Assembly: GCA_039725955.1 (NCBI GenBank)
Contig: CP091034.1
Span: 2,666,001 to 2,730,000 of the forward strand
DNA from: Sinorhizobium sp. B11
GTDB taxonomy: Bacteria > Pseudomonadota > Alphaproteobacteria > Rhizobiales > Rhizobiaceae
Reading direction: 5' to 3'
DNA: 64,000 bases
Position 1 is the stretch's first letter. Each line of letters opens with the position of its first letter. The notes beneath the pieces are model-generated. The model was not told the DNA's origin, made no database searches, and saw only the letters and a program-made list of their open reading frames with translations. Positions 1 to 64,000 of this stretch are shown in pieces. The translations under genes were made by a program, and so were the position numbers.

Positions 1-539
1 CGGGGCGGCACCTCACGCCGATCCGGGTCGAGATGACCAGAACCGAGCCCGTGACCGAGGTGCACCGATCCTATTTCGATGCCCCTGTTCGTACTGGCTG
101 CGCGCAGAATGCGCTGGTGCTGGATCGCGCCGACCTCGACCTGCCTTTCGCAGGATATAACCCCGAACTGCTTGCGATCCTCGACCCGTCCCTTGCCGCA
201 TCGCTTGGCGAGATCGAAGCGCAATCCTCGCTGACCGATCAGGTGAAGATCCTGATCAAGCGCCGCATCGCCAGCGGCAAGCCCGATATTGCCGATGTGG
301 CCCGCGAAATGGGCATGAGCGAGCGCACCCTGCAGCGCCGCATCACCGAACAGGGCACGAGCTATCGCGGCCTGCTGGACGAGGCGCGGCGCGAACTCGG
401 CCGCCAGCTGCTGTCCGACGGACAGAGCGGCATCGACGAGATCGCCTTTCTGCTCGGCTTTCAGGATACGAGCTCGTTCTATCGGGCCTTCCGTGCATGG
501 GAAGGACTTACGCCGGCAGCGTGGCGAGACCTTCACTGA
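1..539 (+). CDS. AraC-family transcriptional regulator, C-terminal part
   Basis: The open frame enters from the left edge (first full codon at base 3) with no stop, so this is the 3' part of a longer gene; an internal ATG at 33 is not needed as a start. About 179 residues are visible. The end carries both helix-turn-helix units of an AraC DNA-binding domain: DVAREMGMSERTLQRRI and, about 35 residues later, IDEIAFLLGFQDTSSFYRAF followed by LTPAAWR. The part before it fits the linker of the arabinose-binding-like regulatory region. The target is unknown. The protein ends normally at a TGA. Confidence 0.88.
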   Translation, partial: GRHLTPIRVEMTRTEPVTEVHRSYFDAPVRTGCAQNALVLDRADLDLPFAGYNPELLAILDPSLAASLGEIEAQSSLTDQVKILIKRRIASGKPDIADVAREMGMSERTLQRRITEQGTSYRGLLDEARRELGRQLLSDGQSGIDEIAFLLGFQDTSSFYRAFRAWEGLTPAAWRDLH

Positions 540-677
540 AAGGTTGATCGGGCGCCACCCCTCGGTCGGTTTCGGCACGACAGAAATCCCGGTTCTCGGC
601 TGCCCGACGCCGATAGCTCCCGTCTCCGCTTGCCTGCCCGCGCAGACGCCGCCCGGCGCCCCCGAATTTACGCCGAT

Positions 678-693
678 AGTACCGTTACGTACT
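678..693. promoter_or_regulatory. Inverted repeat AGTAC-N6-GTACT, candidate operator
   Basis: A perfect 5+5 bp palindrome with a 6-bp centre lies about 70 bp upstream of the membrane protein/HlyD operon. Spacing and GTAC-type half-sites resemble TetR/AcrR-family operators, which often control efflux genes. No cognate regulator gene is adjacent apart from the AraC gene, so the assignment is tentative. Confidence 0.35.
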
Positions 694-760
694 TTCGCGC
701 CGCGCACAAAGGGCTTAAAATTGAGACAAGACTAAAATGCCGTCCGAGGGGGATATTGGC

Positions 761-1507
761 ATGGGGCTTCAAGGCAATACCACAAGGCGGTGCAGCAGCC
801 GCAGGACCGCCGTTGGCACGGCGGCCATAACGGCGCTTCTGGCCGCTCAAAATGCAGCGGCCGAGGATGCGGCAGCACCGCAACCCTATCATGACGCTCT
901 CACCAACCATGTGCCCGGTTTCATCACCGCGCCTGGGCAGACCGACATTCTCTTCATTATCGTCATCGTGTTTCTGCTGGCGGTCGTTCTCGTCATCGGC
1001 AACCTGTATTTCCAGCTCCATGCCGTTCCCGAGCGCATCGCGCACAAGACGAACAAGGTGCAGATGGAGATCGTCGCGGTACTGGCGCTGATATCGCTCT
1101 TCACGCACAACCACATCTACTGGATCATCGGCCTGCTGCTTGCGTTCATCCGCATTCCGGATTTCTCGACGCCGATCTATTCGATCGCGCGGTCGATGGC
1201 GCGGCTCGCCAACCGCGATCCCGCTGAGATCGACAGCGCGGCGGCGCCAGTCGCCCATTCGCCGACGGCCCACGAGCCGCCCGCCCCCGCACCAGTCAAC
1301 CCTGCACCAGTCCACTCCGCGCCAGTCAACCCTGCACCGGCCACCGCAGCCCCGATCGCTGCAGCCCCAAGCGCCAAAACCCCGACCGCGGGCGCCCCGA
1401 TTGCCCCAGTGCCGGTTGCTTCCCATCCGCAGCCATCCGGCCAGACGAACGCACAGCAACCTGCCGAAAATGCGATAAGGACCGGCCCGCACGAAAGGGG
1501 TATCTGA
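761..1507 (+). CDS. Membrane protein with Pro/Ala-rich tail, partner of HlyD adaptor
   Basis: 248 residues from the ATG at 761, chosen over the ATG at 737 because GAGGGGG sits 8 bp before it. A signal-like hydrophobic start ends near an alanine-rich AxA site. Two clear membrane segments follow (DILFIIVIVFLLAVVLVIG and a second ending HIYWIIGLLLAFI). From about residue 150 the chain becomes a low-complexity Pro/Ala tail with repeated APVNPAPVHSAPV-type units, probably extended in the envelope. It ends 2 bp before the HlyD gene, so the two are likely co-transcribed. I do not recognise a named family; a role as an accessory inner-membrane protein of the efflux adaptor is inference. Confidence 0.75.
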   Translation: MGLQGNTTRRCSSRRTAVGTAAITALLAAQNAAAEDAAAPQPYHDALTNHVPGFITAPGQTDILFIIVIVFLLAVVLVIGNLYFQLHAVPERIAHKTNKVQMEIVAVLALISLFTHNHIYWIIGLLLAFIRIPDFSTPIYSIARSMARLANRDPAEIDSAAAPVAHSPTAHEPPAPAPVNPAPVHSAPVNPAPATAAPIAAAPSAKTPTAGAPIAPVPVASHPQPSGQTNAQQPAENAIRTGPHERGI

Positions 1508-1509
1508 CC

Positions 1510-2736
1510 ATGCTCGAACTGATGCTTTGCTCGATGCTGACCATCCTCCCCGACTATCTCTTCCGCCGTTATGTCCAGGACAAGCGCATCGGCCGCGAGA
1601 TCACCCTCTACAGCATGTGGTACGAGCTGCGCTGGGGCATTACCGCCTGCCTGCTGCTCACCATATCGCTGATCACCATGATCTTCTATTTCCACCCGGC
1701 GACGAAGAGCGTCACCGCCGTCTTCCGTACCGTAACCATCCTGCCGGAAACCATTGGCCGGGTCGACGAAGTCTATGTTGGCCTCAACCAGAAGGTGGAG
1801 GCCGGCGCGCCGCTCTTCCGGCTCGACGATTCCGCCCAGAAGGCCGCACTCGATGTGGCGCACAAGCAGATCGCCGAGGTCGAGGCTGAGACAAAGGTCG
1901 CCGAGAGCGAGCTTGCCAGTGCCGACGGCGTGATCCGGCAGGCGGAAGGCGCCCTGCAGGTATCGATCGACGAGCTGCAGATGAAGACCCAGCTCCTGAA
2001 GAACGATGCCGTTGCCCGCCGCGAAGTAGACCGGCTCACCAATACCGTGGAAAGCCAGCGCGGCATGGTCAGCGCCGCCTATGCCAACAAGGAGACGCTG
2101 CAGACCAAGCTCAAGGTGCTCCTGCCGGCACAGAAGGCGAGCGCCGATGCAGCGCTCAACCAGGCTCAGGTGGAGCTCGACAAGACGGTCGTCAAGGCCG
2201 GTGTCGCCGGCACCGTCCAGCAGTTCACGCTGCGCAAGGGTGATGTGCTGAACACCATGTTGCGCCCGGCCGGCATCCTTGTGCCTGAAACGGCCGGCCG
2301 AGGCACGCTGGTTGCCGGCTTCGGCCAGATCGAGGCGCAGGTCATGAAGCCCGGCATGGTGGCCGAAGCCACCTGCGTCGGCAAACCCTTCACCATCATC
2401 CCGCTCGTCGTCACCGAGGTGCAGGACGTGATCGCCGCCGGCCAGCTGCGCCCGACCGACCAGCTCCTCGACGTTGCGCAACTGACACAGCCCGGCACGC
2501 TGACCGTCTTCCTGCAGCCGCTCTTCCCCGGCGGCCTCGACGGCGTGCCGCCCGGCGGCAGCTGCATCGCCAATGCCTATACCAACAACCACGATGCGCT
2601 GGCCGACCCCAATATCGGCACCCTCAAATCGATCGGCCTGCATGTCATCGATACGGTCGGCGTCGTGCATGCCATGATCCTGCGCATGCAGGCCATGCTG
2701 CTGCCGGTACAGACCCTGGTGCTGACGGGGCATTGA
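1510..2736 (+). CDS. HlyD/EmrA-family membrane fusion (adaptor) protein
   Basis: 408 residues. A single membrane segment near residues 38-57 (GITACLLLTISLITMIFYF) anchors a periplasmic part with the fusion-protein plan: a first half-lipoyl strand (ILPETIGRVDEVYVGLNQKV), a long coiled coil (about 110-230) rich in A, E and K, then the return half-lipoyl stretch (VVKAGVAGTVQQFTLRKGD) and a beta-barrel. Such adaptors join an inner-membrane pump to an outer-membrane channel. No pump or TolC gene lies beside it, so the partner must be elsewhere. AAAGGGG precedes the ATG. The N-terminal segment MLTILPDYLFRRYVQDKRIG matches YibH-like rhizobial adaptors. Confidence 0.85.
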   Translation: MLELMLCSMLTILPDYLFRRYVQDKRIGREITLYSMWYELRWGITACLLLTISLITMIFYFHPATKSVTAVFRTVTILPETIGRVDEVYVGLNQKVEAGAPLFRLDDSAQKAALDVAHKQIAEVEAETKVAESELASADGVIRQAEGALQVSIDELQMKTQLLKNDAVARREVDRLTNTVESQRGMVSAAYANKETLQTKLKVLLPAQKASADAALNQAQVELDKTVVKAGVAGTVQQFTLRKGDVLNTMLRPAGILVPETAGRGTLVAGFGQIEAQVMKPGMVAEATCVGKPFTIIPLVVTEVQDVIAAGQLRPTDQLLDVAQLTQPGTLTVFLQPLFPGGLDGVPPGGSCIANAYTNNHDALADPNIGTLKSIGLHVIDTVGVVHAMILRMQAMLLPVQTLVLTGH

Positions 2737-2772
2737 GGTAGCTTCACACTTGCAGCCCGTAAGTCCTCCCTC

Positions 2773-2795
2773 ATGCTCGGGCCTGTCCCGAGCAT
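2773..2795. repeat. Short palindromic interspersed repeat
   Basis: ATGCTCGGG, five bases, then CCCGAGCAT: a perfect 9-bp stem with a 5-base loop just after the HlyD gene. GC-rich palindromes of this CTCGGG-type occur as dispersed extragenic elements in rhizobial genomes (established knowledge; copy number not checked). There is no T-run, so it is not a classic terminator. Confidence 0.5.
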
Positions 2796-2896
2796 CTGCG
2801 GTGGGCGATATCAAGCATAAAGCCGGACGCTCCGGCCTTGCTAACCGCCGCCAGCTCCGCCACCTATGGAGAAAACCCCGCTCCGGACAAGCCACT

Positions 2897-3211
2897 GTGT
2901 ATCCAGCAGACGACAGCTTCACCCACGCCCTTGCCCTCATCCCCGAAGGCTATAGCGAAGGTGCCTTCGACAACCGCCGCTGGGGCGCCACCGTGAAGCG
3001 CTCGCCCGACGGCAAACGCATCTGGCTCTATGCCGAGGATCTCGCTGGAACCGATATCGTCAGCTTCAATTTCTATCTCCTGGCGGAGAGCGGCAGCACG
3101 CTGAAGCCCTGTGAAATGTCCTCCGCGAAGGTCATCGCCTTCGTGCTCGGCTATCGGCCGGACAGGCAGGATCAACCGATACTGCCGGCAAAGCGTTCGG
3201 CAAGCCTCTGA
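2897..3211 (+). CDS. Conserved hypothetical protein, about 104 residues
   Basis: The credible coding part starts around VYPADDSFTHALALIPEGY and runs through RRWGATVKRSPDGKRIWLYAEDLAGTDIVSFNFY to FVLGYRPDR. I place the start at a GTG at 2897; upstream codons in the same frame (to an ATG at 2750) read through the palindromic repeat and look non-coding. The composition is that of a soluble, mixed alpha/beta protein with no signal or membrane segment. Its 3' end overlaps the convergent LysR gene by 40 bp. I do not recognise the family. It resembles small conserved proteins of rhizobia, but the function is unknown. Confidence 0.5.
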   Translation: MYPADDSFTHALALIPEGYSEGAFDNRRWGATVKRSPDGKRIWLYAEDLAGTDIVSFNFYLLAESGSTLKPCEMSSAKVIAFVLGYRPDRQDQPILPAKRSASL

Positions 3212-4101
3212 CGCTGAAAACCTTCGGTGACAAAATCGACGAAGGCCCGCGTCTTCAGCGGCAGCAGCGTCCGGCTGGCGTAATAGATCGAGATCGGTCC
3301 AGCATCCACATACCAGGAAGGCAAGAGGCGGATCAGCTCGCCGCTGTCGAGATAAGGCAGCGCATCGGGCTTGGCGATGACAGTCACCCCAAGCCCGAGA
3401 AGGGCGGCGGCACACATCGCCGTCGGATCGTTGACGACGATCCTGGCCGGCAGATCGGCGGACTGCTCCTCGCCGGCGGCATTGCGCATCTGCCGTTGCG
3501 TCAGGCGCCCGGTGCTCAATGATTTCATGACGATACCGTCAAATGCTGAGAGCCCGGCCGGATCGACCGGCGGCCGGCGGCCGGCCATATAGGCCGGTGA
3601 CGCCACCGCCACGAGATGGGCCGGCGCCAGCGTGCGTGCCACCACGCCCGAAGCGAGCTCGAAGCCGCCGCCGACGGCCGCATCGTAACCTTCGGCGATG
3701 AGATCGACCGGCCGGTTCTCGAACATCCATTCCGGCTGCACCAGCGGATAACGTTTCATGAAACCGGGGAGCATCGGCAGGATATAGCCCGTGCCGAAAC
3801 CCGGCGGCAGGCTGACCTTCAGCACGCCCGCCGGCTCCGCATGCTCGTTGGATATCCCGGCAATCGCCCCCTGCAACCCCTCCAGATGATCGCGTACGGA
3901 AAGGAGAAAGCGCTCGCCCGCCTCCGTCAGCGTCAGGCTGCGCGTGCTGCGATGGAAGAGCCGGAGTTTCAGATTGGCCTCGAGCGCCGCCACATTGCGG
4001 CTGACGGCGGCCGGCGTGAGGCCGAGACGACGTGCGGCCGCCGAAAAGCCGCCAAGTTCGGCGCTGCGCACGAAGGATTCCAGATTTGCCAAACTCTCCA
4101 T
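3172..4101 (-). CDS. LysR-family transcriptional regulator
   Basis: 309 residues. The N-terminal winged helix-turn-helix is clear (ESFVRSAELGGFSAAARRL, GLTPAAVSRNVAALEANLKL, then LFHRSTRSLTLTEAGERF) and is followed by the linker helix and a LysR substrate-binding domain from about residue 90. It is divergent from the NAD(P)-binding oxidoreductase at 4233, the classic LysR arrangement, so it probably controls that gene and itself in response to an unknown ligand. A perfect TTCAAG-N5-CTTGAA palindrome lies in the shared intergenic region. Length and start are typical of the family. Confidence 0.93.
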   Translation of the reverse strand: MESLANLESFVRSAELGGFSAAARRLGLTPAAVSRNVAALEANLKLRLFHRSTRSLTLTEAGERFLLSVRDHLEGLQGAIAGISNEHAEPAGVLKVSLPPGFGTGYILPMLPGFMKRYPLVQPEWMFENRPVDLIAEGYDAAVGGGFELASGVVARTLAPAHLVAVASPAYMAGRRPPVDPAGLSAFDGIVMKSLSTGRLTQRQMRNAAGEEQSADLPARIVVNDPTAMCAAALLGLGVTVIAKPDALPYLDSGELIRLLPSWYVDAGPISIYYASRTLLPLKTRAFVDFVTEGFQRQRLAERFAGSIG

Positions 4102-4121
4102 CCCGCAAGCCCCTCATCACC

Positions 4122-4138
4122 TTCAAGGAAAACTTGAA
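4122..4138. promoter_or_regulatory. Candidate LysR operator, TTCAAG-N5-CTTGAA
   Basis: A perfect 6+6 bp palindrome contains the T-N11-A core expected for LysR regulators. It lies 21 bp upstream of the regulator start and 95 bp upstream of the divergent oxidoreductase, so it could serve both autoregulation and target control. Confidence 0.55.
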
Positions 4139-4232
4139 ACTGATACCACCCACTCCCCTCTAATCAAACAGGAATGAGATCGCGATATTGCCTTCATCGA
4201 AACGAACACGACACGCAGAAAGGAAACTTGCC

Positions 4233-4832
4233 ATGTCCATCGGCATCATCGGCGCCGGCAATATCGGTGCAGCCTTCGCCCGCGCCCTCGCCCGCAGTGG
4301 CATCTCCGCCACCATCGCCAATAGCCGCGGCCCTGAAACGCTCGGGGACCTCACCGCCGAGCTCGCTCCGCATATCACAGCGGGCACGATCGAGGAGGCA
4401 GCCAAGGCCGATATCGTCCTCATCGCCGTGCCCTGGTCGAAGCTGCCGGCAGCGCTGTCCGGCCTGCCGGATTGGGCCGGCCGCATCGTCATCGATGCCA
4501 ATAACCCGATCGAAGCGCCTCTCTTCAAGCCGGCCGAGCTCGGCGGCCGGCTGTCGAGCGAGATCGTCGCCGGCCTCGTGCCCGGCGCCCGTCTCGTCAA
4601 AGCCTTCAACCACCTCTTCGCCAATCTCGTCTCGGCCGACCCGCACGCCGAAGGCGGCAGCCGCGTGCTCTTCTACTCGGGCGATGATATCAAGGCGAAG
4701 GCGGAAGTCGCCGAAATCATCACGCGCCTCGGCTTTGCCGGCGTCGACCTCGGCCCGCTCAAGATCGGCGCCAGCCTGACGCAATTCCCCGGCGGCCCAC
4801 TGCCGGCCCTCAACCTCGTCAAGTTCGGCTGA
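4233..4832 (+). CDS. NADPH-dependent F420 reductase-like (NAD(P)-binding) oxidoreductase
   Basis: 199 residues from the ATG at 4233, preceded by AAAGGAAA; an in-frame ATG 45 bp upstream has no ribosome site. The protein opens directly with a Rossmann GxGxxG (IGIIGAGNIGAAFARALAR). It continues with the SRGPETL and VLIAVPW segments, DANNPIE and KAFNHLFANL, which are hallmarks of the NADP_Rossmann/F420-reductase family (COG2085). These proteins reduce or bind small substrates using NAD(P)H; the substrate here is unknown. It is divergent from the LysR regulator at 3172-4101. Confidence 0.85.
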   Translation: MSIGIIGAGNIGAAFARALARSGISATIANSRGPETLGDLTAELAPHITAGTIEEAAKADIVLIAVPWSKLPAALSGLPDWAGRIVIDANNPIEAPLFKPAELGGRLSSEIVAGLVPGARLVKAFNHLFANLVSADPHAEGGSRVLFYSGDDIKAKAEVAEIITRLGFAGVDLGPLKIGASLTQFPGGPLPALNLVKFG

Positions 4833-4843
4833 AGGAAGTTGAT

Positions 4844-4900
4844 ATGACACCGATGGAGGTCGCAAGGATCTTTCGGCAACTGGCTGCGATCAAGCGGTAG
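4844..4900 (+). CDS. Possible 18-residue ORF or gene remnant
   Basis: An ATG preceded by GAAGGAAG opens an 18-codon frame (MTPMEVARIFRQLAAIKR) 11 bp after the oxidoreductase stop. It may be a leader-size peptide or the truncated start of a lost third gene of the LysR-controlled operon. Nothing else supports expression. Confidence 0.2.
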   Translation: MTPMEVARIFRQLAAIKR

Positions 4901-4910
4901 CCGCCTTCAA

Positions 4911-5468
4911 TCATCCGCCCCTGTGGCGGCGTACGTAGAGCTCGTTCGCCGCCCGAATCAGAGCAGGAAGATTTCGGACATATTGGGCGGCGCCCCGAAA
5001 AATGTTCCGGAACCCGTCTCTGCCGGAGAGCCTACGGAAACTCTGGTTTCGGATGGCAAAGGGGCTTCCGTGTGCCGCCGCGGCATCGAGAGCCGCGTTC
5101 GCATCCGAAATCGCACCCAGCCTCTTGAGGGCCATGTAAAGAGGGTAGTAGCAATCCGTCTCGCCACTCTTGGCCGCCCGATCATACAGAGGAGCCGCAT
5201 CGGCGAAATTGCCTTCTTCCGCCAGTAACCCGGCAAGCCCATACATGCCGAAGGCATCGCCTTCCTCCACCGCAAGCCCATAATAGTGTTTGGCTTTTTG
5301 CACGTCTCGCGGCTGCATGTTGTCGTAGGCATAGGCAATGTGCGAGGAGCACGGACCATATCCTTCAGCCAGCAGCTCAAGATAGATCGCCAGGGACTGC
5401 TCATAATTCCCCGCCTCAAGCAGCTTATATGCTTCCTCGCCGTTTTTGCTGGCAGTCAGGCTGTCCAT
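4911..5468 (-). CDS. Sel1/TPR-like repeat protein
   Basis: 185 residues, predicted cytosolic. The N-terminal 130 residues are helical hairpins of the Sel1/tetratricopeptide type: YKLLEAGNYEQSLAIYLELL, KAKHYYGLAVEEGDAFGMYG, LAGLLAEEGNFADAAPLYDRA and YPLYMALKRLGAISDANAAL. The last 50 residues (RRLSGRDGFRNIFRGAAQYV) are basic and amphipathic and could associate with membrane. Sel1 proteins act as scaffolds; no partner is suggested by the neighbours, which are unrelated. Confidence 0.75.
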   Translation of the reverse strand: MDSLTASKNGEEAYKLLEAGNYEQSLAIYLELLAEGYGPCSSHIAYAYDNMQPRDVQKAKHYYGLAVEEGDAFGMYGLAGLLAEEGNFADAAPLYDRAAKSGETDCYYPLYMALKRLGAISDANAALDAAAAHGSPFAIRNQSFRRLSGRDGFRNIFRGAAQYVRNLPALIRAANELYVRRHRGG

Positions 5469-5571
5469 GGTGCCCCCGTTCGCACCCTCGCGCCGAATCC
5501 CCCGATACGGGCTCCCCAGTCACGATACCAGTGGTTGTGCCCTCCGCCAATATGAACGAGCATCAGTCCGT

Positions 5572-6195
5572 TTACTGCTGTTGGAACGCCAGCCGCACGC
5601 CGAGCGCCATGTAGATCGAGCCGATCACCTTGCCCTGCCAGCGGCCGATCGTCCGGTTCCTGTTGAGCCAGCCGCGTACCGAACCGGCACTGATCGCGAG
5701 CGCTGAAGTCACGCAGATGCTGAGCACCACGAAGATGATGCCGAGCAGCGCGAATTGCCCGATCACCGATCCGCTTTCGGGATGGATAAATTGCGGCAGG
5801 AAGGCGAGGAAGAAGAGCGCCGTCTTCGGGTTCAGGATCTCCGTGAAGATCCCCTGACGGAAAGCCTTGCCGGGGCTGATCTCAGGCGCCGCCGCCATAT
5901 CGAGATTGCCCGACTTTTCGATGAAGGCCCGGTATCCGAGATAGATGAGATAGGCCACGCCGATATATTTCACCACCTCGAAGGCGAGTGCCGAAGTCGC
6001 AAACAAGGCCGAAAGGCCGAAAGTCGCCATGGTGGAATGGATGAGATCGCCGACCCCGATGCCGAGCCCCGTTGCAATGCCGGCCCGCCTGCCGCCGCTC
6101 ACCGACCGGGCGAGAACCAGCAGCGTCGCAGGCCCCGGAATCACCATCAGCCCGAGCACGACGAGAACATAGGTCGTCAAAACAGCGATACTCAT
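5572..6195 (-). CDS. LysE/RhtB-family amino-acid exporter
   Basis: 207 residues with about six membrane segments. The family signature is at the N-terminus (LVVLGLMVIPGPATLLVLARS), followed by GIATGLGIGVGDLIHS, the LIYLGYRAF segment and the conserved FTEILNPKTALFFLAFLPQF. Such proteins export amino acids or similar metabolites using the proton gradient; the substrate cannot be read from sequence. It stands alone, so no operon context helps. Length is typical. Confidence 0.9.
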   Translation of the reverse strand: MSIAVLTTYVLVVLGLMVIPGPATLLVLARSVSGGRRAGIATGLGIGVGDLIHSTMATFGLSALFATSALAFEVVKYIGVAYLIYLGYRAFIEKSGNLDMAAAPEISPGKAFRQGIFTEILNPKTALFFLAFLPQFIHPESGSVIGQFALLGIIFVVLSICVTSALAISAGSVRGWLNRNRTIGRWQGKVIGSIYMALGVRLAFQQQ

Positions 6196-6416
6196 CTTCG
6201 ATTTCCATATCTGAAATAGCGACCGTCAGACTAACGACTTCGGCTGTCGGTGCAATATTCGAAAAGTTTACGCTGCGGCAGGTGCCATAGCCCTCGTCTC
6301 GCGAGAACGCCCTTGCGTAAAGCACGGAATAGGCGCAGCATTCGAACGCTGGCAGCCACTTCAAGGGCCCTGCCGGTTCGGGGTGCAAGCCCTGGCCCCA
6401 ACGAAAGGGGGACGTC

Positions 6417-6713
6417 ATGTCTTCCGACTTTTATCCATCAAGCCTGTCGCGCAATCTCATCCGAACCGGCGCATTCGCCTATCGTGAGAACGTGGCGCTC
6501 GGGATTCTCGATCGCGCCACGGACACCGCCAGGAACCCGGGTAATCGTTCGGAAGCGATCGGAAGTTTCGCGGCCTTTCCCGATTTCAGCGGCGAAGCGC
6601 AGACCCGCCTGGAAACACATAGGCGGCGCGTTTACGCCGCAGGACAATTGCCTCTTTCCACACTGGCGGCCTTTCTCGACGAACGTTCCGGCCCCGGCCC
6701 CCGGCCCCTTTGA
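6417..6713 (+). CDS. Small hypothetical protein, 98 residues
   Basis: The ATG is preceded by AAAGGGGGAC, a strong ribosome site. The product begins MSSDFYPSSLSRNLIRTG and is hydrophilic, with no signal or membrane segment. It is not recognised. The 200 bp before it contain GC-rich complementary runs close to the start, which may fold as a leader. It sits at the head of a row of four short same-strand ORFs (6417-7508). Confidence 0.45.
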   Translation: MSSDFYPSSLSRNLIRTGAFAYRENVALGILDRATDTARNPGNRSEAIGSFAAFPDFSGEAQTRLETHRRRVYAAGQLPLSTLAAFLDERSGPGPRPL

Positions 6714-6792
6714 TACTGCGGTGACCGCGCTGCCGGCGGGCAGCGGCCTGCAATATCTGAACTGCCCCGCATCACCACACCAGGAGGAAACC

Positions 6793-6933
6793 ATGGCCAA
6801 GGGCCAAGTGCGCAGCAACAAGGAAACCCGCAAGCCGAAGAAAGACCGATCTGCCTCAGCCTCCCCTGCCGCCGCACCCGGCACGCAGGTCAAGATGGCG
6901 AGCAGCAACGCGGGCGGCGACAAGAAGAAATAA
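6793..6933 (+). CDS. Small lysine-rich conserved protein, 46 residues
   Basis: CAGGAGGAAACC places a near-perfect ribosome site before the ATG. The product (MAKGQVRSNKETRKPKKDR, then an Ala/Ser/Pro stretch, ending GGDKKK) is highly basic and probably disordered. Very short proteins of this kind are annotated as hypothetical in rhizobia. It may bind nucleic acid, but that is only suggested by charge. Confidence 0.6.
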   Translation: MAKGQVRSNKETRKPKKDRSASASPAAAPGTQVKMASSNAGGDKKK

Positions 6934-6998
6934 CGCCCGCCCGCTCCGGCGCGGCGGCCCTTCGGTCGCCCCGCCCATCGTCCCCAAAGGATATCAAG

Positions 6999-7181
6999 AT
7001 GACCACCGACAAGCGCGCAGCGGAACATCTCTTCCGCCCGCCGCAGCCAGACAAGGCTTCCGATGCCGAAAAGCTTCAGGATGTCCGCAGGCGACTGCGC
7101 CTGAGACAACGCGAAACCAGGCAGGACGAGCGCCGTCAGCGCCAGAAGACGCGAGCGGGCCTGCCCGCCGCTTCATCCTGA
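6999..7181 (+). CDS. Small Arg/Gln-rich hypothetical protein, 60 residues
   Basis: AAAGGATATCAAG precedes the ATG. The product (MTTDKRAAEHLFRPPQPDKA, then a run rich in R, Q and D) is strongly hydrophilic and likely helical. It follows the lysine-rich small ORF by 65 bp on the same strand. Function unknown. Confidence 0.45.
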   Translation: MTTDKRAAEHLFRPPQPDKASDAEKLQDVRRRLRLRQRETRQDERRQRQKTRAGLPAASS

Positions 7182-7262
7182 AACCGCGGCCTCCGAAAAT
7201 CTGAAAAGCTGGAAGACCCTGGAATGGCTTGTCCATGCCAGGAACGAGCAAGGACCATCCAC

Positions 7263-7508
7263 GTGGCAGAATTCGACTATACGATGCAAGCCGGCCTCTA
7301 CAGCGGCAAGACCCTGCGCGGCACGCGTGCCCCGCGCTACAAACGCTTCGAAACCGCCGCCGAAGCGGTGCGTTTTGCCATGGAAGACATGCCCGGCTCG
7401 CAATTGCGCGGCTGCGTGCTGGAAGTGAACGAAGCCCGCTTCGATGAAAGGCAGATCCGCATGCTCTACGAAGCGCCCGCCTATCCGCTCTTGCGCAGAG
7501 AGAAGTAA
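7263..7508 (+). CDS. Small conserved hypothetical protein, 81 residues
   Basis: Start taken at the GTG at 7263 (AAGGA 8 bp upstream) rather than the ATG at 7224, because conserved-looking sequence begins there (VAEFDYTMQAGLYSGKTLRG). The rest, including YKRFETAAEAVRFAMEDMPG and GCVLEVNEARFDERQIRMLY, reads as a compact alpha/beta domain. It is a rhizobial hypothetical protein of unknown role. It is last in the run of small same-strand ORFs and lies 63 bp before the transglutaminase gene. Confidence 0.6.
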   Translation: MAEFDYTMQAGLYSGKTLRGTRAPRYKRFETAAEAVRFAMEDMPGSQLRGCVLEVNEARFDERQIRMLYEAPAYPLLRREK

Positions 7509-7571
7509 CGGGCACAGCGGTTATGTCGCCGCGATCATTCGCGTGCCGCCTCGTATAATCAGGGAGGCAGG

Positions 7572-8471
7572 ATGACGATCTTCTCCGTCCGCCACATCAC
7601 ATCCTACCATTACAAAAAGCCGGTGCATTTCGGCCAGCACCGGCTGATGTTTCGCCCGCGCGACAGCTTCGACCAGACGCTTTTGGGCTGCAGCCTCGAT
7701 GTCTCTCCGCGGCCTGCTTCCGTGCGCTGGATCCACGATGTCTTCGGCAATTGCATCGCACTCGTCGATATCGCGTCGGCCGCCGCCGAGCTGCGCTTCG
7801 AAACCGTCATCCGCCTCGACCATACGGCGCAGGTTCCGCTCGATCTGGAGATCGATCGCAAGGCGCTGCGCTTTCCCTTCGCCTATGACGAGGACGAGGC
7901 GATCGATCTCGAACGGACCATCGCCAGGCACTATCCCGATGCCGGAGACGAGGTCGGTAAATGGGCGCGCCAATTCGTGCCGCTTGTTCATCAGCCGCGC
8001 ACCGGCCACATCCTGATGACGCTCTGTTATGCAATCCATGAGAGCTTCAGCTATGTCAGGCGCTTCGAGCACGGCACCCAGACGCCCGGCGAGACATTGC
8101 TCCTGCGCAGCGGCACCTGCCGCGATTTCGCGTTGCTGATGATGGAGGCGACCCGCTCCCTCGGCTTCGCCGCCCGTTTCGTCACCGGCTATGTCTATGT
8201 GCCCGATCGCGATGGCTCCATCACGCTCGGCGGCGGCGCGACCCATGCCTGGTGCCAGGTCTATCTGCCGGGTGCCGGCTGGGTGGAGTTCGACCCCACC
8301 AACGGCATTGTCGGAAACCGCGACCTGATCCGCGTCGGTGTGGCCCGCGACCCGCGCCAGGCGGTGCCGCTTTCAGGCAGCTATGACGGCGGATCGCAGG
8401 ATTTCGACAGCATGCGCGTACAGGTCAACGTCACGACGGAACAGGAATTCGATGCGGCAAGCGGCAGGTGA
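7572..8471 (+). CDS. Transglutaminase-like cysteine protein (first of a pair)
   Basis: 299 residues, no signal peptide. The N-terminal beta region (IFSVRHITSYHYKKPVHFGQ, LMFRPRD) is the bacterial transglutaminase-like N-terminal domain. The papain-like core follows: the catalytic Cys in LRSGTCRDFALLMMEATRSLG, His in GGGATHAWCQVYLPGAGW and Asp in VEFDPTNG. All three triad residues are present. Family members act as proteases or amide-forming enzymes, often encoded in tandem. The next gene, 68 bp on, is a second transglutaminase-like protein, so the two probably work together. Confidence 0.9.
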   Translation: MTIFSVRHITSYHYKKPVHFGQHRLMFRPRDSFDQTLLGCSLDVSPRPASVRWIHDVFGNCIALVDIASAAAELRFETVIRLDHTAQVPLDLEIDRKALRFPFAYDEDEAIDLERTIARHYPDAGDEVGKWARQFVPLVHQPRTGHILMTLCYAIHESFSYVRRFEHGTQTPGETLLLRSGTCRDFALLMMEATRSLGFAARFVTGYVYVPDRDGSITLGGGATHAWCQVYLPGAGWVEFDPTNGIVGNRDLIRVGVARDPRQAVPLSGSYDGGSQDFDSMRVQVNVTTEQEFDAASGR

Positions 8472-8539
8472 CGGAACGCCTTCCCCGCTCGTGCATTCGC
8501 CTGCAGGACATTTCATCCGACCGAAGGGACCACGCCCCC

Positions 8540-9349
8540 ATGAAGATCCGCGCAGGCTTTCATATCGGCTATCACTGCAAACACGAAACGCCCATGCTGC
8601 TGGTCCTCAACATCCACCCTTCCCGCCGTGTGGATCTCATGACGGAACAGGCCCTGATCTTCGACCGGCCGATCGAGGCCTGGTCCTATGTGGATGGCTT
8701 CGGCAATTCCTGCAGCCGCATCACGGCGCCGCCGGGCCTGACGACCATCTCCACCGAATTCGAAATCTATGACAACGGTCTGCCCGATCCCGTGCCCGAA
8801 GACGCCCTTCAGCACGCGATCGACGATCTGCCTGACGATGTGCTCGTCTACCTGCTCGGCAGCCGCTACTGCGACACGGATCGCCTCGCCGATTTCGCCT
8901 GGAAGACCTTTTTCAAGACAGCACCCGGCTGGCCGCGCATCCGGGCGATCCTCGATTTCACCCACAAGCGCATTGCCTTCGACTACCGGAAGGCCGATCC
9001 GCTGCGCACCGCCTTCGGCGGCTATACCGACCGCACAGGTGTCTGCCGCGACTTCGCCCATCTCGCCATCACGCTCTGCCGCTGCATGAACATCCCGGCG
9101 CGCTACTGCACCGGCTATCTCGGCGATATCGGCGTGCCCAGGGATCCGAACCCTATGGATTTCAGCGCCTGGTTCGAAGTCTATCTCAGCGGCCGCTGGT
9201 ACACGGCCGACGCCCGCCACAACACGCCCCGCATCGGCCGCATCCTGATGGCGACAGGCCGCGACGCCACCGACGTCGCCATGTCGACGGCCTTCGGCCC
9301 CGCGGTGCTCAAGCGCTTCGAGGTGATCACGGAGGAGATGCCAGGTTGA
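8540..9349 (+). CDS. Transglutaminase-like cysteine protein (second of a pair)
   Basis: 269 residues from the ATG at 8540 (GAAGGGA upstream). It carries the beta-rich N-terminal region (RAGFHIGYHCKHETPMLLVL) and the papain-like core: catalytic Cys in RTGVCRDFAHLAITLCRCMN, then the PARYCTGYLGDIG segment. The region DFSAWFEVYLSGRWYTADARHN would hold the Asp. The usual His (HAWxEVY) is replaced by Ser-Ala-Trp here, so catalysis may be altered or the base may come from elsewhere. It is probably translationally coupled with the first gene. Confidence 0.87.
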   Translation: MKIRAGFHIGYHCKHETPMLLVLNIHPSRRVDLMTEQALIFDRPIEAWSYVDGFGNSCSRITAPPGLTTISTEFEIYDNGLPDPVPEDALQHAIDDLPDDVLVYLLGSRYCDTDRLADFAWKTFFKTAPGWPRIRAILDFTHKRIAFDYRKADPLRTAFGGYTDRTGVCRDFAHLAITLCRCMNIPARYCTGYLGDIGVPRDPNPMDFSAWFEVYLSGRWYTADARHNTPRIGRILMATGRDATDVAMSTAFGPAVLKRFEVITEEMPG

Positions 9350-9395
9350 TGTGGTTGAGGCTTGGTCACACATCCGCAGCCATGAAAGGGCTGCT

Positions 9396-9590
9396 TCAGA
9401 ACGCTTTTGGAAGACCTGCCTGTTTCAGCGTCTCATTGGCTGTATGGCGGGATTTGACCCCATGATCGACGGTGAAATGGTGATTTGAAATCGGACTGAA
9501 CCAGATTTCATGATCGCCCTTTCCTGGCCGAACATATGTGCAGCCGGCTTTCGACAATAACTCTTTGAGTTCCTTGAGATAGCCGGCCAT
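9396..9590 (-). CDS. HicA-family toxin (YcfA-like mRNA interferase)
   Basis: 64 residues, the usual size of HicA. The dsRNA-binding-like fold is visible in YLKELKELLSKAGCTYVRPG followed by KGDHEIWFSP, where the conserved His of the family lies, and HTANETLKQAGL. HicA toxins cleave mRNA and are neutralised by a partner encoded next to them; here the DUF1902 protein just upstream fits that role. The two genes are 4 bp apart on the same strand, antitoxin first, a less common order for this class. Confidence 0.85.
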   Translation of the reverse strand: MAGYLKELKELLSKAGCTYVRPGKGDHEIWFSPISNHHFTVDHGVKSRHTANETLKQAGLPKAF

Positions 9591-9594
9591 GCAG

Positions 9595-9837
9595 TCAATA
9601 GCTGGGATTGGGGATGCGAACGAGCTGCTCTGCCATGATATGAACAGGGATTTCCGGCAGGTCAGACGTAAATCCGTTCAGCTCGAAAAGATCCGTTATG
9701 GCAGCGATGACCTTGGGCTCGAGAGCTTCCAGAGTATCAGCCTCAACAGCCAGTCCATCGATGTCGCTGCTGCTGGCGACCCAAACGGAAGCCTCTTCAT
9801 CCCACTCCGCCCGCACAACGATCGATACGTGCTTCAT
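9595..9837 (-). CDS. DUF1902/HicB-like antitoxin
   Basis: 80 residues from the ATG at 9837, which has GGAG upstream; an in-frame start 45 bp further up lacks one. The sequence MKHVSIVVRAEWDEEASVWV, SSSDIDGLAVEADTLEAL is the partial RNase-H fold of DUF1902/HicB antitoxins. The C-terminus (EIPVHIMAEQLVRIPNP) is short and lacks an obvious DNA-binding domain. It precedes the HicA gene by 4 bp, so the pair forms one transcript. Confidence 0.82.
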   Translation of the reverse strand: MKHVSIVVRAEWDEEASVWVASSSDIDGLAVEADTLEALEPKVIAAITDLFELNGFTSDLPEIPVHIMAEQLVRIPNPSY

Positions 9838-10005
9838 ACGATGACTTCTCCAAATCGGACATAGTTTGTCCAACACGTTCACGCACCAACAGTATGGCTC
9901 GCTACGGTGTCATAGTGCACATATATAGCGGAAAGAAAGTGAATTTTTTAGTAGAGCGCGATCTAGCGGTTTCGTGCTTCGTTCGGAACGCTCGAAGCGC
10001 CACCC

Positions 10006-12895
10006 TCACACCTCCCCCTCATCCGGCAAGGTAAACACGAACCGCGTTCCGTGCGGCTCGTTGCCTTCCGCCCACAGCTGCCCGCCATGCGCCTCGACGA
10101 TCGAGCGGCAGATCGCAAGTCCCATGCCCATGCCCTGCTCTTTCGTGGAAAAGAACGGCTCGAATATCTTGTCGGGAAATTCGATGCCCGCGCCCCGGTC
10201 GCTGACCTCGATGCGCATCATCCCGTCCGCCTTGCGCAGGCGCACATCGAGTACCCTGTCACCGGCAACGGCCTCCATCGCATCCATGCCGTTGCGCATG
10301 AGGTTGATGACGACCTGCTGGATCTGCACCCGGTCGAAGGCCGCACCGAGCACGGTATCCGCGCCTTCGATATCGATGCGAACGCCGCGCCGCATCGCCT
10401 CCTCGGCGAGAAGATCGCCGACCTCGGTGATGACACGGCCGAGTGTCACGCAATCCCGCTTGTCCTCGGCGGGCTTGAACAGGGCGCGCACGCGCGTGAC
10501 GACGTCGCTTGCCGAATGCGCGCTGACGATGATGCGCTCCAGCGTTTTCTGCGCCCGCTCGATATTCGGCGGATCCATCATCAGCCAGCGCCGGCAGGCA
10601 TCGGAAGAACTCATCACCGCCGAGAGCGGCTGGTTGACCTCATGGGCGATAGAGGCCGACAGCTCCGCAAGGCTGGCGGCCTGGCTGGCCCGCGCCAGGC
10701 TCTCCTGCGCCGAAAGCAGCTTCTCCTGCGCCCGCACCTCGCCGTCTATATCGAGGCAGACGACATTCCACTGCACGATCGCCCCCTCGGCATCACGCAT
10801 GGGTGCTGCGCGCGTCTCCACCCAGCGATATTCGCCATCGAAACGTCTGAGGCGATGCCTGCGGGCATAGGGTTCGCCCGTTGCCAGCGAATGGGCATAT
10901 TTCTCCTTCACGGCGGCGAGTTCGTCAGGATGCACGCCGGCGTCCAGCGTGCCGGCCAGCCGGGATTTGCCCGTCCCGTCGAGCACATCGAGATCGTATC
11001 CGAGGAAATCCCGCAGTCTCTGGCTACGGAAGATCGGTTCGCCGTCGGGCGTGGCGCAATCGATCATCGCCGGCAGGGTTTCCACCAGCTGGCGCAGGAA
11101 GCGCTCCTGCTCGCGAAGGGCCTCCTGGGTGACAAGCAGATCATGGATATCGGTGCTGACGCCATACCATTGCAGGATGGCGCCGGAGGCGTCGCGCAGC
11201 GGTTCCGCCCGCGTCTCGGTCCAACGGTAGCTGCCGTCGGCGCGGGCCTGGCGGTATCGCTGGACATAGGGTTCACCGGTGGCGAAGGAGTGGCGTACCG
11301 CCTGACGCGCCGCCTCCCGGTCATCGGGATGGATGACGCTGAGCGACGGCGATCCATCCTGCGCAGTGATGTCTTCAAGCGTGGCGCCCGTCACCTCGGT
11401 AAAGGGCTTGTTGACATAGGTCGGCAGTCCTTCGGCCGAAGTGGTCCACATCAGCGCCGGCACGGTATCGACAAGCAATTGCAGCTGCCGCTCGCGTTCG
11501 CGCAGTGCTGCCTCCGTGCGCTTGTAGGCGTCGATATCGACAGTCACGCCATACCATCCGGTAATGCGCCCCTGCCCGTCCCGTGTTGGCCGCGCCGCCG
11601 CCCGGTGCCACACATAGGCGCCATTGGCGCGCAGAACCCGGTATTCGAAATTCCAGTGCTCGCCGGTCCTCAGCGCATGGCGCAGCGTCTCGCCCGCCTC
11701 CTCGCTGTCATCGGGATGCACGCCGCGCTGCCAGCCCTGCCGTCCACCCTCGATGAAAGGCTTGCCGTCCAGAAGCAGGTTCAGGTCTTCGAGCGCCATG
11801 GCGATCGAGGTCTGCGCGGTCGGCGTCGCATAGGTGAACTGGCCTGAAGCATCCATCGCCCAGGCGCCGCCATAGAGGTTTTCGATGGCGAGTGCGGCGC
11901 GCACCGCCTCGCCGGTCTCGCCGAGAGAGCTCGCCGTCGTCCAGCGCTCGTCCTGCCGTGCGACCGCCGGATCGACCTCGACGCTGGTGCCGTATTTCGG
12001 CTCCACCCGGAATTCCACCCACTGGTAGCTGCCGTCGGCCTGAAGCGTCCGGTAGCTGCTGACCTGGGGAATGCCGTGGAAGAAAGCCCGCGCCCGCGCC
12101 TGCTCCACCGTTGCCCGGTCATGCGGATGAACGTCGGCCATCGGCGGAAACGCAGTCATATCGTCGGGAGAACCATCGGGCGCATCGGCCGCAATGCCGC
12201 CGGCAAGGGGCGCGCTCTCGGCATCGATGACGGTGCCGTACCATCCGGTGATGACACCATTGCCGTCGCGCATCGGCTGACCCGTGCTGCGTGTCCAGCC
12301 ATAGCCGCCGGTCGGCCGCAGCATGCGGTTGTCGACGCTGTAATGCTCGCCCGTCTGCAGGCAGCGCCGCCACAGCGCTGCAGAAACCTCGTAATCATCA
12401 GGGTGGATGGCCCGCCTCCACCCAAAACCCTTGCCGTCATCATTGGCATTGAAATCGTCGAGCCCGAGACCGAGAAAGGCAAGCACGCTCGGCGTCACAT
12501 AGAGGAAAATACCGTCGGCATCGGTGGCCCAGGCAACGCCGGTAAGCCGCTCGACCGATTTGGCCGCCCGCACCGCATCGGCATCGGGTTTTGCAGGCGT
12601 GTTTTCCGAAACGACCGGGCCGAGAGACAGCGATAGCGCAAGGAAAGCCGCCCATGTGAAAGCCGGTTCGCGCAGCTCCGCATCGAACAGTGCTGCCAGC
12701 AGCGCGCCGAGAACGGCCACGGCCAGAACCGCATAGAGGAACTTCGCAGCACCGCCCCGCACACAGAGAAAAAACGGCAGCGACGGGACCGATCAGCCCG
12801 AGCGGCGACGATGTCGCCCAGGATACGGCAACGCCGACAAGGCAGGCGATGACGGCAAAGCCCAGTCGCCGGCGAGAAACATCCGGCATCAGCAT
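10006..12895 (-). pseudogene. Multi-PAS sensor histidine kinase, apparently frameshifted near its N-terminus
   Basis: The long frame (10006-12762, 918 residues) opens with a GTG inside a membrane segment (RGGAAKFLYAVLAVAVLGAL). The missing start is in another frame: ATG at 12895, MLMPDVSRRRLGFAVIACLV, ending SSPLGLIGPVAAVF at a run of six A (T on the coding strand) at 12769-12774. Dropping one base there joins both into one protein with an N-terminal membrane bundle. About five PAS-type units follow, then the phosphoacceptor His in SIAHEVNQPLSAV, the N box LMRNGMDAM, and the G boxes DRGAGI and GMGMGLAICRSIVEAHGG. It is FixL/NtrB-like, with no response regulator next door. The shift may be a sequencing error or phase variation. 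Confidence 0.8.
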
Positions 12896-13083
12896 GCGCT
12901 CACCCCGCTATCGGGCACAGGCTGAAAGCGATTGGCACCGGTTTTCGCCCTTGGCGTCCGGTCGCATGGAGGCATGGCTCGATCTGTTCCCATCATGTCC
13001 GATTGCAATATCCAGTCCTTGCCGAGGATAGCGCCACCCGAAGCAATTGGAAGGGCTCCGGCAGTCGCAGGAAGCGCCTGTGA

Positions 13084-13716
13084 TCAGGCCCGTTTCAGCG
13101 CCGCGAGATCGCCGCTTTCCAGCGCCGGCAGATTGGCCTCGATCTTGTCGATCGGCCAGTCCCACCAGGCAAGTTGGAGGATCTCGCTGATGATCTCGAC
13201 GGGATAGCGCATGCGGATGATGCTCGCCGGATTTCCGCCGACGACCGCATAGGGCGGTACATCGCGGGTGACGACCGAGGAAGCCGCGACGATCGCCCCG
13301 GCGCCGATCCTGACACCCGGCATGATGACGGCGTCATGGCCGATCCAGACATCGTGCTCGACCACGGTATCCTTCACCGGCAGGTCCTTGTAGCCGAAGG
13401 TCTCCGGCTTGAAGATGCGGAACGGATAGGTGGTGATGCCGCCCATCGGGTGATTGGCCGAACTGGTGATGAAATAGCTGCCGCGGGCAATCTGCACGAA
13501 CTTGCCGATCACCAGCCGCTCCCGACAGCCCGGCCCCAGATAGGGTGCCAGGATCTCGGCCGTCTCCTCCAGCTTCCCGTAATGCGTGAAGTAGCTGTAA
13601 TCGCCGACCTCGATGCGCGGATGATCGATCACATTCTTCAGATACATCGTCGTCTTCGAAACCCTGCCATCGGGATGGGTGACGGGAAAGGCTGAATTCG
13701 CATCGAGAAGCGGCAT
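13084..13716 (-). CDS. CatB-related (Vat/Xat) O-acetyltransferase
   Basis: 210 residues of left-handed beta-helix type. Hexapeptide repeats include [14 protein letters not shown] and [32 protein letters not shown]. The SSANHPMGG loop contains the catalytic His position of the xenobiotic acetyltransferase (CatB) group, and the C-terminus has the WWDWPIDKI signature. These enzymes transfer acetyl groups from acetyl-CoA to hydroxyls of antibiotics or sugars; the acceptor is unknown. It is flanked by unrelated genes and appears to be a single unit. Confidence 0.88.
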
Positions 13717-13910
13717 GAAAAGACCTTTGCGCGAGGGTTTTACGGCAGCGGGCGCCGCCGCCGGCCAGAATCCGGAAGCAGGATTCCTATAGCCGATCCA
13801 TCGGCAGGAACCAAAATCTCTGAAACGACCTGTCGAATTCCATGCCGCGCATTCGTCTGTAAGATGAAAGCAGCACGCCGCCCGGCTGTCACCACCACAG
13901 GAGAAACAAG

Positions 13911-14249
13911 ATGCCGCAATATCTGGTCGCCATCCACCTCCCCGACGATTACGCCCCCTGCGCGGAAGACGATTCGCTGCGCCGCGATATCGACGTGCTG
14001 AACGAGGAGATGGTGGCCGCCGGCATCAGGACCTTCGTCGGCGGCCTGCAAGCGGTCAGCAAGGCAATGTCGGTGCGCACCGCGCCCGACGGCAAGCTGC
14101 TCGTCACCGACGGTCCCTATCTCGAAACCAAGGAGCATATCGGCGGCTTCTGGGTGCTGGAATGCGCGGACATGGAACAGGCCCTCGCCTGGGGCCGCAA
14201 GGCCGCCATCGCCTGCCGCGCGCCGGTCGAGGTGCGCGCGTTTAATTGA
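13911..14249 (+). CDS. YCII-domain protein
   Basis: 112 residues. The ferredoxin-like YCII fold shows in [20 protein letters not shown], a central helix ([17 protein letters not shown]), the [19 protein letters not shown] segment that is the family signature, and the final helix [26 protein letters not shown] precedes the ATG. Family members are often linked to ECF sigma factors or act as small-molecule-binding or dehydration enzymes; no such partner is adjacent. Confidence 0.87.
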
Positions 14250-14380
14250 CGCCCACAGGCGATCCCCTTCATCGCCGTCTCACATGCGAGTGCTAGCGAA
14301 AGCAAATGGCGGCCGCCTTCTGGACAGAGCGCCGCCGACGCCTATCTGCCGCATGTGTAAATTCAACAGGAGGGAAAGCC

Positions 14381-14914
14381 ATGTCAGAACTCGTGGTGCT
14401 TGGTTTCGATACCGCCGACAAGGCGGATGCCGTGCTCAACAGGCTCGTCCAGCTTGAGAAGGAATATCTCGTCGATCTCGAAGACGCCGTCGTCGCCGTT
14501 CGCGATCCCGCCGGCAAGGTGCGCCTCAAGCAGAGCGTCAATCTTACCGCCACGGGTGCTGCACGCGGCGGCCTCTCCGGCGCGCTTTGGGGCTCGCTCG
14601 TCGGCCTGCTCTTCCTCAATCCACTCGCCGGCATGGTCCTCGGCGGCGCCTTCGGCGCAGGCTCCGGCGCGCTTGCGGGCTCGATGACCGATTACGGCAT
14701 CGACGACGACCTCATCAAGAAACTCGCCGACACCATCCCCGTCAACAGCTCCGCCCTCTTCCTGCTTTTGCGGAAGGTGCAGCCCGAAAAGGTGCTGGCC
14801 GAATTCAAGGGCGAACACGCCACCATCCTGCGCTCCTCGCTCTCGCCGGAGCAGGAAGAGCAGCTGCGCAAGGCGATGGCGACGGAGCCTGCTGTCGCAA
14901 CGCCTGCCGCCTGA
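14381..14914 (+). CDS. DUF1269 membrane protein
   Basis: 177 residues from the ATG at 14381, directly behind a strong AGGAGGGA site. The start (SELVVLGFDTADKADAVLNR) and the VDLEDAVVAVRD stretch are typical of DUF1269. The centre is a glycine-rich double membrane hairpin (SGALWGSLVGLLFLNPLAG and GAGSGALAGSMTDYGI), and the C-terminal part is helical and soluble. The family is widespread and often stress-linked, but its function is not established. Confidence 0.88.
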   Translation: MSELVVLGFDTADKADAVLNRLVQLEKEYLVDLEDAVVAVRDPAGKVRLKQSVNLTATGAARGGLSGALWGSLVGLLFLNPLAGMVLGGAFGAGSGALAGSMTDYGIDDDLIKKLADTIPVNSSALFLLLRKVQPEKVLAEFKGEHATILRSSLSPEQEEQLRKAMATEPAVATPAA

Positions 14915-15037
14915 ACATCAGACAAGCGGTGCGCCGGGCGGATGTCTGACCCCGGCTTCTGCTATCGCGAAATGTGGGCCTCAGCCTGGGTACCCTACCG
15001 CAGCGCTGAGCCAAGGCCTGTACGACCTCTGAGAATG

Positions 15038-15067
15038 ACAGGCCGGGTGCAAACTGTCCCGGCCTGT
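15038..15067. terminator. Bidirectional hairpin between convergent genes
   Basis: ACAGGCCGGG, a ten-base loop, and CCCGGCCTGT form a perfect 10-bp stem between the DUF1269 gene and the convergent SulP gene. The T-tract is weak, but position and strength suggest transcription termination for both. Confidence 0.6.
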
Positions 15068-15078
15068 AAACTCCTGCA

Positions 15079-16566
15079 TCAATGCAACGAGGCGCTGGCT
15101 GCCGCCCGCTCATCCTTGTCATGCAGCGCGAAACGATCGACCATGTCGGCGCTCGCCTTGTTGAAGCCAAGCACCTGCACATCGGCACCCGCCTTGCGGA
15201 ACTTGAGGACCACCTTGTCGAGCGCACCGACGGCGGTGATGTCCCAGAGATGCGCACCGCTGACATCGATGACGACCTTGCTGCCGGCATCGCCAAAGTC
15301 GAAAGCGCCGATGAAGCTTTCCGCCGAGGCGAAGAAGACCTGCCCTTCGACGCTATAGGTCACGATACCGGTCTGACTGTCCTCCCGCCTCGCAACGCTG
15401 AAGAGCCGTGCCACCTTGCTGGCAAAGAAGATGCCGGACAAGAGCACGCCCACCACCACGCCCTTGGAAAGATCCTGCGTCGCAAGCACGGTCGCGACCG
15501 TCGCCAGCATGACGATGGAGGATGTGCCGGGATGCCGTTTCAGATCGACGATCGATTTCCACGAGAAGGTGCCGATCGACACCATGATCATGACGGCAAC
15601 GAGAGCCGCGACCGGCACGATACGAAGTATATCGTCGAGCACCAAAAGCAGCACCAGCAGGAAGGCGCCGGCCACGAAGGTAGAGAGACGCCCGCGACCG
15701 CCCGAGGTCACGTTGATGACCGACTGGCCGATCATCGCGCAGCCACCCATGCCGCCGAAGAGCGCCGAGACGATATTGCCCGCACCCTGCCCCATGCATT
15801 CCTGGCTCTTGTTGCTCGGCGTATCCGTGAGATCGTCGACGATCTGCGCCGTCAAAAGCGACTCCAGCAGACCGACGGCAGCAAGCGCCACCGAATAGGG
15901 AAAGATGATCCGAAACGTTTCCCATGTCAGCGGCACGGCGGGCAAGGCAAACGGCGGCAACGCCGTCGGCATCTCGCCGAGATCGGCCACCGTATGCACA
16001 TGAATACCGAAGCCGAGCGCGATGCAGGTCACGACGACGATCGCCACCAGCGGCGAAGGAATGGCCTTGGTCACGTAAGGAAAGAGATAGATCACGCCAA
16101 GCGCAATGGCGATCAACAGATAGGTCACCTCAGGCACGCCGATCAGCTGCGGCAGCTGCGCCACGAAGATCAGGATTGCCAGCGAATTGACGAAGCCGGT
16201 CATGACGGAGCGCGACACGAATCGCATCAGCCGCCCGAGCTTCAGCATGCCGGCAATGATCTGCAAGACGCCCATCAGAATGGTCGCCGCAAACAGATAC
16301 TGGATGCCATGCTCGCGCACCAGCGGCCCCATAAGCACCGCAGTAGAAGCTGTCGCCGCCGAAATCATCGCAGGTCGCCCGCCGCAAATCGCCGTCACAC
16401 AGGCAATGGCGACGGAGGCAAACAGCCCGACTTTGGGATCGACCCCGGCAATGACAGAAAAACCGACGGCCTCCGGTATCAGCGCAAGCGCCACGACAAT
16501 ACCTGAGAGAATATCGGCACGAATGTTGGAGAACCACTCCAGCCGGTAGTTTGAAAGAGATCGCAT
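15079..16566 (-). CDS. SulP-family anion transporter with STAS domain
   Basis: 495 residues from the ATG at 16566; a TTG 27 bp upstream is the alternative. The membrane part has about 11-12 segments, with SulP landmarks: [59 protein letters not shown] and [12 protein letters not shown]. The C-terminal STAS domain starts near residue 400 ([36 protein letters not shown]). These carriers move sulfate, bicarbonate or other anions. A group of three perfect hairpins lies just upstream of the start and may be a cis-regulatory RNA. Confidence 0.92.
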
Positions 16567-16594
16567 CTGAGAATTTTTCACAGTTGAAGGCAAC

Positions 16595-16686
16595 GACCGG
16601 AGGGACCGGTCCTGGGAGGTAAGGTTGCGTTCACGTGTTGTCTGGCGGATCGGCGGCCAGAAGAGCCACCCGGAGTTTCACCGGGT
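16595..16686 (-). promoter_or_regulatory. Putative structured 5' leader of the SulP gene (three hairpins)
   Basis: Read on the minus strand, three perfect 6-bp stems occur in a row upstream of the transporter: ACCCGG/CCGGGT (16668-16686), TCTGGC/GCCAGA (16641-16661) and GACCGG/CCGGTC (16595-16611). The last ends about 29 bp before the ATG. The known alphaproteobacterial sul1 RNA motif is described upstream of sulfate-related transporter genes, so this could be a member. That match is from memory and was not tested against a covariance model. Confidence 0.45.
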
Positions 16687-16990
16687 CCTTGTGGATGGGG
16701 CGTTGGTAGCGGAGATTGGGTGGGGACGCAATGGTTGATGGAGTAGTATTGTCGTTGGGCGGACCTTGCAACTCGCGGCGGAAAAGGCGCCTATGTCGCG
16801 GTATTCAAACTCTGTCCGATTTAGCCTGTTCAACCTGGTTGATAAACGTTTCGACTAGAAAGGTTGCCATTGCTCCCGCCGTATTTACAGCCAAGCAGCA
16901 TGACGGGGAGAAGGACGGACTAGGAGCTTTCCACCTCTCCCGTGAGCATGTGTCATGACAACTTCGCACTGAATCCTCCCGACGTCTCCC

Positions 16991-18730
16991 TCACCCCCTA
17001 ACCTTGATCACCTCTCCCAACGGCGCCTCCAGCCGAAACTCAAACCCCGCCGCCGCATAACTCAGCTCCGCCTTCCCCTGAAACGAAGCCGGCAGCAAGC
17101 GTCCGATCATCCGCGTCCCGAACCCGTCCCGCGCCGGCGCGCTGATCTCAGGCCCGCCGCTCTCTCGCCATTCCAGCGTGAACTGCCCTTCACCCGCCTC
17201 ATCCCTCCTGACGCCCCACACGAGATCCACCACCCCCGCCTCACTGCTCAGCGACCCATATTTCAAACTGTTCGTCGCAAGCTCGTGCAGTGTCAGCGTC
17301 AGCATCAGCGCCTGCTGCGGCGCAAGGTCGAGATCGGGGCCGGAGATGCGGATGCGCTCGCTGAAATCGCCGACCGAGATCAGGGATGCCTGGACGAGGC
17401 TGCGCAGGCTCGCATCCGCCCAAGCCGTCTCCGTCAGGATATCGGTCGCGCGCCCGAGCGAGACGAGCCGCGCGCTGTAGGTCTCGGCCGCCTCAGTGAG
17501 ATTGTCGGCCTGGCGAAAAGTCTGGTTGGCGATTGATTGCACGAGGCTCAGCACGTTCTTCAGCCGGTGGCCGAGCTCGTGGTTCAGCATCTGCTGGCGC
17601 TGGCGGGCGTTCACCCGCTCGGTCACGTCGGCGGCCATGCCGAACCATTCGGCGATCTCGCCCTTGTCGTCGAAGATCGGGATGGCGCGCGAGAAGGTCC
17701 AGCCCTCCTCGCCATCGGCACGGCGCACGCGATGTTCAAGCTCGAAGGGCCGCCTTTCGCGGATGGCATGGGCAACCGCTAAGCGGAGCCGCGACCGGTC
17801 CTCGGGAAAGAGATAGTCTTCGATCCAGCGCACCGTCGGCCCCTCGACATCGGAGCCGCGGCCGTCGAGCTGGCGCATTTCCTGCCAGTCCGGGCTCATG
17901 CGGTAGACGGCATCGGAGGTAGCATTGATCAGCGCGCGGGTGCGCTCCTCGCTGCGGCGCATCGCTTCCTCCGCCCGCCGCCGCTGGGTGATGTCCTGCA
18001 TCACGGTCAAGAGCCGCGGCGGTTTCTGGCTGAGGCGCGAGACGAACATTTCCAGCACCATCTCCTGCGGCTCGGACTCCCGCTCGAAGCGGATGGGCTC
18101 GCCCGTCTCTAGCACCCGGTCGTAATCGTCGTACCAGTCCTCCACCTCGTCGGGGAAGAATTCGCGGATCGTGCGGCCGCTGAGATCGGCGATGCCGAAC
18201 ATTGTCTGCATCGCCTTGTTCATGACGATATAGCGATAATCGCGCAGACCATCGGCGCCGACAGGCAGCCGCTCGATGATGCAGGCGCCCTCGTCGATGG
18301 AATCAAACAGCGCCCGGTATTGCACCTCGCTTTCGCGCAATGCTTCTTCCGCCTGCTTCTTCTCCTTGATGTCACGGAAGATGATGGCGACCTGCCGCTC
18401 TTCGGCAGCACCGATGCGGAAGGCATAGACCTCGAACCAGCGCCCGCCGAGCGCATCGGCCTGATGCTCGAAGCGGACGGGCTCGCCCGTCAGCGCAACC
18501 TTGCCGTAAACATCGAACCAAAATTCCTCGTGGTCGGGCGCAAGCTCCCGCATCGTCCGCCCGGCCGCGCCCGTCAGCCCCGTCTGCCGCTCGAAGGCCG
18601 GGTTGATGAGCAGGAAGCGATAGTCCCGCGCCCGCCCCTCTTCGTCGAACAACAGCTTGATTGTGCAGAAACCATCATCGATGGAATCGAAGAGAACCCG
18701 GTAGTGATGTTCGCTTTCGTTCTCTGCCAT
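16991..18730 (-). CDS. HWE-family histidine kinase with three PAS domains
   Basis: 579 residues from the ATG at 18730 (MAENESEHHYRVLFDSIDDG); an upstream in-frame ATG at 18832 lacks a ribosome site. Three PAS units (about 5-130, 140-260 and 275-400) are separated by short coiled linkers such as KEKKQAEEALRESEVQYRAL. The kinase core is of the HWE type common in rhizobia: LNHELGHRLKNVLSLVQSIA with the phosphoacceptor His, LHELATNSLKYG as N box and LEWRESGG carrying the W-x-E signature, then GFGTRMIGRLLP. It is cytosolic with no membrane segment. Light, redox or general stress input is possible. No receiver protein is adjacent. Confidence 0.92.
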   Translation of the reverse strand: MAENESEHHYRVLFDSIDDGFCTIKLLFDEEGRARDYRFLLINPAFERQTGLTGAAGRTMRELAPDHEEFWFDVYGKVALTGEPVRFEHQADALGGRWFEVYAFRIGAAEERQVAIIFRDIKEKKQAEEALRESEVQYRALFDSIDEGACIIERLPVGADGLRDYRYIVMNKAMQTMFGIADLSGRTIREFFPDEVEDWYDDYDRVLETGEPIRFERESEPQEMVLEMFVSRLSQKPPRLLTVMQDITQRRRAEEAMRRSEERTRALINATSDAVYRMSPDWQEMRQLDGRGSDVEGPTVRWIEDYLFPEDRSRLRLAVAHAIRERRPFELEHRVRRADGEEGWTFSRAIPIFDDKGEIAEWFGMAADVTERVNARQRQQMLNHELGHRLKNVLSLVQSIANQTFRQADNLTEAAETYSARLVSLGRATDILTETAWADASLRSLVQASLISVGDFSERIRISGPDLDLAPQQALMLTLTLHELATNSLKYGSLSSEAGVVDLVWGVRRDEAGEGQFTLEWRESGGPEISAPARDGFGTRMIGRLLPASFQGKAELSYAAAGFEFRLEAPLGEVIKVRG

Positions 18731-18984
18731 TCCCGCCCGACCGGAGCCATTTGACCCGGTACCTATCCAACCCGCCTTCGAGGCCGCTCCTGTCTGCACC
18801 CGCCACAGGCACATGGCTGGATGCAGATGCATCGACAGCTGATCGCCCGGGCTGATGAACGGCCATTCCTCAAGCAGGAATTAGCGCTGGGCGGATTATT
18901 TCCAAGGGAGGTTTTTGGGGCGTGTCGCGCCACGCGAAAGATCCGTGTCGCTTTTTAGCCCGTCGAACGGCGTGCCGTGGGATA

Positions 18985-19020
18985 CCCCCTCTGTCCTGCC
19001 GGACATCTCCCCCACAAGGG
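18985..19020 (+). repeat. Interspersed repeat, copy 1 of an inverted pair
   Basis: A 36-bp sequence starting CCCCCTCTGTCCTGCC. It recurs exactly, in reverse complement, at 19118-19153. This CTGTCCTGCCGGACATCTCCCC type is, as far as I know, a dispersed extragenic repeat in rhizobia. The two arms could form a large cruciform between the HWE kinase and the phage-derived block. Confidence 0.7.
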
Positions 19021-19117
19021 TGGAGATTGACTGGGCGCACCGGTTTCCCCAAACAATCGGCGTTAACAACTGCACAACGTCAGAGATGCGTGAAGGTCAG
19101 GCCGCTTGTCGATCTCC

Positions 19118-19153
19118 CCCTTGTGGGGGAGATGTCCGGCAGGACAGAGGGGG
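19118..19153 (-). repeat. Interspersed repeat, copy 2 of an inverted pair
   Basis: Reverse complement of the 36 bp at 18985-19020, with no mismatch in my alignment and about 97 bp between the arms. It ends 62 bp before the 3' end of the repressor gene at 19215. The pair marks the left border of the phage-derived block, but that may be coincidence. Confidence 0.7.
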
Positions 19154-19214
19154 GTGCGTCGCGGTGTACCCGTGCTTTTCTCTTTCCACACATCTATGCC
19201 TCCGCCACCGCCCC

Positions 19215-19835
19215 CTAGGGCACCACCGCCAGCACCGGCGTCGCCGTCGTGAGCACCGCCTCCCCGATCCCGCCATCAGGAAAAACCACCCTCGCCTCGC
19301 CGGTCTTGCGGGCGCGGTCGAGCCTGGCGAGGATCTGCCTGCCGCCGGCAAGGCCGCAGATCGAAAGCGCGCCGATCGCGCCGGGCTCGATGCCGTCGGC
19401 CGGCGCAAAGAGCAGCACCGCATCGTCCCAGATCGACAGCGGACCGGAGGAGGCCCGCACCTCAGCGGCGATGATCCGCCGGTTGCGGCTGGCGCCGATC
19501 GAAAGCTGCGCCTTGTCGAGCACGGCCTGCGGCAAGGGCTGCGGCTCGGCGAGCGAACGGACTTCGCCATCCTCGCCGATCACGGCCGAGAGCAGGATCT
19601 TCGGCCCCAGCCCCTCGCCTTCGCGTGTAATTCCTGCGTGGTGCATGACCTCGGTCACGGCTACGCCAAGGAAGCCGGCGATCTCGGCCGCCTCCTCCAT
19701 CGTCATGCGGCGCTTGCCCGAGAAAGTGCGGGAAACGGCAGACGCATCCTTGCCGAGATGGCGGGCGAGCGAGCGCAGCGATTGCCCCCTGTCATCAAGC
19801 TGGCTGTGAAACCAGCTGCCATCGATCTCAGCCAT
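19215..19835 (-). CDS. Phage-type XRE repressor (CI-like)
   Basis: 206 residues. The N-terminal helix-turn-helix (SLRSLARHLGKDASAVSRTF; MTMEEAAEIAGFLGVAVTEV) is joined by a linker to a C-terminal beta-rich domain (about 90-206: LLSAVIGEDGEVRSLAEPQP, SIWDDAVLLFAPADGIEPGA). This resembles the S24/LexA-like dimerisation part, without an obvious Ser-Lys protease dyad. It is divergent from a small Cro-like gene at 20106, the layout of a temperate phage switch. A GTTG-N9-CAAC site lies 37 bp before its start and probably mediates autoregulation. Confidence 0.8.
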   Translation of the reverse strand: MAEIDGSWFHSQLDDRGQSLRSLARHLGKDASAVSRTFSGKRRMTMEEAAEIAGFLGVAVTEVMHHAGITREGEGLGPKILLSAVIGEDGEVRSLAEPQPLPQAVLDKAQLSIGASRNRRIIAAEVRASSGPLSIWDDAVLLFAPADGIEPGAIGALSICGLAGGRQILARLDRARKTGEARVVFPDGGIGEAVLTTATPVLAVVP

Positions 19836-19871
19836 TCAGCGTCCCCATGCAATATGCAGCGTTGCTCATTT

Positions 19872-19888
19872 GTTGCAAAAAACGCAAC
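19872..19888. promoter_or_regulatory. Operator-like site 1, GTTG-N9-CAAC
   Basis: GTTGCAAAAAACGCAAC: an inverted half-site pair (GTTGC/GCAAC) 37 bp upstream of the repressor start. The same GTTG-N9-CAAC frame recurs at 20040 and 21070, with a variant at 21091. Confidence 0.6.
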
Positions 19889-20039
19889 AAGGCGCAAGCA
19901 ACCGCACCGGGCTTTTTAGCGTCAACCTTTGACATGGTTGATCTGTTCAAGTTGCAGGATCGCCCGCAATTTCGGTGAGAAACGGCGTTACAGGCGTCAA
20001 AAAATAAAAGATAGGTATTTTTTCCTATTTCGGATTGAC

Positions 20040-20056
20040 GTTGCGATTTCGACAAC
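20040..20056. promoter_or_regulatory. Operator-like site 2, GTTG-N9-CAAC
   Basis: GTTGCGATTTCGACAAC lies 50 bp before the Cro-like gene, in the position of an early rightward operator. It differs from site 3 (21070) at only two central bases. Confidence 0.65.
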
Positions 20057-20105
20057 ATAATCTCAACCACAACAACAAGAGCCGCACGGCAGGAGGAAGA
20101 TCAGC

Positions 20106-20333
20106 ATGGCAAAGGCCCGGACGCCCTGGCAGAAGGTTGCCGCCAAACTGGCGCTGACGCCGAGCGGGCTTGCAGCCGAGCTCAAGCGCCATCGCTCCAA
20201 GATTTCGCGGGCGCTGAGGGATGAGCGCGGCCTCATCAATGGTCGCGACCAGCTGATGCTTCTGCAGGCGGCAAGGCGCCTTGGCGTTTCGCTCACCCTC
20301 GCCGACCTCATGCCGGAGGAAGAGGATGCGTAA
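20106..20333 (+). CDS. Small Cro-like helix-turn-helix protein
   Basis: 75 residues behind a GGAGGAAGATCAGC ribosome site. The HTH reads KVAAKLALTPSGLAAELKRHRSKISRALRDERG, with a further helix (DQLMLLQAARRLGVSLTLADLM). Size, position opposite the repressor, and an operator-like site in its promoter fit a Cro/CII-like early regulator. Its stop overlaps the start of the next gene by 8 bp. Confidence 0.7.
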   Translation: MAKARTPWQKVAAKLALTPSGLAAELKRHRSKISRALRDERGLINGRDQLMLLQAARRLGVSLTLADLMPEEEDA

Positions 20334-20538
20334 GGAACCGCTCTCCATGCTGGCGCAGTCGGAGCTGATCGATGCGCTCGTCGGGCGCTGCGTCATGCGC
20401 GGCGGGGCGGTCGCCGCAGAAACGCTGCTTTCCATCGATCGCAAAGATGTCGACGACCTCGTGCATCTCGCCAGCCGGCTGCGCCGCCTTGCCCTCTTCG
20501 AAGACCGTATCCGGGCGATGGTGATGGCCTCTTCCTAG
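20326..20538 (+). CDS. Small phage-block protein, 70 residues
   Basis: Starts at the ATG at 20326, overlapping the previous stop by 8 bp, with GGAGGAAGAG just before it. The product (MRKEPLSMLAQSELIDALVG, then AETLLSIDRKDVDDLVHLASRLRRLALFEDR) is helical and has no recognised domain. Coupling to the Cro-like gene suggests an early accessory role in the same operon. Confidence 0.65.
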   Translation: MRKEPLSMLAQSELIDALVGRCVMRGGAVAAETLLSIDRKDVDDLVHLASRLRRLALFEDRIRAMVMASS

Positions 20539-20600
20539 GCGCTGCCGCACCGGCACCAATTCGCATTGTCACAAGAATTCCAGATCCAGTGAGGCTCCAT

Positions 20601-21002
20601 ATGCAGACGATCACCACACGCCCGACCCCATCGGCAACCCCCGCCCCACTCACCATCGTCAGGCCCCTGCTCTGCCCCTGTTGCAAGCAGCCGGTCACCG
20701 CGCCGCAGCCGGAGATCGTCATCGATCACTTCGGCCTGACGCCGATGGAAGGCCGCATCTTCCATGCGGTCTGGAAGGGCAAGGGCATGCCCGTCATCAC
20801 CGAGCGCATCTTCACCGCCATGTATATCGACGATCCCGATGGCGGCCCTTCGCCGGACAAGATGTATCTCGCCTTCAAGGTCGCCCTTTGCCACCTGCGC
20901 CAGAAGCTGGAAGGCTCCGGCATCGGCATTGCCAATGTCGGCTATCGCCGCGGCTACCGGCTGGTGCTGGAAGGCAAGTTTCCCAATTCCTCCTCGCGAT
21001 AA
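20601..21002 (+). CDS. Winged-helix DNA-binding protein with CxxC motif
   Basis: 133 residues from the ATG at 20601 (GTGAGG upstream). The N-terminal part contains PLLCPCCKQPV, a CPxC knuckle that may bind zinc together with other ligands. The rest resembles the OmpR/PhoB effector domain: LTPMEGRIFHAVWKGKGMPV, ITERIFTAMYIDDPDGGP, KMYLAFKVALCHLRQKLEGS and the wing VGYRRGYRLVLEG. There is no receiver domain. It is the third ORF of the early operon, so it probably regulates or loads onto phage DNA. Confidence 0.7.
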   Translation: MQTITTRPTPSATPAPLTIVRPLLCPCCKQPVTAPQPEIVIDHFGLTPMEGRIFHAVWKGKGMPVITERIFTAMYIDDPDGGPSPDKMYLAFKVALCHLRQKLEGSGIGIANVGYRRGYRLVLEGKFPNSSSR

Positions 21003-21069
21003 GCCGCCCACTCGACAATCCCCGAAAGCGCGAAATGACCATGGCCGCCGCCCGCACTGCGCCGGCCAT

Positions 21070-21086
21070 GTTGCGATAACGACAAC
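21070..21086. promoter_or_regulatory. Operator-like site 3, GTTG-N9-CAAC
   Basis: GTTGCGATAACGACAAC lies 21 bp before the primase start, nearly identical to site 2. It suggests that the primase-helicase unit has its own repressor-controlled promoter. Confidence 0.6.
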
Positions 21087-21090
21087 ATTC

Positions 21091-21107
21091 CTTGCAAGAG
21101 CCGCAAC
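21091..21107. promoter_or_regulatory. Operator-like site 4, CTTG-N9-CAAC (variant)
   Basis: CTTGCAAGAGCCGCAAC directly abuts the ATG at 21108 and keeps the 17-bp spacing of the other sites with one arm changed. It overlaps the place of the ribosome site, so binding here could block translation-initiation-region transcription. Weakest of the four. Confidence 0.4.
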
Positions 21108-21548
21108 ATGCCTGCAGATCTCGAACGGCTTCGCCGCGATGTGTCGCTGTCTGAGACGGCGGCGCGCTATGGCTGCAGGCTGCAGAGGAACGGGCATGAG
21201 CATATCGCCTGCTGCCCCTTCCATGCCGAGGAAACGCCCTCCTTCACCATCTTCAGGGGGCAGGACGGCATCGAGCGCTTCCATTGTTTCGGTTGCGGCG
21301 CCGGCGGCGACGTGCTCGATTTCGTGCGGCAGATCAAGGGCGTCGATCTGGCGGAAGCCATCCGCCTTCTCGACGGCGGCAGCCGCTCCGATGGCGCCGG
21401 GCATATCAGGCCGAACATAACCCCGCGCGCGCAGCAGGTGCGCGATCCCTATGAAGGCATCACGCCGCTTCCGCCTCCCTCCGAGCCGGTCATACCCGGC
21501 GTCCGCATCCGCCTCTACAACCCCAAGCGCAAGGGCGACCGCTCCTAA
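21108..21548 (+). CDS. CHC2 zinc-finger primase domain (N-terminal piece of split primase)
   Basis: 146 residues. The DnaG-type zinc finger is intact: CCPFHAEETPSFTIF followed by FHCFGCGAGGDVLDFVRQIK, giving the C-H-C-C set. A Pro-rich linker ends NPKRKGDRS at a TAA (21546-21548). The same frame continues without another stop as WGAFAPSMVFPYRQADG into the toprim-helicase protein at 21570. The two are therefore very likely one primase-helicase gene broken by a nonsense codon. On its own this piece could bind template DNA but not make primers. Confidence 0.8.
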   Translation: MPADLERLRRDVSLSETAARYGCRLQRNGHEHIACCPFHAEETPSFTIFRGQDGIERFHCFGCGAGGDVLDFVRQIKGVDLAEAIRLLDGGSRSDGAGHIRPNITPRAQQVRDPYEGITPLPPPSEPVIPGVRIRLYNPKRKGDRS

Positions 21549-21569
21549 TGGGGCGCTTTCGCTCCCTCC

Positions 21570-23645
21570 ATGGTCTTTCCCTATCGGCAGGCCGATGGCG
21601 CCCTGATCGGCTATGTGCTGCGCCATGACCTGCCCGACGAGGGCAAGGAAACGCCGATGGTCATGTTCGTCCGCCTGCCGGACGGCAAGGAGACCTGGTG
21701 CCGTTACCCTTTTCCCAGGCCGCGCCCGCTCTACGGCCTCGAAACGCTCGGCAAGACAAAGCAGGTGATCGTCGTCGAGGGCGAGAAATGCCGCGACCGG
21801 CTGGCGAAGAAATCCGGCCGCATCGTTCTTTCCTGGGCCGGCGGCACGCAGGGCGTCAAACATACGGACTGGTCGCCGTTATCGGGCCGCGACGTGGTGA
21901 TCTGGCCGGATTTCGATGCGCCCGGCCTTTCGACGGCAGACGAGATCGCCGCCATCCTCTTGAGCCTCGGCGCGCGCGTCCGGCTGACGGGTCTTACCGA
22001 TGCCGGAGCAGCCTCCGATCTCGGCCATTTCAGCTATGCCGACTGGCAGGCCGGCCGTCTTCCCTGCCGCGGCTGGGACAGCGCCGATGCCGTCGATGCC
22101 GGCTGGACGCGCCTCGATCTCGATGCCTTCATGCGCGCCACGATCCGCCGCCACCTGGCCGCGCCGGTCGAGCCGCCGCCGGCGACAGAAGAACCGGAGC
22201 AGAGCGCACCGAATGCCCCGCCCGCGGGCGCCGATGGCATAGACAGCATGCCGGAATGGTTTCCGAGCCAGCCTTTCGGCTCCGAAGTCTGGCTGGCGCG
22301 CATCTTCAACGAACATCTGGCGAAAGCCTGCGGCGGGCGGATCGTGCGCGCCGACGGCAGGTTCTGGGCCTATGGCCCCTCCGCCTGGCGCTCGATCTCC
22401 GAACAGAAGATCCGCCTTGCCATGCATGCCTTCGATGCCATCGGTATCGGCCCGAAGGAAAAGCCGCTGAAGCTCGGCCGGCACATGATCGACGGCATCG
22501 TCAACGAATTCGGCACGCGCACCACCGAGGCCGGCTTCTTCGGCAATTCGGCCATCGGCGTCAATGCGCTGAACTGCACCATCACTCTCGATGAGGCTGG
22601 CAAGGTGACCTGCCGCGCGCACGACCCTGATGACCGCTTCCGCTTCACGATCGCAGCGGATTACAACCTGCATACCGAAAGCCATCCGCCCGAGGGCTCG
22701 CTCCTGCACAAGCTGCTCCACGGCGCCTTTCAGGGCGATCCCGATGCCGCCGGCAAGATCGACCTCGTGGCCGAAATGCTGGGAGCGGCCGCCTTCGGCC
22801 TTGCCACCCGCATCCGCCAGCCGAAAGCCTTCATCCTGCTCGGCGAAACCGCCAGCAATGGCAAATCCACCATCGCCTCGCTCTTTCGCGCGCTGCTGCC
22901 GGAAGGAGCCGTCTCCTCCATTTCGCCCGCCTTCTTCAATGATGAAAAGCGCATCATCAATCTCGCCGGCAAGGCGGCGAACGTCGCAGACGAGCTGAGT
23001 GCTGCGGCCATCGCGGGCGAAGAGTTCAAGGCAGCCGTCACCGGCAACCCGATTGAGGGCCGCAGCCTCTACAAGGATGTCGAGAGTTTCATCCCCCGGG
23101 CGCTGCATTGCTTCACGACCAATACCCTGCCCCGCTTCAATGGCGGCATAGATCGAGGCCTGCGCCGCCGCCTCGTCGTCATCCAGTTCAATCGCAGCAT
23201 TCCCGAGCATGAGGTCATTCCCGATATTGCCGAGCGCATCGCAAGCGAAGAGCTGGAACTGCTGCTCGGCCTTGCCGTATCGGGCGCCCAGCGGCTGAAG
23301 CGCAACGGCCACTACACCATTCCCGCAAGCTCGAAGGAGGCGCTGAACGCCTGGCTGCTGCTCGACCCGCTCAATGAATGGTTCGATATCCGCATCGAGC
23401 CCGCGGAAACTGAGCCATCGGGCGGCTGGCTGCGCACGGCCAAACTCTTCGAGGATTTCCGCAAATGGGCGATCGACCAGGGCTACCGCGAAAACTTCCT
23501 GCCGCCCGTCAACACCTTCTCCCAGCGCCTGAAATCCATGCCCGACGTGCGCCTGGTACGGTTTGCAAACGGCATGGTGGCCCAAGGGGTGATCCTGAAG
23601 GAAGCCGCACTTGCCGCTGCCAACAATTATGCCGACGTGTTCTGA
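21570..23645 (+). CDS. Toprim-SF3 helicase (phage primase-helicase, C-terminal piece)
   Basis: 691 residues. Near the start is a toprim-like domain (VIVVEGEKCRDRLAKK; VIWPDFDAPGLSTADEIA), giving the E and DxD metal ligands. From about residue 240 the D5/SF3 helicase region follows, with Walker A GETASNGKSTIASLF, Walker B NVADELSAAA, sensor region HCFTTNTLPRF and GIDRGLRRRLVVIQF. The C-terminal 90 residues form a small winged-helix-like cap. The ATG at 21570 has no ribosome site and lies in frame with the zinc-finger ORF across one TAA, so it may be silent unless read-through or re-initiation occurs. It would drive replication of a phage or plasmid-like element. Confidence 0.85.
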   Translation: MVFPYRQADGALIGYVLRHDLPDEGKETPMVMFVRLPDGKETWCRYPFPRPRPLYGLETLGKTKQVIVVEGEKCRDRLAKKSGRIVLSWAGGTQGVKHTDWSPLSGRDVVIWPDFDAPGLSTADEIAAILLSLGARVRLTGLTDAGAASDLGHFSYADWQAGRLPCRGWDSADAVDAGWTRLDLDAFMRATIRRHLAAPVEPPPATEEPEQSAPNAPPAGADGIDSMPEWFPSQPFGSEVWLARIFNEHLAKACGGRIVRADGRFWAYGPSAWRSISEQKIRLAMHAFDAIGIGPKEKPLKLGRHMIDGIVNEFGTRTTEAGFFGNSAIGVNALNCTITLDEAGKVTCRAHDPDDRFRFTIAADYNLHTESHPPEGSLLHKLLHGAFQGDPDAAGKIDLVAEMLGAAAFGLATRIRQPKAFILLGETASNGKSTIASLFRALLPEGAVSSISPAFFNDEKRIINLAGKAANVADELSAAAIAGEEFKAAVTGNPIEGRSLYKDVESFIPRALHCFTTNTLPRFNGGIDRGLRRRLVVIQFNRSIPEHEVIPDIAERIASEELELLLGLAVSGAQRLKRNGHYTIPASSKEALNAWLLLDPLNEWFDIRIEPAETEPSGGWLRTAKLFEDFRKWAIDQGYRENFLPPVNTFSQRLKSMPDVRLVRFANGMVAQGVILKEAALAAANNYADVF

Positions 23646-24049
23646 GCCCTGCCGTGTGGTGTGAAACTCCCGCCTTCCGCTCTGCCGCAGAAGGCGAACG
23701 CCTCCCTAGCCCAATATGATTAGGAACGATCCGCCCGGAATTCGGGTTGTTTTGTCGGCCCCTCAGTGGCCGGCCGCCGCGCCCCACTCCGCCTTCCTGT
23801 AGCGGAGGCGGCGGCCACTCTTTTCCCTTCAGCCACATCGCAGGCGCGCCGCGATCCTCGCGTCCCGAACGGCCATCGAAGATGCCGGCCAGGCCCTGCA
23901 TCCGGCCCCGCTTCCTCACATCGGCAAGAGCCGCCGCATTGCCGCTTCAACACCTGATTTGCCGGCCGCTCCGCCTGCGGTCACCATGCCACGGCTGCAA
24001 CTGTTGCCGTCGGAAGGTTGTCGCGATCCGACCGACAAAGGAACGTGAC
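23646..24049. other. Non-coding stretch between helicase and endolysin
   Basis: No convincing gene in 404 bp. It contains a GC-rich imperfect inverted repeat: AGTGGCCGGCCGCC near 23765 against GGCGGCGGCCACT ending near 23820. The frame open through the region into the endolysin gene reads Pro/Arg-rich nonsense. Confidence 0.5.
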
Positions 24050-24841
24050 ATGACCGCGGCAAATTTTCCCGAATGCCTCTCCATCACACTTGCATCCGAA
24101 GGCGGCCTCTCCACCGAGCGTACCGACCCCGGCAACTGGACCGGCGGCAGGATCGGCAAGGGCACGCTGAAAGGCACCAAATACGGTATCTCGGCCGCCG
24201 CCTTCCCAAATCTCGACATCCGCAACCTCACCCTCGACGACGTCAGACCCATCTACAAGGCGAAATACTGGGACGAAGTCGGCGGCGACACCCTGCCCCC
24301 CGGCTTCGACCTCGCCACCTTCGACTACGCCGTCAATTCCGGCCCCGCCCGGGCCCTCCGCGACGCCCAGACCGTGATCGGCGCCCCCGCCGACGGCAAA
24401 ACCGGCCCCATCACCCGCCTGCACGCAGCCACTGCCGGCGTGAAGGAAATCAAGTCGCTCTGCGCGAGAAGGCTGGGCTTCATGCAGAGCCTGGCCATCT
24501 GGAAAACCTACGGCAAGGGCTGGAGCGCACGCGTGGCGAAGATCGAGGCGAAAGCCGTGGCGATGTATCTCCGTGGACAGCCGGGTGTGGATGCCAAGGC
24601 CGTGCTGGCGGACGAGGCGGACAAGGCGGAGAAGTCGGCGGGTACGCTGCAGAAGGCGGGCGCCGCAATCGCCGTGTCGGCATCGGGCGGCGCTGGCACG
24701 GGCGCGGCGCTGCCAGCCGAGCCGAATTTGCTCGTGCTTGGCGTGGTGATGGTTCTTGGACTGGTCGTGGCGGGTATGCTGGTCGTGAAGGCCGCAAGAG
24801 AAAAGCAACGCGCAGAGGCATACCGGGCGGCCGGGCGGTAG
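24050..24841 (+). CDS. GH108-family endolysin with C-terminal membrane segment
   Basis: 263 residues from the ATG at 24050 (AAAGGAACGTGAC upstream). The glycoside hydrolase 108 domain has its catalytic Glu in SITLASEGGLSTERTDPGNW, followed by KGTKYGISAAAFPNLDIRNL and VRPIYKAKYWDEVGGDTLPP. A peptidoglycan-binding type-3 region follows (LATFDYAVNSGPARALRDAQ; KTGPITRLHAA). Past residue 200 an Ala-rich helix leads to a C-terminal membrane segment (LLVLGVVMVLGLVVAGMLVV). It would cut the cell wall for phage release; the membrane anchor may restrain it. No holin is recognised next to it. Confidence 0.88.
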   Translation: MTAANFPECLSITLASEGGLSTERTDPGNWTGGRIGKGTLKGTKYGISAAAFPNLDIRNLTLDDVRPIYKAKYWDEVGGDTLPPGFDLATFDYAVNSGPARALRDAQTVIGAPADGKTGPITRLHAATAGVKEIKSLCARRLGFMQSLAIWKTYGKGWSARVAKIEAKAVAMYLRGQPGVDAKAVLADEADKAEKSAGTLQKAGAAIAVSASGGAGTGAALPAEPNLLVLGVVMVLGLVVAGMLVVKAAREKQRAEAYRAAGR

Positions 24842-25052
24842 CGACGGAAGCTGGTCCCCTCGGATGTGAACGTCACCGGCTCGCTGAGCGGCGCATACAT
24901 CCCTTATCCCCCAAGGTGCTTCCGAGAAAGGGGCTGTCGCTCGCGACTACACACACGTCGTCCACTCATGATGTTTTCAACCATATCTAGAAGAAAAAAG
25001 AAATCTCGAAGAACATAATTCCCGCAGCACGAGAATCAAAATAAAGATACCC

Positions 25053-25101
25053 CGCCAATCACAGCACAAGAGGCTGTGCGCAGCATAATTGAGGGATAAT
25101 C
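25053..25101 (+). repeat. Duplicated leader, copy 1
   Basis: CGCCAATCACAGCA at the start, then GCAGCATAATTGAGG, ending immediately before an ATG 49 bp downstream. The same block precedes the second lipoprotein gene with the same 49-bp spacing. Confidence 0.75.
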
Positions 25102-25443
25102 ATGCGCGCCTATATTGCATTGACATTGATCGCCACCGGATTGCTCACCGGCTGTGTGCCGACCGAGAAACAATATGATGCAGCTGTCAGAGTGGCGCGG
25201 GGCAGCGAGAGTCAGAGAAACGGGCTTTTGAACGATTGCATCAGGCAGCTCGGCTTATCCGACACGAAGTCCCGCCATAACGCCGCACTCTTCCTGAACG
25301 TGGCAGAAAAGGACGCTCCGAAGATTGCCTGTGGCCGATACACAAATGCGATCGTTTCCGGCGACATAACCTACCAGGATATGCTCGACATCAAAAATCA
25401 CCGCTACACCCCGAAGCTGATCAAGATCTTCCGGGGCGGTTGA
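25102..25443 (+). CDS. Small lipoprotein, first of a tandem pair
   Basis: 113 residues. A lipoprotein signal (MRAYIALTLIATGLLTGC, cleavage before Cys18) is followed by VPTEKQYDAAVRVARGSESQ, a Cys (LLNDCIRQLGL) and a second Cys (APKIACGRYTNAIVSGDITYQD). The two Cys of the mature domain may form a disulfide. It is about 40% similar by eye to the next gene. Family not recognised. It probably sits on the outer membrane. Confidence 0.8.
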   Translation: MRAYIALTLIATGLLTGCVPTEKQYDAAVRVARGSESQRNGLLNDCIRQLGLSDTKSRHNAALFLNVAEKDAPKIACGRYTNAIVSGDITYQDMLDIKNHRYTPKLIKIFRGG

Positions 25444-25464
25444 GGCAGACGCTTCGAGATGCCT

Positions 25465-25513
25465 CGCCAATCACAGCAAAAAACACTGTCCGCAGCATAA
25501 TTGAGGAATAATC
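25465..25513 (+). repeat. Duplicated leader, copy 2
   Basis: Same block as 25053-25101 with a few changes in its middle. The GCAGCATAATTGAGG core and the distance to the ATG are unchanged, so promoter, leader and gene were duplicated together. Confidence 0.75.
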
Positions 25514-25852
25514 ATGCGTGCCACTATTGCAATAACATTGATTGCCGGACTGCTCGCAGGCTGCGCGCCGACGCAGCAGGAATATCAAGCCACTGTCACG
25601 GCGCTGCAAGGCAGTCCTCGGTTGAGGACGGAGGCGCTTAACAATTGCGTCCAGCGTCTGAGCAGGCTCGACAAGAGCACACTTCACGACGGCGCCGTTC
25701 TCATGAACGTCTCGGATAAGGATGCGCCTCGGGTCGGCTGCGCGCGCATGCAAAAAGCTCTGGTCTCCGGCCGGGCAACCTATCAGGATGCGGTCGACAT
25801 CACGAACAACCGCATGACGCCGAGAGTCATCAAGATCTTCCAGGACCGCTAA
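25514..25852 (+). CDS. Small lipoprotein, second of a tandem pair
   Basis: 112 residues with a lipobox (LIAGLLAGC). The mature part parallels the first copy: PTQQEYQATVTALQGSPRLR, LNNCVQRLSRL, VSDKDAPRVGCARMQKALVS, GRATYQDAVDITNNRMTPRV. Both Cys are kept while many surface positions differ, which suggests an old, functional duplication and not a recent artefact. Outer-membrane or periplasmic location is inferred; function unknown. Confidence 0.8.
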   Translation: MRATIAITLIAGLLAGCAPTQQEYQATVTALQGSPRLRTEALNNCVQRLSRLDKSTLHDGAVLMNVSDKDAPRVGCARMQKALVSGRATYQDAVDITNNRMTPRVIKIFQDR

Positions 25853-25877
25853 GGCGGAAAGCGTCAAATGTCGCAAT

Positions 25878-25909
25878 GCGCCCGCCCTTGCGAACGGAAG
25901 GGCGGGCGC
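25878..25909. terminator. Strong bidirectional hairpin
   Basis: GCGCCCGCCCTT and AAGGGCGGGCGC form a perfect 12-bp stem with an 8-base loop between the second lipoprotein gene and the convergent gene ending at 25923. Confidence 0.65.
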
Positions 25910-25922
25910 AGGGCGGCAAGAC

Positions 25923-27266
25923 TCAGCCGCTCCACGACATGGCAGTCCTCGCCCAGTTGCCGCGCTGCGCCTCCGGAACGGGATCGATCCTGTTGAGCCT
26001 CATCGTTATCGAGCAAACCTCTTCGTCGCTGAGTTCGGCGAGTTTCGCCAGCTTGTTCAATTCGTCCGTGGTCACGCCCAGGCGCTGCGTGATCATCTGC
26101 ACGATCTCCTCAGCGGTCAGCGTAACGGCCGCAGGCTCCCGCATCTTTCCGTCCTCATAGGCCAGGCGCTTGGCTTCCATAACTTGCCAATAGCTCTCCT
26201 TGATCTGGGGAACAGCCTGTGCGGACTGAGACACCCGCAGACTCATGAGATCCTTGCAGCCCTGCGGATAATATCGCGCGAGAGCCTCGTTGAGCGCAGC
26301 TGTCTTCTTCAAGACATCGATAGCAATGGCATCGCTTGCCCGCGACAGCGCAGGATTGCCGTATTTCGCCACCATGGCAGCTACTTGCGCTCGCGGATCG
26401 ATCTTGCCCCCCGAGGCTTCGACCTTGGCAAACAGCTGCCGCGTTTCAGCTTCGTGATCCATGAAGACCGCGTGAACGAAAGGATTGATACCGGCGAGGA
26501 CCTTCATCTCCTTTTCGAAGGAGCCAGCCTTCTTTTCCTGCGCAGCCGAGTCGGATGCGGGCTTCGCATCTGCGGCAGGCTTTTGCTTCTCCGGGGACGG
26601 ACCGAGCGAGAGCAACGCCCTGCCCCAATCGCCCTGCAGCTCTTTCGGCAAAGCGCGTACGTTATAGAGTTTCTTTGCGATTGAGCACATGTCTTGGTCG
26701 CTGACCCCGGCAGGAGCTTTCAGCGCCTTGTCTATCTCGCTCCCGGTCATTCCCAGGTACCGCGTCATGATCCAGTACTGCTCCTCGCCGGACATCAAGG
26801 CAACCGGAGCGCGGAATTTCCCATCCTCATAAGCATAGGTTTTCGCTCGCCGATCATCCATCCGACCGTTTCTGACTTCCACAACGGAATACCAGTCAGG
26901 CATATTGCCGGTGAAGAAATACTCGCAGCCTTCGGGATATTTGGCGGCCACGATATCGGTAAGCGCGGCCGTCTTGTCCATGACTGCAATCACGGCACTG
27001 TCGCCTGCGCGCGAGAGGGCCGGAGTGCCATACCTGTCGATGACCGTCGCAAGGGTTTTCTTTTGTTCAACCCATAGCTGACGGCTCAGCTCAGCGTAGA
27101 CTTCCAGTACGATATCCCTGTGATCCCGATAAATGGCCTGTAGATAAGGATCTGTCCGTCCGGTCAATCGGATCACCATATCCACAGGATCTTCCTTGGC
27201 ACCTTGCGCGATTGCGCCCGAACCAAGCAACGCCATCGCAGCCACCAGCGACAATAATCTCTTCAT
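25923..27266 (-). CDS. Secreted protein made of two internally duplicated domains
   Basis: 447 residues from the ATG at 27266 (MKRLLSLVAAMALLGSGAIA is a signal peptide). The mature protein is two copies of an about 170-residue helical domain joined by a charged Ala/Lys/Glu linker. Matching segments are RYGTPALSRAGDSAVIAVMDKT versus KYGNPALSRASDAIAIDVLKKT, AAKYPEGCEYFF versus ARYYPQGCKDLM, and DMCSIAKKLYNV versus EVCSITMRLNRI. Each copy keeps two Cys, likely a disulfide. Location is periplasmic. No known family was recognised. Confidence 0.8.
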   Translation of the reverse strand: MKRLLSLVAAMALLGSGAIAQGAKEDPVDMVIRLTGRTDPYLQAIYRDHRDIVLEVYAELSRQLWVEQKKTLATVIDRYGTPALSRAGDSAVIAVMDKTAALTDIVAAKYPEGCEYFFTGNMPDWYSVVEVRNGRMDDRRAKTYAYEDGKFRAPVALMSGEEQYWIMTRYLGMTGSEIDKALKAPAGVSDQDMCSIAKKLYNVRALPKELQGDWGRALLSLGPSPEKQKPAADAKPASDSAAQEKKAGSFEKEMKVLAGINPFVHAVFMDHEAETRQLFAKVEASGGKIDPRAQVAAMVAKYGNPALSRASDAIAIDVLKKTAALNEALARYYPQGCKDLMSLRVSQSAQAVPQIKESYWQVMEAKRLAYEDGKMREPAAVTLTAEEIVQMITQRLGVTTDELNKLAKLAELSDEEVCSITMRLNRIDPVPEAQRGNWARTAMSWSG

Positions 27267-27473
27267 GAAACCCCACCCCAAATAGTTGCAATTCTTTTAT
27301 GTGTGAAATTCCAGGCCGTCCACGGCCCACTCGGAAAATGGTAAAAATATCAGGGGAATGCGCGCGATGCCTCGGCGGCGGCGGCTTGCACATCCCGCAG
27401 CGTCAGCCCCCACAGATGATATCGAACGGCAGATTCCGGCCGCCCGTTCGGGCACTCACAAGGATAGTCCACC

Positions 27474-27680
27474 TCAGCTATTCAGCTTCAGCGCCAGCTG
27501 CTGCCCGCCAAACACCTTCAGCACATGTTTGTTGATCGGCCGCATCGCCTCGATGCGGCGTTGCTCTTCCCGCCTGCGCGCTTCGTGACGCTCGCGGTCT
27601 GCGCGCAGCTGCGCGGCAAAGGCCATGGCCTTGTCTGCTGCTCCTGAATAACTCGGGCTTGCTGCCATCGAACTCTCCAT
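27474..27680 (-). CDS. Small hypothetical protein under a likely SOS box
   Basis: 68 residues. The Ala-rich start (MESSMAASPSYSGAADKAMA) is followed by a highly charged helix (RADRERHEARRREEQRRIEA) and a short C-terminal stretch (VLKVFGGQQLALKL). No membrane or signal segment. A perfect GTTC-N7-GTTC alphaproteobacterial LexA box lies 27 bp before the ATG, so expression is probably induced by DNA damage. A role in the damage response is inference; the product is unknown. Confidence 0.6.
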   Translation of the reverse strand: MESSMAASPSYSGAADKAMAFAAQLRADRERHEARRREEQRRIEAMRPINKHVLKVFGGQQLALKLNS

Positions 27681-27706
27681 CAGAACATAGATGAGAACGT
27701 TTATTT

Positions 27707-27721
27707 GTTCTCATTTTGTTC
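27707..27721. promoter_or_regulatory. LexA (SOS) box GTTC-N7-GTTC
   Basis: GTTCTCATTTTGTTC matches the alphaproteobacterial LexA consensus GTTC-N7-GTTC. It is part of an 11-bp tandem repeat (GTTCTCATTTT twice, 27707-27728) and also of a GAGAAC-N8-GTTCTC palindrome from 27693, so two overlapping LexA arrangements are possible. Confidence 0.7.
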
Positions 27722-27838
27722 TCATTTTCAGAGAAGTCAAGACGATCGTTTCAGGGCAATACAAAAGGTAGGGTTCCGGCGCGGGAAGAGCGGTGCCGGC
27801 AAATAGATGGGAACGCGCCAAGTCTTTGACGCGAAAAA

Positions 27839-27916
27839 CTATTCTTTGGTCTGCAGCCACACCATGGCGAAAGACATCAGGCCGCAAAGCGTGGCGATCA
27901 GAAGCAGGTTGTCCAT
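27839..27916 (-). CDS. 25-residue single-pass membrane peptide
   Basis: AGGAGGATTTCG gives a strong ribosome site before the ATG at 27916. The frame reads MDNLLLIATLCGLMSFAMVW and ends LQTKE, a hydrophobic helix with a charged tail. This is the form of small membrane regulators such as KdpF-like peptides. It stands alone and downstream context gives no partner. Confidence 0.5.
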   Translation of the reverse strand: MDNLLLIATLCGLMSFAMVWLQTKE

Positions 27917-28015
27917 CGAAATCCTCCTATTTGTGGCAGAAACGCGGCAGGAGGATTTTGGTTCAATTGCCCTCCATTTAAGGTGATTTGCCGCCATGAC
28001 CGGGGCGCTGCCTGC

Positions 28016-28219
28016 CTATGCCGGCCTGATCACGGTCATGATGACGATGTTGCCGGCTTCGTCCCGGGCGCTGTCTGTCGTCGCGATCACCTTGCCGGCA
28101 AATTCCGCCTCGGCCTCGGCAAACGCCTCCTTCACCAGCCGGAGCGTTTCCAGATAGGCGCTGTTGTCTCGCCTCGGCATCGCCAGCAATGCCTTGATCC
28201 CTGCGCTATCGTCGGTCAT
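28016..28219 (-). CDS. Small hypothetical protein, 67 residues
   Basis: Start taken at the ATG at 28219 (AAGGAG about 13 bp upstream); the in-frame extension to 28345 looks non-coding. The product (MTDDSAGIKALLAMPRRDNS, then LRLVKEAFAEAEAEFAGKVI, SARDEAGNIVIMTVIRPA) is soluble, alpha then beta. Not recognised. Confidence 0.5.
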   Translation of the reverse strand: MTDDSAGIKALLAMPRRDNSAYLETLRLVKEAFAEAEAEFAGKVIATTDSARDEAGNIVIMTVIRPA

Positions 28220-28509
28220 GACGCTGAATTTACTCCTTTGCGTGATCCCTATATCGGGAATATCGGGACCTTCCTTCGCTGCCTTCCGGGAAAACGGCAC
28301 CTGCGTCAAGGGCGGAAGCCCCTGCGGGCAAATGACGGCAGACACCCTCGAATGCGCGATCTCGCTTTATCTCCATCTCTCATGTATAAGCCCTCGTCCC
28401 GTTGCCAAGCCCGGTTCCGGCCCATCACCGGCAAGGGCTTGCAGGATAAGGCCTCCGCTACGAGATAAGGCCACGGGGCCCGCGACCTGACGAAAGAAGA
28501 CTTGAGATC

Positions 28510-29547
28510 ATGACCACGGCAAAGACGGCTGCATCCGAAGGCATCCAGCGCTATTTCAAGGCGCCGGTTTTCGCGGTTGCGCCCATGATCGACTGGACGG
28601 ATCGCCACTGCCGCTATTTCCACCGCCAGATCAGCCGCAATGCCCTGCTCTATACGGAAATGGTCGTCGCCGACGCCATCATCCATGGCCCGCGGGAGCG
28701 CCTGCTCTCCTTCGATGCGGCCGAACATCCCGCAGCCCTGCAGCTCGGCGGCTCCGATCCGGCCAAGCTTGCAGAAGCCGTGCGCATTGCCGAGCCCTAT
28801 GGTTATGACGAGATCAACCTCAATGTCGGCTGCCCCTCGGATCGCGTCCAGTCCGGCACGTTCGGCGCCTGCCTGATGCTGACGCCGGAAACGGTTGCCG
28901 AATGCGTCGCCGCCATGAAGAAGGTCGCAAACGTCCCGGTCACCGTCAAATGCCGCATCGGCGTCGATGAGCAGGAGCCGGAAGCGGCCCTGCCCGCGCT
29001 GATGACCCGCGTGCTCGATGCCGGCGCCGATGCCATCTGGATCCATGCCCGCAAGGCCTGGCTGAAGGGCCTGAGCCCCAAGGAAAACCGCGAGATCCCG
29101 CCGCTCGATTACGATATCGTCTATCGCATGAAGCAGCGCTTCCCCGATGTCTTCATCGGCATCAACGGCGGCATCCACACGCTGGATGAGGCAGAAGCTC
29201 ACCTCGCCCATGTCGATGGCGTCATGCTCGGCCGCGCCGCCTATCAGAATGCCGCTATTCTCGCCGATGTCGACCAGCGCTTCTACGGCGCCCCGGCATC
29301 CGAGCCCGACTGGAATGCGCTGCGCGACCGCATGATGGCCTATGCTGCCGGCCATATCGCCTCGGGCGGCCGCCTGCAGCATGTCGCCCGCCACATGGTC
29401 GGCCTCTTTACCGGCCTGCCCGGCGCCCGCCGCTACCGCCAGATCCTCTCGACAGATGCGGCAAAGCCGAACGCCGGCCCGGAAGTGATCGCCGCAGCCT
29501 TCGCCGCTGTCGATTTCTCGGGTGCGACGGAAGCCGTCAGCGCCTGA
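28510..29547 (+). CDS. dusA: tRNA-dihydrouridine(20/20a) synthase
   Basis: 345 residues, full length for DusA. The flavin TIM-barrel landmarks are FAVAPMIDWTDRHCRYFHRQ, LYTEMVVADAI and LQLGGSDP. NLNVGCPSDRVQSGTFGACL holds the catalytic Cys, followed by VTVKCRIGVD, WIHARKAWLKGLSPKENR, GINGGIHTLDEA and GVMLGRAAYQNA. It reduces uridines 20/20a in the tRNA D-loop using FMN and NADPH. It is a single gene; the TCATG run before it shows AAGAAGACTTGAGATC as ribosome site. Confidence 0.95.
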   Translation: MTTAKTAASEGIQRYFKAPVFAVAPMIDWTDRHCRYFHRQISRNALLYTEMVVADAIIHGPRERLLSFDAAEHPAALQLGGSDPAKLAEAVRIAEPYGYDEINLNVGCPSDRVQSGTFGACLMLTPETVAECVAAMKKVANVPVTVKCRIGVDEQEPEAALPALMTRVLDAGADAIWIHARKAWLKGLSPKENREIPPLDYDIVYRMKQRFPDVFIGINGGIHTLDEAEAHLAHVDGVMLGRAAYQNAAILADVDQRFYGAPASEPDWNALRDRMMAYAAGHIASGGRLQHVARHMVGLFTGLPGARRYRQILSTDAAKPNAGPEVIAAAFAAVDFSGATEAVSA

Positions 29548-29683
29548 GGCTGGTCAGGACCATGCTGCGGCCATAGGCAATCATGCGCGGACAGACCGGT
29601 CCGTTTCCCTTCCATGTTTGAACGAAGTTCGGCTGAACGCGTTTATAACGATCCCCCACGAAGGAAGGTGAAAGGAACCGCTC

Positions 29684-30202
29684 ATGAAAACCCTCATGAT
29701 AACAGTCGCCGCCGCTTCCCTCGGCTTTGTCCCCGTGGCTGAGGCCGCGAGCCAGCATAAGCAGCCGAAACATGCCGCCCAGCAGGTCGCAAATGAGCCG
29801 CAGCAACGTCTCGGCACCCTCTCCTGCGTCGTTGCCGGCGGGGCCGGCATGATCATCGGCTCCAGCAAGGCGATCGATTGCAGCTTCAAGCAGAACACCG
29901 GCAAGGTCGAGCACTATTCCGGCACGATCGGCAAGCTCGGTCTCGATGTCGGGGTCACCGGCAAATCCTATCTCAGCTGGATCGTCGTCAACACCGCCCC
30001 CACCCGCGTCGGCGACGGCGCTCTTGCCGGCACCTATGTCGGCGCCTCTGCCGGCGCTTCCGTCGGCGTCGGTCTCGGAGCAAACGCGCTTGTGGGCGGC
30101 AGTTCGAAGAATTTCGCATTGCAGCCGCTCAGCGGCGAAACCGGAACCGGCGTCAACGTGGCCGCAGGCGTCTCTCGCCTCCAGCTGAAGGCAACGCGCT
30201 AA
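29684..30202 (+). CDS. DUF992 secreted protein
   Basis: 172 residues. A signal peptide (MKTLMITVAAASLGFVPVAEA) is followed by a His/Lys/Gln linker. The DUF992 domain begins QRLGTLSCVVAGGAGMIIGS and continues with KAIDCSFKQNTGKVEHYSGT, LGLDVGVTGKSYLSWIVVN and GTYVGASAGASVGVGLGANA. Two Cys (SC and DC) fit the conserved family pair. Periplasmic or outer-membrane associated; function not established. AAGGAAC precedes the start and a strong terminator follows. Confidence 0.92.
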   Translation: MKTLMITVAAASLGFVPVAEAASQHKQPKHAAQQVANEPQQRLGTLSCVVAGGAGMIIGSSKAIDCSFKQNTGKVEHYSGTIGKLGLDVGVTGKSYLSWIVVNTAPTRVGDGALAGTYVGASAGASVGVGLGANALVGGSSKNFALQPLSGETGTGVNVAAGVSRLQLKATR

Positions 30203-30208
30203 GTCCTG

Positions 30209-30241
30209 CCGGCGGCGGCCACCGGTCGCCGCCGGTATTTT
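30209..30241 (+). terminator. Intrinsic terminator of the DUF992 gene
   Basis: CCGGCGGCG and CGCCGCCGG make a perfect 9-bp stem around a 9-base loop, followed by TATTTT, 7 bp after the stop codon. Confidence 0.8.
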
Positions 30242-30366
30242 CCGCGACTACCCGACCGGACAATGCCAGCCGCGCGTTTCATCCGGCGCAAGCCGTCCTG
30301 CCCAATGCCATTGGCGTTTCCCGGGAATTGTCGTAATCCGGTGCCCGATCTCAGGCAGGAACGGAC

Positions 30367-30870
30367 ATGCGGACCAGACAGGCAACTCGGGACGATTTCG
30401 ACATCTTGCGATCGATAGAGTTGGCCTCTTTCGAAACGCTGCGCGCCACAGGCGCCGTCGGCGGAGAGCCGGAAGCAAGCAGCGACGCCGAACTGCAGCA
30501 CTATCTCGACCACGCCCTCCTCTATGCCGCATGCGATCAGGATGACATCCCCGTCGGCTATGCCGGCGCCTATGTCGCGGAGGGATGCCTGCATATCGGC
30601 GAAATGGACGTTCATCCGGATTTCCAGAGAAAAGGCCTCGGCCGCAGGCTCATGGAAACGCTTCTTGCAGAAGGCCGTTTGCGAAAGCTTGCCGCGGCAA
30701 CGCTGACGACAGACCGCCTCGCCCCCTTCAACGCGCCTTTCTATGCATCGCTTGGCTTTCGGCTCCTCGAAAAGCAAGAATGCCCCCCGCGCCTTCGGGC
30801 CATCCTCGATGCTGAAGCCGAAAAGGGCCTCGATCCGCTCCGCCGCATTGGCATGGTTCTGCCATTCTGA
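30367..30870 (+). CDS. GNAT-family N-acetyltransferase
   Basis: 167 residues. The start MRTRQATRDDFDILRSIELASF is a GNAT beta1-alpha1. The acetyl-CoA loop is MDVHPDFQRKGLGRRLMETLL (motif Q/R-x-x-G-x-G/A), and the C-terminal strand has NAPFYASLGFRLLE. It transfers acetyl from acetyl-CoA to an unknown amine. It lies 27 bp before the SDR gene on the same strand, so the two may share a transcript. An alternative acceptor cannot be derived from sequence. Confidence 0.9.
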   Translation: MRTRQATRDDFDILRSIELASFETLRATGAVGGEPEASSDAELQHYLDHALLYAACDQDDIPVGYAGAYVAEGCLHIGEMDVHPDFQRKGLGRRLMETLLAEGRLRKLAAATLTTDRLAPFNAPFYASLGFRLLEKQECPPRLRAILDAEAEKGLDPLRRIGMVLPF

Positions 30871-30897
30871 TACTCGACATATGGGAGGCCAGCCAGC

Positions 30898-31737
30898 ATG
30901 AGAGATGTCGTCGCGTTGATAACAGGCGCAAGCCGCGGTGTCGGCCGCGGGATTGCGCTTGCCTTGCTCGCCGAGGGCGCCACGGTCCACGTGACCGGCA
31001 GGACACGTTCGGAGGCGGAGGCAAGCGCTGGCAAACGCGCAGGCTCGCTGGAGGGCCTCGCGGTCGAGGCCGAGAACCTGCCCGGACGCCTGATCCTTCA
31101 TCATTGCGACCACGGCAATGACGCCGAGACCGAGCGCGTGGCCGAAGAAATCAAAGCCGGCAGCAGGCTGGACATTCTCGTGAACAATGCGTGGCCCGGC
31201 TATGAAAACATGGTCGAGGACGGCGATTTTACCTGGCCCCGCGCCTTCTGGGAGCAGCCCCTCTGGCGGTGGGACGCGATGATGGGCACCGCATTGCGGG
31301 CGGCCTTCCTGATGTCGCGTGCTCTGGCACCCGTCATGATCCAGGCGCAGCGCGGCCTGATCGTCAATATTTCCTTCTGGGCAGCGCAATTCTACGATGG
31401 CAACGCGATCTACGGCATGGCCAAGGCCGCTGCCGACAAGATGGCCGCAGACTTCGCCCATGATCTGCGCCCGCACAATGTCGCCGCTGTCGCCCTCTAT
31501 CCCGGGCTGGTCCGCACCGAAGCAGTCATGCAGAACGCCGAATATTTCGACCTGTCCAATTCCGAGTCACCGCAATTCATCGGCCACGTCATATCTGGCC
31601 TTTGGCGAGACCAGGCGCTGATGTCGAAATCCGGTCATGTCCTGGTCGCGGCCGAACTCGGCCAGGAATATGATATAGCCGACGTCAACGGCTATAGACC
31701 TGTTCCCCTCACAGCAGCCGACTTTGCCAAAAGCTGA
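30898..31737 (+). CDS. SDR-family oxidoreductase
   Basis: 279 residues. Cofactor motif VALITGASRGVGRGIALALL (TGxxxGxG), the LVNNAWPGYENM segment with the structural Asn, and the active-site strand IVNISFWAAQFYDGNAIYGMAKAAADKM with Ser, Tyr and Lys of YxxxK. Classical SDR length. It resembles eukaryotic DHRS1-type SDRs, which keep the longer NNAW region and a C-terminal extension. Substrate unknown. Confidence 0.9.
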   Translation: MRDVVALITGASRGVGRGIALALLAEGATVHVTGRTRSEAEASAGKRAGSLEGLAVEAENLPGRLILHHCDHGNDAETERVAEEIKAGSRLDILVNNAWPGYENMVEDGDFTWPRAFWEQPLWRWDAMMGTALRAAFLMSRALAPVMIQAQRGLIVNISFWAAQFYDGNAIYGMAKAAADKMAADFAHDLRPHNVAAVALYPGLVRTEAVMQNAEYFDLSNSESPQFIGHVISGLWRDQALMSKSGHVLVAAELGQEYDIADVNGYRPVPLTAADFAKS

Positions 31738-31775
31738 AGTCATTGCCGGGAGCGACGGCAAGCCGGAGCGTGGCT

Positions 31776-32315
31776 TCAGGCTGCCACCAAGAGCAGCACA
31801 TAGGCCACGACCGTCACCATCAGGCCGCGAAACGCGATCGTTACGAAGCGGTATTTGCTGCGCGCGATATGCGAGAGAATATCGGCATTTTCCACATACT
31901 GATCGAAGAGATAGCGCTCGTCGCGCCGGTTCGCCGCGTCGTAGAAGGCGTCGCGATGCCTGGGCCACGCGCCCCAGAACATCGAGGTGGACTTGTCGAG
32001 CCGCCGCGGCAGCACGACGAGGATCGCCGCCAGAATCGAAAAGACCGAGGCCGCAGCCAGGAGCCCGGAGAAGAGAATGGCCTGCGGCGTGCCCTGCGCA
32101 TAGCGCGCCCAGGTGAAGACCGCCCTCACTTCGACGGAGCTCACAAGAAAGGCGAGCATGAAAGTAAAGATATACGCAGCCTTCTGGTCCGATATCTTGA
32201 TCTGATCGTAGAATATATCGTTGATTTTCTTGATATGGTCGAAATATTCCGAGTCGACATCGTCCGTAGACGGAGAGCTGGAAGGCAGCTCCGCAAAATT
32301 TTCAAACTCGCTCAA
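31776..32315 (-). CDS. DUF5706 / Pycsar-effector-like (PycTM) membrane protein
   Basis: 179 residues if translation starts at the TTG at 32315 behind GGGGTGGGG; a GTG at 32327 is also possible, and longer in-frame extensions would overlap the divergent gene. After an acidic N-terminus come HIKKINDIFYDQIKISDQKA, membrane helix AYIFTFMLAFLVSSVEVRAVF, a second (FSGLLAAASVFSILAAILVV), the LPRR and MFWGAW motifs, the helix YLFDQYVENADILSHIARSK, and a last membrane helix (GLMVTVVAYVLLLVA). The DxKA, LPR and FWG/KYR pattern matches DUF5706, the domain of cyclic-nucleotide-activated Pycsar membrane effectors. It is divergent from the FecR-TPR-barrel gene and its cyclase, with 130 bp between starts. 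Confidence 0.8.
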   Translation of the reverse strand: MSEFENFAELPSSSPSTDDVDSEYFDHIKKINDIFYDQIKISDQKAAYIFTFMLAFLVSSVEVRAVFTWARYAQGTPQAILFSGLLAAASVFSILAAILVVLPRRLDKSTSMFWGAWPRHRDAFYDAANRRDERYLFDQYVENADILSHIARSKYRFVTIAFRGLMVTVVAYVLLLVAA

Positions 32316-32445
32316 AGGAAACCCCACCCCGCAATAGTGTTTCCCTAATAATACACTTGACCGCGAAAGCAAGAACACGTGTGCACCCGACTTGACTTTT
32401 ACACCGCACTTGGCCAAACGGGGAAAAGATGCGGGGGTATCTGAA

Positions 32446-35400
32446 ATGTCGGGGCTGAGGTCTGTTCTGTGCGCAAGTACGTCTCTTGCGCTCATGTCAA
32501 CGTTACTTTCATTTCCGGTTGCGGCCGAACCGGTTCAGCGCTCGACGCCGGTTGCAGGCTCCGTCATCGCCCGCAAGACCGGCGAGGAAGTGCGTTTCGT
32601 CGATGTCACCAATTGGCGCGTCGTCGATCTCAACCAGGACCTGCTCGATGGCGACGTACTGCGCACCAACGCCACCGGCCAGCTCGCCATCCTCTTTTCC
32701 GACCACACGCAGATCCGCCTTGGCCGTAATTCCGCGCTGCAGGTCAAGAAGATGTCGGCGACCGGCGACACGATCCTCAACCTGCAATCCGGCACCATCT
32801 GGGCCCGCGCCCAGCGTGGCGGCCAGGGCCTGACGGTCGAAACCCCGGCCGCCGCCGCCGCTATCCGCGGCACAGACTGGACGATGACCGTCGAAGGCGC
32901 CAGGACCTCGATGATCGTGCTCGAAGGCCGCGTCTCGCTGACCAACCCGCAGGGCAGCGTCGACGTCAACGAGGGCGAAGGGGCTGTGGCCACCATCGGC
33001 CAGGCGCCGCACAAGCTCATCAGCGTCAATCCTGACGACCGCGAGCAGATGCTCTTCTATCTCGACCTGCGCGACGGGTTCGGCCTGATGCCCACTTCAC
33101 CGCTGCGCGCCGACCGCATGGCGACGGAACGGCGCCGCCTGCTTGCCCTGCCGCCAGGGCGCCGCACAACGGAAGACTGGCTGGAGCTTGCCGAGGTGCA
33201 GAGCGCCTTCGACGGGCGTCAAGCCGCAGCTGCAACATTGCAGAACATCCGCGGCCGCAAACTGTCGGTGGCCCAGCAGGCGCGCGTCGACCTGCTCGAT
33301 GCCACCATCGCCGGTTCCGAAAAGCGCTATGGCGACGCCGCAAAGCTTTTCGCCAGGGCGCTGCCGCATCTCGACCCGACACGCCGCAACATGGCGCAAT
33401 ATGGCGGCTATTTCGCCCGCTCGCTGGCCGACCCCTCTCATTTCGAACCGCCGCCGGCAAACACGACCGGTCCCTATGGCGCCATCATGCAGGCCTATAC
33501 GACAGGCTTCCTGGAAAACCCGCGCGCCGCGATCGAGATCATCCGGAAAGCGGAACAGCGCTATCCCGACGATCCGACCCTGCCGGCAATCCGCGCCCAG
33601 CTGGCGCAACTCATCGACGACCGCGCCCAGATGAAGGAAGCAGCCGACCGCTCGCTGTCGCTCGATCCCGATCATCCGATGGCCCTTGCCGCCCGTGCCG
33701 GTTACAGGGCGGCCTATGAGAGCGATATCAACGGCGCGCTCGCGGACCTGAACCGCGCGATCGAACTTGCGCCCGGCGCCTCGGGCACGCTCAATTCGCT
33801 CGGCCTGCTGCAGAGTTCGCGTGATGCCAACGGCGAGGCGGAGGAAGCCTTCAAGAAGGCGATCGAGCTCGACCCGCAGGACCCGCTGCTGCATGCAAAC
33901 CTTGCGATCCTCTATCTCGACCAGGCCCGCATGAAGGAGGCCAAGCGCGAGATCGACACCGCAATCGCCCTCGATCCGTCCTTCGATATCGCTCTACTCG
34001 CCCGCGGCCGCTACTATCTGCAGACCGGCGAGCGCGACAAGGCGTTGGAAGATCTGCTCGCTGCCAGCACCGCCAATCCCGGTCACTCGCAATCGCAGCT
34101 GATGCTTGCCGCCGCCCATTACGAAAAGGGCGATCGCCTCCCCTCCGAACAGGCGCTCGACAATGCCAACCGTCTGGATGACAACGATCCTGTCATCTCC
34201 GCCTTCCGCACCGCCGTCGATATCGACGATTACAATGCCGATGGTGCGATCGCCAACGCGCAGGAATTCCTGCGCCGCTCGCGCGCCCGCGGCGGCGATT
34301 TCAGCGGCCTCGGCGCCAATGCCAGCGCCGGCTCGACGCTGAACAACGCCTTCCGCCTGCAGGGTCTGGATGCCTGGGGCCGCTACTACGGCGATGCCGT
34401 CTTCGATCCCTTCAAGGGCAGCAGCTATATCGACCAGTCGATCAAGGGCAGCATCTTCCCCTTCGTCAACGCGACGAGCTTCAGCGATGACAATATCATC
34501 CAGAACCGCGGCAATGCATCGAGCTACTCGTCCTTCATCCAGGGGCTGCTGCTCTCTCCCCACGTGCTGTCCGGCCGTTCACGCGCAGCAACGCTGTTCG
34601 ACGTGCCCTTCATCGAAGGCTCGGTCGGCGGCGGCATCAACAGCGTCGATGGCCATACGCGCCGTACCGGCGAAGCCGATATCCAGGGCTATTCGAACAG
34701 CACGATTCCGATCAGCTTCTACGGCAACCTGACCTGGGAGGAGCTCGCGCTCGACGGCACCTATTCCAGCTTCGGTGGCTATGCGACCGAGAACAAGCTG
34801 CTCGGTGGCAACGGCTATATAACGGCGACCGTGACGCCCGACGATCGTGTGGTGGCTTATGTCAACCATGCCAAGAACGACGGAACGCTGAATGCGCTGT
34901 CACAGGGCACGGCGCTGACGGATTTCCTCAATCTTTTTGGCGCCGGCCTTCCGGATATCGTGACCTCGCAATATTCCACTCGGCTCGTGGATGCCGAGAT
35001 AACCAATGCCGGTATCGGCTGGAGCCATACGTTCGGCTACGAAAACATCCTGAACGGCGCCATCCTCTATTCGGAAACCAAGTCGAAGACAGAAAACTTC
35101 CTGAGCGTGGATGATGCACCGCTCTTCGGCCTGCCCGATCCGGACGTCATCCCCTTCCTGGACGGCACGGAGGAAACATCCTCGAAGACCTATATCGGAG
35201 CCCTGAGCCATTCCATCGGCAACGGTCCCCTGACGTGGCGATACGGCATTGAAGGCGGCTGGATCGATGGCAGTACGACCACGTCCTCTCGTCTGCATGA
35301 ACTCTTTCCCAGATTTCCGGTTCTCCCGGCAACCACCGACGGCCCGAACACCGTCAGCAACACCGTCAATATCGGTCGCGCCTATATCGACGTTCTGCAC

Positions 35401-36201
35401 GACATTACCCCCGATCTCAAAGGCGAATACGCTCTCTTTGGAACCCGCATGGAAGGCGACGGCGTCGATATAAGCCGGCTGGAACCGCGCTTCGGCCTTG
35501 CCTGGGCACCGGTCCAGAACCATTGGCTGCGCGCCGCCTTCATGCGCCAGAGCCTCGATCTCGGCGTTCCCACCCTTGCCCCGATCGGCATTCTTGGTCT
35601 GCAGGCAAATCAGTTTTCGGTCAGTGCCGAAGGTTATGCGGACACGGCAGCCTTCCAGTGGGACGCAGAGTGGACCGACAAATTCTTTACCTCGGTCGAA
35701 TACCAGCACCAGGAGCTGCATGATTTCTCGATCGACCTGCCGTTGATCGCCCTTCCGGCGATCGAGAGCCTGCCGCTCTCGCGCGGCTCGATCGATCGCG
35801 CCGCCGTCACCGCCAACGTTGCGCTCGGCGCAGGTTTTGGCCTCTCGGCCACCTACGCCTACATGGATTCCGAAAACAAGGATCCGGGAACGCTGAATTT
35901 CGGTGGCAACCTGCCATATATCCCGCAAAACTCCGGCCAGATCGCGCTAACCTGGGTCAATGAAGCCAAGGTCAAGGCCACCGTCGCCGCCAACTATATC
36001 GGCGAGCGACACGGCGACGATATCGGCACCAAGCTCGACGACTACTGGAGCCTCGACGCCCATCTGATCTGGGAGCCCTTCGACAAGCGCATCGCGCTCG
36101 AAGCCGCGGCCTACAATCTTCTCGACGAGGACTTCGAGATCACTCCCGGTGTACCCGGCTGGGGCCGCGCCTTCAAGGGCAGCCTGAAGATCCGATTCTG
36201 A
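32446..36201 (+). CDS. FecR-TPR outer-membrane beta-barrel protein (1251 residues)
   Basis: Start at the ATG at 32446 (GCGGGGG upstream) with signal peptide MSGLRSVLCASTSLALMSTL to about AAEP. Domains in order: FecR-type beta domain about 25-170 (WRVVDLNQDLLDGDVLRTNA, LQVKKMSATGDTILNLQSGT, AAAAIRGTDWTMTVE); several TPR units about 280-590 (LADLNRAIELAPGASGTLNS, EEAFKKAIELDPQDPLLHAN, AKREIDTAIALDPSFDIALL); and a TonB-receptor-like barrel from about 650 to the end, finishing in Phe (GRAFKGSLKIRF). It overlaps the cyclase start by one base (TGATG). It may sense an envelope signal and pass it to the CHASE2 domain. The fusion of all three parts is unusual. Confidence 0.85.
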   Translation: MSGLRSVLCASTSLALMSTLLSFPVAAEPVQRSTPVAGSVIARKTGEEVRFVDVTNWRVVDLNQDLLDGDVLRTNATGQLAILFSDHTQIRLGRNSALQVKKMSATGDTILNLQSGTIWARAQRGGQGLTVETPAAAAAIRGTDWTMTVEGARTSMIVLEGRVSLTNPQGSVDVNEGEGAVATIGQAPHKLISVNPDDREQMLFYLDLRDGFGLMPTSPLRADRMATERRRLLALPPGRRTTEDWLELAEVQSAFDGRQAAAATLQNIRGRKLSVAQQARVDLLDATIAGSEKRYGDAAKLFARALPHLDPTRRNMAQYGGYFARSLADPSHFEPPPANTTGPYGAIMQAYTTGFLENPRAAIEIIRKAEQRYPDDPTLPAIRAQLAQLIDDRAQMKEAADRSLSLDPDHPMALAARAGYRAAYESDINGALADLNRAIELAPGASGTLNSLGLLQSSRDANGEAEEAFKKAIELDPQDPLLHANLAILYLDQARMKEAKREIDTAIALDPSFDIALLARGRYYLQTGERDKALEDLLAASTANPGHSQSQLMLAAAHYEKGDRLPSEQALDNANRLDDNDPVISAFRTAVDIDDYNADGAIANAQEFLRRSRARGGDFSGLGANASAGSTLNNAFRLQGLDAWGRYYGDAVFDPFKGSSYIDQSIKGSIFPFVNATSFSDDNIIQNRGNASSYSSFIQGLLLSPHVLSGRSRAATLFDVPFIEGSVGGGINSVDGHTRRTGEADIQGYSNSTIPISFYGNLTWEELALDGTYSSFGGYATENKLLGGNGYITATVTPDDRVVAYVNHAKNDGTLNALSQGTALTDFLNLFGAGLPDIVTSQYSTRLVDAEITNAGIGWSHTFGYENILNGAILYSETKSKTENFLSVDDAPLFGLPDPDVIPFLDGTEETSSKTYIGALSHSIGNGPLTWRYGIEGGWIDGSTTTSSRLHELFPRFPVLPATTDGPNTVSNTVNIGRAYIDVLHDITPDLKGEYALFGTRMEGDGVDISRLEPRFGLAWAPVQNHWLRAAFMRQSLDLGVPTLAPIGILGLQANQFSVSAEGYADTAAFQWDAEWTDKFFTSVEYQHQELHDFSIDLPLIALPAIESLPLSRGSIDRAAVTANVALGAGFGLSATYAYMDSENKDPGTLNFGGNLPYIPQNSGQIALTWVNEAKVKATVAANYIGERHGDDIGTKLDDYWSLDAHLIWEPFDKRIALEAAAYNLLDEDFEITPGVPGWGRAFKGSLKIRF

Positions 36202-38225
36202 TGATGGCGCGCTCGACCGCCCTACAACGGCTTCAGGCAGAGCGCGCCATCGACACAGGCCGGCAGCAGCGCCCGCCCGGCTGGCCCTTCTCCAGCCGCG
36301 GCATCCGCCTTCTCGTGCTGGCCCTGGTCACGCTGGTCACGATTTCGCTGATCTCCCGCCTGCCCGCCTGGGCGCTGACGGAATTGCGCACCTTCGACTA
36401 TCTCTCCACGATCGACGATCCCTCGCCGCCGGCCGGCGGCCCGATCATCGTGGCGATCGACGAGCCGGCGCTTGCCGATATCAACGCCCAGTGGCCCTGG
36501 CCGCGCAGCCTGCATGCCGAGCTCGTCAAGCAGTTGCGCGCCGCCGGCGCAAAGGCCATCGCGCTCGATATCATCATGGCCGAGCCTTCGACGGCTGAAA
36601 ACGATCAGGCGATAACCTCCGCCGTTGGCCCGGACATCGTGCTTGCCGGCGACGAAACGTTGATCGAGGCGCCGCAGGCCGATCAGCTGGTACGCACCAC
36701 GCCGCTGCCGCAGATGACGGAAGCCGGCGCGCGCACCGGCATCGCCTCGATCGCGCTGAGTGGCGATGGCATCTTCCGCAACATTCCATCCTATGAGGAT
36801 GGCTTTGCCATGGAGCTTGCAAAGGCCGCGGGCATGAAGGCGCCGCATCTGCCGGCAGGCGCGCTCGTCCAGTCCCTCGGCCCGGCCCGCTCCTATCCCA
36901 CCGTTTCCTATTATCAGGCGCTCGACCCGAAGAATTTCCTGCCGCCCGATATCTTCAAGGATCGCGTCGTGCTGGTCGGCCTCAGCCTGCAGAATGCGCC
37001 CGAGATCGACCAGGGCGGCGTCGATGCCTATGCCACGCCCTACACCGTCCACACCGGCAAGCTGATCTCCGGCGTCGAGGTGCAGGCCACCATCTACGAC
37101 AATATCGTCCATGGCCTCGCCATCAATGAAGCCGGCCTGCCGGTCGTTGCGATCTGCATCCTCGTTGCCGTCGTGCTCGCCGCCGCAACGGTCTGGAAGG
37201 CCACGAGCTGGCGCACGCTAGTCGCGACCGCCGCCGCCGTCCTTGCCTTCGCCGCGGCAAGCTATGCCGGCATCCGCTTCACCCATGTCTTCGTCTCGCC
37301 GCTCGGGCCGACCGTCGCCTTCATCGCCGTCGCCTTCGGCCAGGCAGCCTTCGACTATGCGCAGGAGCGCCACCAGAAGCGCCAGATCACGCTCGCCTTT
37401 GCCCAATATATCTCGCCCGATCTCGTCAGGCGCCTCTCCAACGATCCCTCGCAGCTGAAGCTCGGCGGCGAGCGGCGAACCCTGACCGTCCTGTTTTCCG
37501 ACGTACGCGGCTTCACCACCATTGCCGAAACCATGAAGGACGATCCCGAGCAGCTGACGACGCTGATCAACCGCCTGCTGACGCCGCTCTCGGATGTCGT
37601 CATGGACCATGGCGGCACGATCGACAAATATATGGGCGATTGCATCATGGCCTTCTGGAATGCGCCGCTCGACGACCCCGACCATGCCCTGCATGCGGTC
37701 AAGGCCTCGATCGCCATGCAGGATGCGATCGGCACGCTGAACCGCGAGCTGGAGCGGGAAGTGGCCGCCACCGGCCGGCCGCTGCATATCCTGAAAATGG
37801 GCGTCGGCATCAATACCGGCGAATGCATCGTCGGCAATATGGGCTCGACCCGGCGCTTCGACTATTCCTGCCTCGGCGACAGCGTCAATCTCGCCTCACG
37901 CCTGGAAGGCGCCTCGAAGAATTATGGCGTCGCCCTGCTGCTCGGCGAGGAAACCGCCCGCCTCGTGGCCGAACATTACGCTGTGGTCGAGCTCGACCGC
38001 ATCATCGTCAAGGGCCGCACCGTGCCCTCGCCCGTCTTCACCGTGCTCTACGGCTCGCACCGCGCGGCGCTCCCGGAGCATAACGCCTTCCTCGATGCAA
38101 AATACGCGGGCACGCTCAGCATCTCCGACCCCGCCTTCGACAGCCTGCCGAAGGCCATTCCTGAGCTTTCGGCCTATTACGCATTGGTGCGCGGCAGCCT
38201 CGCACAGGACATCGCGGCCCCCTAG
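36201..38225 (+). CDS. CHASE2-domain class III adenylate/guanylate cyclase
   Basis: 674 residues. One membrane helix (LLVLALVTLVTISLI, about 35-50) leads to a periplasmic CHASE2 domain (RTFDYLSTIDDPSPPAGGPI, WPWPRSLHAELVKQLRAAGA, DGIFRNIPSYEDG, ISGVEVQATIYDNIV). Three more membrane helices follow near 315-385, then the cyclase domain. Metal-binding Asp are in LFSDVRGFTTIAE and KYMGDCIMAFWNAP. The purine-contacting Lys (GTIDKYMGD) and Asp (RRFDYSCLGDSVNLASRLEG) are present and favour cAMP. Translationally coupled to the FecR-TPR-barrel gene. A membrane effector of DUF5706 type lies divergently at the other end of the locus. Confidence 0.93.
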   Translation: MMARSTALQRLQAERAIDTGRQQRPPGWPFSSRGIRLLVLALVTLVTISLISRLPAWALTELRTFDYLSTIDDPSPPAGGPIIVAIDEPALADINAQWPWPRSLHAELVKQLRAAGAKAIALDIIMAEPSTAENDQAITSAVGPDIVLAGDETLIEAPQADQLVRTTPLPQMTEAGARTGIASIALSGDGIFRNIPSYEDGFAMELAKAAGMKAPHLPAGALVQSLGPARSYPTVSYYQALDPKNFLPPDIFKDRVVLVGLSLQNAPEIDQGGVDAYATPYTVHTGKLISGVEVQATIYDNIVHGLAINEAGLPVVAICILVAVVLAAATVWKATSWRTLVATAAAVLAFAAASYAGIRFTHVFVSPLGPTVAFIAVAFGQAAFDYAQERHQKRQITLAFAQYISPDLVRRLSNDPSQLKLGGERRTLTVLFSDVRGFTTIAETMKDDPEQLTTLINRLLTPLSDVVMDHGGTIDKYMGDCIMAFWNAPLDDPDHALHAVKASIAMQDAIGTLNRELEREVAATGRPLHILKMGVGINTGECIVGNMGSTRRFDYSCLGDSVNLASRLEGASKNYGVALLLGEETARLVAEHYAVVELDRIIVKGRTVPSPVFTVLYGSHRAALPEHNAFLDAKYAGTLSISDPAFDSLPKAIPELSAYYALVRGSLAQDIAAP

Positions 38226-38353
38226 AGCGATTAAAGCCAAAGAGCGCAGCGGTTTCCGGTCAGAACAAAGGTGGTTCCTTCCGCGCCTTTTGCACTTGGA
38301 AGCGCGTTGCGATCTTTCATATCCGCCTGCCGCGCTCTAGTTCTTCGTCTTGC

Positions 38354-38398
38354 GCATGTCGTTATCGCAAAACCGCCGCGCAGTTTTGCGCGACATGC
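38354..38398. repeat. Palindromic interspersed repeat (rhizobial type)
   Basis: Nested perfect arms GCATGTCG/CGACATGC and CGCAAAAC/GTTTTGCG form a long hairpin. The element, with nearby TAGAGCG and CGCTCTAG ends (38223-38340), is of a kind repeated widely between genes in Rhizobium genomes (from memory). It occupies most of the 223-bp gap behind the cyclase gene. Confidence 0.65.
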
Positions 38399-38448
38399 TT
38401 TACGATATCTTCAGACTCGCCCAGATCAATCAGCCAAGAAGTCCCATC

Positions 38449-39141
38449 ATGTCCCTTCCCGCCACCGTCATTCCACTCCCGCAGCCTGTTCTCCTGCCCG
38501 TCGAAGGCAGCGCCGAGGCCTTTCCGGTCCGCCGCGTCTATTGCGTCGGCCGCAACTATGCCGATCACGCCATTGAAATGGGCCATGACCCCAACCGCGA
38601 ACCGCCCTTCTTCTTCCAGAAGAACGCTGACAACCTCTTCTCCGGCAAGGATTTCCCCTATCCGCCGCTGTCGAATGACGTGCATTTCGAGGTCGAATGC
38701 GTGCTGGCGCTGAAGGCCGGCGGCGCCGATATACCCTCGGAAAAAGCGCTCGACTGTATCTATGGCTACGGCGTCGGGATCGATTTCACCCGCCGCGACC
38801 TGCAGGCCGAAGCCAAGAAACTCGGCCGCCCGTGGGAGCTTGCCAAGGCCTTCGAACATTCTGCCCCGGTCTCGCCACTCGTCCCCGCGAGCCGCCTCGG
38901 ACATCCCGTAAATGGCCGCGTCTGGCTTGATGTCAACGGCGACCGCAAACAGGATGGCGACTTAAACCAGATGATCTGGAAAGTCCCGGAAATCATTGCA
39001 GAGCTTTCGAAACTCTTCGTTCTGGCGCCCGGCGATATCATCATGACCGGCACCCCCGCCGGTGTTGCCGCCATCAACAAGGGCGACAGCATTTCCTGCG
39101 GCGTCGACAGTATCGCGACGCTCTCGCTGAACGTGGTCTGA
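38449..39141 (+). CDS. Fumarylacetoacetate-hydrolase-family protein
   Basis: 230 residues from the ATG at 38449 (AAGAAG upstream); an earlier in-frame ATG reads through the interspersed repeat. The FAA hydrolase fold shows RVYCVGRNYADHAIEMG, PPFFFQKNADNLF, and metal ligands in HFEVECVLALKAG and YGVGIDFTRRDLQAEAKKLG. GDIIMTGTPAGVAAINKGD is at the C-terminus. These are acylpyruvate or oxaloacetate decarboxylase-type hydrolases with Mg or Mn. It is followed by the gamma-carbonic anhydrase with 10 bp between, so the two form an operon. Confidence 0.92.
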   Translation: MSLPATVIPLPQPVLLPVEGSAEAFPVRRVYCVGRNYADHAIEMGHDPNREPPFFFQKNADNLFSGKDFPYPPLSNDVHFEVECVLALKAGGADIPSEKALDCIYGYGVGIDFTRRDLQAEAKKLGRPWELAKAFEHSAPVSPLVPASRLGHPVNGRVWLDVNGDRKQDGDLNQMIWKVPEIIAELSKLFVLAPGDIIMTGTPAGVAAINKGDSISCGVDSIATLSLNVV

Positions 39142-39151
39142 GGAGGAAGAC

Positions 39152-39682
39152 ATGGCAATCTATGCGCTCGGAGGCCAGCACCCGAAACTGCCGCCGCACG
39201 GCACCTTCTGGATCGCCCCCGAAGCGCATGTGATCGGCCATGTGGAACTCGCCGAAGAAGTCGGCATCTGGTTCGGTGCCGTCCTGCGCGGTGACAACGA
39301 ACCCATCGTCATCGGCAAGGCCACCAACCTGCAGGAAGGCGTCATGGTCCACACCGACCCCGGCTTCCCCACCACGATCGGCGATCACTGCACCATCGGC
39401 CACCACGCCATCATCCACGGCTGCACGATCGGCAACAACACCCTCATCGGCATGGGCGCCACCATCCTGAACGGCGCCAGGATCGGAAACAACTGCCTCG
39501 TCGGCGCAAATGCGCTCATCACCGAAGGCAAGGAATTCCCCGACAATTCCCTCATCGTCGGCTCACCCGCCAAGGCGATCCGCACGCTGGACGACGACGC
39601 GATCGCCAGGATCACCCAGTCGGCAAAGAAATATGTCGGCAACTGGCAGCGCTTTGCGCGGGATCTCGAGCGGATCGATTAG
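39152..39682 (+). CDS. Gamma-class carbonic anhydrase-family protein
   Basis: 176 residues with left-handed beta-helix repeats. The zinc His triad is visible in QEGVMVHTDPGFPTTIGDHC and IGHHAIIHGCTIG, and the Arg/Asp pair in VLRGDNEPIVIG. The end RTLDDDAIARITQSAKKYVG, NWQRFARDLERID is the conserved C-terminal helix. It probably hydrates CO2 or binds bicarbonate or acyl groups. A 93-bp near-copy of this 3' end is repeated at 41848, after a two-gene insertion. Confidence 0.92.
   Translation: MAIYALGGQHPKLPPHGTFWIAPEAHVIGHVELAEEVGIWFGAVLRGDNEPIVIGKATNLQEGVMVHTDPGFPTTIGDHCTIGHHAIIHGCTIGNNTLIGMGATILNGARIGNNCLVGANALITEGKEFPDNSLIVGSPAKAIRTLDDDAIARITQSAKKYVGNWQRFARDLERID
39587..39679 (+). repeat. 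Direct repeat left copy (3' end of gamma-CA gene)
   Basis: 93 bp coding for LDDDAIARITQSAKKYVGNW and on to the Asp before the stop. It matches 41848-41940 with seven mismatches, five of them silent. It marks the left edge of an inserted segment. Confidence 0.9.
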
Positions 39683-39766
39683 CGTCTACGATTGGTTCAG
39701 CTCAATTATTGCCGCTCTTGACGTTTTTTGAACTCTCTTTCCTAAGAAATGCGGTCATGGCCGGAG

Positions 39767-40693
39767 TCACGCCAGTGGCATTTTAATGCGCACAGGCAAG
39801 CCAGCCGCCACCGGCTCGTCGTCATTCATCCTAATCATACCTGTGGGCTCCACCACGAAATTCGCGACGAAGAGAGCATTTGAATAAAAGATGGTCGCCG
39901 CCACCAGATAATTTCCGCTCTCGGTCATCCCGTCATAAGTTGCGGGACGCGCTGAACCCGCAATTATATGACGTGTTTTGTCGTCCATCTCCTCTGGCAA
40001 AAATGGGTCGTCGCCCGCTTCTAAGACGCAAAACGGCCCCTCTTCCCCATGCACCATCGAGCAGAAAAAACGAACGTAATCCAATATGTTATCTTCACTG
40101 AGGTGAATCGGCGCCTTAGCGTTCACCTTATGAATTGGCGGGCTAGTTCCATTAAGACGAAATACGTCTCCTTCATCCTGAAGATAGTAGATTATAAGGT
40201 CTCTATTTCCCCAGCTCTCGTCGGTAAATGCGAACATCTTCGTATTTTCGTAAAACGGCAGTCCTCGCTGAAAGCCTCGGGTCGTCTCTAGGCTCATACG
40301 GTATTTGCCATCCACTGGCGCAACTCGGGCGATCCAATCCTCCAAAGTTTTCGCTGATATCTCGGACCAGTTTTTACCGCTCCCGCCCAACAGTCGGCGG
40401 TCTAACTCGGCGCCCCCCACCCAGACGATTTCGTCTAGTAGAGCACCTTCCAACAATGTGCCTTCGAGCGCGGTCCGGCTCAACCGCGCGCCCCTCATAT
40501 CACTGCCGCGAAGGTCCGCGTCCCGGAAGCTGAACGCTGTCAAATCCTCTCCAGCGACTTTCAACTCTCGCAAATCCGCGCCTTCGAAATCCACATCGGG
40601 CGCAAGCCCTGCCAACTCAGCCAGCCGCACAAGACTGTCCGTGTCCGAACAATTCTCATATAGCCTCTCTACCGCCGCCTCTAATCTTGGCAT
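39767..40693 (-). CDS. Pentapeptide-repeat protein of the inserted module
   Basis: 308 residues, no signal. After a helical start (VERLYENCSDTDSLVRLAEL), about 10 pentapeptides follow (residues 34-95: FEGADLRELKV, AFSFRDADLRGSDMRGARLS, LEGTLLEGALLDE). From about 105 an unknown C-terminal domain follows (ETTRGFQRGLPFYENTKMFA, SWGNRDLIIYYLQDEGDVFR). GGAGGAAAC precedes the ATG, which lies one base after the partner's stop, so they are co-transcribed. Codon use and GC are visibly lower than the surroundings. It may act as a scaffold or effector of a transferred two-gene system. Confidence 0.75.
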   Translation of the reverse strand: MPRLEAAVERLYENCSDTDSLVRLAELAGLAPDVDFEGADLRELKVAGEDLTAFSFRDADLRGSDMRGARLSRTALEGTLLEGALLDEIVWVGGAELDRRLLGGSGKNWSEISAKTLEDWIARVAPVDGKYRMSLETTRGFQRGLPFYENTKMFAFTDESWGNRDLIIYYLQDEGDVFRLNGTSPPIHKVNAKAPIHLSEDNILDYVRFFCSMVHGEEGPFCVLEAGDDPFLPEEMDDKTRHIIAGSARPATYDGMTESGNYLVAATIFYSNALFVANFVVEPTGMIRMNDDEPVAAGLPVRIKMPLA

Positions 40694-40694
40694 G

Positions 40695-41546
40695 TCAGTT
40701 TCCTCCCGATTGCAGCGGCAGCCTTTGCAGCATCACCGTGCCTGCGAGGATCTTGCCAAGCGCCAAGCGCCCGACGATGTCGCGTTTTTCTCGCCCATCG
40801 ACCAATCGCTTTCCATGCTGATGTATAGGGCTAAGTTCATTGAACTCGATTTCGGTCCAGTGGAAATCGCGTGCACGAACTTCCAACCGCATCTCGATAC
40901 AGCCATCGGGCTCAATCATCAAAATCCGAGCCAAGCCCGCGCCTTCGCTTGCAGACCGCATTCGCTCGCCGATAAGCACAAAAACATTGCCGCTGGAGGT
41001 CTCATATGGGGTCAGAGGATCTGGCTCAATGAGCCAATCAACCTGCCCCACCTTACCGTCCGAGCGCTTCTTCAAGAATGCGGAAATAAGGCTTCTCTTA
41101 CCTTCCGTTTCCTGGGTTAGCTCATGCACCTCGTGTTTGCCGAACGCCTGCCGCAACTTACCATCGGTCCTTCCCTCAGCCGAGAACCCCTTCCATAAAC
41201 CGACTTCGGCCTGCGCCGCGACTTGCGCCTCCCCACCCTTCTCGCTATCGACTGTTTTCGTTACCTTGACCTTCAAATCCTGTGTTTCATCCGAGCGAAC
41301 GACATATGCAATGCTCTCGGGTTCACATACGCAACCCAGTCCGTGCGCGCTAATGCGCCCGCGAGTAAGGGCAAACTCGGCGCGACCTTCATCGAAATCT
41401 ATTGAGCCTGGATTGAAGTGCACGGTCCCGACAAGGATAAACCCCTCTGCAGTACGCTGAGCAGCCGAAAAATCGGGAAATACAACATCGGTCTCTGCCA
41501 GAGCTTCTCTGCTGATCTCTCCATATTCCGTCTTCTTCCAGAACAT
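40695..41546 (-). CDS. Unknown protein, first gene of the inserted module
   Basis: 283 residues from the ATG at 41546 (AGGGCGGGA upstream); an AT-rich extension to 41798 has no ribosome site. The protein starts MFWKKTEYGEISREALAETD and contains GFILVGTVHFNPGSIDFDEG, a charged middle (EVGLWKGFSAEGRTDGKLRQ) and a beta-rich C-terminal part (GNVFVLIGERMRSASEGAGL, LARILMIEPDGCIEMRLEVR). No enzyme motif, membrane or signal is seen. It is the promoter-proximal gene of the pair and may be the sensor or antidote of the pentapeptide protein, which is inference only. Confidence 0.7.
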   Translation of the reverse strand: MFWKKTEYGEISREALAETDVVFPDFSAAQRTAEGFILVGTVHFNPGSIDFDEGRAEFALTRGRISAHGLGCVCEPESIAYVVRSDETQDLKVKVTKTVDSEKGGEAQVAAQAEVGLWKGFSAEGRTDGKLRQAFGKHEVHELTQETEGKRSLISAFLKKRSDGKVGQVDWLIEPDPLTPYETSSGNVFVLIGERMRSASEGAGLARILMIEPDGCIEMRLEVRARDFHWTEIEFNELSPIHQHGKRLVDGREKRDIVGRLALGKILAGTVMLQRLPLQSGGN

Positions 41547-41847
41547 TTCCCGCCCTCGCGCTTCCGCAGCTATCCGTAATTTACTATTTTTTCTCGGATC
41601 GAGCGAGGTATGTTGTATTAAATATCGAAAACCGCTCCATCTGAGTCGTCTCCTCCCCATATTTTCTGTACGCCTGAAACTACATTTAGATTTCTGTATA
41701 AAATTCCACACTTTAGTCGCGCATATATAAATACAGAACTTCGTCATACACTTGGAGAAACCAGATAGACCATCGACACTATTTGGATTTTCTCTCAAAA
41801 CGTTCTGTGGTCAGCAAAGATTTTGTGTCTATCAGGCGATCTGCACC
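41547..41847. other. AT-rich promoter region of the inserted module
   Basis: About 300 bp of AT-rich sequence between the module's first gene and the duplicated gamma-CA end. No complete gene was found; it probably holds the promoter of the pair. No integrase or inverted terminal repeat is visible. Confidence 0.5.
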
Positions 41848-41940
41848 TTGGATAACGAGGCGATCGCCAGGATCACCCAGTCCGCGAAGAAGTATGTCGG
41901 CAACTGGCAGCGCTTTGCGCGGGATCTCGAGCGGATCGAT
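41848..41940 (+). repeat. Direct repeat right copy (orphan gamma-CA 3' end)
   Basis: Codes LDNEAIARITQSAKKYVGNW and on to ID, then TGA, with seven differences from 39587-39679, mostly silent. The fragment has no gene upstream of it, so it is the displaced or imported end of a gamma-CA gene and marks the right edge of the insertion. Confidence 0.9.
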
Positions 41941-41980
41941 TGATAGTCGACCGCGGGAAGATCTGACAGCGCGGCCGTTT

Positions 41981-42679
41981 TCAGTCGGTCGTTGCCGCGA
42001 GAATCCTGCCGCCCCTCGGCTCCTGGACGATGACGGCGCTCTTGAGGTCGCCGGCCGTAGCCGGGATCGGCAGCTTCAGCATCTTGCCGTCCCAGGTGCC
42101 GAGACGCGTCAACTCGTGCACGACATGAGCGTGCGGCAATGTCTCGCCGGCATTCTCGCCTCTGGCGACCGGAACCTGCACGGTGCCCGGAGCGTAGCGG
42201 ACGAGCCAGACGTTGGCCGCGGCAGCGCGGCCCTTCGCAGCGTCGATGACAGCCACGTTCGGGGCCAGCGCGATCCCGGGGCCTGACAGTGCGGGCTCGG
42301 ACGCGATCACGCGCCGGATCTGGTTGAGATCATAGCCGACGGTCGACTGGTGGCCGTTGACCACCATCTGCGGCGTGAAAGGGCCGGATTGGCCGAGTGC
42401 GGGCTCGTAGGTCACCTGCCGGTCGGTGAATTCCTTCTTCCCGAAAATGTCCTTCCATCCGAGATAGTCCCAATAAGTCACCGAGAAGCTCAGGGCGAGC
42501 ACATCAGGATCGTTGCTGAGCCTGACGAGATTGGCATTGGCCGGAGGGCATGAGGAACAGCCCTGGCTGGTGAACAATTCCACGACCGCAGGCGATTGCC
42601 CGGCGGAGGCCTGAGAGGTGGAACCAAGGCCGAAGATTGCGGCGATGATCGCAAGATTGAACGGGGCTGAATATGTCAT
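41981..42679 (-). CDS. DUF1223 thioredoxin-like secreted protein
   Basis: 232 residues from the ATG at 42679 (GGGAGC upstream). Signal peptide MTYSAPFNLAIIAAIFGLGS to about ASA. The mature protein starts PAVVELFTSQGCSSCPPANA with the CSSC redox-type motif, then SFSVTYWDYLGWKDIFGKKE and FTPQMVVNGH, which are hallmarks of DUF1223. The fold is glutaredoxin/thioredoxin-like and periplasmic. It is divergent from the cytochrome b/molybdopterin genes and may assist them in redox maturation, but that is unproven. Confidence 0.9.
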   Translation of the reverse strand: MTYSAPFNLAIIAAIFGLGSTSQASAGQSPAVVELFTSQGCSSCPPANANLVRLSNDPDVLALSFSVTYWDYLGWKDIFGKKEFTDRQVTYEPALGQSGPFTPQMVVNGHQSTVGYDLNQIRRVIASEPALSGPGIALAPNVAVIDAAKGRAAAANVWLVRYAPGTVQVPVARGENAGETLPHAHVVHELTRLGTWDGKMLKLPIPATAGDLKSAVIVQEPRGGRILAATTD

Positions 42680-42903
42680 GGCGGTGCTCCCTGATGATCT
42701 GCATCTCGTTCTCCTTCGCGGGCGGAACGCCATTCGTTACAGCCTCACGCACTTGTGACGGTGTCCGGAAAGCCGCGCCGCCAGCCTTTCCCGGCCAAAG
42801 GCCTCCGGCGGCAGCGAAAAAACTTCGGGACGCCTGTAACAAATCCCGCTTCGCCTACGTACATGCAGTAGGGGCGTGACGGTATCGGACATCGAAAACG
42901 ATC

Positions 42904-43758
42904 ATGGCAACACTCGACGATCACAGCCAGGCCACTCCAGCAGGCCCGACGATAACAGTCATCCGCCGGCACTCGCTGGCAACCCGCATTACACACTGGA
43001 TCAACGTTCTCTGTCTCAGCCTGCTTTTGATGAGCGGGCTGCAGATTTTCAATGCCCACCCGGCGCTTTACTGGGGCCAGTACGGTGCGGATGCAGACCC
43101 CTCCTGGCTGTCGATCGGCGCCGTCGATGGCGGCACGCGCGGCGTGCTTCGCATCGGCAATCTGCAGATCACCACGACAGGCGTTCTCGGCGTTTCGGGA
43201 ACGGGCGATGATGCGACCGAGCGTGGCTTCCCTTCCTGGATCACCATTCCGAGCTACCAGGATCTAGCAACCGGCCGCCGCTGGCATCTGTTCTTTGCCT
43301 GGCTCTTCGTCATCAACGGATCGATCTATGCGCTCATCGGTTTCCTGTCGGGCCATTTCCGCCGCGATCTGGCGCCGAGCGGCGAAGAGATCTCGCCGCA
43401 CCATCTGGGCCAGGAGATCGCCGACCACGCGCGCCTGCGCTTCCCGAAGGGTGAAAAAGCAAGGCGTTACAATGTGCTGCAGAAACTCGCCTACCTGATC
43501 GTCATCTTCATCCTGCTGCCGCTGATGTTTGCAACGGGCTTGACCATGTCACCCGCCATGGATGCCGGCTATCCCTTCCTGCTCGAGCTGTTCGGCGGCA
43601 GACAAACGGCCCGGTCGATCCACTTCATCTGCGCCTGGTCGATCGTCCTCTTCGTTTTCGTGCATATCGCCATGGTGATCCTGTCCGGCCTCTGGAACAA
43701 CATGCGCTCGATGATAACGGGCCGCTACGTGATCGAAACCGAAAGGGACGATCGATGA
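42904..43758 (+). CDS. Cytochrome b561-type membrane subunit
   Basis: 284 residues with four main membrane helices. Candidate heme ligands are His in LATRITHWINVLCLSLLLMS, RRWHLFFAWLFVINGSIYAL, RSIHFICAWSIVLFVFVHIA and the following helix. A periplasmic loop (about 60-110) is larger than in plain b561. It passes electrons between quinone and the molybdopterin enzyme encoded next; the genes overlap by 4 bp (ATGA). This is the layout of YedYZ/thiosulfate-reductase-like pairs. Confidence 0.88.
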   Translation: MATLDDHSQATPAGPTITVIRRHSLATRITHWINVLCLSLLLMSGLQIFNAHPALYWGQYGADADPSWLSIGAVDGGTRGVLRIGNLQITTTGVLGVSGTGDDATERGFPSWITIPSYQDLATGRRWHLFFAWLFVINGSIYALIGFLSGHFRRDLAPSGEEISPHHLGQEIADHARLRFPKGEKARRYNVLQKLAYLIVIFILLPLMFATGLTMSPAMDAGYPFLLELFGGRQTARSIHFICAWSIVLFVFVHIAMVILSGLWNNMRSMITGRYVIETERDDR

Positions 43759-44531
43759 CCTTCTCCATTACACGCCGCGGCCTGCTGATCGGATCGGCTG
43801 CCGGACTCGGTGCATTCGGCCTGACCGGCTGCGACGATGTCGTCCAGAACCCCAACGTCCAGTCCGTTCTCGACATGGCCGAGACGCTGACGATGAAAAG
43901 CCAGCGGCTGCTCGTTCCCAAGGACAAGCTGGCGCCCGAATATACCGAAGCCGATATCTCGCCGACATTCCGGCCGAACGGCACCAGCCAGCCAGACAGC
44001 GAAGCCTATGCGCAGATGATGGCAACCGGCTTCGCCAACTGGCGACTGAAGATTGACGGGTTGGTAGAGCGTCCCGTCGAGCTTTCGCTCGCAGATCTGA
44101 AGAAGCTGCCCTCGCGCACCCAGATCACCCGCCACGACTGCGTCGAGGGCTGGAGCGCGATCGGCAAGTGGACGGGCGCGCAGCTCGGACCGCTCCTGCA
44201 GAGCGTGGGGCTGAAACCGCAAGCCCGCTATGCCGTCTTCTACTGCGCAGACCAGCTCGAGCAGACGCTGGACGGTAGCGGAACCTATTACGAAAGCATC
44301 GATCTCATCGACGCCTTCCACCCGCAGACCATCCTCGCCTACCAGATGAACGGCAAGGATCTGGAGGTCGCCCACGGCGCCCCGCTTCGCCTGCGCGTCG
44401 AGCGCCAGCTTGGCTACAAGCATGCCAAATACCTGATGCGGATCGAGATGAAGGACAGCTTCGCCGGCCTGTGGGGCGGCAAGGGCGGCTTCTGGGAAGA
44501 CCGGGGCTACGAATGGTACGCCGGAATCTAG
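43755..44531 (+). CDS. Molybdopterin-dependent oxidoreductase (sulfite-oxidase fold)
   Basis: 258 residues with a twin-arginine-type leader (SITRRGLLIGSAAGLGAFGL, followed by TGC), so export is probable. The molybdopterin domain has the Mo-ligand Cys in ITRHDCVEGWSAIGKWTGAQ, LLQSVGLKP, AYQMNGKDLEVAHGAPLRLR and GYKHAKYLMRIE, typical of the YedY/sulfite oxidase family. The cofactor is Mo-MPT and the electron donor/acceptor is the overlapping cytochrome b. The natural substrate is not certain. Confidence 0.9.
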   Translation: MTFSITRRGLLIGSAAGLGAFGLTGCDDVVQNPNVQSVLDMAETLTMKSQRLLVPKDKLAPEYTEADISPTFRPNGTSQPDSEAYAQMMATGFANWRLKIDGLVERPVELSLADLKKLPSRTQITRHDCVEGWSAIGKWTGAQLGPLLQSVGLKPQARYAVFYCADQLEQTLDGSGTYYESIDLIDAFHPQTILAYQMNGKDLEVAHGAPLRLRVERQLGYKHAKYLMRIEMKDSFAGLWGGKGGFWEDRGYEWYAGI

Positions 44532-44543
44532 GCACTCGTGCCC

Positions 44544-44607
44544 CCGAACAGTCTTACTGCGGGACAGTCTTGCCCCGGGACAGACTTGCCGCGCGACAGA
44601 CTTGCAA
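44544..44607 (+). repeat. Four tandem 16-bp repeats
   Basis: Four contiguous 16-mers of the pattern CGGGACAGWCTTGCCC (last three closest, first more diverged) lie between the molybdopterin enzyme and the Met-rich gene. No spacers separate them, so this is a tandem array and not CRISPR. It could be a regulator binding array or a slippage product. Confidence 0.75.
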
Positions 44608-44642
44608 AGGGCAATGGCGCCCGCAAGGAGGAGGAGAAGATC

Positions 44643-44915
44643 ATGTTGAAATGTACAGCAGCAGCAATCGTCCTGACAGCAGCTTTCGCCCTGCCTGCCT
44701 TTGCACAGGACGCGATGATGTCGGCGAAATGCGACGAGGCTTCGATGATGAAAATGCAGGCCGACATGGATGCCATGACGGATCCTGCCATGAAGGAAAA
44801 GAAGGAAATGGCGTCCAAGGAAATGATGATGGCCAAGGATTCCATGAAGGCCAACAAGATGGAAGAATGCAAGACGCACATGGAAAAAGCCATGAAAAGC
44901 ATGAGCAACATGTGA
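44643..44915 (+). CDS. Met/Lys-rich small periplasmic protein
   Basis: 90 residues from the ATG at 44643, behind AAGGAGGAGGAG. Signal peptide MLKCTAAAIVLTAAFALPAF to about AFA. The mature part is almost entirely M, K, A and E (DEASMMKMQADMDAMTDPAM, KKEMASKEMMMAKDSMKANK), with Cys in AKCDEA and EECKTH. It could bind Cu(I) through Met or act as an oxidant sink. It is downstream of the redox operon but separated by the repeat array, so it may have its own promoter. Confidence 0.7.
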   Translation: MLKCTAAAIVLTAAFALPAFAQDAMMSAKCDEASMMKMQADMDAMTDPAMKEKKEMASKEMMMAKDSMKANKMEECKTHMEKAMKSMSNM

Positions 44916-44962
44916 AGCCTGCCGGACAGATGCGGGCGGCCCTGGGGGCTGCCCGCGGCATG

Positions 44963-45120
44963 AACGCCGCTGCGCGATCGGCGGCAACCGCCCCACCGGC
45001 GCCAATGTGTTCGCCGCTGAACTAACGGAATTCCCAGACAACGGCCTGATCGCCGGCTCACCCGGCCATGCCATCCCTTACGCTGGAGGAGTCGGCGCAA
45101 TCCGTCGGGCGCGCAACGCT
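44963..45120 (+). pseudogene. Decayed gamma-carbonic anhydrase-like 3' fragment
   Basis: In one frame the sequence reads GANVFAAELTEFPDNGLIAG and SPGHAI, then a diverged tail, aligning without gaps to GANALITEGKEFPDNSLIVG and SPAKAI of the protein at 39152. No upstream part of the gene is present. It is the third gamma-CA end in 6 kb and may mark an older insertion into the same gene. Confidence 0.55.
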
Positions 45121-45219
45121 CGTGCTGCCCGAGCGCCGGGCAAGCGCATTGCTATGCGCGGAACATCTGGCATCCGCACACCGACGCTGGCATAAATGAG
45201 CTTCATCGAGGGAGGCATC

Positions 45220-45993
45220 ATGATGCAGAAGAACGCGCCGGACTTCAGCCTTGCGGGCAAGGTGACTTTGGTGACGGGAGCGAGCCGTGGCATCGGCCGG
45301 GCTTGCGCACTTGCCTGTGCCGCAGCAGGCTCCGATATTGTCCTGGGGGTCCGTGATGTCGCCGCCTCAGCGGGCCTGGTTGCCGAACTCGAGGGCACGG
45401 GCCGAAAAATTCTCCCGGTTGAACTGGATATTCCCAACAAGGCCCATATCGCACAGGCCGTCGCCGCGGCGCTGGCCACGTTCGGTCGGATCGACATCCT
45501 CGTCAACAATGTCGGCGTAGCTCCGGGCAATCTCGCGGAACTCGTCGAGGAGAAGGACCTTGACGAGATCCTCGACGTCAATATCAAGGGCACCTTTCTG
45601 ATGACCCAGGCGGTTGGCCGTCACATGATCAAGCGCAATGGGGGCCGGATCATCAATATCAGCTCGCAGGCCGGTACCGTGGCCCTGCGTGGCGAGGCCG
45701 TCTATTGCATGAGCAAGGCGGCAATCAATCACCTCACGCGCTGCCTCGCGGCCGAATGGGCACGCTACGATATCACCGTGAATACCGTATCGCCGACTTT
45801 CATTCATACCGACGGTACAGCACCTTTTCTATCCGATGCCGACAATCACAAAGCGACCCTCGGTCATATTCCGCTCGGCCGGATCGGTGAAACCGATGAT
45901 GTGGTGGGTGCCGTAGTCTTCCTTGCATCGCCGGCTGCAAGCCTGATCACCGGCGCGAACCTGCTGGTGGACGGCGGATGGTCCGTCGCCTGA
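45220..45993 (+). CDS. SDR-family oxidoreductase
   Basis: 257 residues from the second ATG region at 45220 (GAGGGAGG upstream). Classical SDR: VTLVTGASRGIGRACALACA, the NN motif in DILVNNVGVAPGN, catalytic Ser in IINISSQAGTVA, and YCMSKAAINHL for Tyr/Lys. The C-terminus LITGANLLVDGGWSVA is the usual glucose-dehydrogenase-like end. NAD(P)-dependent reduction of an unknown keto or hydroxyl substrate. Stands alone. Confidence 0.92.
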   Translation: MMQKNAPDFSLAGKVTLVTGASRGIGRACALACAAAGSDIVLGVRDVAASAGLVAELEGTGRKILPVELDIPNKAHIAQAVAAALATFGRIDILVNNVGVAPGNLAELVEEKDLDEILDVNIKGTFLMTQAVGRHMIKRNGGRIINISSQAGTVALRGEAVYCMSKAAINHLTRCLAAEWARYDITVNTVSPTFIHTDGTAPFLSDADNHKATLGHIPLGRIGETDDVVGAVVFLASPAASLITGANLLVDGGWSVA

Positions 45994-46139
45994 GACCGAG
46001 CGGGGCCTCGCAGCACAAGTCTTAGGCAAGCGGAAGCGACGTTCGGTGACAATGACCGCCTGACGTCATCTGCAAAGGCGATGGCGATCTGGCATTTCGA
46101 CCATCGCACTGGCAATTTTTCAGTCCGTCACGCGGCCCC

Positions 46140-47684
46140 TCACCCGGCCACCTTTACCTTCCTCGCAAACGGCACCCACAGCAGCGCACAGGCCGTCAGC
46201 ACCGCAACCACCATCCATGCCTCGTTGATCGCCTGAACACTCGCCGCCGTCTGCACCAGCGGATCGAGCATCGCCGTCGTTTCCGCGTCGAACTCGCCGT
46301 GGTGGCCCGCGACCGCCTGCAGCGGTGCGCCGACAAAGGCGGCAATGCCCGTGTCCCCCGCCTTCAGCCGCTCCCAGAGGCTGTCGCCGAGCGGTCCCGA
46401 GCGCGTATAGACGATAGTGTCGATCAGTGCGATGCCGATTGCCCCACCAAGGTTGCGCATCAGGTTGAACAGGCCGCTGGCGTCTGGAATGCGCTCCGGC
46501 GGCAGCGTGCCGAGCGCGAGGCGCGTCGGCGGCAGCAGGCAGAACATGATGGCGGTGCCGCGGATGACCTGCGGCCAGAACATCGCGTCGAAATCGGTCT
46601 GCGGGTCCTGAAAGGCGCTCATGCCGATGCCGATGGCAAAAAGCGTGAAACCGGCCGCAGACAGCAACCGCGCATCCATCCGCTTTTCGAGCGCCACCGC
46701 GATCGGCGCGGTGATGAGCTGGGCGATGCCCGTCACCAGCATCGTCATGCCGATTTCGAGCGCGTTGTGCCCGCGCACGAAGGCGAGAAAGACCGGCATG
46801 AGATAGACCGAGCCGAAGAGGCCGATGCCGAGAATGAAGCTCATGGCCGAACCCGCCAGAAAATTCCTGTCCCCGAAATTCCCGAGTTCGACCACGGGTA
46901 AGGCGCGATGCAGCGACCGCCACGCGAAGACAGCTCCCGCAACCACCGACAGGCAGATGAGGCCGGCGACGTAAAGCGAGGTCCAGCCGCTCGTCGGCGC
47001 TTCCTTCAGGCCGAGTTCCAGTGCCGCAAGGCTCGCCGCCATCAGGAGCAGCGAGACGATATCGAGATGCCACAGCTCGGAGAGATTGACGCCGTCGCGC
47101 GGAAGCGCGCGCATGGCAACGAGTGCCGCGACAATGCCGGGGATGATATTGATCAGGAACAGCCAGTGCCAGGAATAGGTCTCGGTCAGCCAGCCGCCGA
47201 CGATCGGCCCGATGGTCGGCGCAAGCACTGCCAGAACGCCGGCGATCGTCGTCGCCAGCGCCTGCCGTTCGTCCGGAAACAGGATGAAGACGGCCGAAAA
47301 CACCGAGGGAATGAGCGTGCCGCCGGAAAATCCCTGGATGACCCGCCACGCGACGAGCCCGCCAAAACTGTCGCTCGCCGCACAGCCCGCCGAGGCGATC
47401 ACGAAGAGCGACAGCGACACGACGAAGAGCCAGCGCATCGTCAACAGGCGCGTGAGAAAACCCGTCAGCGGTATCGCCACCACTTCGGCGATGAGATAGG
47501 CAGTCTGCACCCAGCTCATCTGATCCGGATGGATACCGAGTGCCGACTGGATGGTCGGCAGCGAGGTCGCGACGACCTGAACGTCGAGGATGGCCATGAA
47601 CATGCCGAGGCACATCGCCATGAAGCCGATCCACCGGAGGCTGTGGGGAACTGCTGATAAAACGGTTTGAGACCGGTCGGGCAT
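46140..47684 (-). CDS. EmrB/QacA-type drug:H+ antiporter (MFS DHA2)
   Basis: 514 residues from the ATG at 47684 (AGGA upstream); a TTG 15 bp earlier is the other choice. Fourteen membrane helices are expected. Landmarks are the motif LDVQVVATSLPTIQSALG in helix 1, WVQTAYLIAEVVAIPLTGFL, the helix-5 antiporter motif IAGVLAVLAPTIGPIVGGWL and NIIPGIVAA. EmrB pumps extrude lipophilic drugs, usually with an HlyD-type adaptor; none is adjacent here, though one is at 1510. The C-terminus carries an extended loop (VGAPLQAVAGHHGEFD) before the last helix, as in DHA2 members. Confidence 0.92.
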   Translation of the reverse strand: MPDRSQTVLSAVPHSLRWIGFMAMCLGMFMAILDVQVVATSLPTIQSALGIHPDQMSWVQTAYLIAEVVAIPLTGFLTRLLTMRWLFVVSLSLFVIASAGCAASDSFGGLVAWRVIQGFSGGTLIPSVFSAVFILFPDERQALATTIAGVLAVLAPTIGPIVGGWLTETYSWHWLFLINIIPGIVAALVAMRALPRDGVNLSELWHLDIVSLLLMAASLAALELGLKEAPTSGWTSLYVAGLICLSVVAGAVFAWRSLHRALPVVELGNFGDRNFLAGSAMSFILGIGLFGSVYLMPVFLAFVRGHNALEIGMTMLVTGIAQLITAPIAVALEKRMDARLLSAAGFTLFAIGIGMSAFQDPQTDFDAMFWPQVIRGTAIMFCLLPPTRLALGTLPPERIPDASGLFNLMRNLGGAIGIALIDTIVYTRSGPLGDSLWERLKAGDTGIAAFVGAPLQAVAGHHGEFDAETTAMLDPLVQTAASVQAINEAWMVVAVLTACALLWVPFARKVKVAG

Positions 47685-48108
47685 GCAATGATCCTGCAAA
47701 AGCGTCGTTCTCAGGCGCGGCCTGGATGGCCGGAATCAACGCATGGCAGGCGACAATAGCAGGGCATGGCGCGGCATGCCAAAACACAATGGCAGGAGCC
47801 GCTTCGCCGCGCCGATGACGCGCTGCGGAACCCCATTATCAGCCGCGTCACGACGGGCGCATGGGTCTTGAGCAGGCCGTGCCCGGCCATCGAAAAACGG
47901 CGCTTCCGTTCGCGGCAGCCATGCATGGGTGACAAGCCGCACCATGTGCGTTTTGCGAACATCATGTGTTCGATCATATCGGTTTTCACATTGCCGCAAA
48001 GCATGTTTCATGCCCCCCGCACAAACGATCTGATCCATTCGGGAACAACAGCGCTGCCGTGAACGGCTCCGGCACGACCACGCCCGCACGACCGCAAGAG
48101 GAAATGCC
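47685..48108. other. Intergenic stretch without a convincing gene
   Basis: 424 bp between the divergent EmrB-type and PdxH-like genes. Open frames on both strands lack ribosome sites and protein-like composition. It likely holds both promoters. Confidence 0.4.
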
Positions 48109-48753
48109 ATGAAGGATGAACTGCGCGCGCTGGCTTCGCTTGCCGGCCCCTTCCCGCCATTCGATGCCGATGCCGTGCCCGACGACCCGCGCGTTCTCTT
48201 CTCCGACTGGCTGCGCGATGCGATAGCGGCAGGCATCCGCGAACCGCATGCCATGGTGCTCTCGACGGTGGACGGGAACGGCGCGCCCGATGCCCGCCTT
48301 CTCATCCTTAAAAACCTCGACGCCAGGGGCTGGCATTTCGCAACGTCAGGCAACGGCCCCAAGGGCCGCCAGATCGCCCTCAACCCTTACGTTGCGTTGA
48401 CCTTCTACTGGCCGGCGCTCGGCCGCCAGGTGCGGCTGCGCGGCACGGCTTTCGAAGCCGGCGAGCCGGAGCGCATGGCCGATTTCCGCAGCCGCTCGGC
48501 AAGTGCACGGGCCGCAGCCCTTGCCGGCCGGCAGAGCGAGCCGCTGTCCTCCCGCAGCGAACTCCACGCCGCCATCGACGAACAGGTCCGGCGCATCCAC
48601 GCCGAGCCGGATCTCGTGGCGCCGAACTGGCAGCTCTTCATCGCCATGCCGCATGAGGTGGAGTTCTGGCAGGGTGCAGAGGACCGGCTGCATCACCGCC
48701 TGCTCTATCGGCGGGAAAAGGCCGGCTGGCGGCGCGAAAGCCTCTGGCCCTAG
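48109..48753 (+). CDS. PdxH-like pyridoxamine/pyridoxine 5'-phosphate oxidase
   Basis: 214 residues. FMN-binding split barrel with the PdxH landmarks: AMVLSTVDGNGAPDARLLIL, then KNLDARGWHFATSGNGPKGR, VALTFYWPALGRQVRLRGTA, and the C-terminal signature VEFWQGAEDRLHHRLLYRRE. The enzyme oxidises PNP/PMP to pyridoxal 5'-phosphate with O2. AGAGGAAATGCC precedes the ATG. It may be a paralogue of a housekeeping pdxH, as the pattern is slightly diverged. Confidence 0.88.
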   Translation: MKDELRALASLAGPFPPFDADAVPDDPRVLFSDWLRDAIAAGIREPHAMVLSTVDGNGAPDARLLILKNLDARGWHFATSGNGPKGRQIALNPYVALTFYWPALGRQVRLRGTAFEAGEPERMADFRSRSASARAAALAGRQSEPLSSRSELHAAIDEQVRRIHAEPDLVAPNWQLFIAMPHEVEFWQGAEDRLHHRLLYRREKAGWRRESLWP

Positions 48754-49059
48754 GCCTTTCCTGGTCAGGCAGGCGATTACCGCGGCCTTTACCAGCGTCG
48801 GCGGCCCGAGGCGCACCTTACCGCAAGTACCGGGGCAAACGGCTGCCGGACCGATGAGAGCAACGCCAGGACAAAATAATCAAGATTTCCGGAACCTGCC
48901 TCTTGCAATCGGTCGTGACGAGCATCATATCCCGGCTTCACCTGAAAACGAACTTGCGCTTGGTATCGACGTCGGTCGAGCCGCGTTCGAGCTTCACAGG
49001 ACAAGGGCGCTCCCCGCAAGGGTCGAGCGCCCTTTTGATTCCGGCTCGTGGCCTCCGCC
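48754..49059. other. Intergenic stretch, possible small RNA ending at a terminator
   Basis: No protein gene in 306 bp. Its end is a strong intrinsic terminator on the plus strand, 250 bp past the PdxH-like stop, farther than expected for that gene alone. This leaves room for a short untranslated RNA, but no promoter is clear. Confidence 0.35.
49003..49036 (+). terminator. Intrinsic terminator
   Basis: AAGGGCGCTC and GAGCGCCCTT form a perfect 10-bp stem around a 12-base loop, and the stem runs into TTTT. Good plus-strand terminator; it could also serve the convergent TetR gene. Confidence 0.8.
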
Positions 49060-49713
49060 TCAGGCGTAAGGCGTACCCTCGAGCGACGCCTTCACGCCAA
49101 GACTGCCCTGGTCGGTGAGTTCCAGAAACAGGGCCTTCGCCTTCCCCGTATCGCCGTGCTGCCGGAAGCTTCGGTGCGCCTCGATGAAGGCGACGCTCCA
49201 GGTGGCAAGCAGCATTGCGCTCGCAAGCCTTGCCGCGGGATCGTCAGCCGGTCGCCCCGCAGTTTCGGCAAGTGCCACTGCCAGTTCCCCCGCAATCTCG
49301 TCCCGGATTGCCCGCGCCCTCGCCTTCAGCGTTTCGCTGTTTTCCACCGTCTCGATGAAAGTCTGGCTCGCCGCCGAAAACAGCAGATAAGGCGTCTGCT
49401 GTCGCACAAGCTGATGCGCCAGCAGCCGCAATGCCTCGATCGGCGGCACCCCGCCATCGCGCTGCCGCAAGGCCTCGCGAAGTGTCTCGCGCGCCTCCTC
49501 GTCGCGATCGAAAAACATGTCTTCCTTGCGCGGGAAATGGTTGAAGACTGTCATTCGCCCGACATCGGCGGCCGCCGCAATCTCATCGACCGTTACATTC
49601 TCGAAGCCTCGCTCGAAAAACAGCCGGTCGGCGGCAAGCGAGATGGCGCGCCGGGTCGCAAGGCGCTTGCGGGATCTGCGATCCGAGGGTGCTTCGTCTG
49701 ATGGCGTCGTCAT
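49060..49713 (-). CDS. TetR-family repressor
   Basis: 217 residues from the ATG at 49713 (ATGGAAG upstream). HTH: RAISLAADRLFFERGFENVT, VDEIAAAADVGRMTVFNHFP, RKEDMFFDR. The rest is the helical ligand domain. It is divergent from the zinc-free MDR-type reductase and MFS genes, and two identical-type 13-bp palindromes lie in the shared region around a sigma-70 promoter. It therefore very likely represses that operon and is released by a drug or quinone-like ligand. Confidence 0.92.
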   Translation of the reverse strand: MTTPSDEAPSDRRSRKRLATRRAISLAADRLFFERGFENVTVDEIAAAADVGRMTVFNHFPRKEDMFFDRDEEARETLREALRQRDGGVPPIEALRLLAHQLVRQQTPYLLFSAASQTFIETVENSETLKARARAIRDEIAGELAVALAETAGRPADDPAARLASAMLLATWSVAFIEAHRSFRQHGDTGKAKALFLELTDQGSLGVKASLEGTPYA

Positions 49714-49735
49714 GCGGCTTCCATAACAGGATTCA

Positions 49736-49748
49736 TGTACTGAGTACA
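49736..49748. promoter_or_regulatory. TetR operator 1, TGTACTGAGTACA
   Basis: Perfect 6-1-6 palindrome 23 bp upstream of the repressor start. It differs from operator 2 only in the central base. Confidence 0.8.
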
Positions 49749-49754
49749 CCTATG

Positions 49755-49783
49755 TTGACAGGCAGTGTTTCGCAGCCTATTAC
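49755..49783 (+). promoter_or_regulatory. Sigma-70 promoter of the reductase/MFS operon
   Basis: TTGACA, 17 bp, TATTAC. The -10 element abuts operator 2 and the -35 lies just after operator 1, so repressor binding would block polymerase. Confidence 0.7.
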
Positions 49784-49796
49784 TGTACTCAGTACA
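49784..49796. promoter_or_regulatory. TetR operator 2, TGTACTCAGTACA
   Basis: Second perfect 6-1-6 palindrome, 48 bp (centre to centre) from operator 1, at the transcription start region of the divergent operon. Confidence 0.8.
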
Positions 49797-49895
49797 AATT
49801 AATATGCGGTACATCGATAGCAGATGGACGTGGATCCGTGCCCGGGACCGCGATCGGTCGAGCCTTGTCTGCATCCGCCGAAAGGAGAATCCCCA

Positions 49896-50798
49896 ATGAA
49901 AGCCATTCAGTTCAGCCGCTATGGCGGCGCCGAAGTCCTCGATATCGTCGAGATCGATCCACCGCATCCCGGCCCCGGAGAGCTGCGCATCAGGGTGCGT
50001 GCAGCCGGCGTCAATCCCTCGGACTGGAAGCGGCGCGAGGGACAATATCGCGCTTTCGAGGACGTCCGTTTTCCCTCCCGCGTCGGCGTCGAGGCCTCCG
50101 GCATCGTCGATGAAGTCGGCGCCGGCGTCGCGAGCACTTTGGTCGGCGATGCCGTCTTCGGCTATGGCCGGGCCACGATGGCCGAATATGCCATCCTCAC
50201 CCACTGGGTTCACAAGCCCGACGACCTGCCCTTCGAGATCGCCGGCGGCCTGCCCGTGATATCGGAGACCGCCTGGCGCGGCCTCGATGAGCTTGGCATC
50301 GAAGCCGGTGAGACGCTGCTCGTCAGCGGCGCCGCCGGCGGCATCGGCTCGGCCGTAATCCAGTTGGCGCGCATCCGGGGCATTACCGTAATCGGCACGG
50401 CAAGCCCGCAGAAACACGATTACCTGAAGAGCCTTGGCGCCATCCCGACGACCTACGGGCCGGGCCTCGCCGATCGCGTGCGCCAGCTCGCGCCCGAGGG
50501 GATCGATGCGGCGCTCGATATCGCCGGCTCCGGCATCATCCCCGAGCTGATCGCACTGACCGGCGATCCCGCCCGTGTGCTGTCCGTCGCCGATTTCTCG
50601 GCGGAGGAATATGGCGCGAAATTCTCGCACGGCCCGCCGAAGGAGCCCGAACGAGTGCTCGCCGATGTGGCACGGCTCTATTCCAGGGGCCAGTTCCGGC
50701 TGCACATCGAGCGAAGCTTTCCGCTCGAACTGACGGCCGCTGCCCAGACCGTCAGCGCCGCCGGCCGCGTCACCGGCAAACTCATCATTTCCCCATGA
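49896..50798 (+). CDS. Zinc-free quinone-reductase-like MDR oxidoreductase
   Basis: 300 residues from the ATG at 49896 (AAAGGAG upstream). Medium-chain fold: KAIQFSRYGGAEVLDIVEID, AAGVNPSDWKRREG, VGVEASGIVDEVGAGV and the nucleotide loop LLVSGAAGGIGSAVIQLARI. It lacks the catalytic zinc Cys/His set, so it fits the NADPH:quinone reductase group. It shares an operon with the drug exporter at 50795 (4-bp ATGA overlap), under the TetR gene at 49060. It may detoxify what the pump expels. Confidence 0.92.
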   Translation: MKAIQFSRYGGAEVLDIVEIDPPHPGPGELRIRVRAAGVNPSDWKRREGQYRAFEDVRFPSRVGVEASGIVDEVGAGVASTLVGDAVFGYGRATMAEYAILTHWVHKPDDLPFEIAGGLPVISETAWRGLDELGIEAGETLLVSGAAGGIGSAVIQLARIRGITVIGTASPQKHDYLKSLGAIPTTYGPGLADRVRQLAPEGIDAALDIAGSGIIPELIALTGDPARVLSVADFSAEEYGAKFSHGPPKEPERVLADVARLYSRGQFRLHIERSFPLELTAAAQTVSAAGRVTGKLIISP

Positions 50799-52003
50799 GT
50801 CAGACCATGAACAGACCCCTCATCGTCATCTTCACCGCCATCTGCCTCGATGCCGTCGGCATTGGCCTGATCTTCCCGATCCTCCCCCGCCTGCTTCAGG
50901 AGGTGACGCATTCAGCCGATATCGCCTTCTATATCGGCATCATGACCGCGCTCTATGCCGCCATGCAATTCGTCTTCGCCCCCGTGCTCGGCGCACTCAG
51001 CGACAGTATCGGCCGCCGTCCGGTGCTCCTGATTTCGCTTGCGGGCGCTGCCGTCAATTACGTCATCATGGCCTTTGCGCCCTCGCTCTCCCTGCTCTTT
51101 GCCGGCCGCGCCATCGCTGGCCTCACCAGCGCCAACATGTCGGTCGCATCCGCCTATATCACCGACATTTCGCCCGCCGATCAGCGCGCCCGTCGCTTCG
51201 GCCTGTTCAATGCCATGTTCGGCGCCGGTTTCATCATTGGACCGGTCCTCGGCGGCCTGCTCGGCGATTACTGGCTGCGCCTGCCCTTCATCGCCGCCGC
51301 CGTGCTCAACGCCGCAAACCTGCTGCTTGCCCTCTTCGTCCTTCCGGAATCCCGGGCGCCCTCCCGCCGGACGATAAATATCGCAGCCCTCAATCCGCTT
51401 GCGCCCTTCAAACGGCTCGTCTCGATGAAGGCACTGCTGCCGATCGTGCTGGTCTATTTCGTCTTCAGCGCGGCCGGCGAATCCTACGGCACCTGCTGGG
51501 CGCTCTGGGGTTTCGATGCCTTCGGCTGGAACGGCGTCTCGATCGGCCTGTCGCTCGGCGCCTTCGGCATCTGCCAGACCGTCTGCCAGGCCTTCCTCCC
51601 CGGCCCCGCCACCCGCCTGCTCGGCGAGCGCTGGTCGGTGCTCACAGGCATCGCCGCTGCCTGCCTCGCCCTTGTTGTCATGGCCTTCGCGAACCAGGGC
51701 TGGATGATCTTCGCCATCATGCCTGTCTTCACCCTCGTCGGCATCGGCAACCCCGCCTTCCAGGCGCTTGCCACAAGCAAGGTCGCTCCCGACCGGCAGG
51801 GCGAGCTGCAGGGCCTGCTCGCCTCCACGATCAGCCTCGCCTCGATCATCGCGCCGCTCGGTTTCTCAGCCCTCTATTTTCTCACGCGGGAGAAATGGCC
51901 GGGCGGCATCTGGCTCTCGGTGATCGCGCTTTATGCAGTCGCAGTGCCGTTGGTGCTGATGAGCACGAGAACCCGTGCCATTGGAGAGGCCGTAAATGCT
52001 TGA
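50795..52003 (+). CDS. TetA-type MFS drug exporter (DHA1)
   Basis: 402 residues, 12 membrane helices. Signature A in VLGALSDSIGRRPVLLISLA, helix 1 with IVIFTAICLDAVGIGLIFPI (the Asp of TetA-like pumps) and MFGAGFIIGPVLGGLLGDYW as motif C. The closest family is TCR/Tet, but rhizobial members usually export other compounds, so tetracycline resistance is not claimed. Co-transcribed with the reductase behind a TetR-controlled promoter. Confidence 0.9.
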   Translation: MSQTMNRPLIVIFTAICLDAVGIGLIFPILPRLLQEVTHSADIAFYIGIMTALYAAMQFVFAPVLGALSDSIGRRPVLLISLAGAAVNYVIMAFAPSLSLLFAGRAIAGLTSANMSVASAYITDISPADQRARRFGLFNAMFGAGFIIGPVLGGLLGDYWLRLPFIAAAVLNAANLLLALFVLPESRAPSRRTINIAALNPLAPFKRLVSMKALLPIVLVYFVFSAAGESYGTCWALWGFDAFGWNGVSIGLSLGAFGICQTVCQAFLPGPATRLLGERWSVLTGIAAACLALVVMAFANQGWMIFAIMPVFTLVGIGNPAFQALATSKVAPDRQGELQGLLASTISLASIIAPLGFSALYFLTREKWPGGIWLSVIALYAVAVPLVLMSTRTRAIGEAVNA

Positions 52004-52017
52004 GGACTTTGCGTGAC

Positions 52018-52061
52018 CCAAAGCCGCTGGCAGCTTTCGGGCAGTCCTGCCTGCCGCGAGA
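52018..52061 (+). repeat. Diverged copy of the cyclase 3' end (left)
   Basis: 44 bp that match 52601-52644 at about 36 positions. On the minus strand it reads RQAGLPESCQRLW against REAGLPER-stop-QRLW of the cyclase gene. It marks the left side of an inserted low-GC ORF. Confidence 0.6.
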
Positions 52062-52082
52062 CGCCATTCTTGTCCGCATCAC

Positions 52083-52544
52083 ATGAAGTATGCATATCAT
52101 AGTCAAATGAAGATACGGTCGATTTGCGCAGACTTGTTTAGCTTCGATGGAAATGTTGATCGGGCAAATCCCGTCGCCATCCGCGTCGAGCTTTCCAATA
52201 ATTCTGCAATCAGAATACGCGGTTCCAGTGATGGAGAGAGCATAACCGTGGATGATCAACCTCTCGAAGGTCCTGCCGATATGGCAGAGCTTGGGAAGAT
52301 TGAAGTTCAGCAGCTTACAGACCACTTCGACGATGCGATCTTAGGCTGCGAGATCGTGACGGTGAACGAGGTTCTGGACGGCAACAATATTGCGGTCGGA
52401 CTAGCTTTCAATAGTAGTGAAACCATAGTGCTTTGCATTTGGAACTACGGCGACGAACTACACTACGGCAACTTTGCCACCATGGCTCAGCAGGATTGGG
52501 GAGCGACACTCCATGTCTCCTCAAAATGCTACGAATTGAGATAG
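52083..52544 (+). CDS. Unknown low-GC protein between duplicated ends
   Basis: 153 residues (ATG at 52107 gives 145). Acidic, beta-rich: MKIRSICADLFSFDGNVDRA, VAIRVELSNNSAIRIRGSSD, VTVNEVLDGNNIAVGLAFNS, LCIWNYGDELHYGNFATMAQ. The form recalls immunity proteins of polymorphic toxin systems, but no family is recognised and no toxin is adjacent. GC content is visibly lower than that of its neighbours, and the ORF is bracketed by duplicated pieces of the neighbouring cyclase gene, which points to transfer. Confidence 0.65.
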   Translation: MKYAYHSQMKIRSICADLFSFDGNVDRANPVAIRVELSNNSAIRIRGSSDGESITVDDQPLEGPADMAELGKIEVQQLTDHFDDAILGCEIVTVNEVLDGNNIAVGLAFNSSETIVLCIWNYGDELHYGNFATMAQQDWGATLHVSSKCYELR

Positions 52545-52600
52545 GTCACGTCGATAAGCAATAGGTGGTCGTGGCTAGCGCCCGGGCTCGCCTTGCATGT

Positions 52601-52644
52601 CCAAAGCCGCTGTTAGCGCTCGGGCAGCCCCGCCTCCCGCAAGC
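52601..52644 (+). repeat. 3' end of the cyclase gene (right copy)
   Basis: Covers the last codons and stop of the cyclase gene on the minus strand plus 12 bp beyond. Partner of 52018-52061. Confidence 0.6.
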
Positions 52645-54481
52645 CCTCGGCCGTCCGGTCTGCCCATTGCGGCACGCCCCGAAACACGGGCCTCGACAGA
52701 TATCGCTCGATTGTAAAGTGAGGCTCGATCTGCAGCAGCTTACCAGCGGCCCACCTGGCCGTCGTCAGGTCGCCGCTCATCGCCGCCCAGGCCGCCATCA
52801 TCCGGTAACACCAGGTGACATCAGGATGTTTGTTGACGACCTCGCGGGCGATGGCGACTGCCTCGGAAAGGGAACCTGCCATGGCGAGCGAAAGGGCCAT
52901 GCCCATCCGCATGTTGAATGTCAGCGGGTCTGCCGGGCTCAGCGTCAGAGCCCGTTCGAACCGTCCCGCAGCACCGGGCTCGCCCTTGTAGCTTGCAACC
53001 CAGCCATAACGCGCCCATGCCCAGGCATTGTTCGGATCGAGCGCAAGGGCCCTTTCGAGATAGGCGGCCGCACGCTCCTGATCGCCGCAATGGCTGAGAG
53101 CCCCGCCGACCGCCGTCAGCGCCGTCGGATCATCATCGATGGAGCCCACTGCGGCCTCGACCGCCTTCAAGGAGCGTTCGAGGTCCCGCGCGGGTTCGTC
53201 GGTCCAGATGTAGCCGAGATGCTGTGCGTAGCACCATGACAGAAAGGCGTGAGCGCGGCCGTAAGCGGGGTCGATCGCGATCGCATCCTGCAGCAATGGT
53301 ATCGCTCGCTCGTTCGTCGCCTTGCTCTGCCCCCAAAGGTAGGGATAGGCGCGCATAACGAGATCGTAGGCCCGCAGGCTGTTTGGCGGCTTGCGCTTCG
53401 AAAGCTCGGTTTCAGCGCTGCGGATGGCCGGATGGATGGCGCCGGCGACCTGCGCGGCGATCCTGTCCTGAAGCTCGAAAATATCCTCGGTCGCCCCCTC
53501 GTAACGTTCGGACCAGAACTGCGTGCGCGTCTCGGTGTCGACCAGTTGCACCGAGATCCGCAGGCGGTCTCCGCCGCGCCGCACGGTGCCCTGGACCACG
53601 TAATTGACGCCGAGTTCGCTCTCAAGGTCATGCACGTCGACGAAGCGGCCCTTGTAGGTGAAGGCGGATTGGCGCGCGATGACGAAGAACTCGCGAACGC
53701 GCGAAAGCGCCGCGGTGATTTCCTCCACGACGCCATCGACGAAATACTCATCGCCCTGGCCGCTGAGATTGTCGAAGGGCATGACGACGATCGACGGCTG
53801 GTCCCTGCCGAAGCGCTGAGCAGGTGATGGCGTTGCTGGCCCTGTCCCCTGCGCTGGCCCCGCCCCGCGCGCTGGTCCGGCATCCCCGCCTTCAGGCGCC
53901 TCCAGCAGCCAGTCGACCCGAAAGACGGATATCGGCCGGGGTATGTTCTTCATGGCGCGTTCGCCGAGGCTCGTCAGCACGAACGGAACCTTGCCATAGA
54001 GATGCTCGCGCACGGACCCGGAAATGCAGATGCCCGACGGCGGCGCCATCTCCTGCAGGCGCGCGGCAATATTGACGCCGTCGCCGAGCAGATCGTCGCC
54101 CGACACGATGACATCGCCCAGATTGACGCCGATGCGGAATTCAAGACGGCGTTCCGCGGGCATGTCCTGCGGATTGCCGGCAAGGCGCCGCTGGATTTCG
54201 ACCGCGCACCTGACAGCCTGAACAGCGCTTGCGAATTCGGCGACAAACCCGTCACCTGCTGTGCCGAAGATGCGGCCCTCATGCTCGCGCACGATCTCGG
54301 CTATCAGGCTGAGGCACAGGTTGAGGGCATGAATCGTGCCCTCCTCATCCAGCGCCGTAAGGCGGCTGAAACCGGCAACATCGGCGGAAAGGATGGCTGC
54401 GAGCTTTCGATCCACGGTGGTGGTTGCTCCTGCGGAGTATCGTACCCTGGGATGAATATGCGCGGATTTCACCAAATTCAT
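52613..54481 (-). CDS. Class III cyclase-homology protein with TolB-like and TPR regions
   Basis: 622 residues. N-terminal cyclase domain about 24-190 (LAAILSADVAGFSRLTALDE; GRIFGTAGDGFVAEF; LLGDGVNIAARLQEM), then a Pro/Gly linker and an FlgO/TolB-like part (SIVVMPFDNLSGQGDEYFVD, VVQGTVRRGGDRLRISVQLV). From about 380, TPR repeats follow (AIPLLQDAIAIDPAYGRAHA, AAYLERALALDPNNAWAWAR). This is a large rhizobial cyclase type. The metal Asp are present, but the purine-contacting Lys of GRIxKTTGDG-type members is Gly here, so activity is doubtful. A GTG at 54415 is an alternative start. No membrane segment. Confidence 0.88.
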   Translation of the reverse strand: MNLVKSAHIHPRVRYSAGATTTVDRKLAAILSADVAGFSRLTALDEEGTIHALNLCLSLIAEIVREHEGRIFGTAGDGFVAEFASAVQAVRCAVEIQRRLAGNPQDMPAERRLEFRIGVNLGDVIVSGDDLLGDGVNIAARLQEMAPPSGICISGSVREHLYGKVPFVLTSLGERAMKNIPRPISVFRVDWLLEAPEGGDAGPARGAGPAQGTGPATPSPAQRFGRDQPSIVVMPFDNLSGQGDEYFVDGVVEEITAALSRVREFFVIARQSAFTYKGRFVDVHDLESELGVNYVVQGTVRRGGDRLRISVQLVDTETRTQFWSERYEGATEDIFELQDRIAAQVAGAIHPAIRSAETELSKRKPPNSLRAYDLVMRAYPYLWGQSKATNERAIPLLQDAIAIDPAYGRAHAFLSWCYAQHLGYIWTDEPARDLERSLKAVEAAVGSIDDDPTALTAVGGALSHCGDQERAAAYLERALALDPNNAWAWARYGWVASYKGEPGAAGRFERALTLSPADPLTFNMRMGMALSLAMAGSLSEAVAIAREVVNKHPDVTWCYRMMAAWAAMSGDLTTARWAAGKLLQIEPHFTIERYLSRPVFRGVPQWADRTAEGLREAGLPER

Positions 54482-54710
54482 AGGGTTTTACACGAATGGA
54501 TGAGTGACCGCCTTCGGCATGGTTGTCGTCGCAGCGGCACACACGACTTGGTCAGCGGGATTTGCACCGCTACAAGTTATGGATATTTTCGATATTCAAT
54601 TTTACCGATAGTTTTTGGCGCCTGTTAAGAGCCGGCTGGTAATCGGTCGTTATCGCAAATGCCTGTGCCAAAATCCCTCTACTAAGTCATTGTGAAATCG
54701 GAATTTTGAA

Positions 54711-55202
54711 ATGCGCCTTTTGAAAGAGTTTATGGTCATCACCGCCTTGCCGATGCTGCTTTGCGGCTGCGGCGCGGCCAAGTCTCTTCAGGCTGGGGCT
54801 GCCAAGCTTACAGATGACCTCGGGACCGCCCTGACCGCCCCCTATACCAAGGTCGACAGCCAGTGGCGTGGCAAACCGATCGCGACATTCGAAAGCAAGT
54901 TCGGGGAGCCGACGGACCGCAGCGCTGCAGGCGGAACGCCTGTGCTGACCTGGCAGCGATCGCGCGTGGTGCGGATACCCGCAAGAACCTATGACCGGAC
55001 GGAGTATGTCGGCAACATGGTCCTGACCAAGCGGATCTTCTCACCGGAACATGATCAGGAAGTATCCTGCACCGTTGCCGTCACCGCAAAATCGGGAATG
55101 ATCACGCGGGTGAAACCGCTAAGCGACAGGGTCGTTCCGGTTGGCGAAGACGGGTTCTTTCCGTCGAATACTTCGACCTGCCAGATCATTTTCGGACTGT
55201 GA
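54711..55202 (+). CDS. Hypothetical lipoprotein
   Basis: 163 residues with a lipobox (ITALPMLLCGCG). The mature part includes KVDSQWRGKPIATFESKFGE, PTDRSAAGGTPVLTWQRSRV and two late Cys (EVSCTVAVTAKSG, TSTCQIIFG) likely in a disulfide. The KPI-FGEP-W pattern resembles SmpA/OmlA-like small envelope proteins. Location outer membrane inferred; function unknown. Single gene. Confidence 0.75.
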   Translation: MRLLKEFMVITALPMLLCGCGAAKSLQAGAAKLTDDLGTALTAPYTKVDSQWRGKPIATFESKFGEPTDRSAAGGTPVLTWQRSRVVRIPARTYDRTEYVGNMVLTKRIFSPEHDQEVSCTVAVTAKSGMITRVKPLSDRVVPVGEDGFFPSNTSTCQIIFGL

Positions 55203-55376
55203 GAGAATTGCCCGAAGACAATTGGCCACGGTCACGTCTTCTGCGCAGAGAACTTCGACACTATCGCCGGATGGGCAGCCGCGGCGCATTGAACACATGC
55301 CCTGATCACCAGACGTTGCCGCGTCACATATCCTTCATCGTCCCCGGCTAGGCAGGCCGAAATCCGGAGACTGACC

Positions 55377-56051
55377 ATGGACACGACCACCCAGCCAAAC
55401 CGCCCGAAGATCGCCGAAACCGTCATCCACCCGACGGCAAGCCTCAGGGATTCCAGCATCGGCAAATGCTGCGAGATCCTGGAGCAGACCTCCCTGCACA
55501 CGGTCGACCTCGGCGATTATTCCTATCTCGGCCAGCGCTGCATCGTCGGCGATGCCTCGATCGGGAAATTCTGCGCCATCGCCGCAGAGGTCAGGATCGG
55601 CGCGCCCAACCACCCCATGGACCGCCCGTCCATGCACCGTTTCACCTATTGCCCGGAATATTACTCCGCCGATGCCGTGCGCGATCATTCTTTCTTCGCC
55701 GACAGAAAGGCGGACCGCGCCATCATCGGCAATGACGTCTGGATCGGCCACGGCGTCATCGTGCTTCCGGGCGTGACGGTCGGAGACGGCGCCGTGCTTG
55801 CGGCGGGCGCCGTCGTCACCAAGGACGTCGCGCCCTATACGGTCGTCGGCGGCGTTCCCGCCAAATTCATCCGCGAGCGCTTCTCGCGAACGACAGCCGA
55901 AAAACTTGCCGTCATCGCCTGGTGGGACTGGCCGTTCGAGACCATCATGGAGCGTCTCGCCGAATTTCAATCCAGTAATATCGAGGCTTTCTGCGAGCGC
56001 TGGTCCGAGCCTGCCCATCTTGCGCAAGAGAGTGAGGATCGCCGTTCATGA
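55377..56051 (+). CDS. Hexapeptide acetyltransferase, phosphonate-cluster type (DapH/DapD-like)
   Basis: 224 residues. Left-handed beta-helix with DLGDYSYLGQRCIVGDASIG, KFCAIAAEVRIGAPNHPMDR (the NHP loop has the catalytic His), NDVWIGHGVIVLPGVTVGDG and AVVTKDVAPYTVVGGVPAKF. Proteins of this length with the HRFTYCPEYY segment belong to the phn-associated acetyltransferases. No phn genes are nearby, so the acceptor is unknown. Overlaps the GFA gene by 4 bp (ATGA). Confidence 0.88.
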   Translation: MDTTTQPNRPKIAETVIHPTASLRDSSIGKCCEILEQTSLHTVDLGDYSYLGQRCIVGDASIGKFCAIAAEVRIGAPNHPMDRPSMHRFTYCPEYYSADAVRDHSFFADRKADRAIIGNDVWIGHGVIVLPGVTVGDGAVLAAGAVVTKDVAPYTVVGGVPAKFIRERFSRTTAEKLAVIAWWDWPFETIMERLAEFQSSNIEAFCERWSEPAHLAQESEDRRS

Positions 56052-56473
56052 GCGATGAAAGACATCAGCATAGTGCGGCCTGCCATTGCGGCCGCGTGAA
56101 ATTCCGGGTCCGGCTGGCGGATAAGTTCAACACGATCCGCCGCTGCACGTGCTCCTACTGCCGCATGCGCGGCGCCATCGCCGTCTCTGCCGATCTCAAG
56201 GATATCGAGTTCGTGGAGGGCGAAGATAACCTGACGCTCTATCAATTCAACACCCGGACGGCGAAGCATTATTTCTGCAGGACCTGCGGCATCTACACCC
56301 ATCACCAGCGCCGCTCCAATCCAAACCAGTTCGGCATCAATGTCGCCTGCATCGAAGGCTTCAGCCCCTTCGATTTTCCGGAGGTACAGGTCATGGACGG
56401 TGTCTCCCATCCCTCGGATTCCGGCTCCGCCGCAAGGGTCGCCGGGATTATCCGCTTCGAACAGGCAAAGTGA
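56048..56473 (+). CDS. GFA-family (glutathione-dependent formaldehyde-activating-like) protein
   Basis: 141 residues with the zinc Cys pattern: ACHCGRVKFRV, RRCTCSYCRMRGAI and KHYFCRTCGIYTHHQ. The fold is Mss4-like. Family members bind glutathione adducts; not all act on formaldehyde. It is translationally coupled to the acetyltransferase gene and followed by a strong hairpin. Confidence 0.92.
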   Translation: MSDERHQHSAACHCGRVKFRVRLADKFNTIRRCTCSYCRMRGAIAVSADLKDIEFVEGEDNLTLYQFNTRTAKHYFCRTCGIYTHHQRRSNPNQFGINVACIEGFSPFDFPEVQVMDGVSHPSDSGSAARVAGIIRFEQAK

Positions 56474-56510
56474 GCGTCGCCACGCCGGCTTTTGCACTGC
56501 TGGCGTGAGA

Positions 56511-56537
56511 CGAGGCCCGGGCATTCGCCGGGCCTCG
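56511..56537. terminator. Bidirectional hairpin
   Basis: CGAGGCCCGG and CCGGGCCTCG form a perfect 10-bp stem with a 7-base loop between two convergent genes (GFA and MBL-fold). Confidence 0.7.
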
Positions 56538-56564
56538 CTGATTGCGGATACGTGGCCGTGCCCG

Positions 56565-57533
56565 TCAGTAGTCCCAGAAGATCGGCACCCAGCGAAAGGC
56601 GTCGCCGTCGACAGCCACATGGCCGATGGACGGGAACGGCAGGTGGGTCGCCACCAGCAGTTCGCCGGTCGCTGCCAGCTCGCGCAGAAGCCGGACGCGG
56701 ACGCGGACCGCCTCCTCGGGGTCGTGCTCGAAACCGTTGAACCAGTCGGGATGTTCGAACCCGACCGCGAACACGGCATCGCCGGCAAACATCAGCTTGT
56801 CGCCGCCGGAGGCCACCCGGACGACGCTATGGCCGGGCGTATGACCGCCGGTGCGGGAGACGACCACGCCCGGCGCCACCTCGTATTCCTCGTCGAACAG
56901 CCGCAGCTGGCTCTGGTATTCCGTGCTGAAGCGCTTGGCAGCCGCCCGAAGCGCATCCGGAAAGCCCGGCGGCATGGAAACGTGCGAGAAATCCGGCGCT
57001 TCCCAGAATTTGACCTCTGCGGCAGCGACATGGATCCGCAGGTCCTTGCGCAGCCTTTCCTTGACCCCTTTGACCAGCAGCCCGCCGACATGGTCCATAT
57101 GCATATGGGTCAGCACGACGTCGGTCACCGATCCAAGATCGATGCCAGCAGCCTCCAATCGCTTGATCAGCTGCCCTGCCCGCGGCAGGTTCAGGTCCGG
57201 GTCGATCCCAAGGCCGGCATCGACGAGGATGGTCTGGTCGCCGCTGCGCACCACGACCACGTTCAGCGACCAGTCGAAAGCATCCGGCGGCAGGAACATG
57301 CCGCCCAGCCAGCCGGCCCGCACGGCCGGGTCGGCATTGTGGCCGAGCATCTTGGTCGGCAGCGGCAGCACCCCGTCGCTGACCACCATCACCTCGATCT
57401 CGCCGATATTAAGCGCATAGCGCGACGGAACCAGTTCGCCGATCTTCGCTCCAACGGAGGGCGAAGCGTTTTGCGAGGACATATGTGTCTGCTGCGGCCC
57501 GGCGCTCCGGGCTTTTGTTTCTAACTGCGACAT
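56565..57533 (-). CDS. Metallo-beta-lactamase-fold hydrolase
   Basis: 322 residues from the ATG at 57533 (AGGAG upstream). The zinc motif is VVLTHMHMDHVGGLLVKGV, with further ligands in RTGGHTPGHSVVRV, LMFAGDAVF and the late VATHLPFPSIGHV. It resembles the AHL-lactonase/glyoxalase-II-like branch; the N-terminus has no clear signal. Quorum-quenching is possible for this branch but cannot be claimed. Single gene. Confidence 0.9.
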   Translation of the reverse strand: MSQLETKARSAGPQQTHMSSQNASPSVGAKIGELVPSRYALNIGEIEVMVVSDGVLPLPTKMLGHNADPAVRAGWLGGMFLPPDAFDWSLNVVVVRSGDQTILVDAGLGIDPDLNLPRAGQLIKRLEAAGIDLGSVTDVVLTHMHMDHVGGLLVKGVKERLRKDLRIHVAAAEVKFWEAPDFSHVSMPPGFPDALRAAAKRFSTEYQSQLRLFDEEYEVAPGVVVSRTGGHTPGHSVVRVASGGDKLMFAGDAVFAVGFEHPDWFNGFEHDPEEAVRVRVRLLRELAATGELLVATHLPFPSIGHVAVDGDAFRWVPIFWDY

Positions 57534-57951
57534 CACGCACTCCTGTGTTGTGTGGACATCAGCCCGTCACTCTCCATTCGCCGATACGCAGACGTGGCAT
57601 ATCGGCATGGATCCGGCACTCGAATCTCACGTTCCAGACGCTTCCTTTTTCGAGCGCTTCTTCTGTGGCTGCCCCCAACAAGTACAGCCGCCCTCGGGCG
57701 CCCGTAATCCAAACTTACGTTTAAGAAGCAACGGCCGACGGGATGCGGCCTTTGGATCGCGGTTTCAAAGGCATCGGCATCCGGTTCAAACAGGAAACGA
57801 AATCAGGCCCTTGCCATCAAAGCCAGGCTCGTGTGCATTCCCACTATCAAGGAGCTATCGAGCAGAGTTGGGCGCCAGATGCGTAGGGCTCGCTCCCGTC
57901 TGTCGTCTGAACATGGCGATGCCCCGCCCACGAACGGCGGTCAGCATTCGC
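57534..57951. other. Intergenic stretch without a convincing gene
   Basis: 418 bp. A plus-strand frame (57550-58008) runs into the antisense of the arginase gene and has no protein-like composition or ribosome site. No repeats or hairpins stand out. Confidence 0.4.
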
Positions 57952-58785
57952 CTAGCGAGAGCCCGCCGCCAAAACCGGCTCGAGAGCATCGAGCAGAGCG
58001 CCGGGTGATACCGGCGGGCCATCAGCATCCCATGCGTTCTGGAACTCGGCGATTTCTATCCCGACGAAGTCCTGTTCGGCGATAACCTCGCAGCAGGCCC
58101 GCACATCCTCCAGCGACAGGCCGCCTTCGCATTGATAGTCTGTCGGCACGATGCCCGGCTCCAGAACATCGCAGTCAAAATGCACGTAGACGGGACGGCC
58201 GGCGATCGCGGTCCTGAGGTCGGTCGCAAGATCGGCCCCGGGTTTGATATGCGGTATGCCGTGTTTCGCAATCAGATCCAGCTCATAGGGATCGAGGTCA
58301 CGTTGACCGACGAGAACGACCTGGTCCAGGCCGAGACCTGCACCGAGACCGGACGTCCAGAGGCCAAGCGGCCCGGCAAGCGCCAGCCCGCCGAGATAAC
58401 CGGTGGGGCTGGCCTCCGGCGGGTTCAGGTCGCCATGCGCATCGAACCACACGATGCAGGCCCCGGGACGATGTTTCGCAACAGCCGGAAGGGTCGCCAG
58501 CGAGACCGCACACCGGCTGGTGGCGGCAATCGATACCGCGCCTGCGGCCAGCACATCCTCAAATCGGGACTGCAACTTCTTGAGCGAAGGCAGGGCCGCG
58601 TCGAGCTCTTCGCGCCACCCGCCATTCGTGGCGGGTTCGGGAGTGCCGATGACTGTCGGAGAAATGCCGGTCCGGCGTTGCAATTCCTCGCCGATCGCCT
58701 TGGCACCCGGCATCGCGAGATCGTTGTGATCTCCTGCGCGCCCCTGGAACACGGTGTATTCAGCTTTTCCAGCCACCGCCTGCAA
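57952..58785 (-). CDS. Arginase/agmatinase-family protein
   Basis: 277 residues; the start is a TTG at 58785 or a nearby GTG at 58776 (AAGG upstream). Metal motifs are ACIVWFDAHGDLNPPEASPT and YVHFDCDVLEPGIVPTDYQ. The first motif, GGDHS in true arginases, reads TSRCAVSLATL here, so one Mn ligand is missing as in the GGDC-type subgroup. The enzyme probably hydrolyses a guanidino or related C-N bond. Single gene. Confidence 0.85.
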   Translation of the reverse strand: MQAVAGKAEYTVFQGRAGDHNDLAMPGAKAIGEELQRRTGISPTVIGTPEPATNGGWREELDAALPSLKKLQSRFEDVLAAGAVSIAATSRCAVSLATLPAVAKHRPGACIVWFDAHGDLNPPEASPTGYLGGLALAGPLGLWTSGLGAGLGLDQVVLVGQRDLDPYELDLIAKHGIPHIKPGADLATDLRTAIAGRPVYVHFDCDVLEPGIVPTDYQCEGGLSLEDVRACCEVIAEQDFVGIEIAEFQNAWDADGPPVSPGALLDALEPVLAAGSR

Positions 58786-58857
58786 CCTTGCAATGTGTTG
58801 TTCCCTCCCGTTTAGCCGGTTTCCGGGCGGAAAGCGAGACGGTCTGCAGGTGCTGCC

Positions 58858-59745
58858 CTAGCCCGGGAAAGGCTCCAGCGTCCCGAACCAGGCAACGAGC
58901 GCGACAACACAGACGGCGATCATGATCTCCCCTACGGTCCCTGCCGCCAGCGCTTTTCCGGCCGAATGCGACCGGCCCATCAGCGGCACCAGCCCGTAGC
59001 GGTTGAAGACGGCGATCAGCATCATCAGCATGGCAAGCGCGATCTTCAGGGAGAGCAGCCGCTGATAGGCGACGCTCCAGTCGAGCGGCAGCCCGCCGAT
59101 GATCAGCAGGCTGTTTGCCACGCCCGATAAAATGACCAGCGCCACGGCCACATGCCCCGCCCTCGAGAAGCGGATCAGCGCTATCAGGGCATCCGCTCCC
59201 GCCATCCCGTCTCCACGCCGGCAAAGCACGAGCGCCACGGGGATCAGCGCGCCCACCCAGGCGCCGCCCGCGAGCACATGCACCATGTCGTTCGCCCGGT
59301 GCAGCACCCGCAGCCATCCGTCGTTCATCGCCGCATGACCCGTCAGGGACAGGCCGCAGAGCAGCAGGCCCGAGACGATCGCCGTCGCGGCAACCTTCCG
59401 CCGCAACGGCAGCAATGTCACCAGAAGGAGAAGAGCGGCAAATGCCGCCTGCCAGGCCCAGGCCGTACCGATGGACGTTGCCGTCATCACCGATATCATC
59501 ACATCGCCGTCCAGCCCGTCTGCCCAGCCATTGCCGATCATGGCACAGCGCACCGGCAGCAGCACCAGCGTCGCAAGCACGATCAGCACCACCGCCGCAA
59601 TCCGCCAGGCCGCAAGCCGGGCCCAGATGCTGCCGCTCAGGCGCTGCGGCACGAGCAGCCACAGATAGGCAGCGCTGCCCCAGAGAAACAGGGCAGCTCC
59701 GTCAAAGACGAAACGGCAGGCGATGTTGGCGATATCCGGTGTCAT
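58858..59745 (-). CDS. copD: CopD-family copper resistance membrane protein
   Basis: 295 residues with about eight membrane helices. Conserved His positions are in LLCGLSLTGHAAMNDGWLRV, HRANDMVHVLAGGAWVGALI and RFSRAGHVAVALVILSGVAN, matching the CopD domain. It moves copper across the inner membrane together with CopC. It overlaps the copC stop by one base and is the last gene of the copper cluster. Confidence 0.92.
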   Translation of the reverse strand: MTPDIANIACRFVFDGAALFLWGSAAYLWLLVPQRLSGSIWARLAAWRIAAVVLIVLATLVLLPVRCAMIGNGWADGLDGDVMISVMTATSIGTAWAWQAAFAALLLLVTLLPLRRKVAATAIVSGLLLCGLSLTGHAAMNDGWLRVLHRANDMVHVLAGGAWVGALIPVALVLCRRGDGMAGADALIALIRFSRAGHVAVALVILSGVANSLLIIGGLPLDWSVAYQRLLSLKIALAMLMMLIAVFNRYGLVPLMGRSHSAGKALAAGTVGEIMIAVCVVALVAWFGTLEPFPG

Positions 59746-60110
59746 CAGGGCTTTACGGTGAAGGTGAAGTTGCCCTCTGTCTTGTGCCCGTCGGTCGAAA
59801 GCACATGCCAGTCGACCGTATAGCTGCCGGGCGCGAGCCTGTCGGACACCGGCACCATCAGCACCTTGTCGCCGTCCATGAGCATGACATCGCCGAGCTT
59901 GACCGCGCCCTTATCGGGGCCGGTGACGGTGACGCCGCTGAACTTGAGGTTCAGTTCCTCGGTGAAGGTGAGATCGAGTTCGCTGGGGGATGCAACGGCT
60001 GCCTTGTCGGCCGGCACGGAGCTTTTCAGATGCGCATGGGCGAATGCCTGGCCGGCAAGGGCAATGCTTGCGACGGTGGCAACGGAGAGAATGCGGGTCA
60101 GTCGTGACAT
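59745..60110 (-). CDS. copC: CopC-like periplasmic copper-binding protein
   Basis: 121 residues. Signal peptide MSRLTRILSVATVASIALAG to about AFA, then mature AHAHLKSSVPADKAAVASPS with the N-terminal His copper site. The Ig-like domain ends VDWHVLSTDGHKTEGNFTFT, which gives the Asp/His ligands of the Cu(II) site. It delivers or stores periplasmic copper; coupled to copD. Confidence 0.94.
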   Translation of the reverse strand: MSRLTRILSVATVASIALAGQAFAHAHLKSSVPADKAAVASPSELDLTFTEELNLKFSGVTVTGPDKGAVKLGDVMLMDGDKVLMVPVSDRLAPGSYTVDWHVLSTDGHKTEGNFTFTVKP

Positions 60111-60274
60111 CGGATTATGCCTTTCGGTTCATGGGGACAGGCGATGGCGCGTCTGGCCCTCGCTGAGTTAGACAGTCGGAGAGCGGATTTATTCCGCTCG
60201 ATGCCGGAGTTTGTTGCTGAGAACCGCTTTTCACTCGGTGTGATCCCCTTGCTCGTCGCCATGCTCGGGCCATC

Positions 60275-60874
60275 TCACGCGCCTCCTCCGCCCAGCAACG
60301 CATCACGGATCTTCGCCAGCGCCTCGTCACGATCCGTTCCATACGGAATCAACCCTTTCAGCCGCCCGTCGGCACCGATCATCAGCAGCGAAACCGTATG
60401 GCTCATGTGATAATTGCCGTCCTCGGACGGCAGTTTCGCCGCATGGATGAACCAGCCGTCCGAAACCTTCCTCATCTCTTCCGGCGTGCCGGTAATGCCC
60501 ATGATCCGGCTCGAGAAGGCGGTGACATAATCATGCATCACCTCCTGCGTGTCGCGCTCCGGATCGATGGAGAAGAAATAGGCCTTCAGCGCCCTGCCCT
60601 GATCACCGAGTGTGCCCAGCCAGTCGGCAACCTCGTAAAGCGTCGTCGGGCAGGCCTCCGGGCAATGGGTATAGCCGAAATAGACGAGTGCCGGATGGCC
60701 CCGGAAGATCGACTGGTCGACCACGTTGCCCCTGTCGTCGACCAGCGAAAACTGCCGGTCGAAAGGCCCCGTCCGCGGCTCCGAAAGATAGAGCGAAACC
60801 ATCAGCGCGACGAGCGCGCTGACGAAGACCGCACTTGCGGCAAGGCCCGTGATGGCAAGGCTCTTCTGTCTCAT
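60275..60874 (-). CDS. SCO1/SenC-family copper chaperone
   Basis: 199 residues, N-terminal anchor (LAITGLAASAVFVSALVALM). Thioredoxin fold with the copper CxxxC in VYFGYTHCPEACPTTLYEVA and the distal His in YHMSHTVSLLMIGADGRLK. SCO proteins load Cu into cytochrome oxidase CuA or keep its thiols reduced. Its ATG overlaps the PCuAC stop by 4 bp; PCuAC-SCO pairs act together. Confidence 0.95.
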   Translation of the reverse strand: MRQKSLAITGLAASAVFVSALVALMVSLYLSEPRTGPFDRQFSLVDDRGNVVDQSIFRGHPALVYFGYTHCPEACPTTLYEVADWLGTLGDQGRALKAYFFSIDPERDTQEVMHDYVTAFSSRIMGITGTPEEMRKVSDGWFIHAAKLPSEDGNYHMSHTVSLLMIGADGRLKGLIPYGTDRDEALAKIRDALLGGGGA

Positions 60875-61788
60875 TGCCCATGGCCCTCATGGCCGCCCTG
60901 ACCGGCGTCGCCTGCCTCGCCCGCCATCATGACGGTGCCCTCGAAGCTCGCAAACGTCGCCAGCACCTTGGGGTCGAGCCTGGCCTCAGCATCGGCGAGA
61001 TCCGCCGCCAGCGCCCTGGCATCGTCAGCCGAAAGCCCGGCCTTCTCCAGCGCTGCGGCCTCCCGGATGCCGTCACCGCTGCAGAGAAAGACGCTCCAGC
61101 CATGATGACCTTTCTTCAGCAGTGCGCGGCCGCCGCGCCCATCCTGCTGCCAGCCGGCGATCGCCCAGTCGTTCCTGACGACCACGGGCAGGATTGTCAG
61201 CGGCTTGTCCGGACGTTCGAACATGGTTTTCAGCGTCTCGGGGATCGCCTCTTCAGGCGGCGGCCCCGACATCTCCATGCCTTCCATGCCAGGCATATTC
61301 ATCGCCCCATGGTCCATGCTGCCATGGTCCATGCCCCCGGCACCGCCGACATCGTCGAGCGGCCCGGCGATCTTGCCGACGGCGAAATCGACGGTGATGT
61401 CACCGGCCTTCTGGAAACGCAGCACCGCGCGGATCGTCTCGCCCTGCCTGAAGGGCTTGGCCACGTCCTGGAACATCAGGTGGTAGTTTGGCGCGAGCGT
61501 GATTGTCTGCCCGGCCGGAATGGCGAGCCCGCCTTTCAGCTCGCGCATCGTCATGATGCCGTTCGCCATGGTCATCTGGTGCAGCTGCACCGTCCTTGCC
61601 CGATCCGAGCTTGCGGCAACAAGCCGATCCGGCTCACCGCCGCTATTGGTGATAACGAGATAGCCGTCGCCGACCTTGGCGCCCGGCACCATGGAATGCG
61701 AGGCCGCATGATCGATGCGGATAGTGTCCTGCGCTGCCGCAGCGGTCGCAATCAGCAGGCCAAGAACGAGAGAAACTAACGTCTTCAT
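60871..61788 (-). CDS. PCuAC copper chaperone fused to a second copper-uptake domain
   Basis: 305 residues from the ATG at 61788 (GAGGAGG upstream). Signal peptide MKTLVSLVLGLLIATAAAA. The PCuAC domain (about 20-150) has the H-M copper site in TVQLHQMTMANGIMTMRELK and NYHLMFQDVAKPFRQGE. A Met/His-rich linker follows (GGMDHGSMDHGAMNMPGMEG), then a second domain (about 185-290, FERPDKPLTILPVVVRNDWA, WSVFLCSGDGIREAAALEKA) seen in copper-uptake-associated proteins. Likely passes Cu(I) to SCO or oxidase. Confidence 0.93.
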   Translation of the reverse strand: MKTLVSLVLGLLIATAAAAQDTIRIDHAASHSMVPGAKVGDGYLVITNSGGEPDRLVAASSDRARTVQLHQMTMANGIMTMRELKGGLAIPAGQTITLAPNYHLMFQDVAKPFRQGETIRAVLRFQKAGDITVDFAVGKIAGPLDDVGGAGGMDHGSMDHGAMNMPGMEGMEMSGPPPEEAIPETLKTMFERPDKPLTILPVVVRNDWAIAGWQQDGRGGRALLKKGHHGWSVFLCSGDGIREAAALEKAGLSADDARALAADLADAEARLDPKVLATFASFEGTVMMAGEAGDAGQGGHEGHGQ

Positions 61789-61798
61789 CATCCCCTCC

Positions 61799-63169
61799 TC
61801 AGGCAAAGGCGCGCTTCAGCGGCGGCACGAAGCGGATCACCGTCTGGTCGAGGGCGATCATCAGCAGGATCGTGAGGCCACTCATCGGAAAGGCGATTGC
61901 GAAGGCGAGCACGATGGTCCACAGACCGAAATAGACCGAGCGCCGTGGCGGCATGGGTGGCACGCCGAGCCGGCCGGCCGGCCGCCGCTTCCACCACATG
62001 ACGATGCCGGTCACGCAGGAGAGAATGATGGCGAGGCAGGTCGCCAGCATCAGCACCTGGTTGAGGAGCCCGAATTCCTGCCCCTGATGCACGTTCACGC
62101 CCCATTCGATCGCCCGACCGAGGAAAGGATACTGCCCGAAGGAGAGATCGATGAGCGGCTTGCCGGAATACTGGTCGATGTGAAGCGTGCGCTCGTTGGC
62201 CAGGTCGTCAGGATAGATCGCCGCCGTATAGACGCCGCTCTCGCTGCCGGGAATGGCGAGATCGAAGCCCGGCGCCATGCCGAGACCCCGGGCAATCTCC
62301 ACCGCCCGATCGAGCCCGATCGGCTTCTTCGACTGCGCGGCCGCAATCTCCGACAGCGGCACCGGCGCCTTCTCGACGATCCAGCCAGCCTTGGGCAGGA
62401 TATCCTCGGTCACCTTCTGCGATTTCGGCACGGCATCCCAGAGCTGCACGGGATAGCCGAGATCGTGGCTCGTCAGCCAGGCATTGACATTGGCTCCCCA
62501 ATAGCCGGACCAGGGCATGCCCGTCATCGCCATGAAGAAAATCAGGATACCGGCAAATGCGCCCGTCACCGCATGCAGATCCCGCCAGAAGACCCGCCGC
62601 GAAGGCGTGCCGCGCATGGTGACCACCCCGCCCGCCTGCCGTCGCGGCCACCAGAGATAGATGCCGGTCACGACCAGTACCATGGCAAAGCCGCCGGTGA
62701 TCTCGATCAGCTTGTTGGGCATGCCCCCGAAGAGCGCGAGGCTATGGATGCGCTTGACGACATAATTGAATTCCTCGGTCGTTCCGACGGTATCCAGCAC
62801 CTTGCCGTCATAGGGATTGACGAAGACCAGCGTCGAGCCGGCCTCCGAAGACACCGTGACGATCGCCGACCGGTCGGGCCCTGCCGGATCCTTGTAGGAA
62901 CTCGCAACCGAGCCCGGTACGGCTGCCGCCGCCAGATCGGCGATCCTTTGCGGCGCAAGCGGCTCGCCTGCAGGCTGCACGACGTAACGATAGGCAAAGA
63001 CCGAATTGTTGATCTCGTCCTTGAAGAGATAGAGCGAGCCGGTAATGGCAAGATTCAGCAGGAAGGGAATGACGAGCAGGCCGGCGAAAAAATGCCAGCG
63101 CCAGATCGCGCGATAGAGCGAAACGCCCGAGACGGCGTTTTCTGCCTCAGTGGCAGTGATGATAGACAT
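61799..63169 (-). CDS. PepSY-associated membrane protein (PiuB-like)
   Basis: 456 residues with four to five membrane helices: WRWHFFAGLLVIPFLLNLAI, the pair ITGGFAMVLVVTGIYLWWPR and FAGILIFFMAMTGMPW, and late IILSCVTGIVMWWKRR. Periplasmic PepSY parts lie between (KDEINNSVFAYRYVVQPAGE, VNPYDGKVLDTV). Such proteins accompany TonB receptors or copper/iron systems, probably as reductases with His in the helices. It ends 10 bp before the PCuAC gene. Confidence 0.9.
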   Translation of the reverse strand: MSIITATEAENAVSGVSLYRAIWRWHFFAGLLVIPFLLNLAITGSLYLFKDEINNSVFAYRYVVQPAGEPLAPQRIADLAAAAVPGSVASSYKDPAGPDRSAIVTVSSEAGSTLVFVNPYDGKVLDTVGTTEEFNYVVKRIHSLALFGGMPNKLIEITGGFAMVLVVTGIYLWWPRRQAGGVVTMRGTPSRRVFWRDLHAVTGAFAGILIFFMAMTGMPWSGYWGANVNAWLTSHDLGYPVQLWDAVPKSQKVTEDILPKAGWIVEKAPVPLSEIAAAQSKKPIGLDRAVEIARGLGMAPGFDLAIPGSESGVYTAAIYPDDLANERTLHIDQYSGKPLIDLSFGQYPFLGRAIEWGVNVHQGQEFGLLNQVLMLATCLAIILSCVTGIVMWWKRRPAGRLGVPPMPPRRSVYFGLWTIVLAFAIAFPMSGLTILLMIALDQTVIRFVPPLKRAFA

Positions 63170-63257
63170 GGAAATAGATCCGGATCCTCGGCCGGCGGCA
63201 TCAATACGGCCCGGCCATGATTGCAGGACGCATCACGGCCCGTGCCGCAATGCGGGT

Positions 63258-63665
63258 TCAGGCAAGGATCGGATTGGCAGGCGGGGCACGCGGCCCCGTA
63301 TTCGGCGGGAAAAGCTCGCGATGGAAGGCTTCGACGCGGCGCGGCAGTTCGACGGCGACCGTGAAGCCAATCCGCGCACCGGTGATATCGGCAGGCTGCG
63401 GCAGCACGACGGAGGCACTGATACGGCAGGCTTCGCACGGATTGAGATGCGCGATCTTGCCGTGTTCCTTGCCACTGTCGTCGGTGACGGTGACGCAAAG
63501 CGTGGGCAGCGTACCGTCGGGCAGCACATATTGGGCAAGCGCCGCAGGGCTCAGGTCATTTTCGGCAGCGGCGGGAATCTGATGTGCAAGACCGACGAAG
63601 ACGAGCGCGATGGTGCACAGAATGCGCACCAGCCATTGCTCGATCCCGTTCAGACGGTGTTGCAT
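63258..63665 (-). CDS. DUF2946-like secreted protein of the copper cluster
   Basis: 135 residues. Hydrophobic start EQWLVRILCTIALVFVGLAH acts as signal or anchor. The mature domain has LPTLCVTVTDDSG and the CxxC-type HLNPCEACRISASVVLP, as in DUF2946 proteins found with copper genes. It precedes the PepSY gene by about 90 bp on the same strand and probably starts the operon. Confidence 0.7.
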   Translation of the reverse strand: MQHRLNGIEQWLVRILCTIALVFVGLAHQIPAAAENDLSPAALAQYVLPDGTLPTLCVTVTDDSGKEHGKIAHLNPCEACRISASVVLPQPADITGARIGFTVAVELPRRVEAFHRELFPPNTGPRAPPANPILA

Positions 63666-63767
63666 CGTTCCCCTGCGCCGAAAGGCCCCTACCTCAGCAT
63701 CGAATCCGTGATAGCGGCATCGGAGGGAAAGCTCAATGCGACATTCGTTCGCCGCAGCGAGAACGGT

Positions 63768-64000
63768 TCACATGCGATGCGAAAGCTCGTCCCGATGCCG
63801 CTCGTAGGCGTGCCTGGCATCGGCCAGCGCTTCGTCGATATTGTGCGACCGGCCGGCCAGCGGCAGATCGCCCAGCGTCCCATCGGCAATCAGCAGGCGC
63901 CACCCCCAGGGTTTTGCCATCGACAGGCTCTCGCTGCTGCCGGCGATGGTTCCGACATATTGGCCTTCGACAGTCAGGTGGAAGATATTCGGCTCGCCTG
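63768..64000 (-). CDS. Hypothetical protein, C-terminal part (runs off the window)
   Basis: A minus-strand frame enters from the right edge with no start in view and ends at TGA (63768-63770). About 77 codons are visible: EPNIFHLTVEGQYVGTIAGS, SESLSMAKPWGWRLLIADGT, LGDLPLAGRSHNIDEALADA and RHAYERHRDELSHRM. It reads as a compact alpha/beta protein of the sort common as hypothetical in rhizobia. Function unknown; the N-terminus is outside the window. Confidence 0.65.
   Translation of the reverse strand, partial: GEPNIFHLTVEGQYVGTIAGSSESLSMAKPWGWRLLIADGTLGDLPLAGRSHNIDEALADARHAYERHRDELSHRM

Follow-up and report, generated by a model that had tools for sequence, protein, structure and literature searches.

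At one gene junction in Sinorhizobium sp. B11, the 3′ end of a cyclase gene is present twice, in diverged copies on either side of a low-GC segment that carries an orphan ORF. Relatives in which the junction is empty hold a single copy, other relatives hold alternative inserts at the same position, and the same structure recurs at the end of a gamma-CA-like gene elsewhere in the window, the 64,000-nucleotide stretch of contig CP091034.1 (assembly GCA_039725955.1, positions 2,666,001 to 2,730,000) analyzed here. The explanation that we favor over import of a gene end by homologous recombination, with a probability of roughly 0.6, is the insertion of a foreign fragment that duplicated its target, captured at a staggered break. 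A foreign fragment of ∼0.53 kb with one orphan gene would have entered the short spacer between a convergent MFS transporter gene and the cyclase gene, leaving ∼47-57 bp of target (the last cyclase bases and spacer) on both sides of itself. The cyclase would have retained a complete end, and the far copy would have become a relic.

A repeated gene end brackets the inserted segment

The left neighbor at the junction is an MFS transporter gene (50795..52003, + strand; Pfam MFS_1, E 2.4e-47) with orthologues in relatives, and the right neighbor is an intact adenylate/guanylate cyclase gene with TPR repeats (52613..54481, − strand; Pfam Guanylate_cyc, E 2e-9, and TPR). The two genes are convergent, with the repeat copies and the low-GC ORF lying between them. 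The earlier note had described a recurrence of the cyclase gene end at about 36 of 44 positions; the repeat search and alignment place it at 35 of 43 (81%), between a left copy at 52018..52060 and a right copy at 52601..52643, and self-BLAST of the window recovers the pair at E 5e-4. The right copy is the live gene end, comprising the final 31 bases of the cyclase, including the stop, and 12 spacer bases past the gene. The left copy is a relic that, when read as a cyclase end, lacks the stop codon (by eye). The duplication is slightly longer than 43 nt, at about 47-57 bp: approximately 12 spacer bases beside each copy match as well, allowing one indel (MAFFT). The left arm of this longer duplication is the native MFS-cyclase spacer at 52004..52017, delimited by MAFFT alignment with two relatives, G171 and G032, and by the overlap of the two alignment arms on G171, and the right arm is the spacer at 52588..52600 (MAFFT).

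A chance or convergent resemblance between two terminator-like gene ends would be in keeping with the position of both copies at the 3′ sides of convergent genes, where small hairpins are possible by eye, yet its probability is close to negligible. The best 43-nt match between the two 300-bp zones at the junction is 35, compared with a maximum of 28/43 among 1000 first-order Markov shuffles and of 33/43 among 410 real control zone pairs of equal spacing within the window, so that no shuffle and no control pair attains 35/43. The genomes with an empty site and a single copy, described below, refute it as well. The possibility raised in the earlier note that the left copy would turn out to be random similarity in a wider alignment is likewise excluded, because the copy is contiguous from the MFS gene into the native spacer: on the MFS side, the match to G171 runs through the left copy over 106 bp (90.6% identity). 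A remnant of another cyclase paralogue was also considered for the left copy and ruled out, given this contiguity with the MFS-side spacer and the match to the G171 empty site.

The inserted segment occupies approximately 52061..52587. It is absent from G171 and G032 and unmatched in the same-species genome G148, and its GC content is ∼0.51-0.52, against ∼0.62-0.67 in the flanks. Its orphan ORF (52083..52544, + strand) is 153 residues long in the open reading frame list; the true start is probably the ATG at 52107, which would give 145 residues, and homology with the reading frames of two relatives begins at this codon. Across the genus, the ORF is present in 3 of 148 genomes and was not found in G148. 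The other two carriers hold it at other loci, as relatives of ∼63-64% identity in G131 (L089) and 48% in G034. The G131 DNA alignment spans 52066-52538, taking in ∼40 bases upstream of the shared start codon, and starts six bases past the end of the left copy; it therefore lends independent support to the left junction. Around the relatives in G131 and G034, only short repeats were seen, none recognized as a gene-end copy. As a separate observation, a short dispersed repeat, palindrome-like by eye, occurs near the ORF relative in G131 (L089 6501-6539, 8030-8057 and 11186-11224).

Family model searches returned no protein family above cut-off for the orphan ORF. It was not found in 72,556 plasmid records, and a pattern scan of GTDB contigs, sensitive to close relatives only, returned one relative. 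The AlphaFold model, built on a two-row alignment, has a pLDDT of 36 and is unusable. A reading of the cargo as defense genes was rejected, PADLOC giving zero matches for the three proteins scanned, namely the orphan ORF and the two proteins of a second inserted segment, P, described below.

Empty sites and alternative cargo at the MFS-cyclase junction

Searching 148 genus genomes with window positions 51700-53000 found the MFS-cyclase pair together in six of them (G000, which is the genome under study, G148, G171, G161, G157 and G032). Two of the six junctions are empty (G171 and G032), one holds the orphan ORF, one holds a 373-residue ORF and two hold another gene. In both empty junctions, the cyclase end is single, as the earlier note had anticipated for strains without the ORF, and the duplication is thus tied to the insertion. 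On the cyclase side, the match to G171 starts from the right copy (168 bp, 85%), and it overlaps the MFS-side match by 47 bp on one and the same stretch; the corresponding overlap in G032 is 32 bp. Conversely, a cyclase-end query found two adjacent cyclase ends in G000 alone among the 148 genomes. Genomes lacking the ORF while keeping both repeats, which the earlier note had named as evidence against the idea, were accordingly not seen among the 148, in a query that scored the G000 relic at E 1.3e-4 and that more diverged relics could escape.

The occupied junctions differ in content. In G148, the junction holds ∼1.6 kb of other DNA with the 373-residue ORF (L059 2820-4390), and beyond this insert, adjoining the cyclase, the MFS gene end recurs (89 bp, 75%). 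In G161 and G157, it holds ∼1.1 kb of shared other DNA, esterase-like by eye, and no duplication is visible around these two inserts. A neighbor's end is thus duplicated in two of the four occupied junctions. Since the inserts of G000, G148 and G161/G157 differ, the MFS-cyclase junction is a swap site, occupied by different whole genes in different genomes. Elsewhere, two copies of an MFS gene end stand 2.1 kb apart on one strand of locus L147 (G104:C104, ∼6952 and ∼9074); these are probably tandem MFS genes.

Nested insertions at a gamma-CA-like gene end

The second case concerns a gamma-CA-like gene (39152..39682, + strand, from the open reading frame list; the name is that given in the earlier note), whose region query matches 148 of 148 genus genomes. 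The duplication that the earlier note had described there is a real repeat with the same structure and with empty sites of its own. The left copy is the live gene end (39573..39680, self-BLAST), and the distal copy, of 108 bp and 91.7% identity, lies at 41834..41941 (self-BLAST and alignments). Between them, segment P (39683..41833) encodes a pentapeptide-repeat ORF (39767-40693, − strand; Pfam Pentapeptide, E 2.7e-7) and a second ORF (40695-41798, − strand). Segment P is missing from G148 and G171, which carry one gamma-CA end each, and the two alignment arms overlap by 108 bp on G148.

Beyond the distal copy, segment Q (41942..44960) encodes DUF1223, cytochrome b561 and molybdopterin oxidoreductase proteins (Pfam). 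At its far border, ∼3 kb on, lies a decayed third copy of the gamma-CA 3′ end (44961..45102, 71%), which is better kept in G157 (90%) and G153 (89%) over 217 aligned positions. In G136, the gamma-CA end is single, segment Q is absent and the next gene begins 38 bases later. From the third gene-end copy and this empty site, segment Q appears to have arrived by an earlier insertion of this kind, and P would be the newer one, placed between Q and the live gene. G143 (L146 7251-7350) holds a further copy of the gamma-CA end (86%), beyond an SDR gene and ∼5.6 kb downstream of its own end; this copy is unaccounted for by the two insertions of the other genomes.

Age and origin of the copies

At the junction, eight differences in 43 positions are improbable if the MFS genes are the yardstick, with a four-fold divergence of 4.0% between G000 and G148 (P 0.0003), marginal at the 8.9% of their cyclases (P 0.034) and expected at the 17.5% that separates the cyclases of G000 and G171 (P 0.49). 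The copies are therefore too diverged for a young in situ duplication, and either the event would be older than the separation of G000 from G148, which would since have lost or replaced the insert, or one copy would have been imported. By eye, the left copy seems to hold the derived base at four of the eight differences and the right copy at two; at the remaining two, G148 shares the base of the right copy and G171 that of the left. At the gamma-CA gene, the single copy of G148 shares 98.1% identity with the live copy and 91.7% with the distal one. All nine differences between the copies fall within the first 59 of the 108 bp, and six of the nine are synonymous (hand count). The live copy has a unique base at 39598 and the distal copy at 39581 and 39593, the distal copy has the commoner state at 39622 (10/13) and 39625 (7/13), and the other four differences are less clear, giving mixed polarity signals overall. 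Both loci could thus fit either an in situ duplication that took place after G171 had split off and before G148 did, and that G148 has since lost or replaced, or the acquisition of one copy from a related genome.

Import of a gene end by homologous recombination is possible, if on the unlikely side. The incoming DNA would already have borne a related gene end, making the copies different from the start, and could have entered in one of three ways: a single crossover with a circular molecule, a homologous exchange at one end coupled with an illegitimate join at the other, or a swap of the whole occupied allele via the conserved flanking genes. Several features speak for it: the junction copies differ more than same-species divergence predicts; the gamma-CA differences are confined to one part of the repeat, with the commoner base at two sites in the distal copy; the MFS-end remnant of G148 has 75% identity, against 96.7-99.3% between the MFS genes of G000 and G148 in four 300-bp windows (50700 to 51899); and different genomes carry different cargo at the junction, as in the minimal mobile elements of Neisseria. 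However, the polarized changes also fit a single in situ duplication dating from between the two splits, that of G171 and, later, that of G148, and derived bases occur in both gamma-CA copies, at the unique sites given above. Moreover, no donor with cargo beside a matching gene end was seen, the ORF relatives of G131 and G034 being elsewhere, and for segment P there is none among the matches listed. In 300-bp windows, G000 and G148 are 91.3 to 99.3% identical, with no clear tract at the site and the lowest values at 50100 and 53700.

Alternatively, the allele with the ORF could be ancestral in the clade, the single-copy genomes having arisen by later deletions between the direct repeats. We consider this improbable. 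The divergence of the copies does suggest an age beyond the G000-G148 split, and direct repeats promote deletions, as is reported for Haloquadratum (PMC3119063). Against this, the ORF is low in GC and known from so few genus genomes, at a different locus in each of the other two, G171 and the more distant G032 are both empty, and an insertion with duplication would still be required to make the repeat.

How the fragments may have entered

No terminal inverted repeats were found in the two inserts tested, for which 197 of 300 and 35 of 300 shuffles score as high or higher, and a transposon or MITE was rejected on this ground. A recombinase or integrase domain was found in none of the proteins of the orphan ORF, segment P or segment Q, a scan that covered these three and not the G148, G161 and G157 cargos. 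The duplications are about 47-57, 108 and ∼215 bp long, and the cargos are unrelated. Taken together, the lack of a recombinase domain and of terminal inverted repeats and the varying lengths count against a transposon and would speak against a fixed attachment site as well.

That a recombinase supplied in trans integrated the segments site-specifically at gene 3′ ends, with the copies as attachment sites, is accordingly very unlikely. It would account for the way in which segments stack beside the live gamma-CA gene, each followed by a copy of the gene end and the better-kept copy nearest the gene in G000, and for the fact that the copies end near the stop codon. It is opposed by the spread of lengths over three target genes, among which no common core is apparent, and by the lack of an integrase in the proteins scanned. 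A single insertion mechanism common to the two cases, at which the earlier note had hinted, finds no clear support: the duplication lengths differ, the cargos are unrelated, no shared terminal sequence or enzyme was found, and the signature marks only 2 of 10 indel sites.

Varying duplication lengths, on the other hand, would sooner be expected from break repair than from a single enzyme. In the capture that we favor, a staggered break with long overhangs would have been filled in and rejoined by end joining while the foreign fragment was taken up, and we propose that the long, variable duplications around foreign DNA arise because the staggered break is filled in during the joining of the fragment. 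The location of the duplications at gene ends would reflect selection, an insertion surviving only if its duplication does no harm to either neighbor. The direct repeats could later permit precise loss of the insert by recombination, which would keep the site polymorphic. Bacterial NHEJ can reportedly serve the acquisition of heterologous DNA, going by the title of a 2019 study by Dupuy et al.

In G000, six Ku-domain matches lie above cut-off (C2:564193, C2:567810, C3:40067, C3:40774, C3:437394 and C3:438283), four of which form two neighboring pairs on C3. These genes indicate a capacity for end joining only. In Rhizobium etli, a study stresses in its title the prevalent role of homologous recombination in break repair (PMC10932983), and the NHEJ products that it describes are mainly small deletions (PMC10932983), which counts against capture at a break. 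A broader proposition, that rhizobia, with their several Ku genes, acquire small orphan genes when end joining captures DNA at staggered breaks, with long target duplications as the scars at gene ends and with the gamma-CA and MFS-cyclase ends as repeated landing sites that stack or swap cargo, is speculative and in our estimate doubtful.

Frequency of the pattern

Aligning 400 kb of G000 to G148 (97.8% identity) yielded 10 sites with an indel or replacement of 150 bp or more. Border duplications of 40 bp or more occur at two of them, both in the window, and the remaining eight lack the signature; weaker matches at the 10 sites (19 bp near 2752248 and 35 bp inside the insert at 2883295) were not counted. 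At G000:C2:2752248 and 2880496, G000 and G148 carry different small ORFs in the same place, without long border duplications.

The earlier note had proposed a genome-wide scan for ORFs bracketed by duplicated ends of a neighboring gene. A scan for nearby direct repeats covered 1.2 Mb of the 7.37-Mb genome at a threshold of at least 78% identity, a level too high for old relics like the gamma-CA copy at 71%, and to this extent returned both known cases and four candidate pairs. It gave 17 repeat pairs (6 + 7 + 4), six of which touch an ORF end; besides the two present cases, these are the four candidates, at three loci near C2:1002166, 1217978 and 3765304. Of the four other pairs of the first 400 kb, two resemble, by eye, coding motifs of ATP-binding proteins, one resembles a dispersed element and one is unclear. 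From the 2 of 10 indel sites and the few repeat pairs, the insertion pattern with a duplicated gene end is therefore uncommon in G000. Its two cases lie ∼12 kb apart, in a region of variable gene content among the compared relatives. The window also contains an adjacent direct repeat of ∼400 bp with 68% identity (25045-25449 and 25457-25858).

Relation to known systems

Comparison of Helicobacter pylori 26695 and J99 revealed insertion with long target duplication (Nobusato et al. 2000, Gene 259:99, as cited in PMC1643837, PMC3031569 and PMC4978471), which, in the account of these later papers, frequently involves restriction-modification genes (PMC1643837, PMC3031569, PMC4978471). As in H. 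pylori, on this account, long, variable direct repeats flank genes of one genome, and the repeated sequence occurs once in the other. The insert is absent from G171 and G032 for the ORF, from G148 and G171 for segment P, and from G136 for segment Q. The target is duplicated when occupied and single when empty (overlaps of 47 bp on G171, 32 bp on G032 and 108 bp on G148), and the duplications are long and variable, at about 47-57, 108 and ∼215 bp. Unlike the H. pylori cases as described there, the inserts carry an orphan ORF, pentapeptide-repeat genes and redox genes, their flanking copies have diverged, and two nested events occur at one gene end (gamma-CA). No restriction-modification family was found in the orphan ORF or the two segment P proteins. 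Both loci fit the category ‘insertion with long target duplication’, in another group of organisms and with unrelated cargo.

The minimal mobile element of Neisseria (Saunders and Snyder 2002 and Snyder et al. 2007, as cited; definition in PMC3082526) resembles the junction in its differing whole-gene cassettes between two conserved genes, which is what the six junctions display (PMC3082526). Its definition, as worded in that source, includes homologous recombination, which is one possible route at the junction, and omits duplicated gene ends. In Haloquadratum walsbyi, for which repeat-mediated deletions and deletion-coupled insertions are described, unrelated sequences occur at the same position in two close genomes, and direct repeats around strain-specific DNA are single in the other strain, as here (PMC3119063). 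There, the repeats are described as usually <20 bp and are read as causing deletions, whereas here they are gene-end copies of 43-215 bp (PMC3119063). In homology-facilitated illegitimate recombination, one end of a foreign linear DNA is joined through homology and the other by an illegitimate event (PMC3240628). Such a process could leave a donor gene-end copy, but no homologous donor was seen here. Judged by titles and, in part, opening abstract lines, no rhizobial case appeared among the papers listed, and reports in rhizobia may exist.

Significance

The entry of single orphan genes into bacterial chromosomes without a mobile-element enzyme is poorly understood. Within ∼13 kb of this genome, empty sites, alternative cargos and nested events are visible at two gene ends. 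The role of the genome's Ku genes is testable. Insertion with long target duplication, captured at staggered breaks on the reading that we favor, would mean that a pattern known mainly from restriction genes of H. pylori also occurs in a soil alphaproteobacterium and with unrelated cargo.
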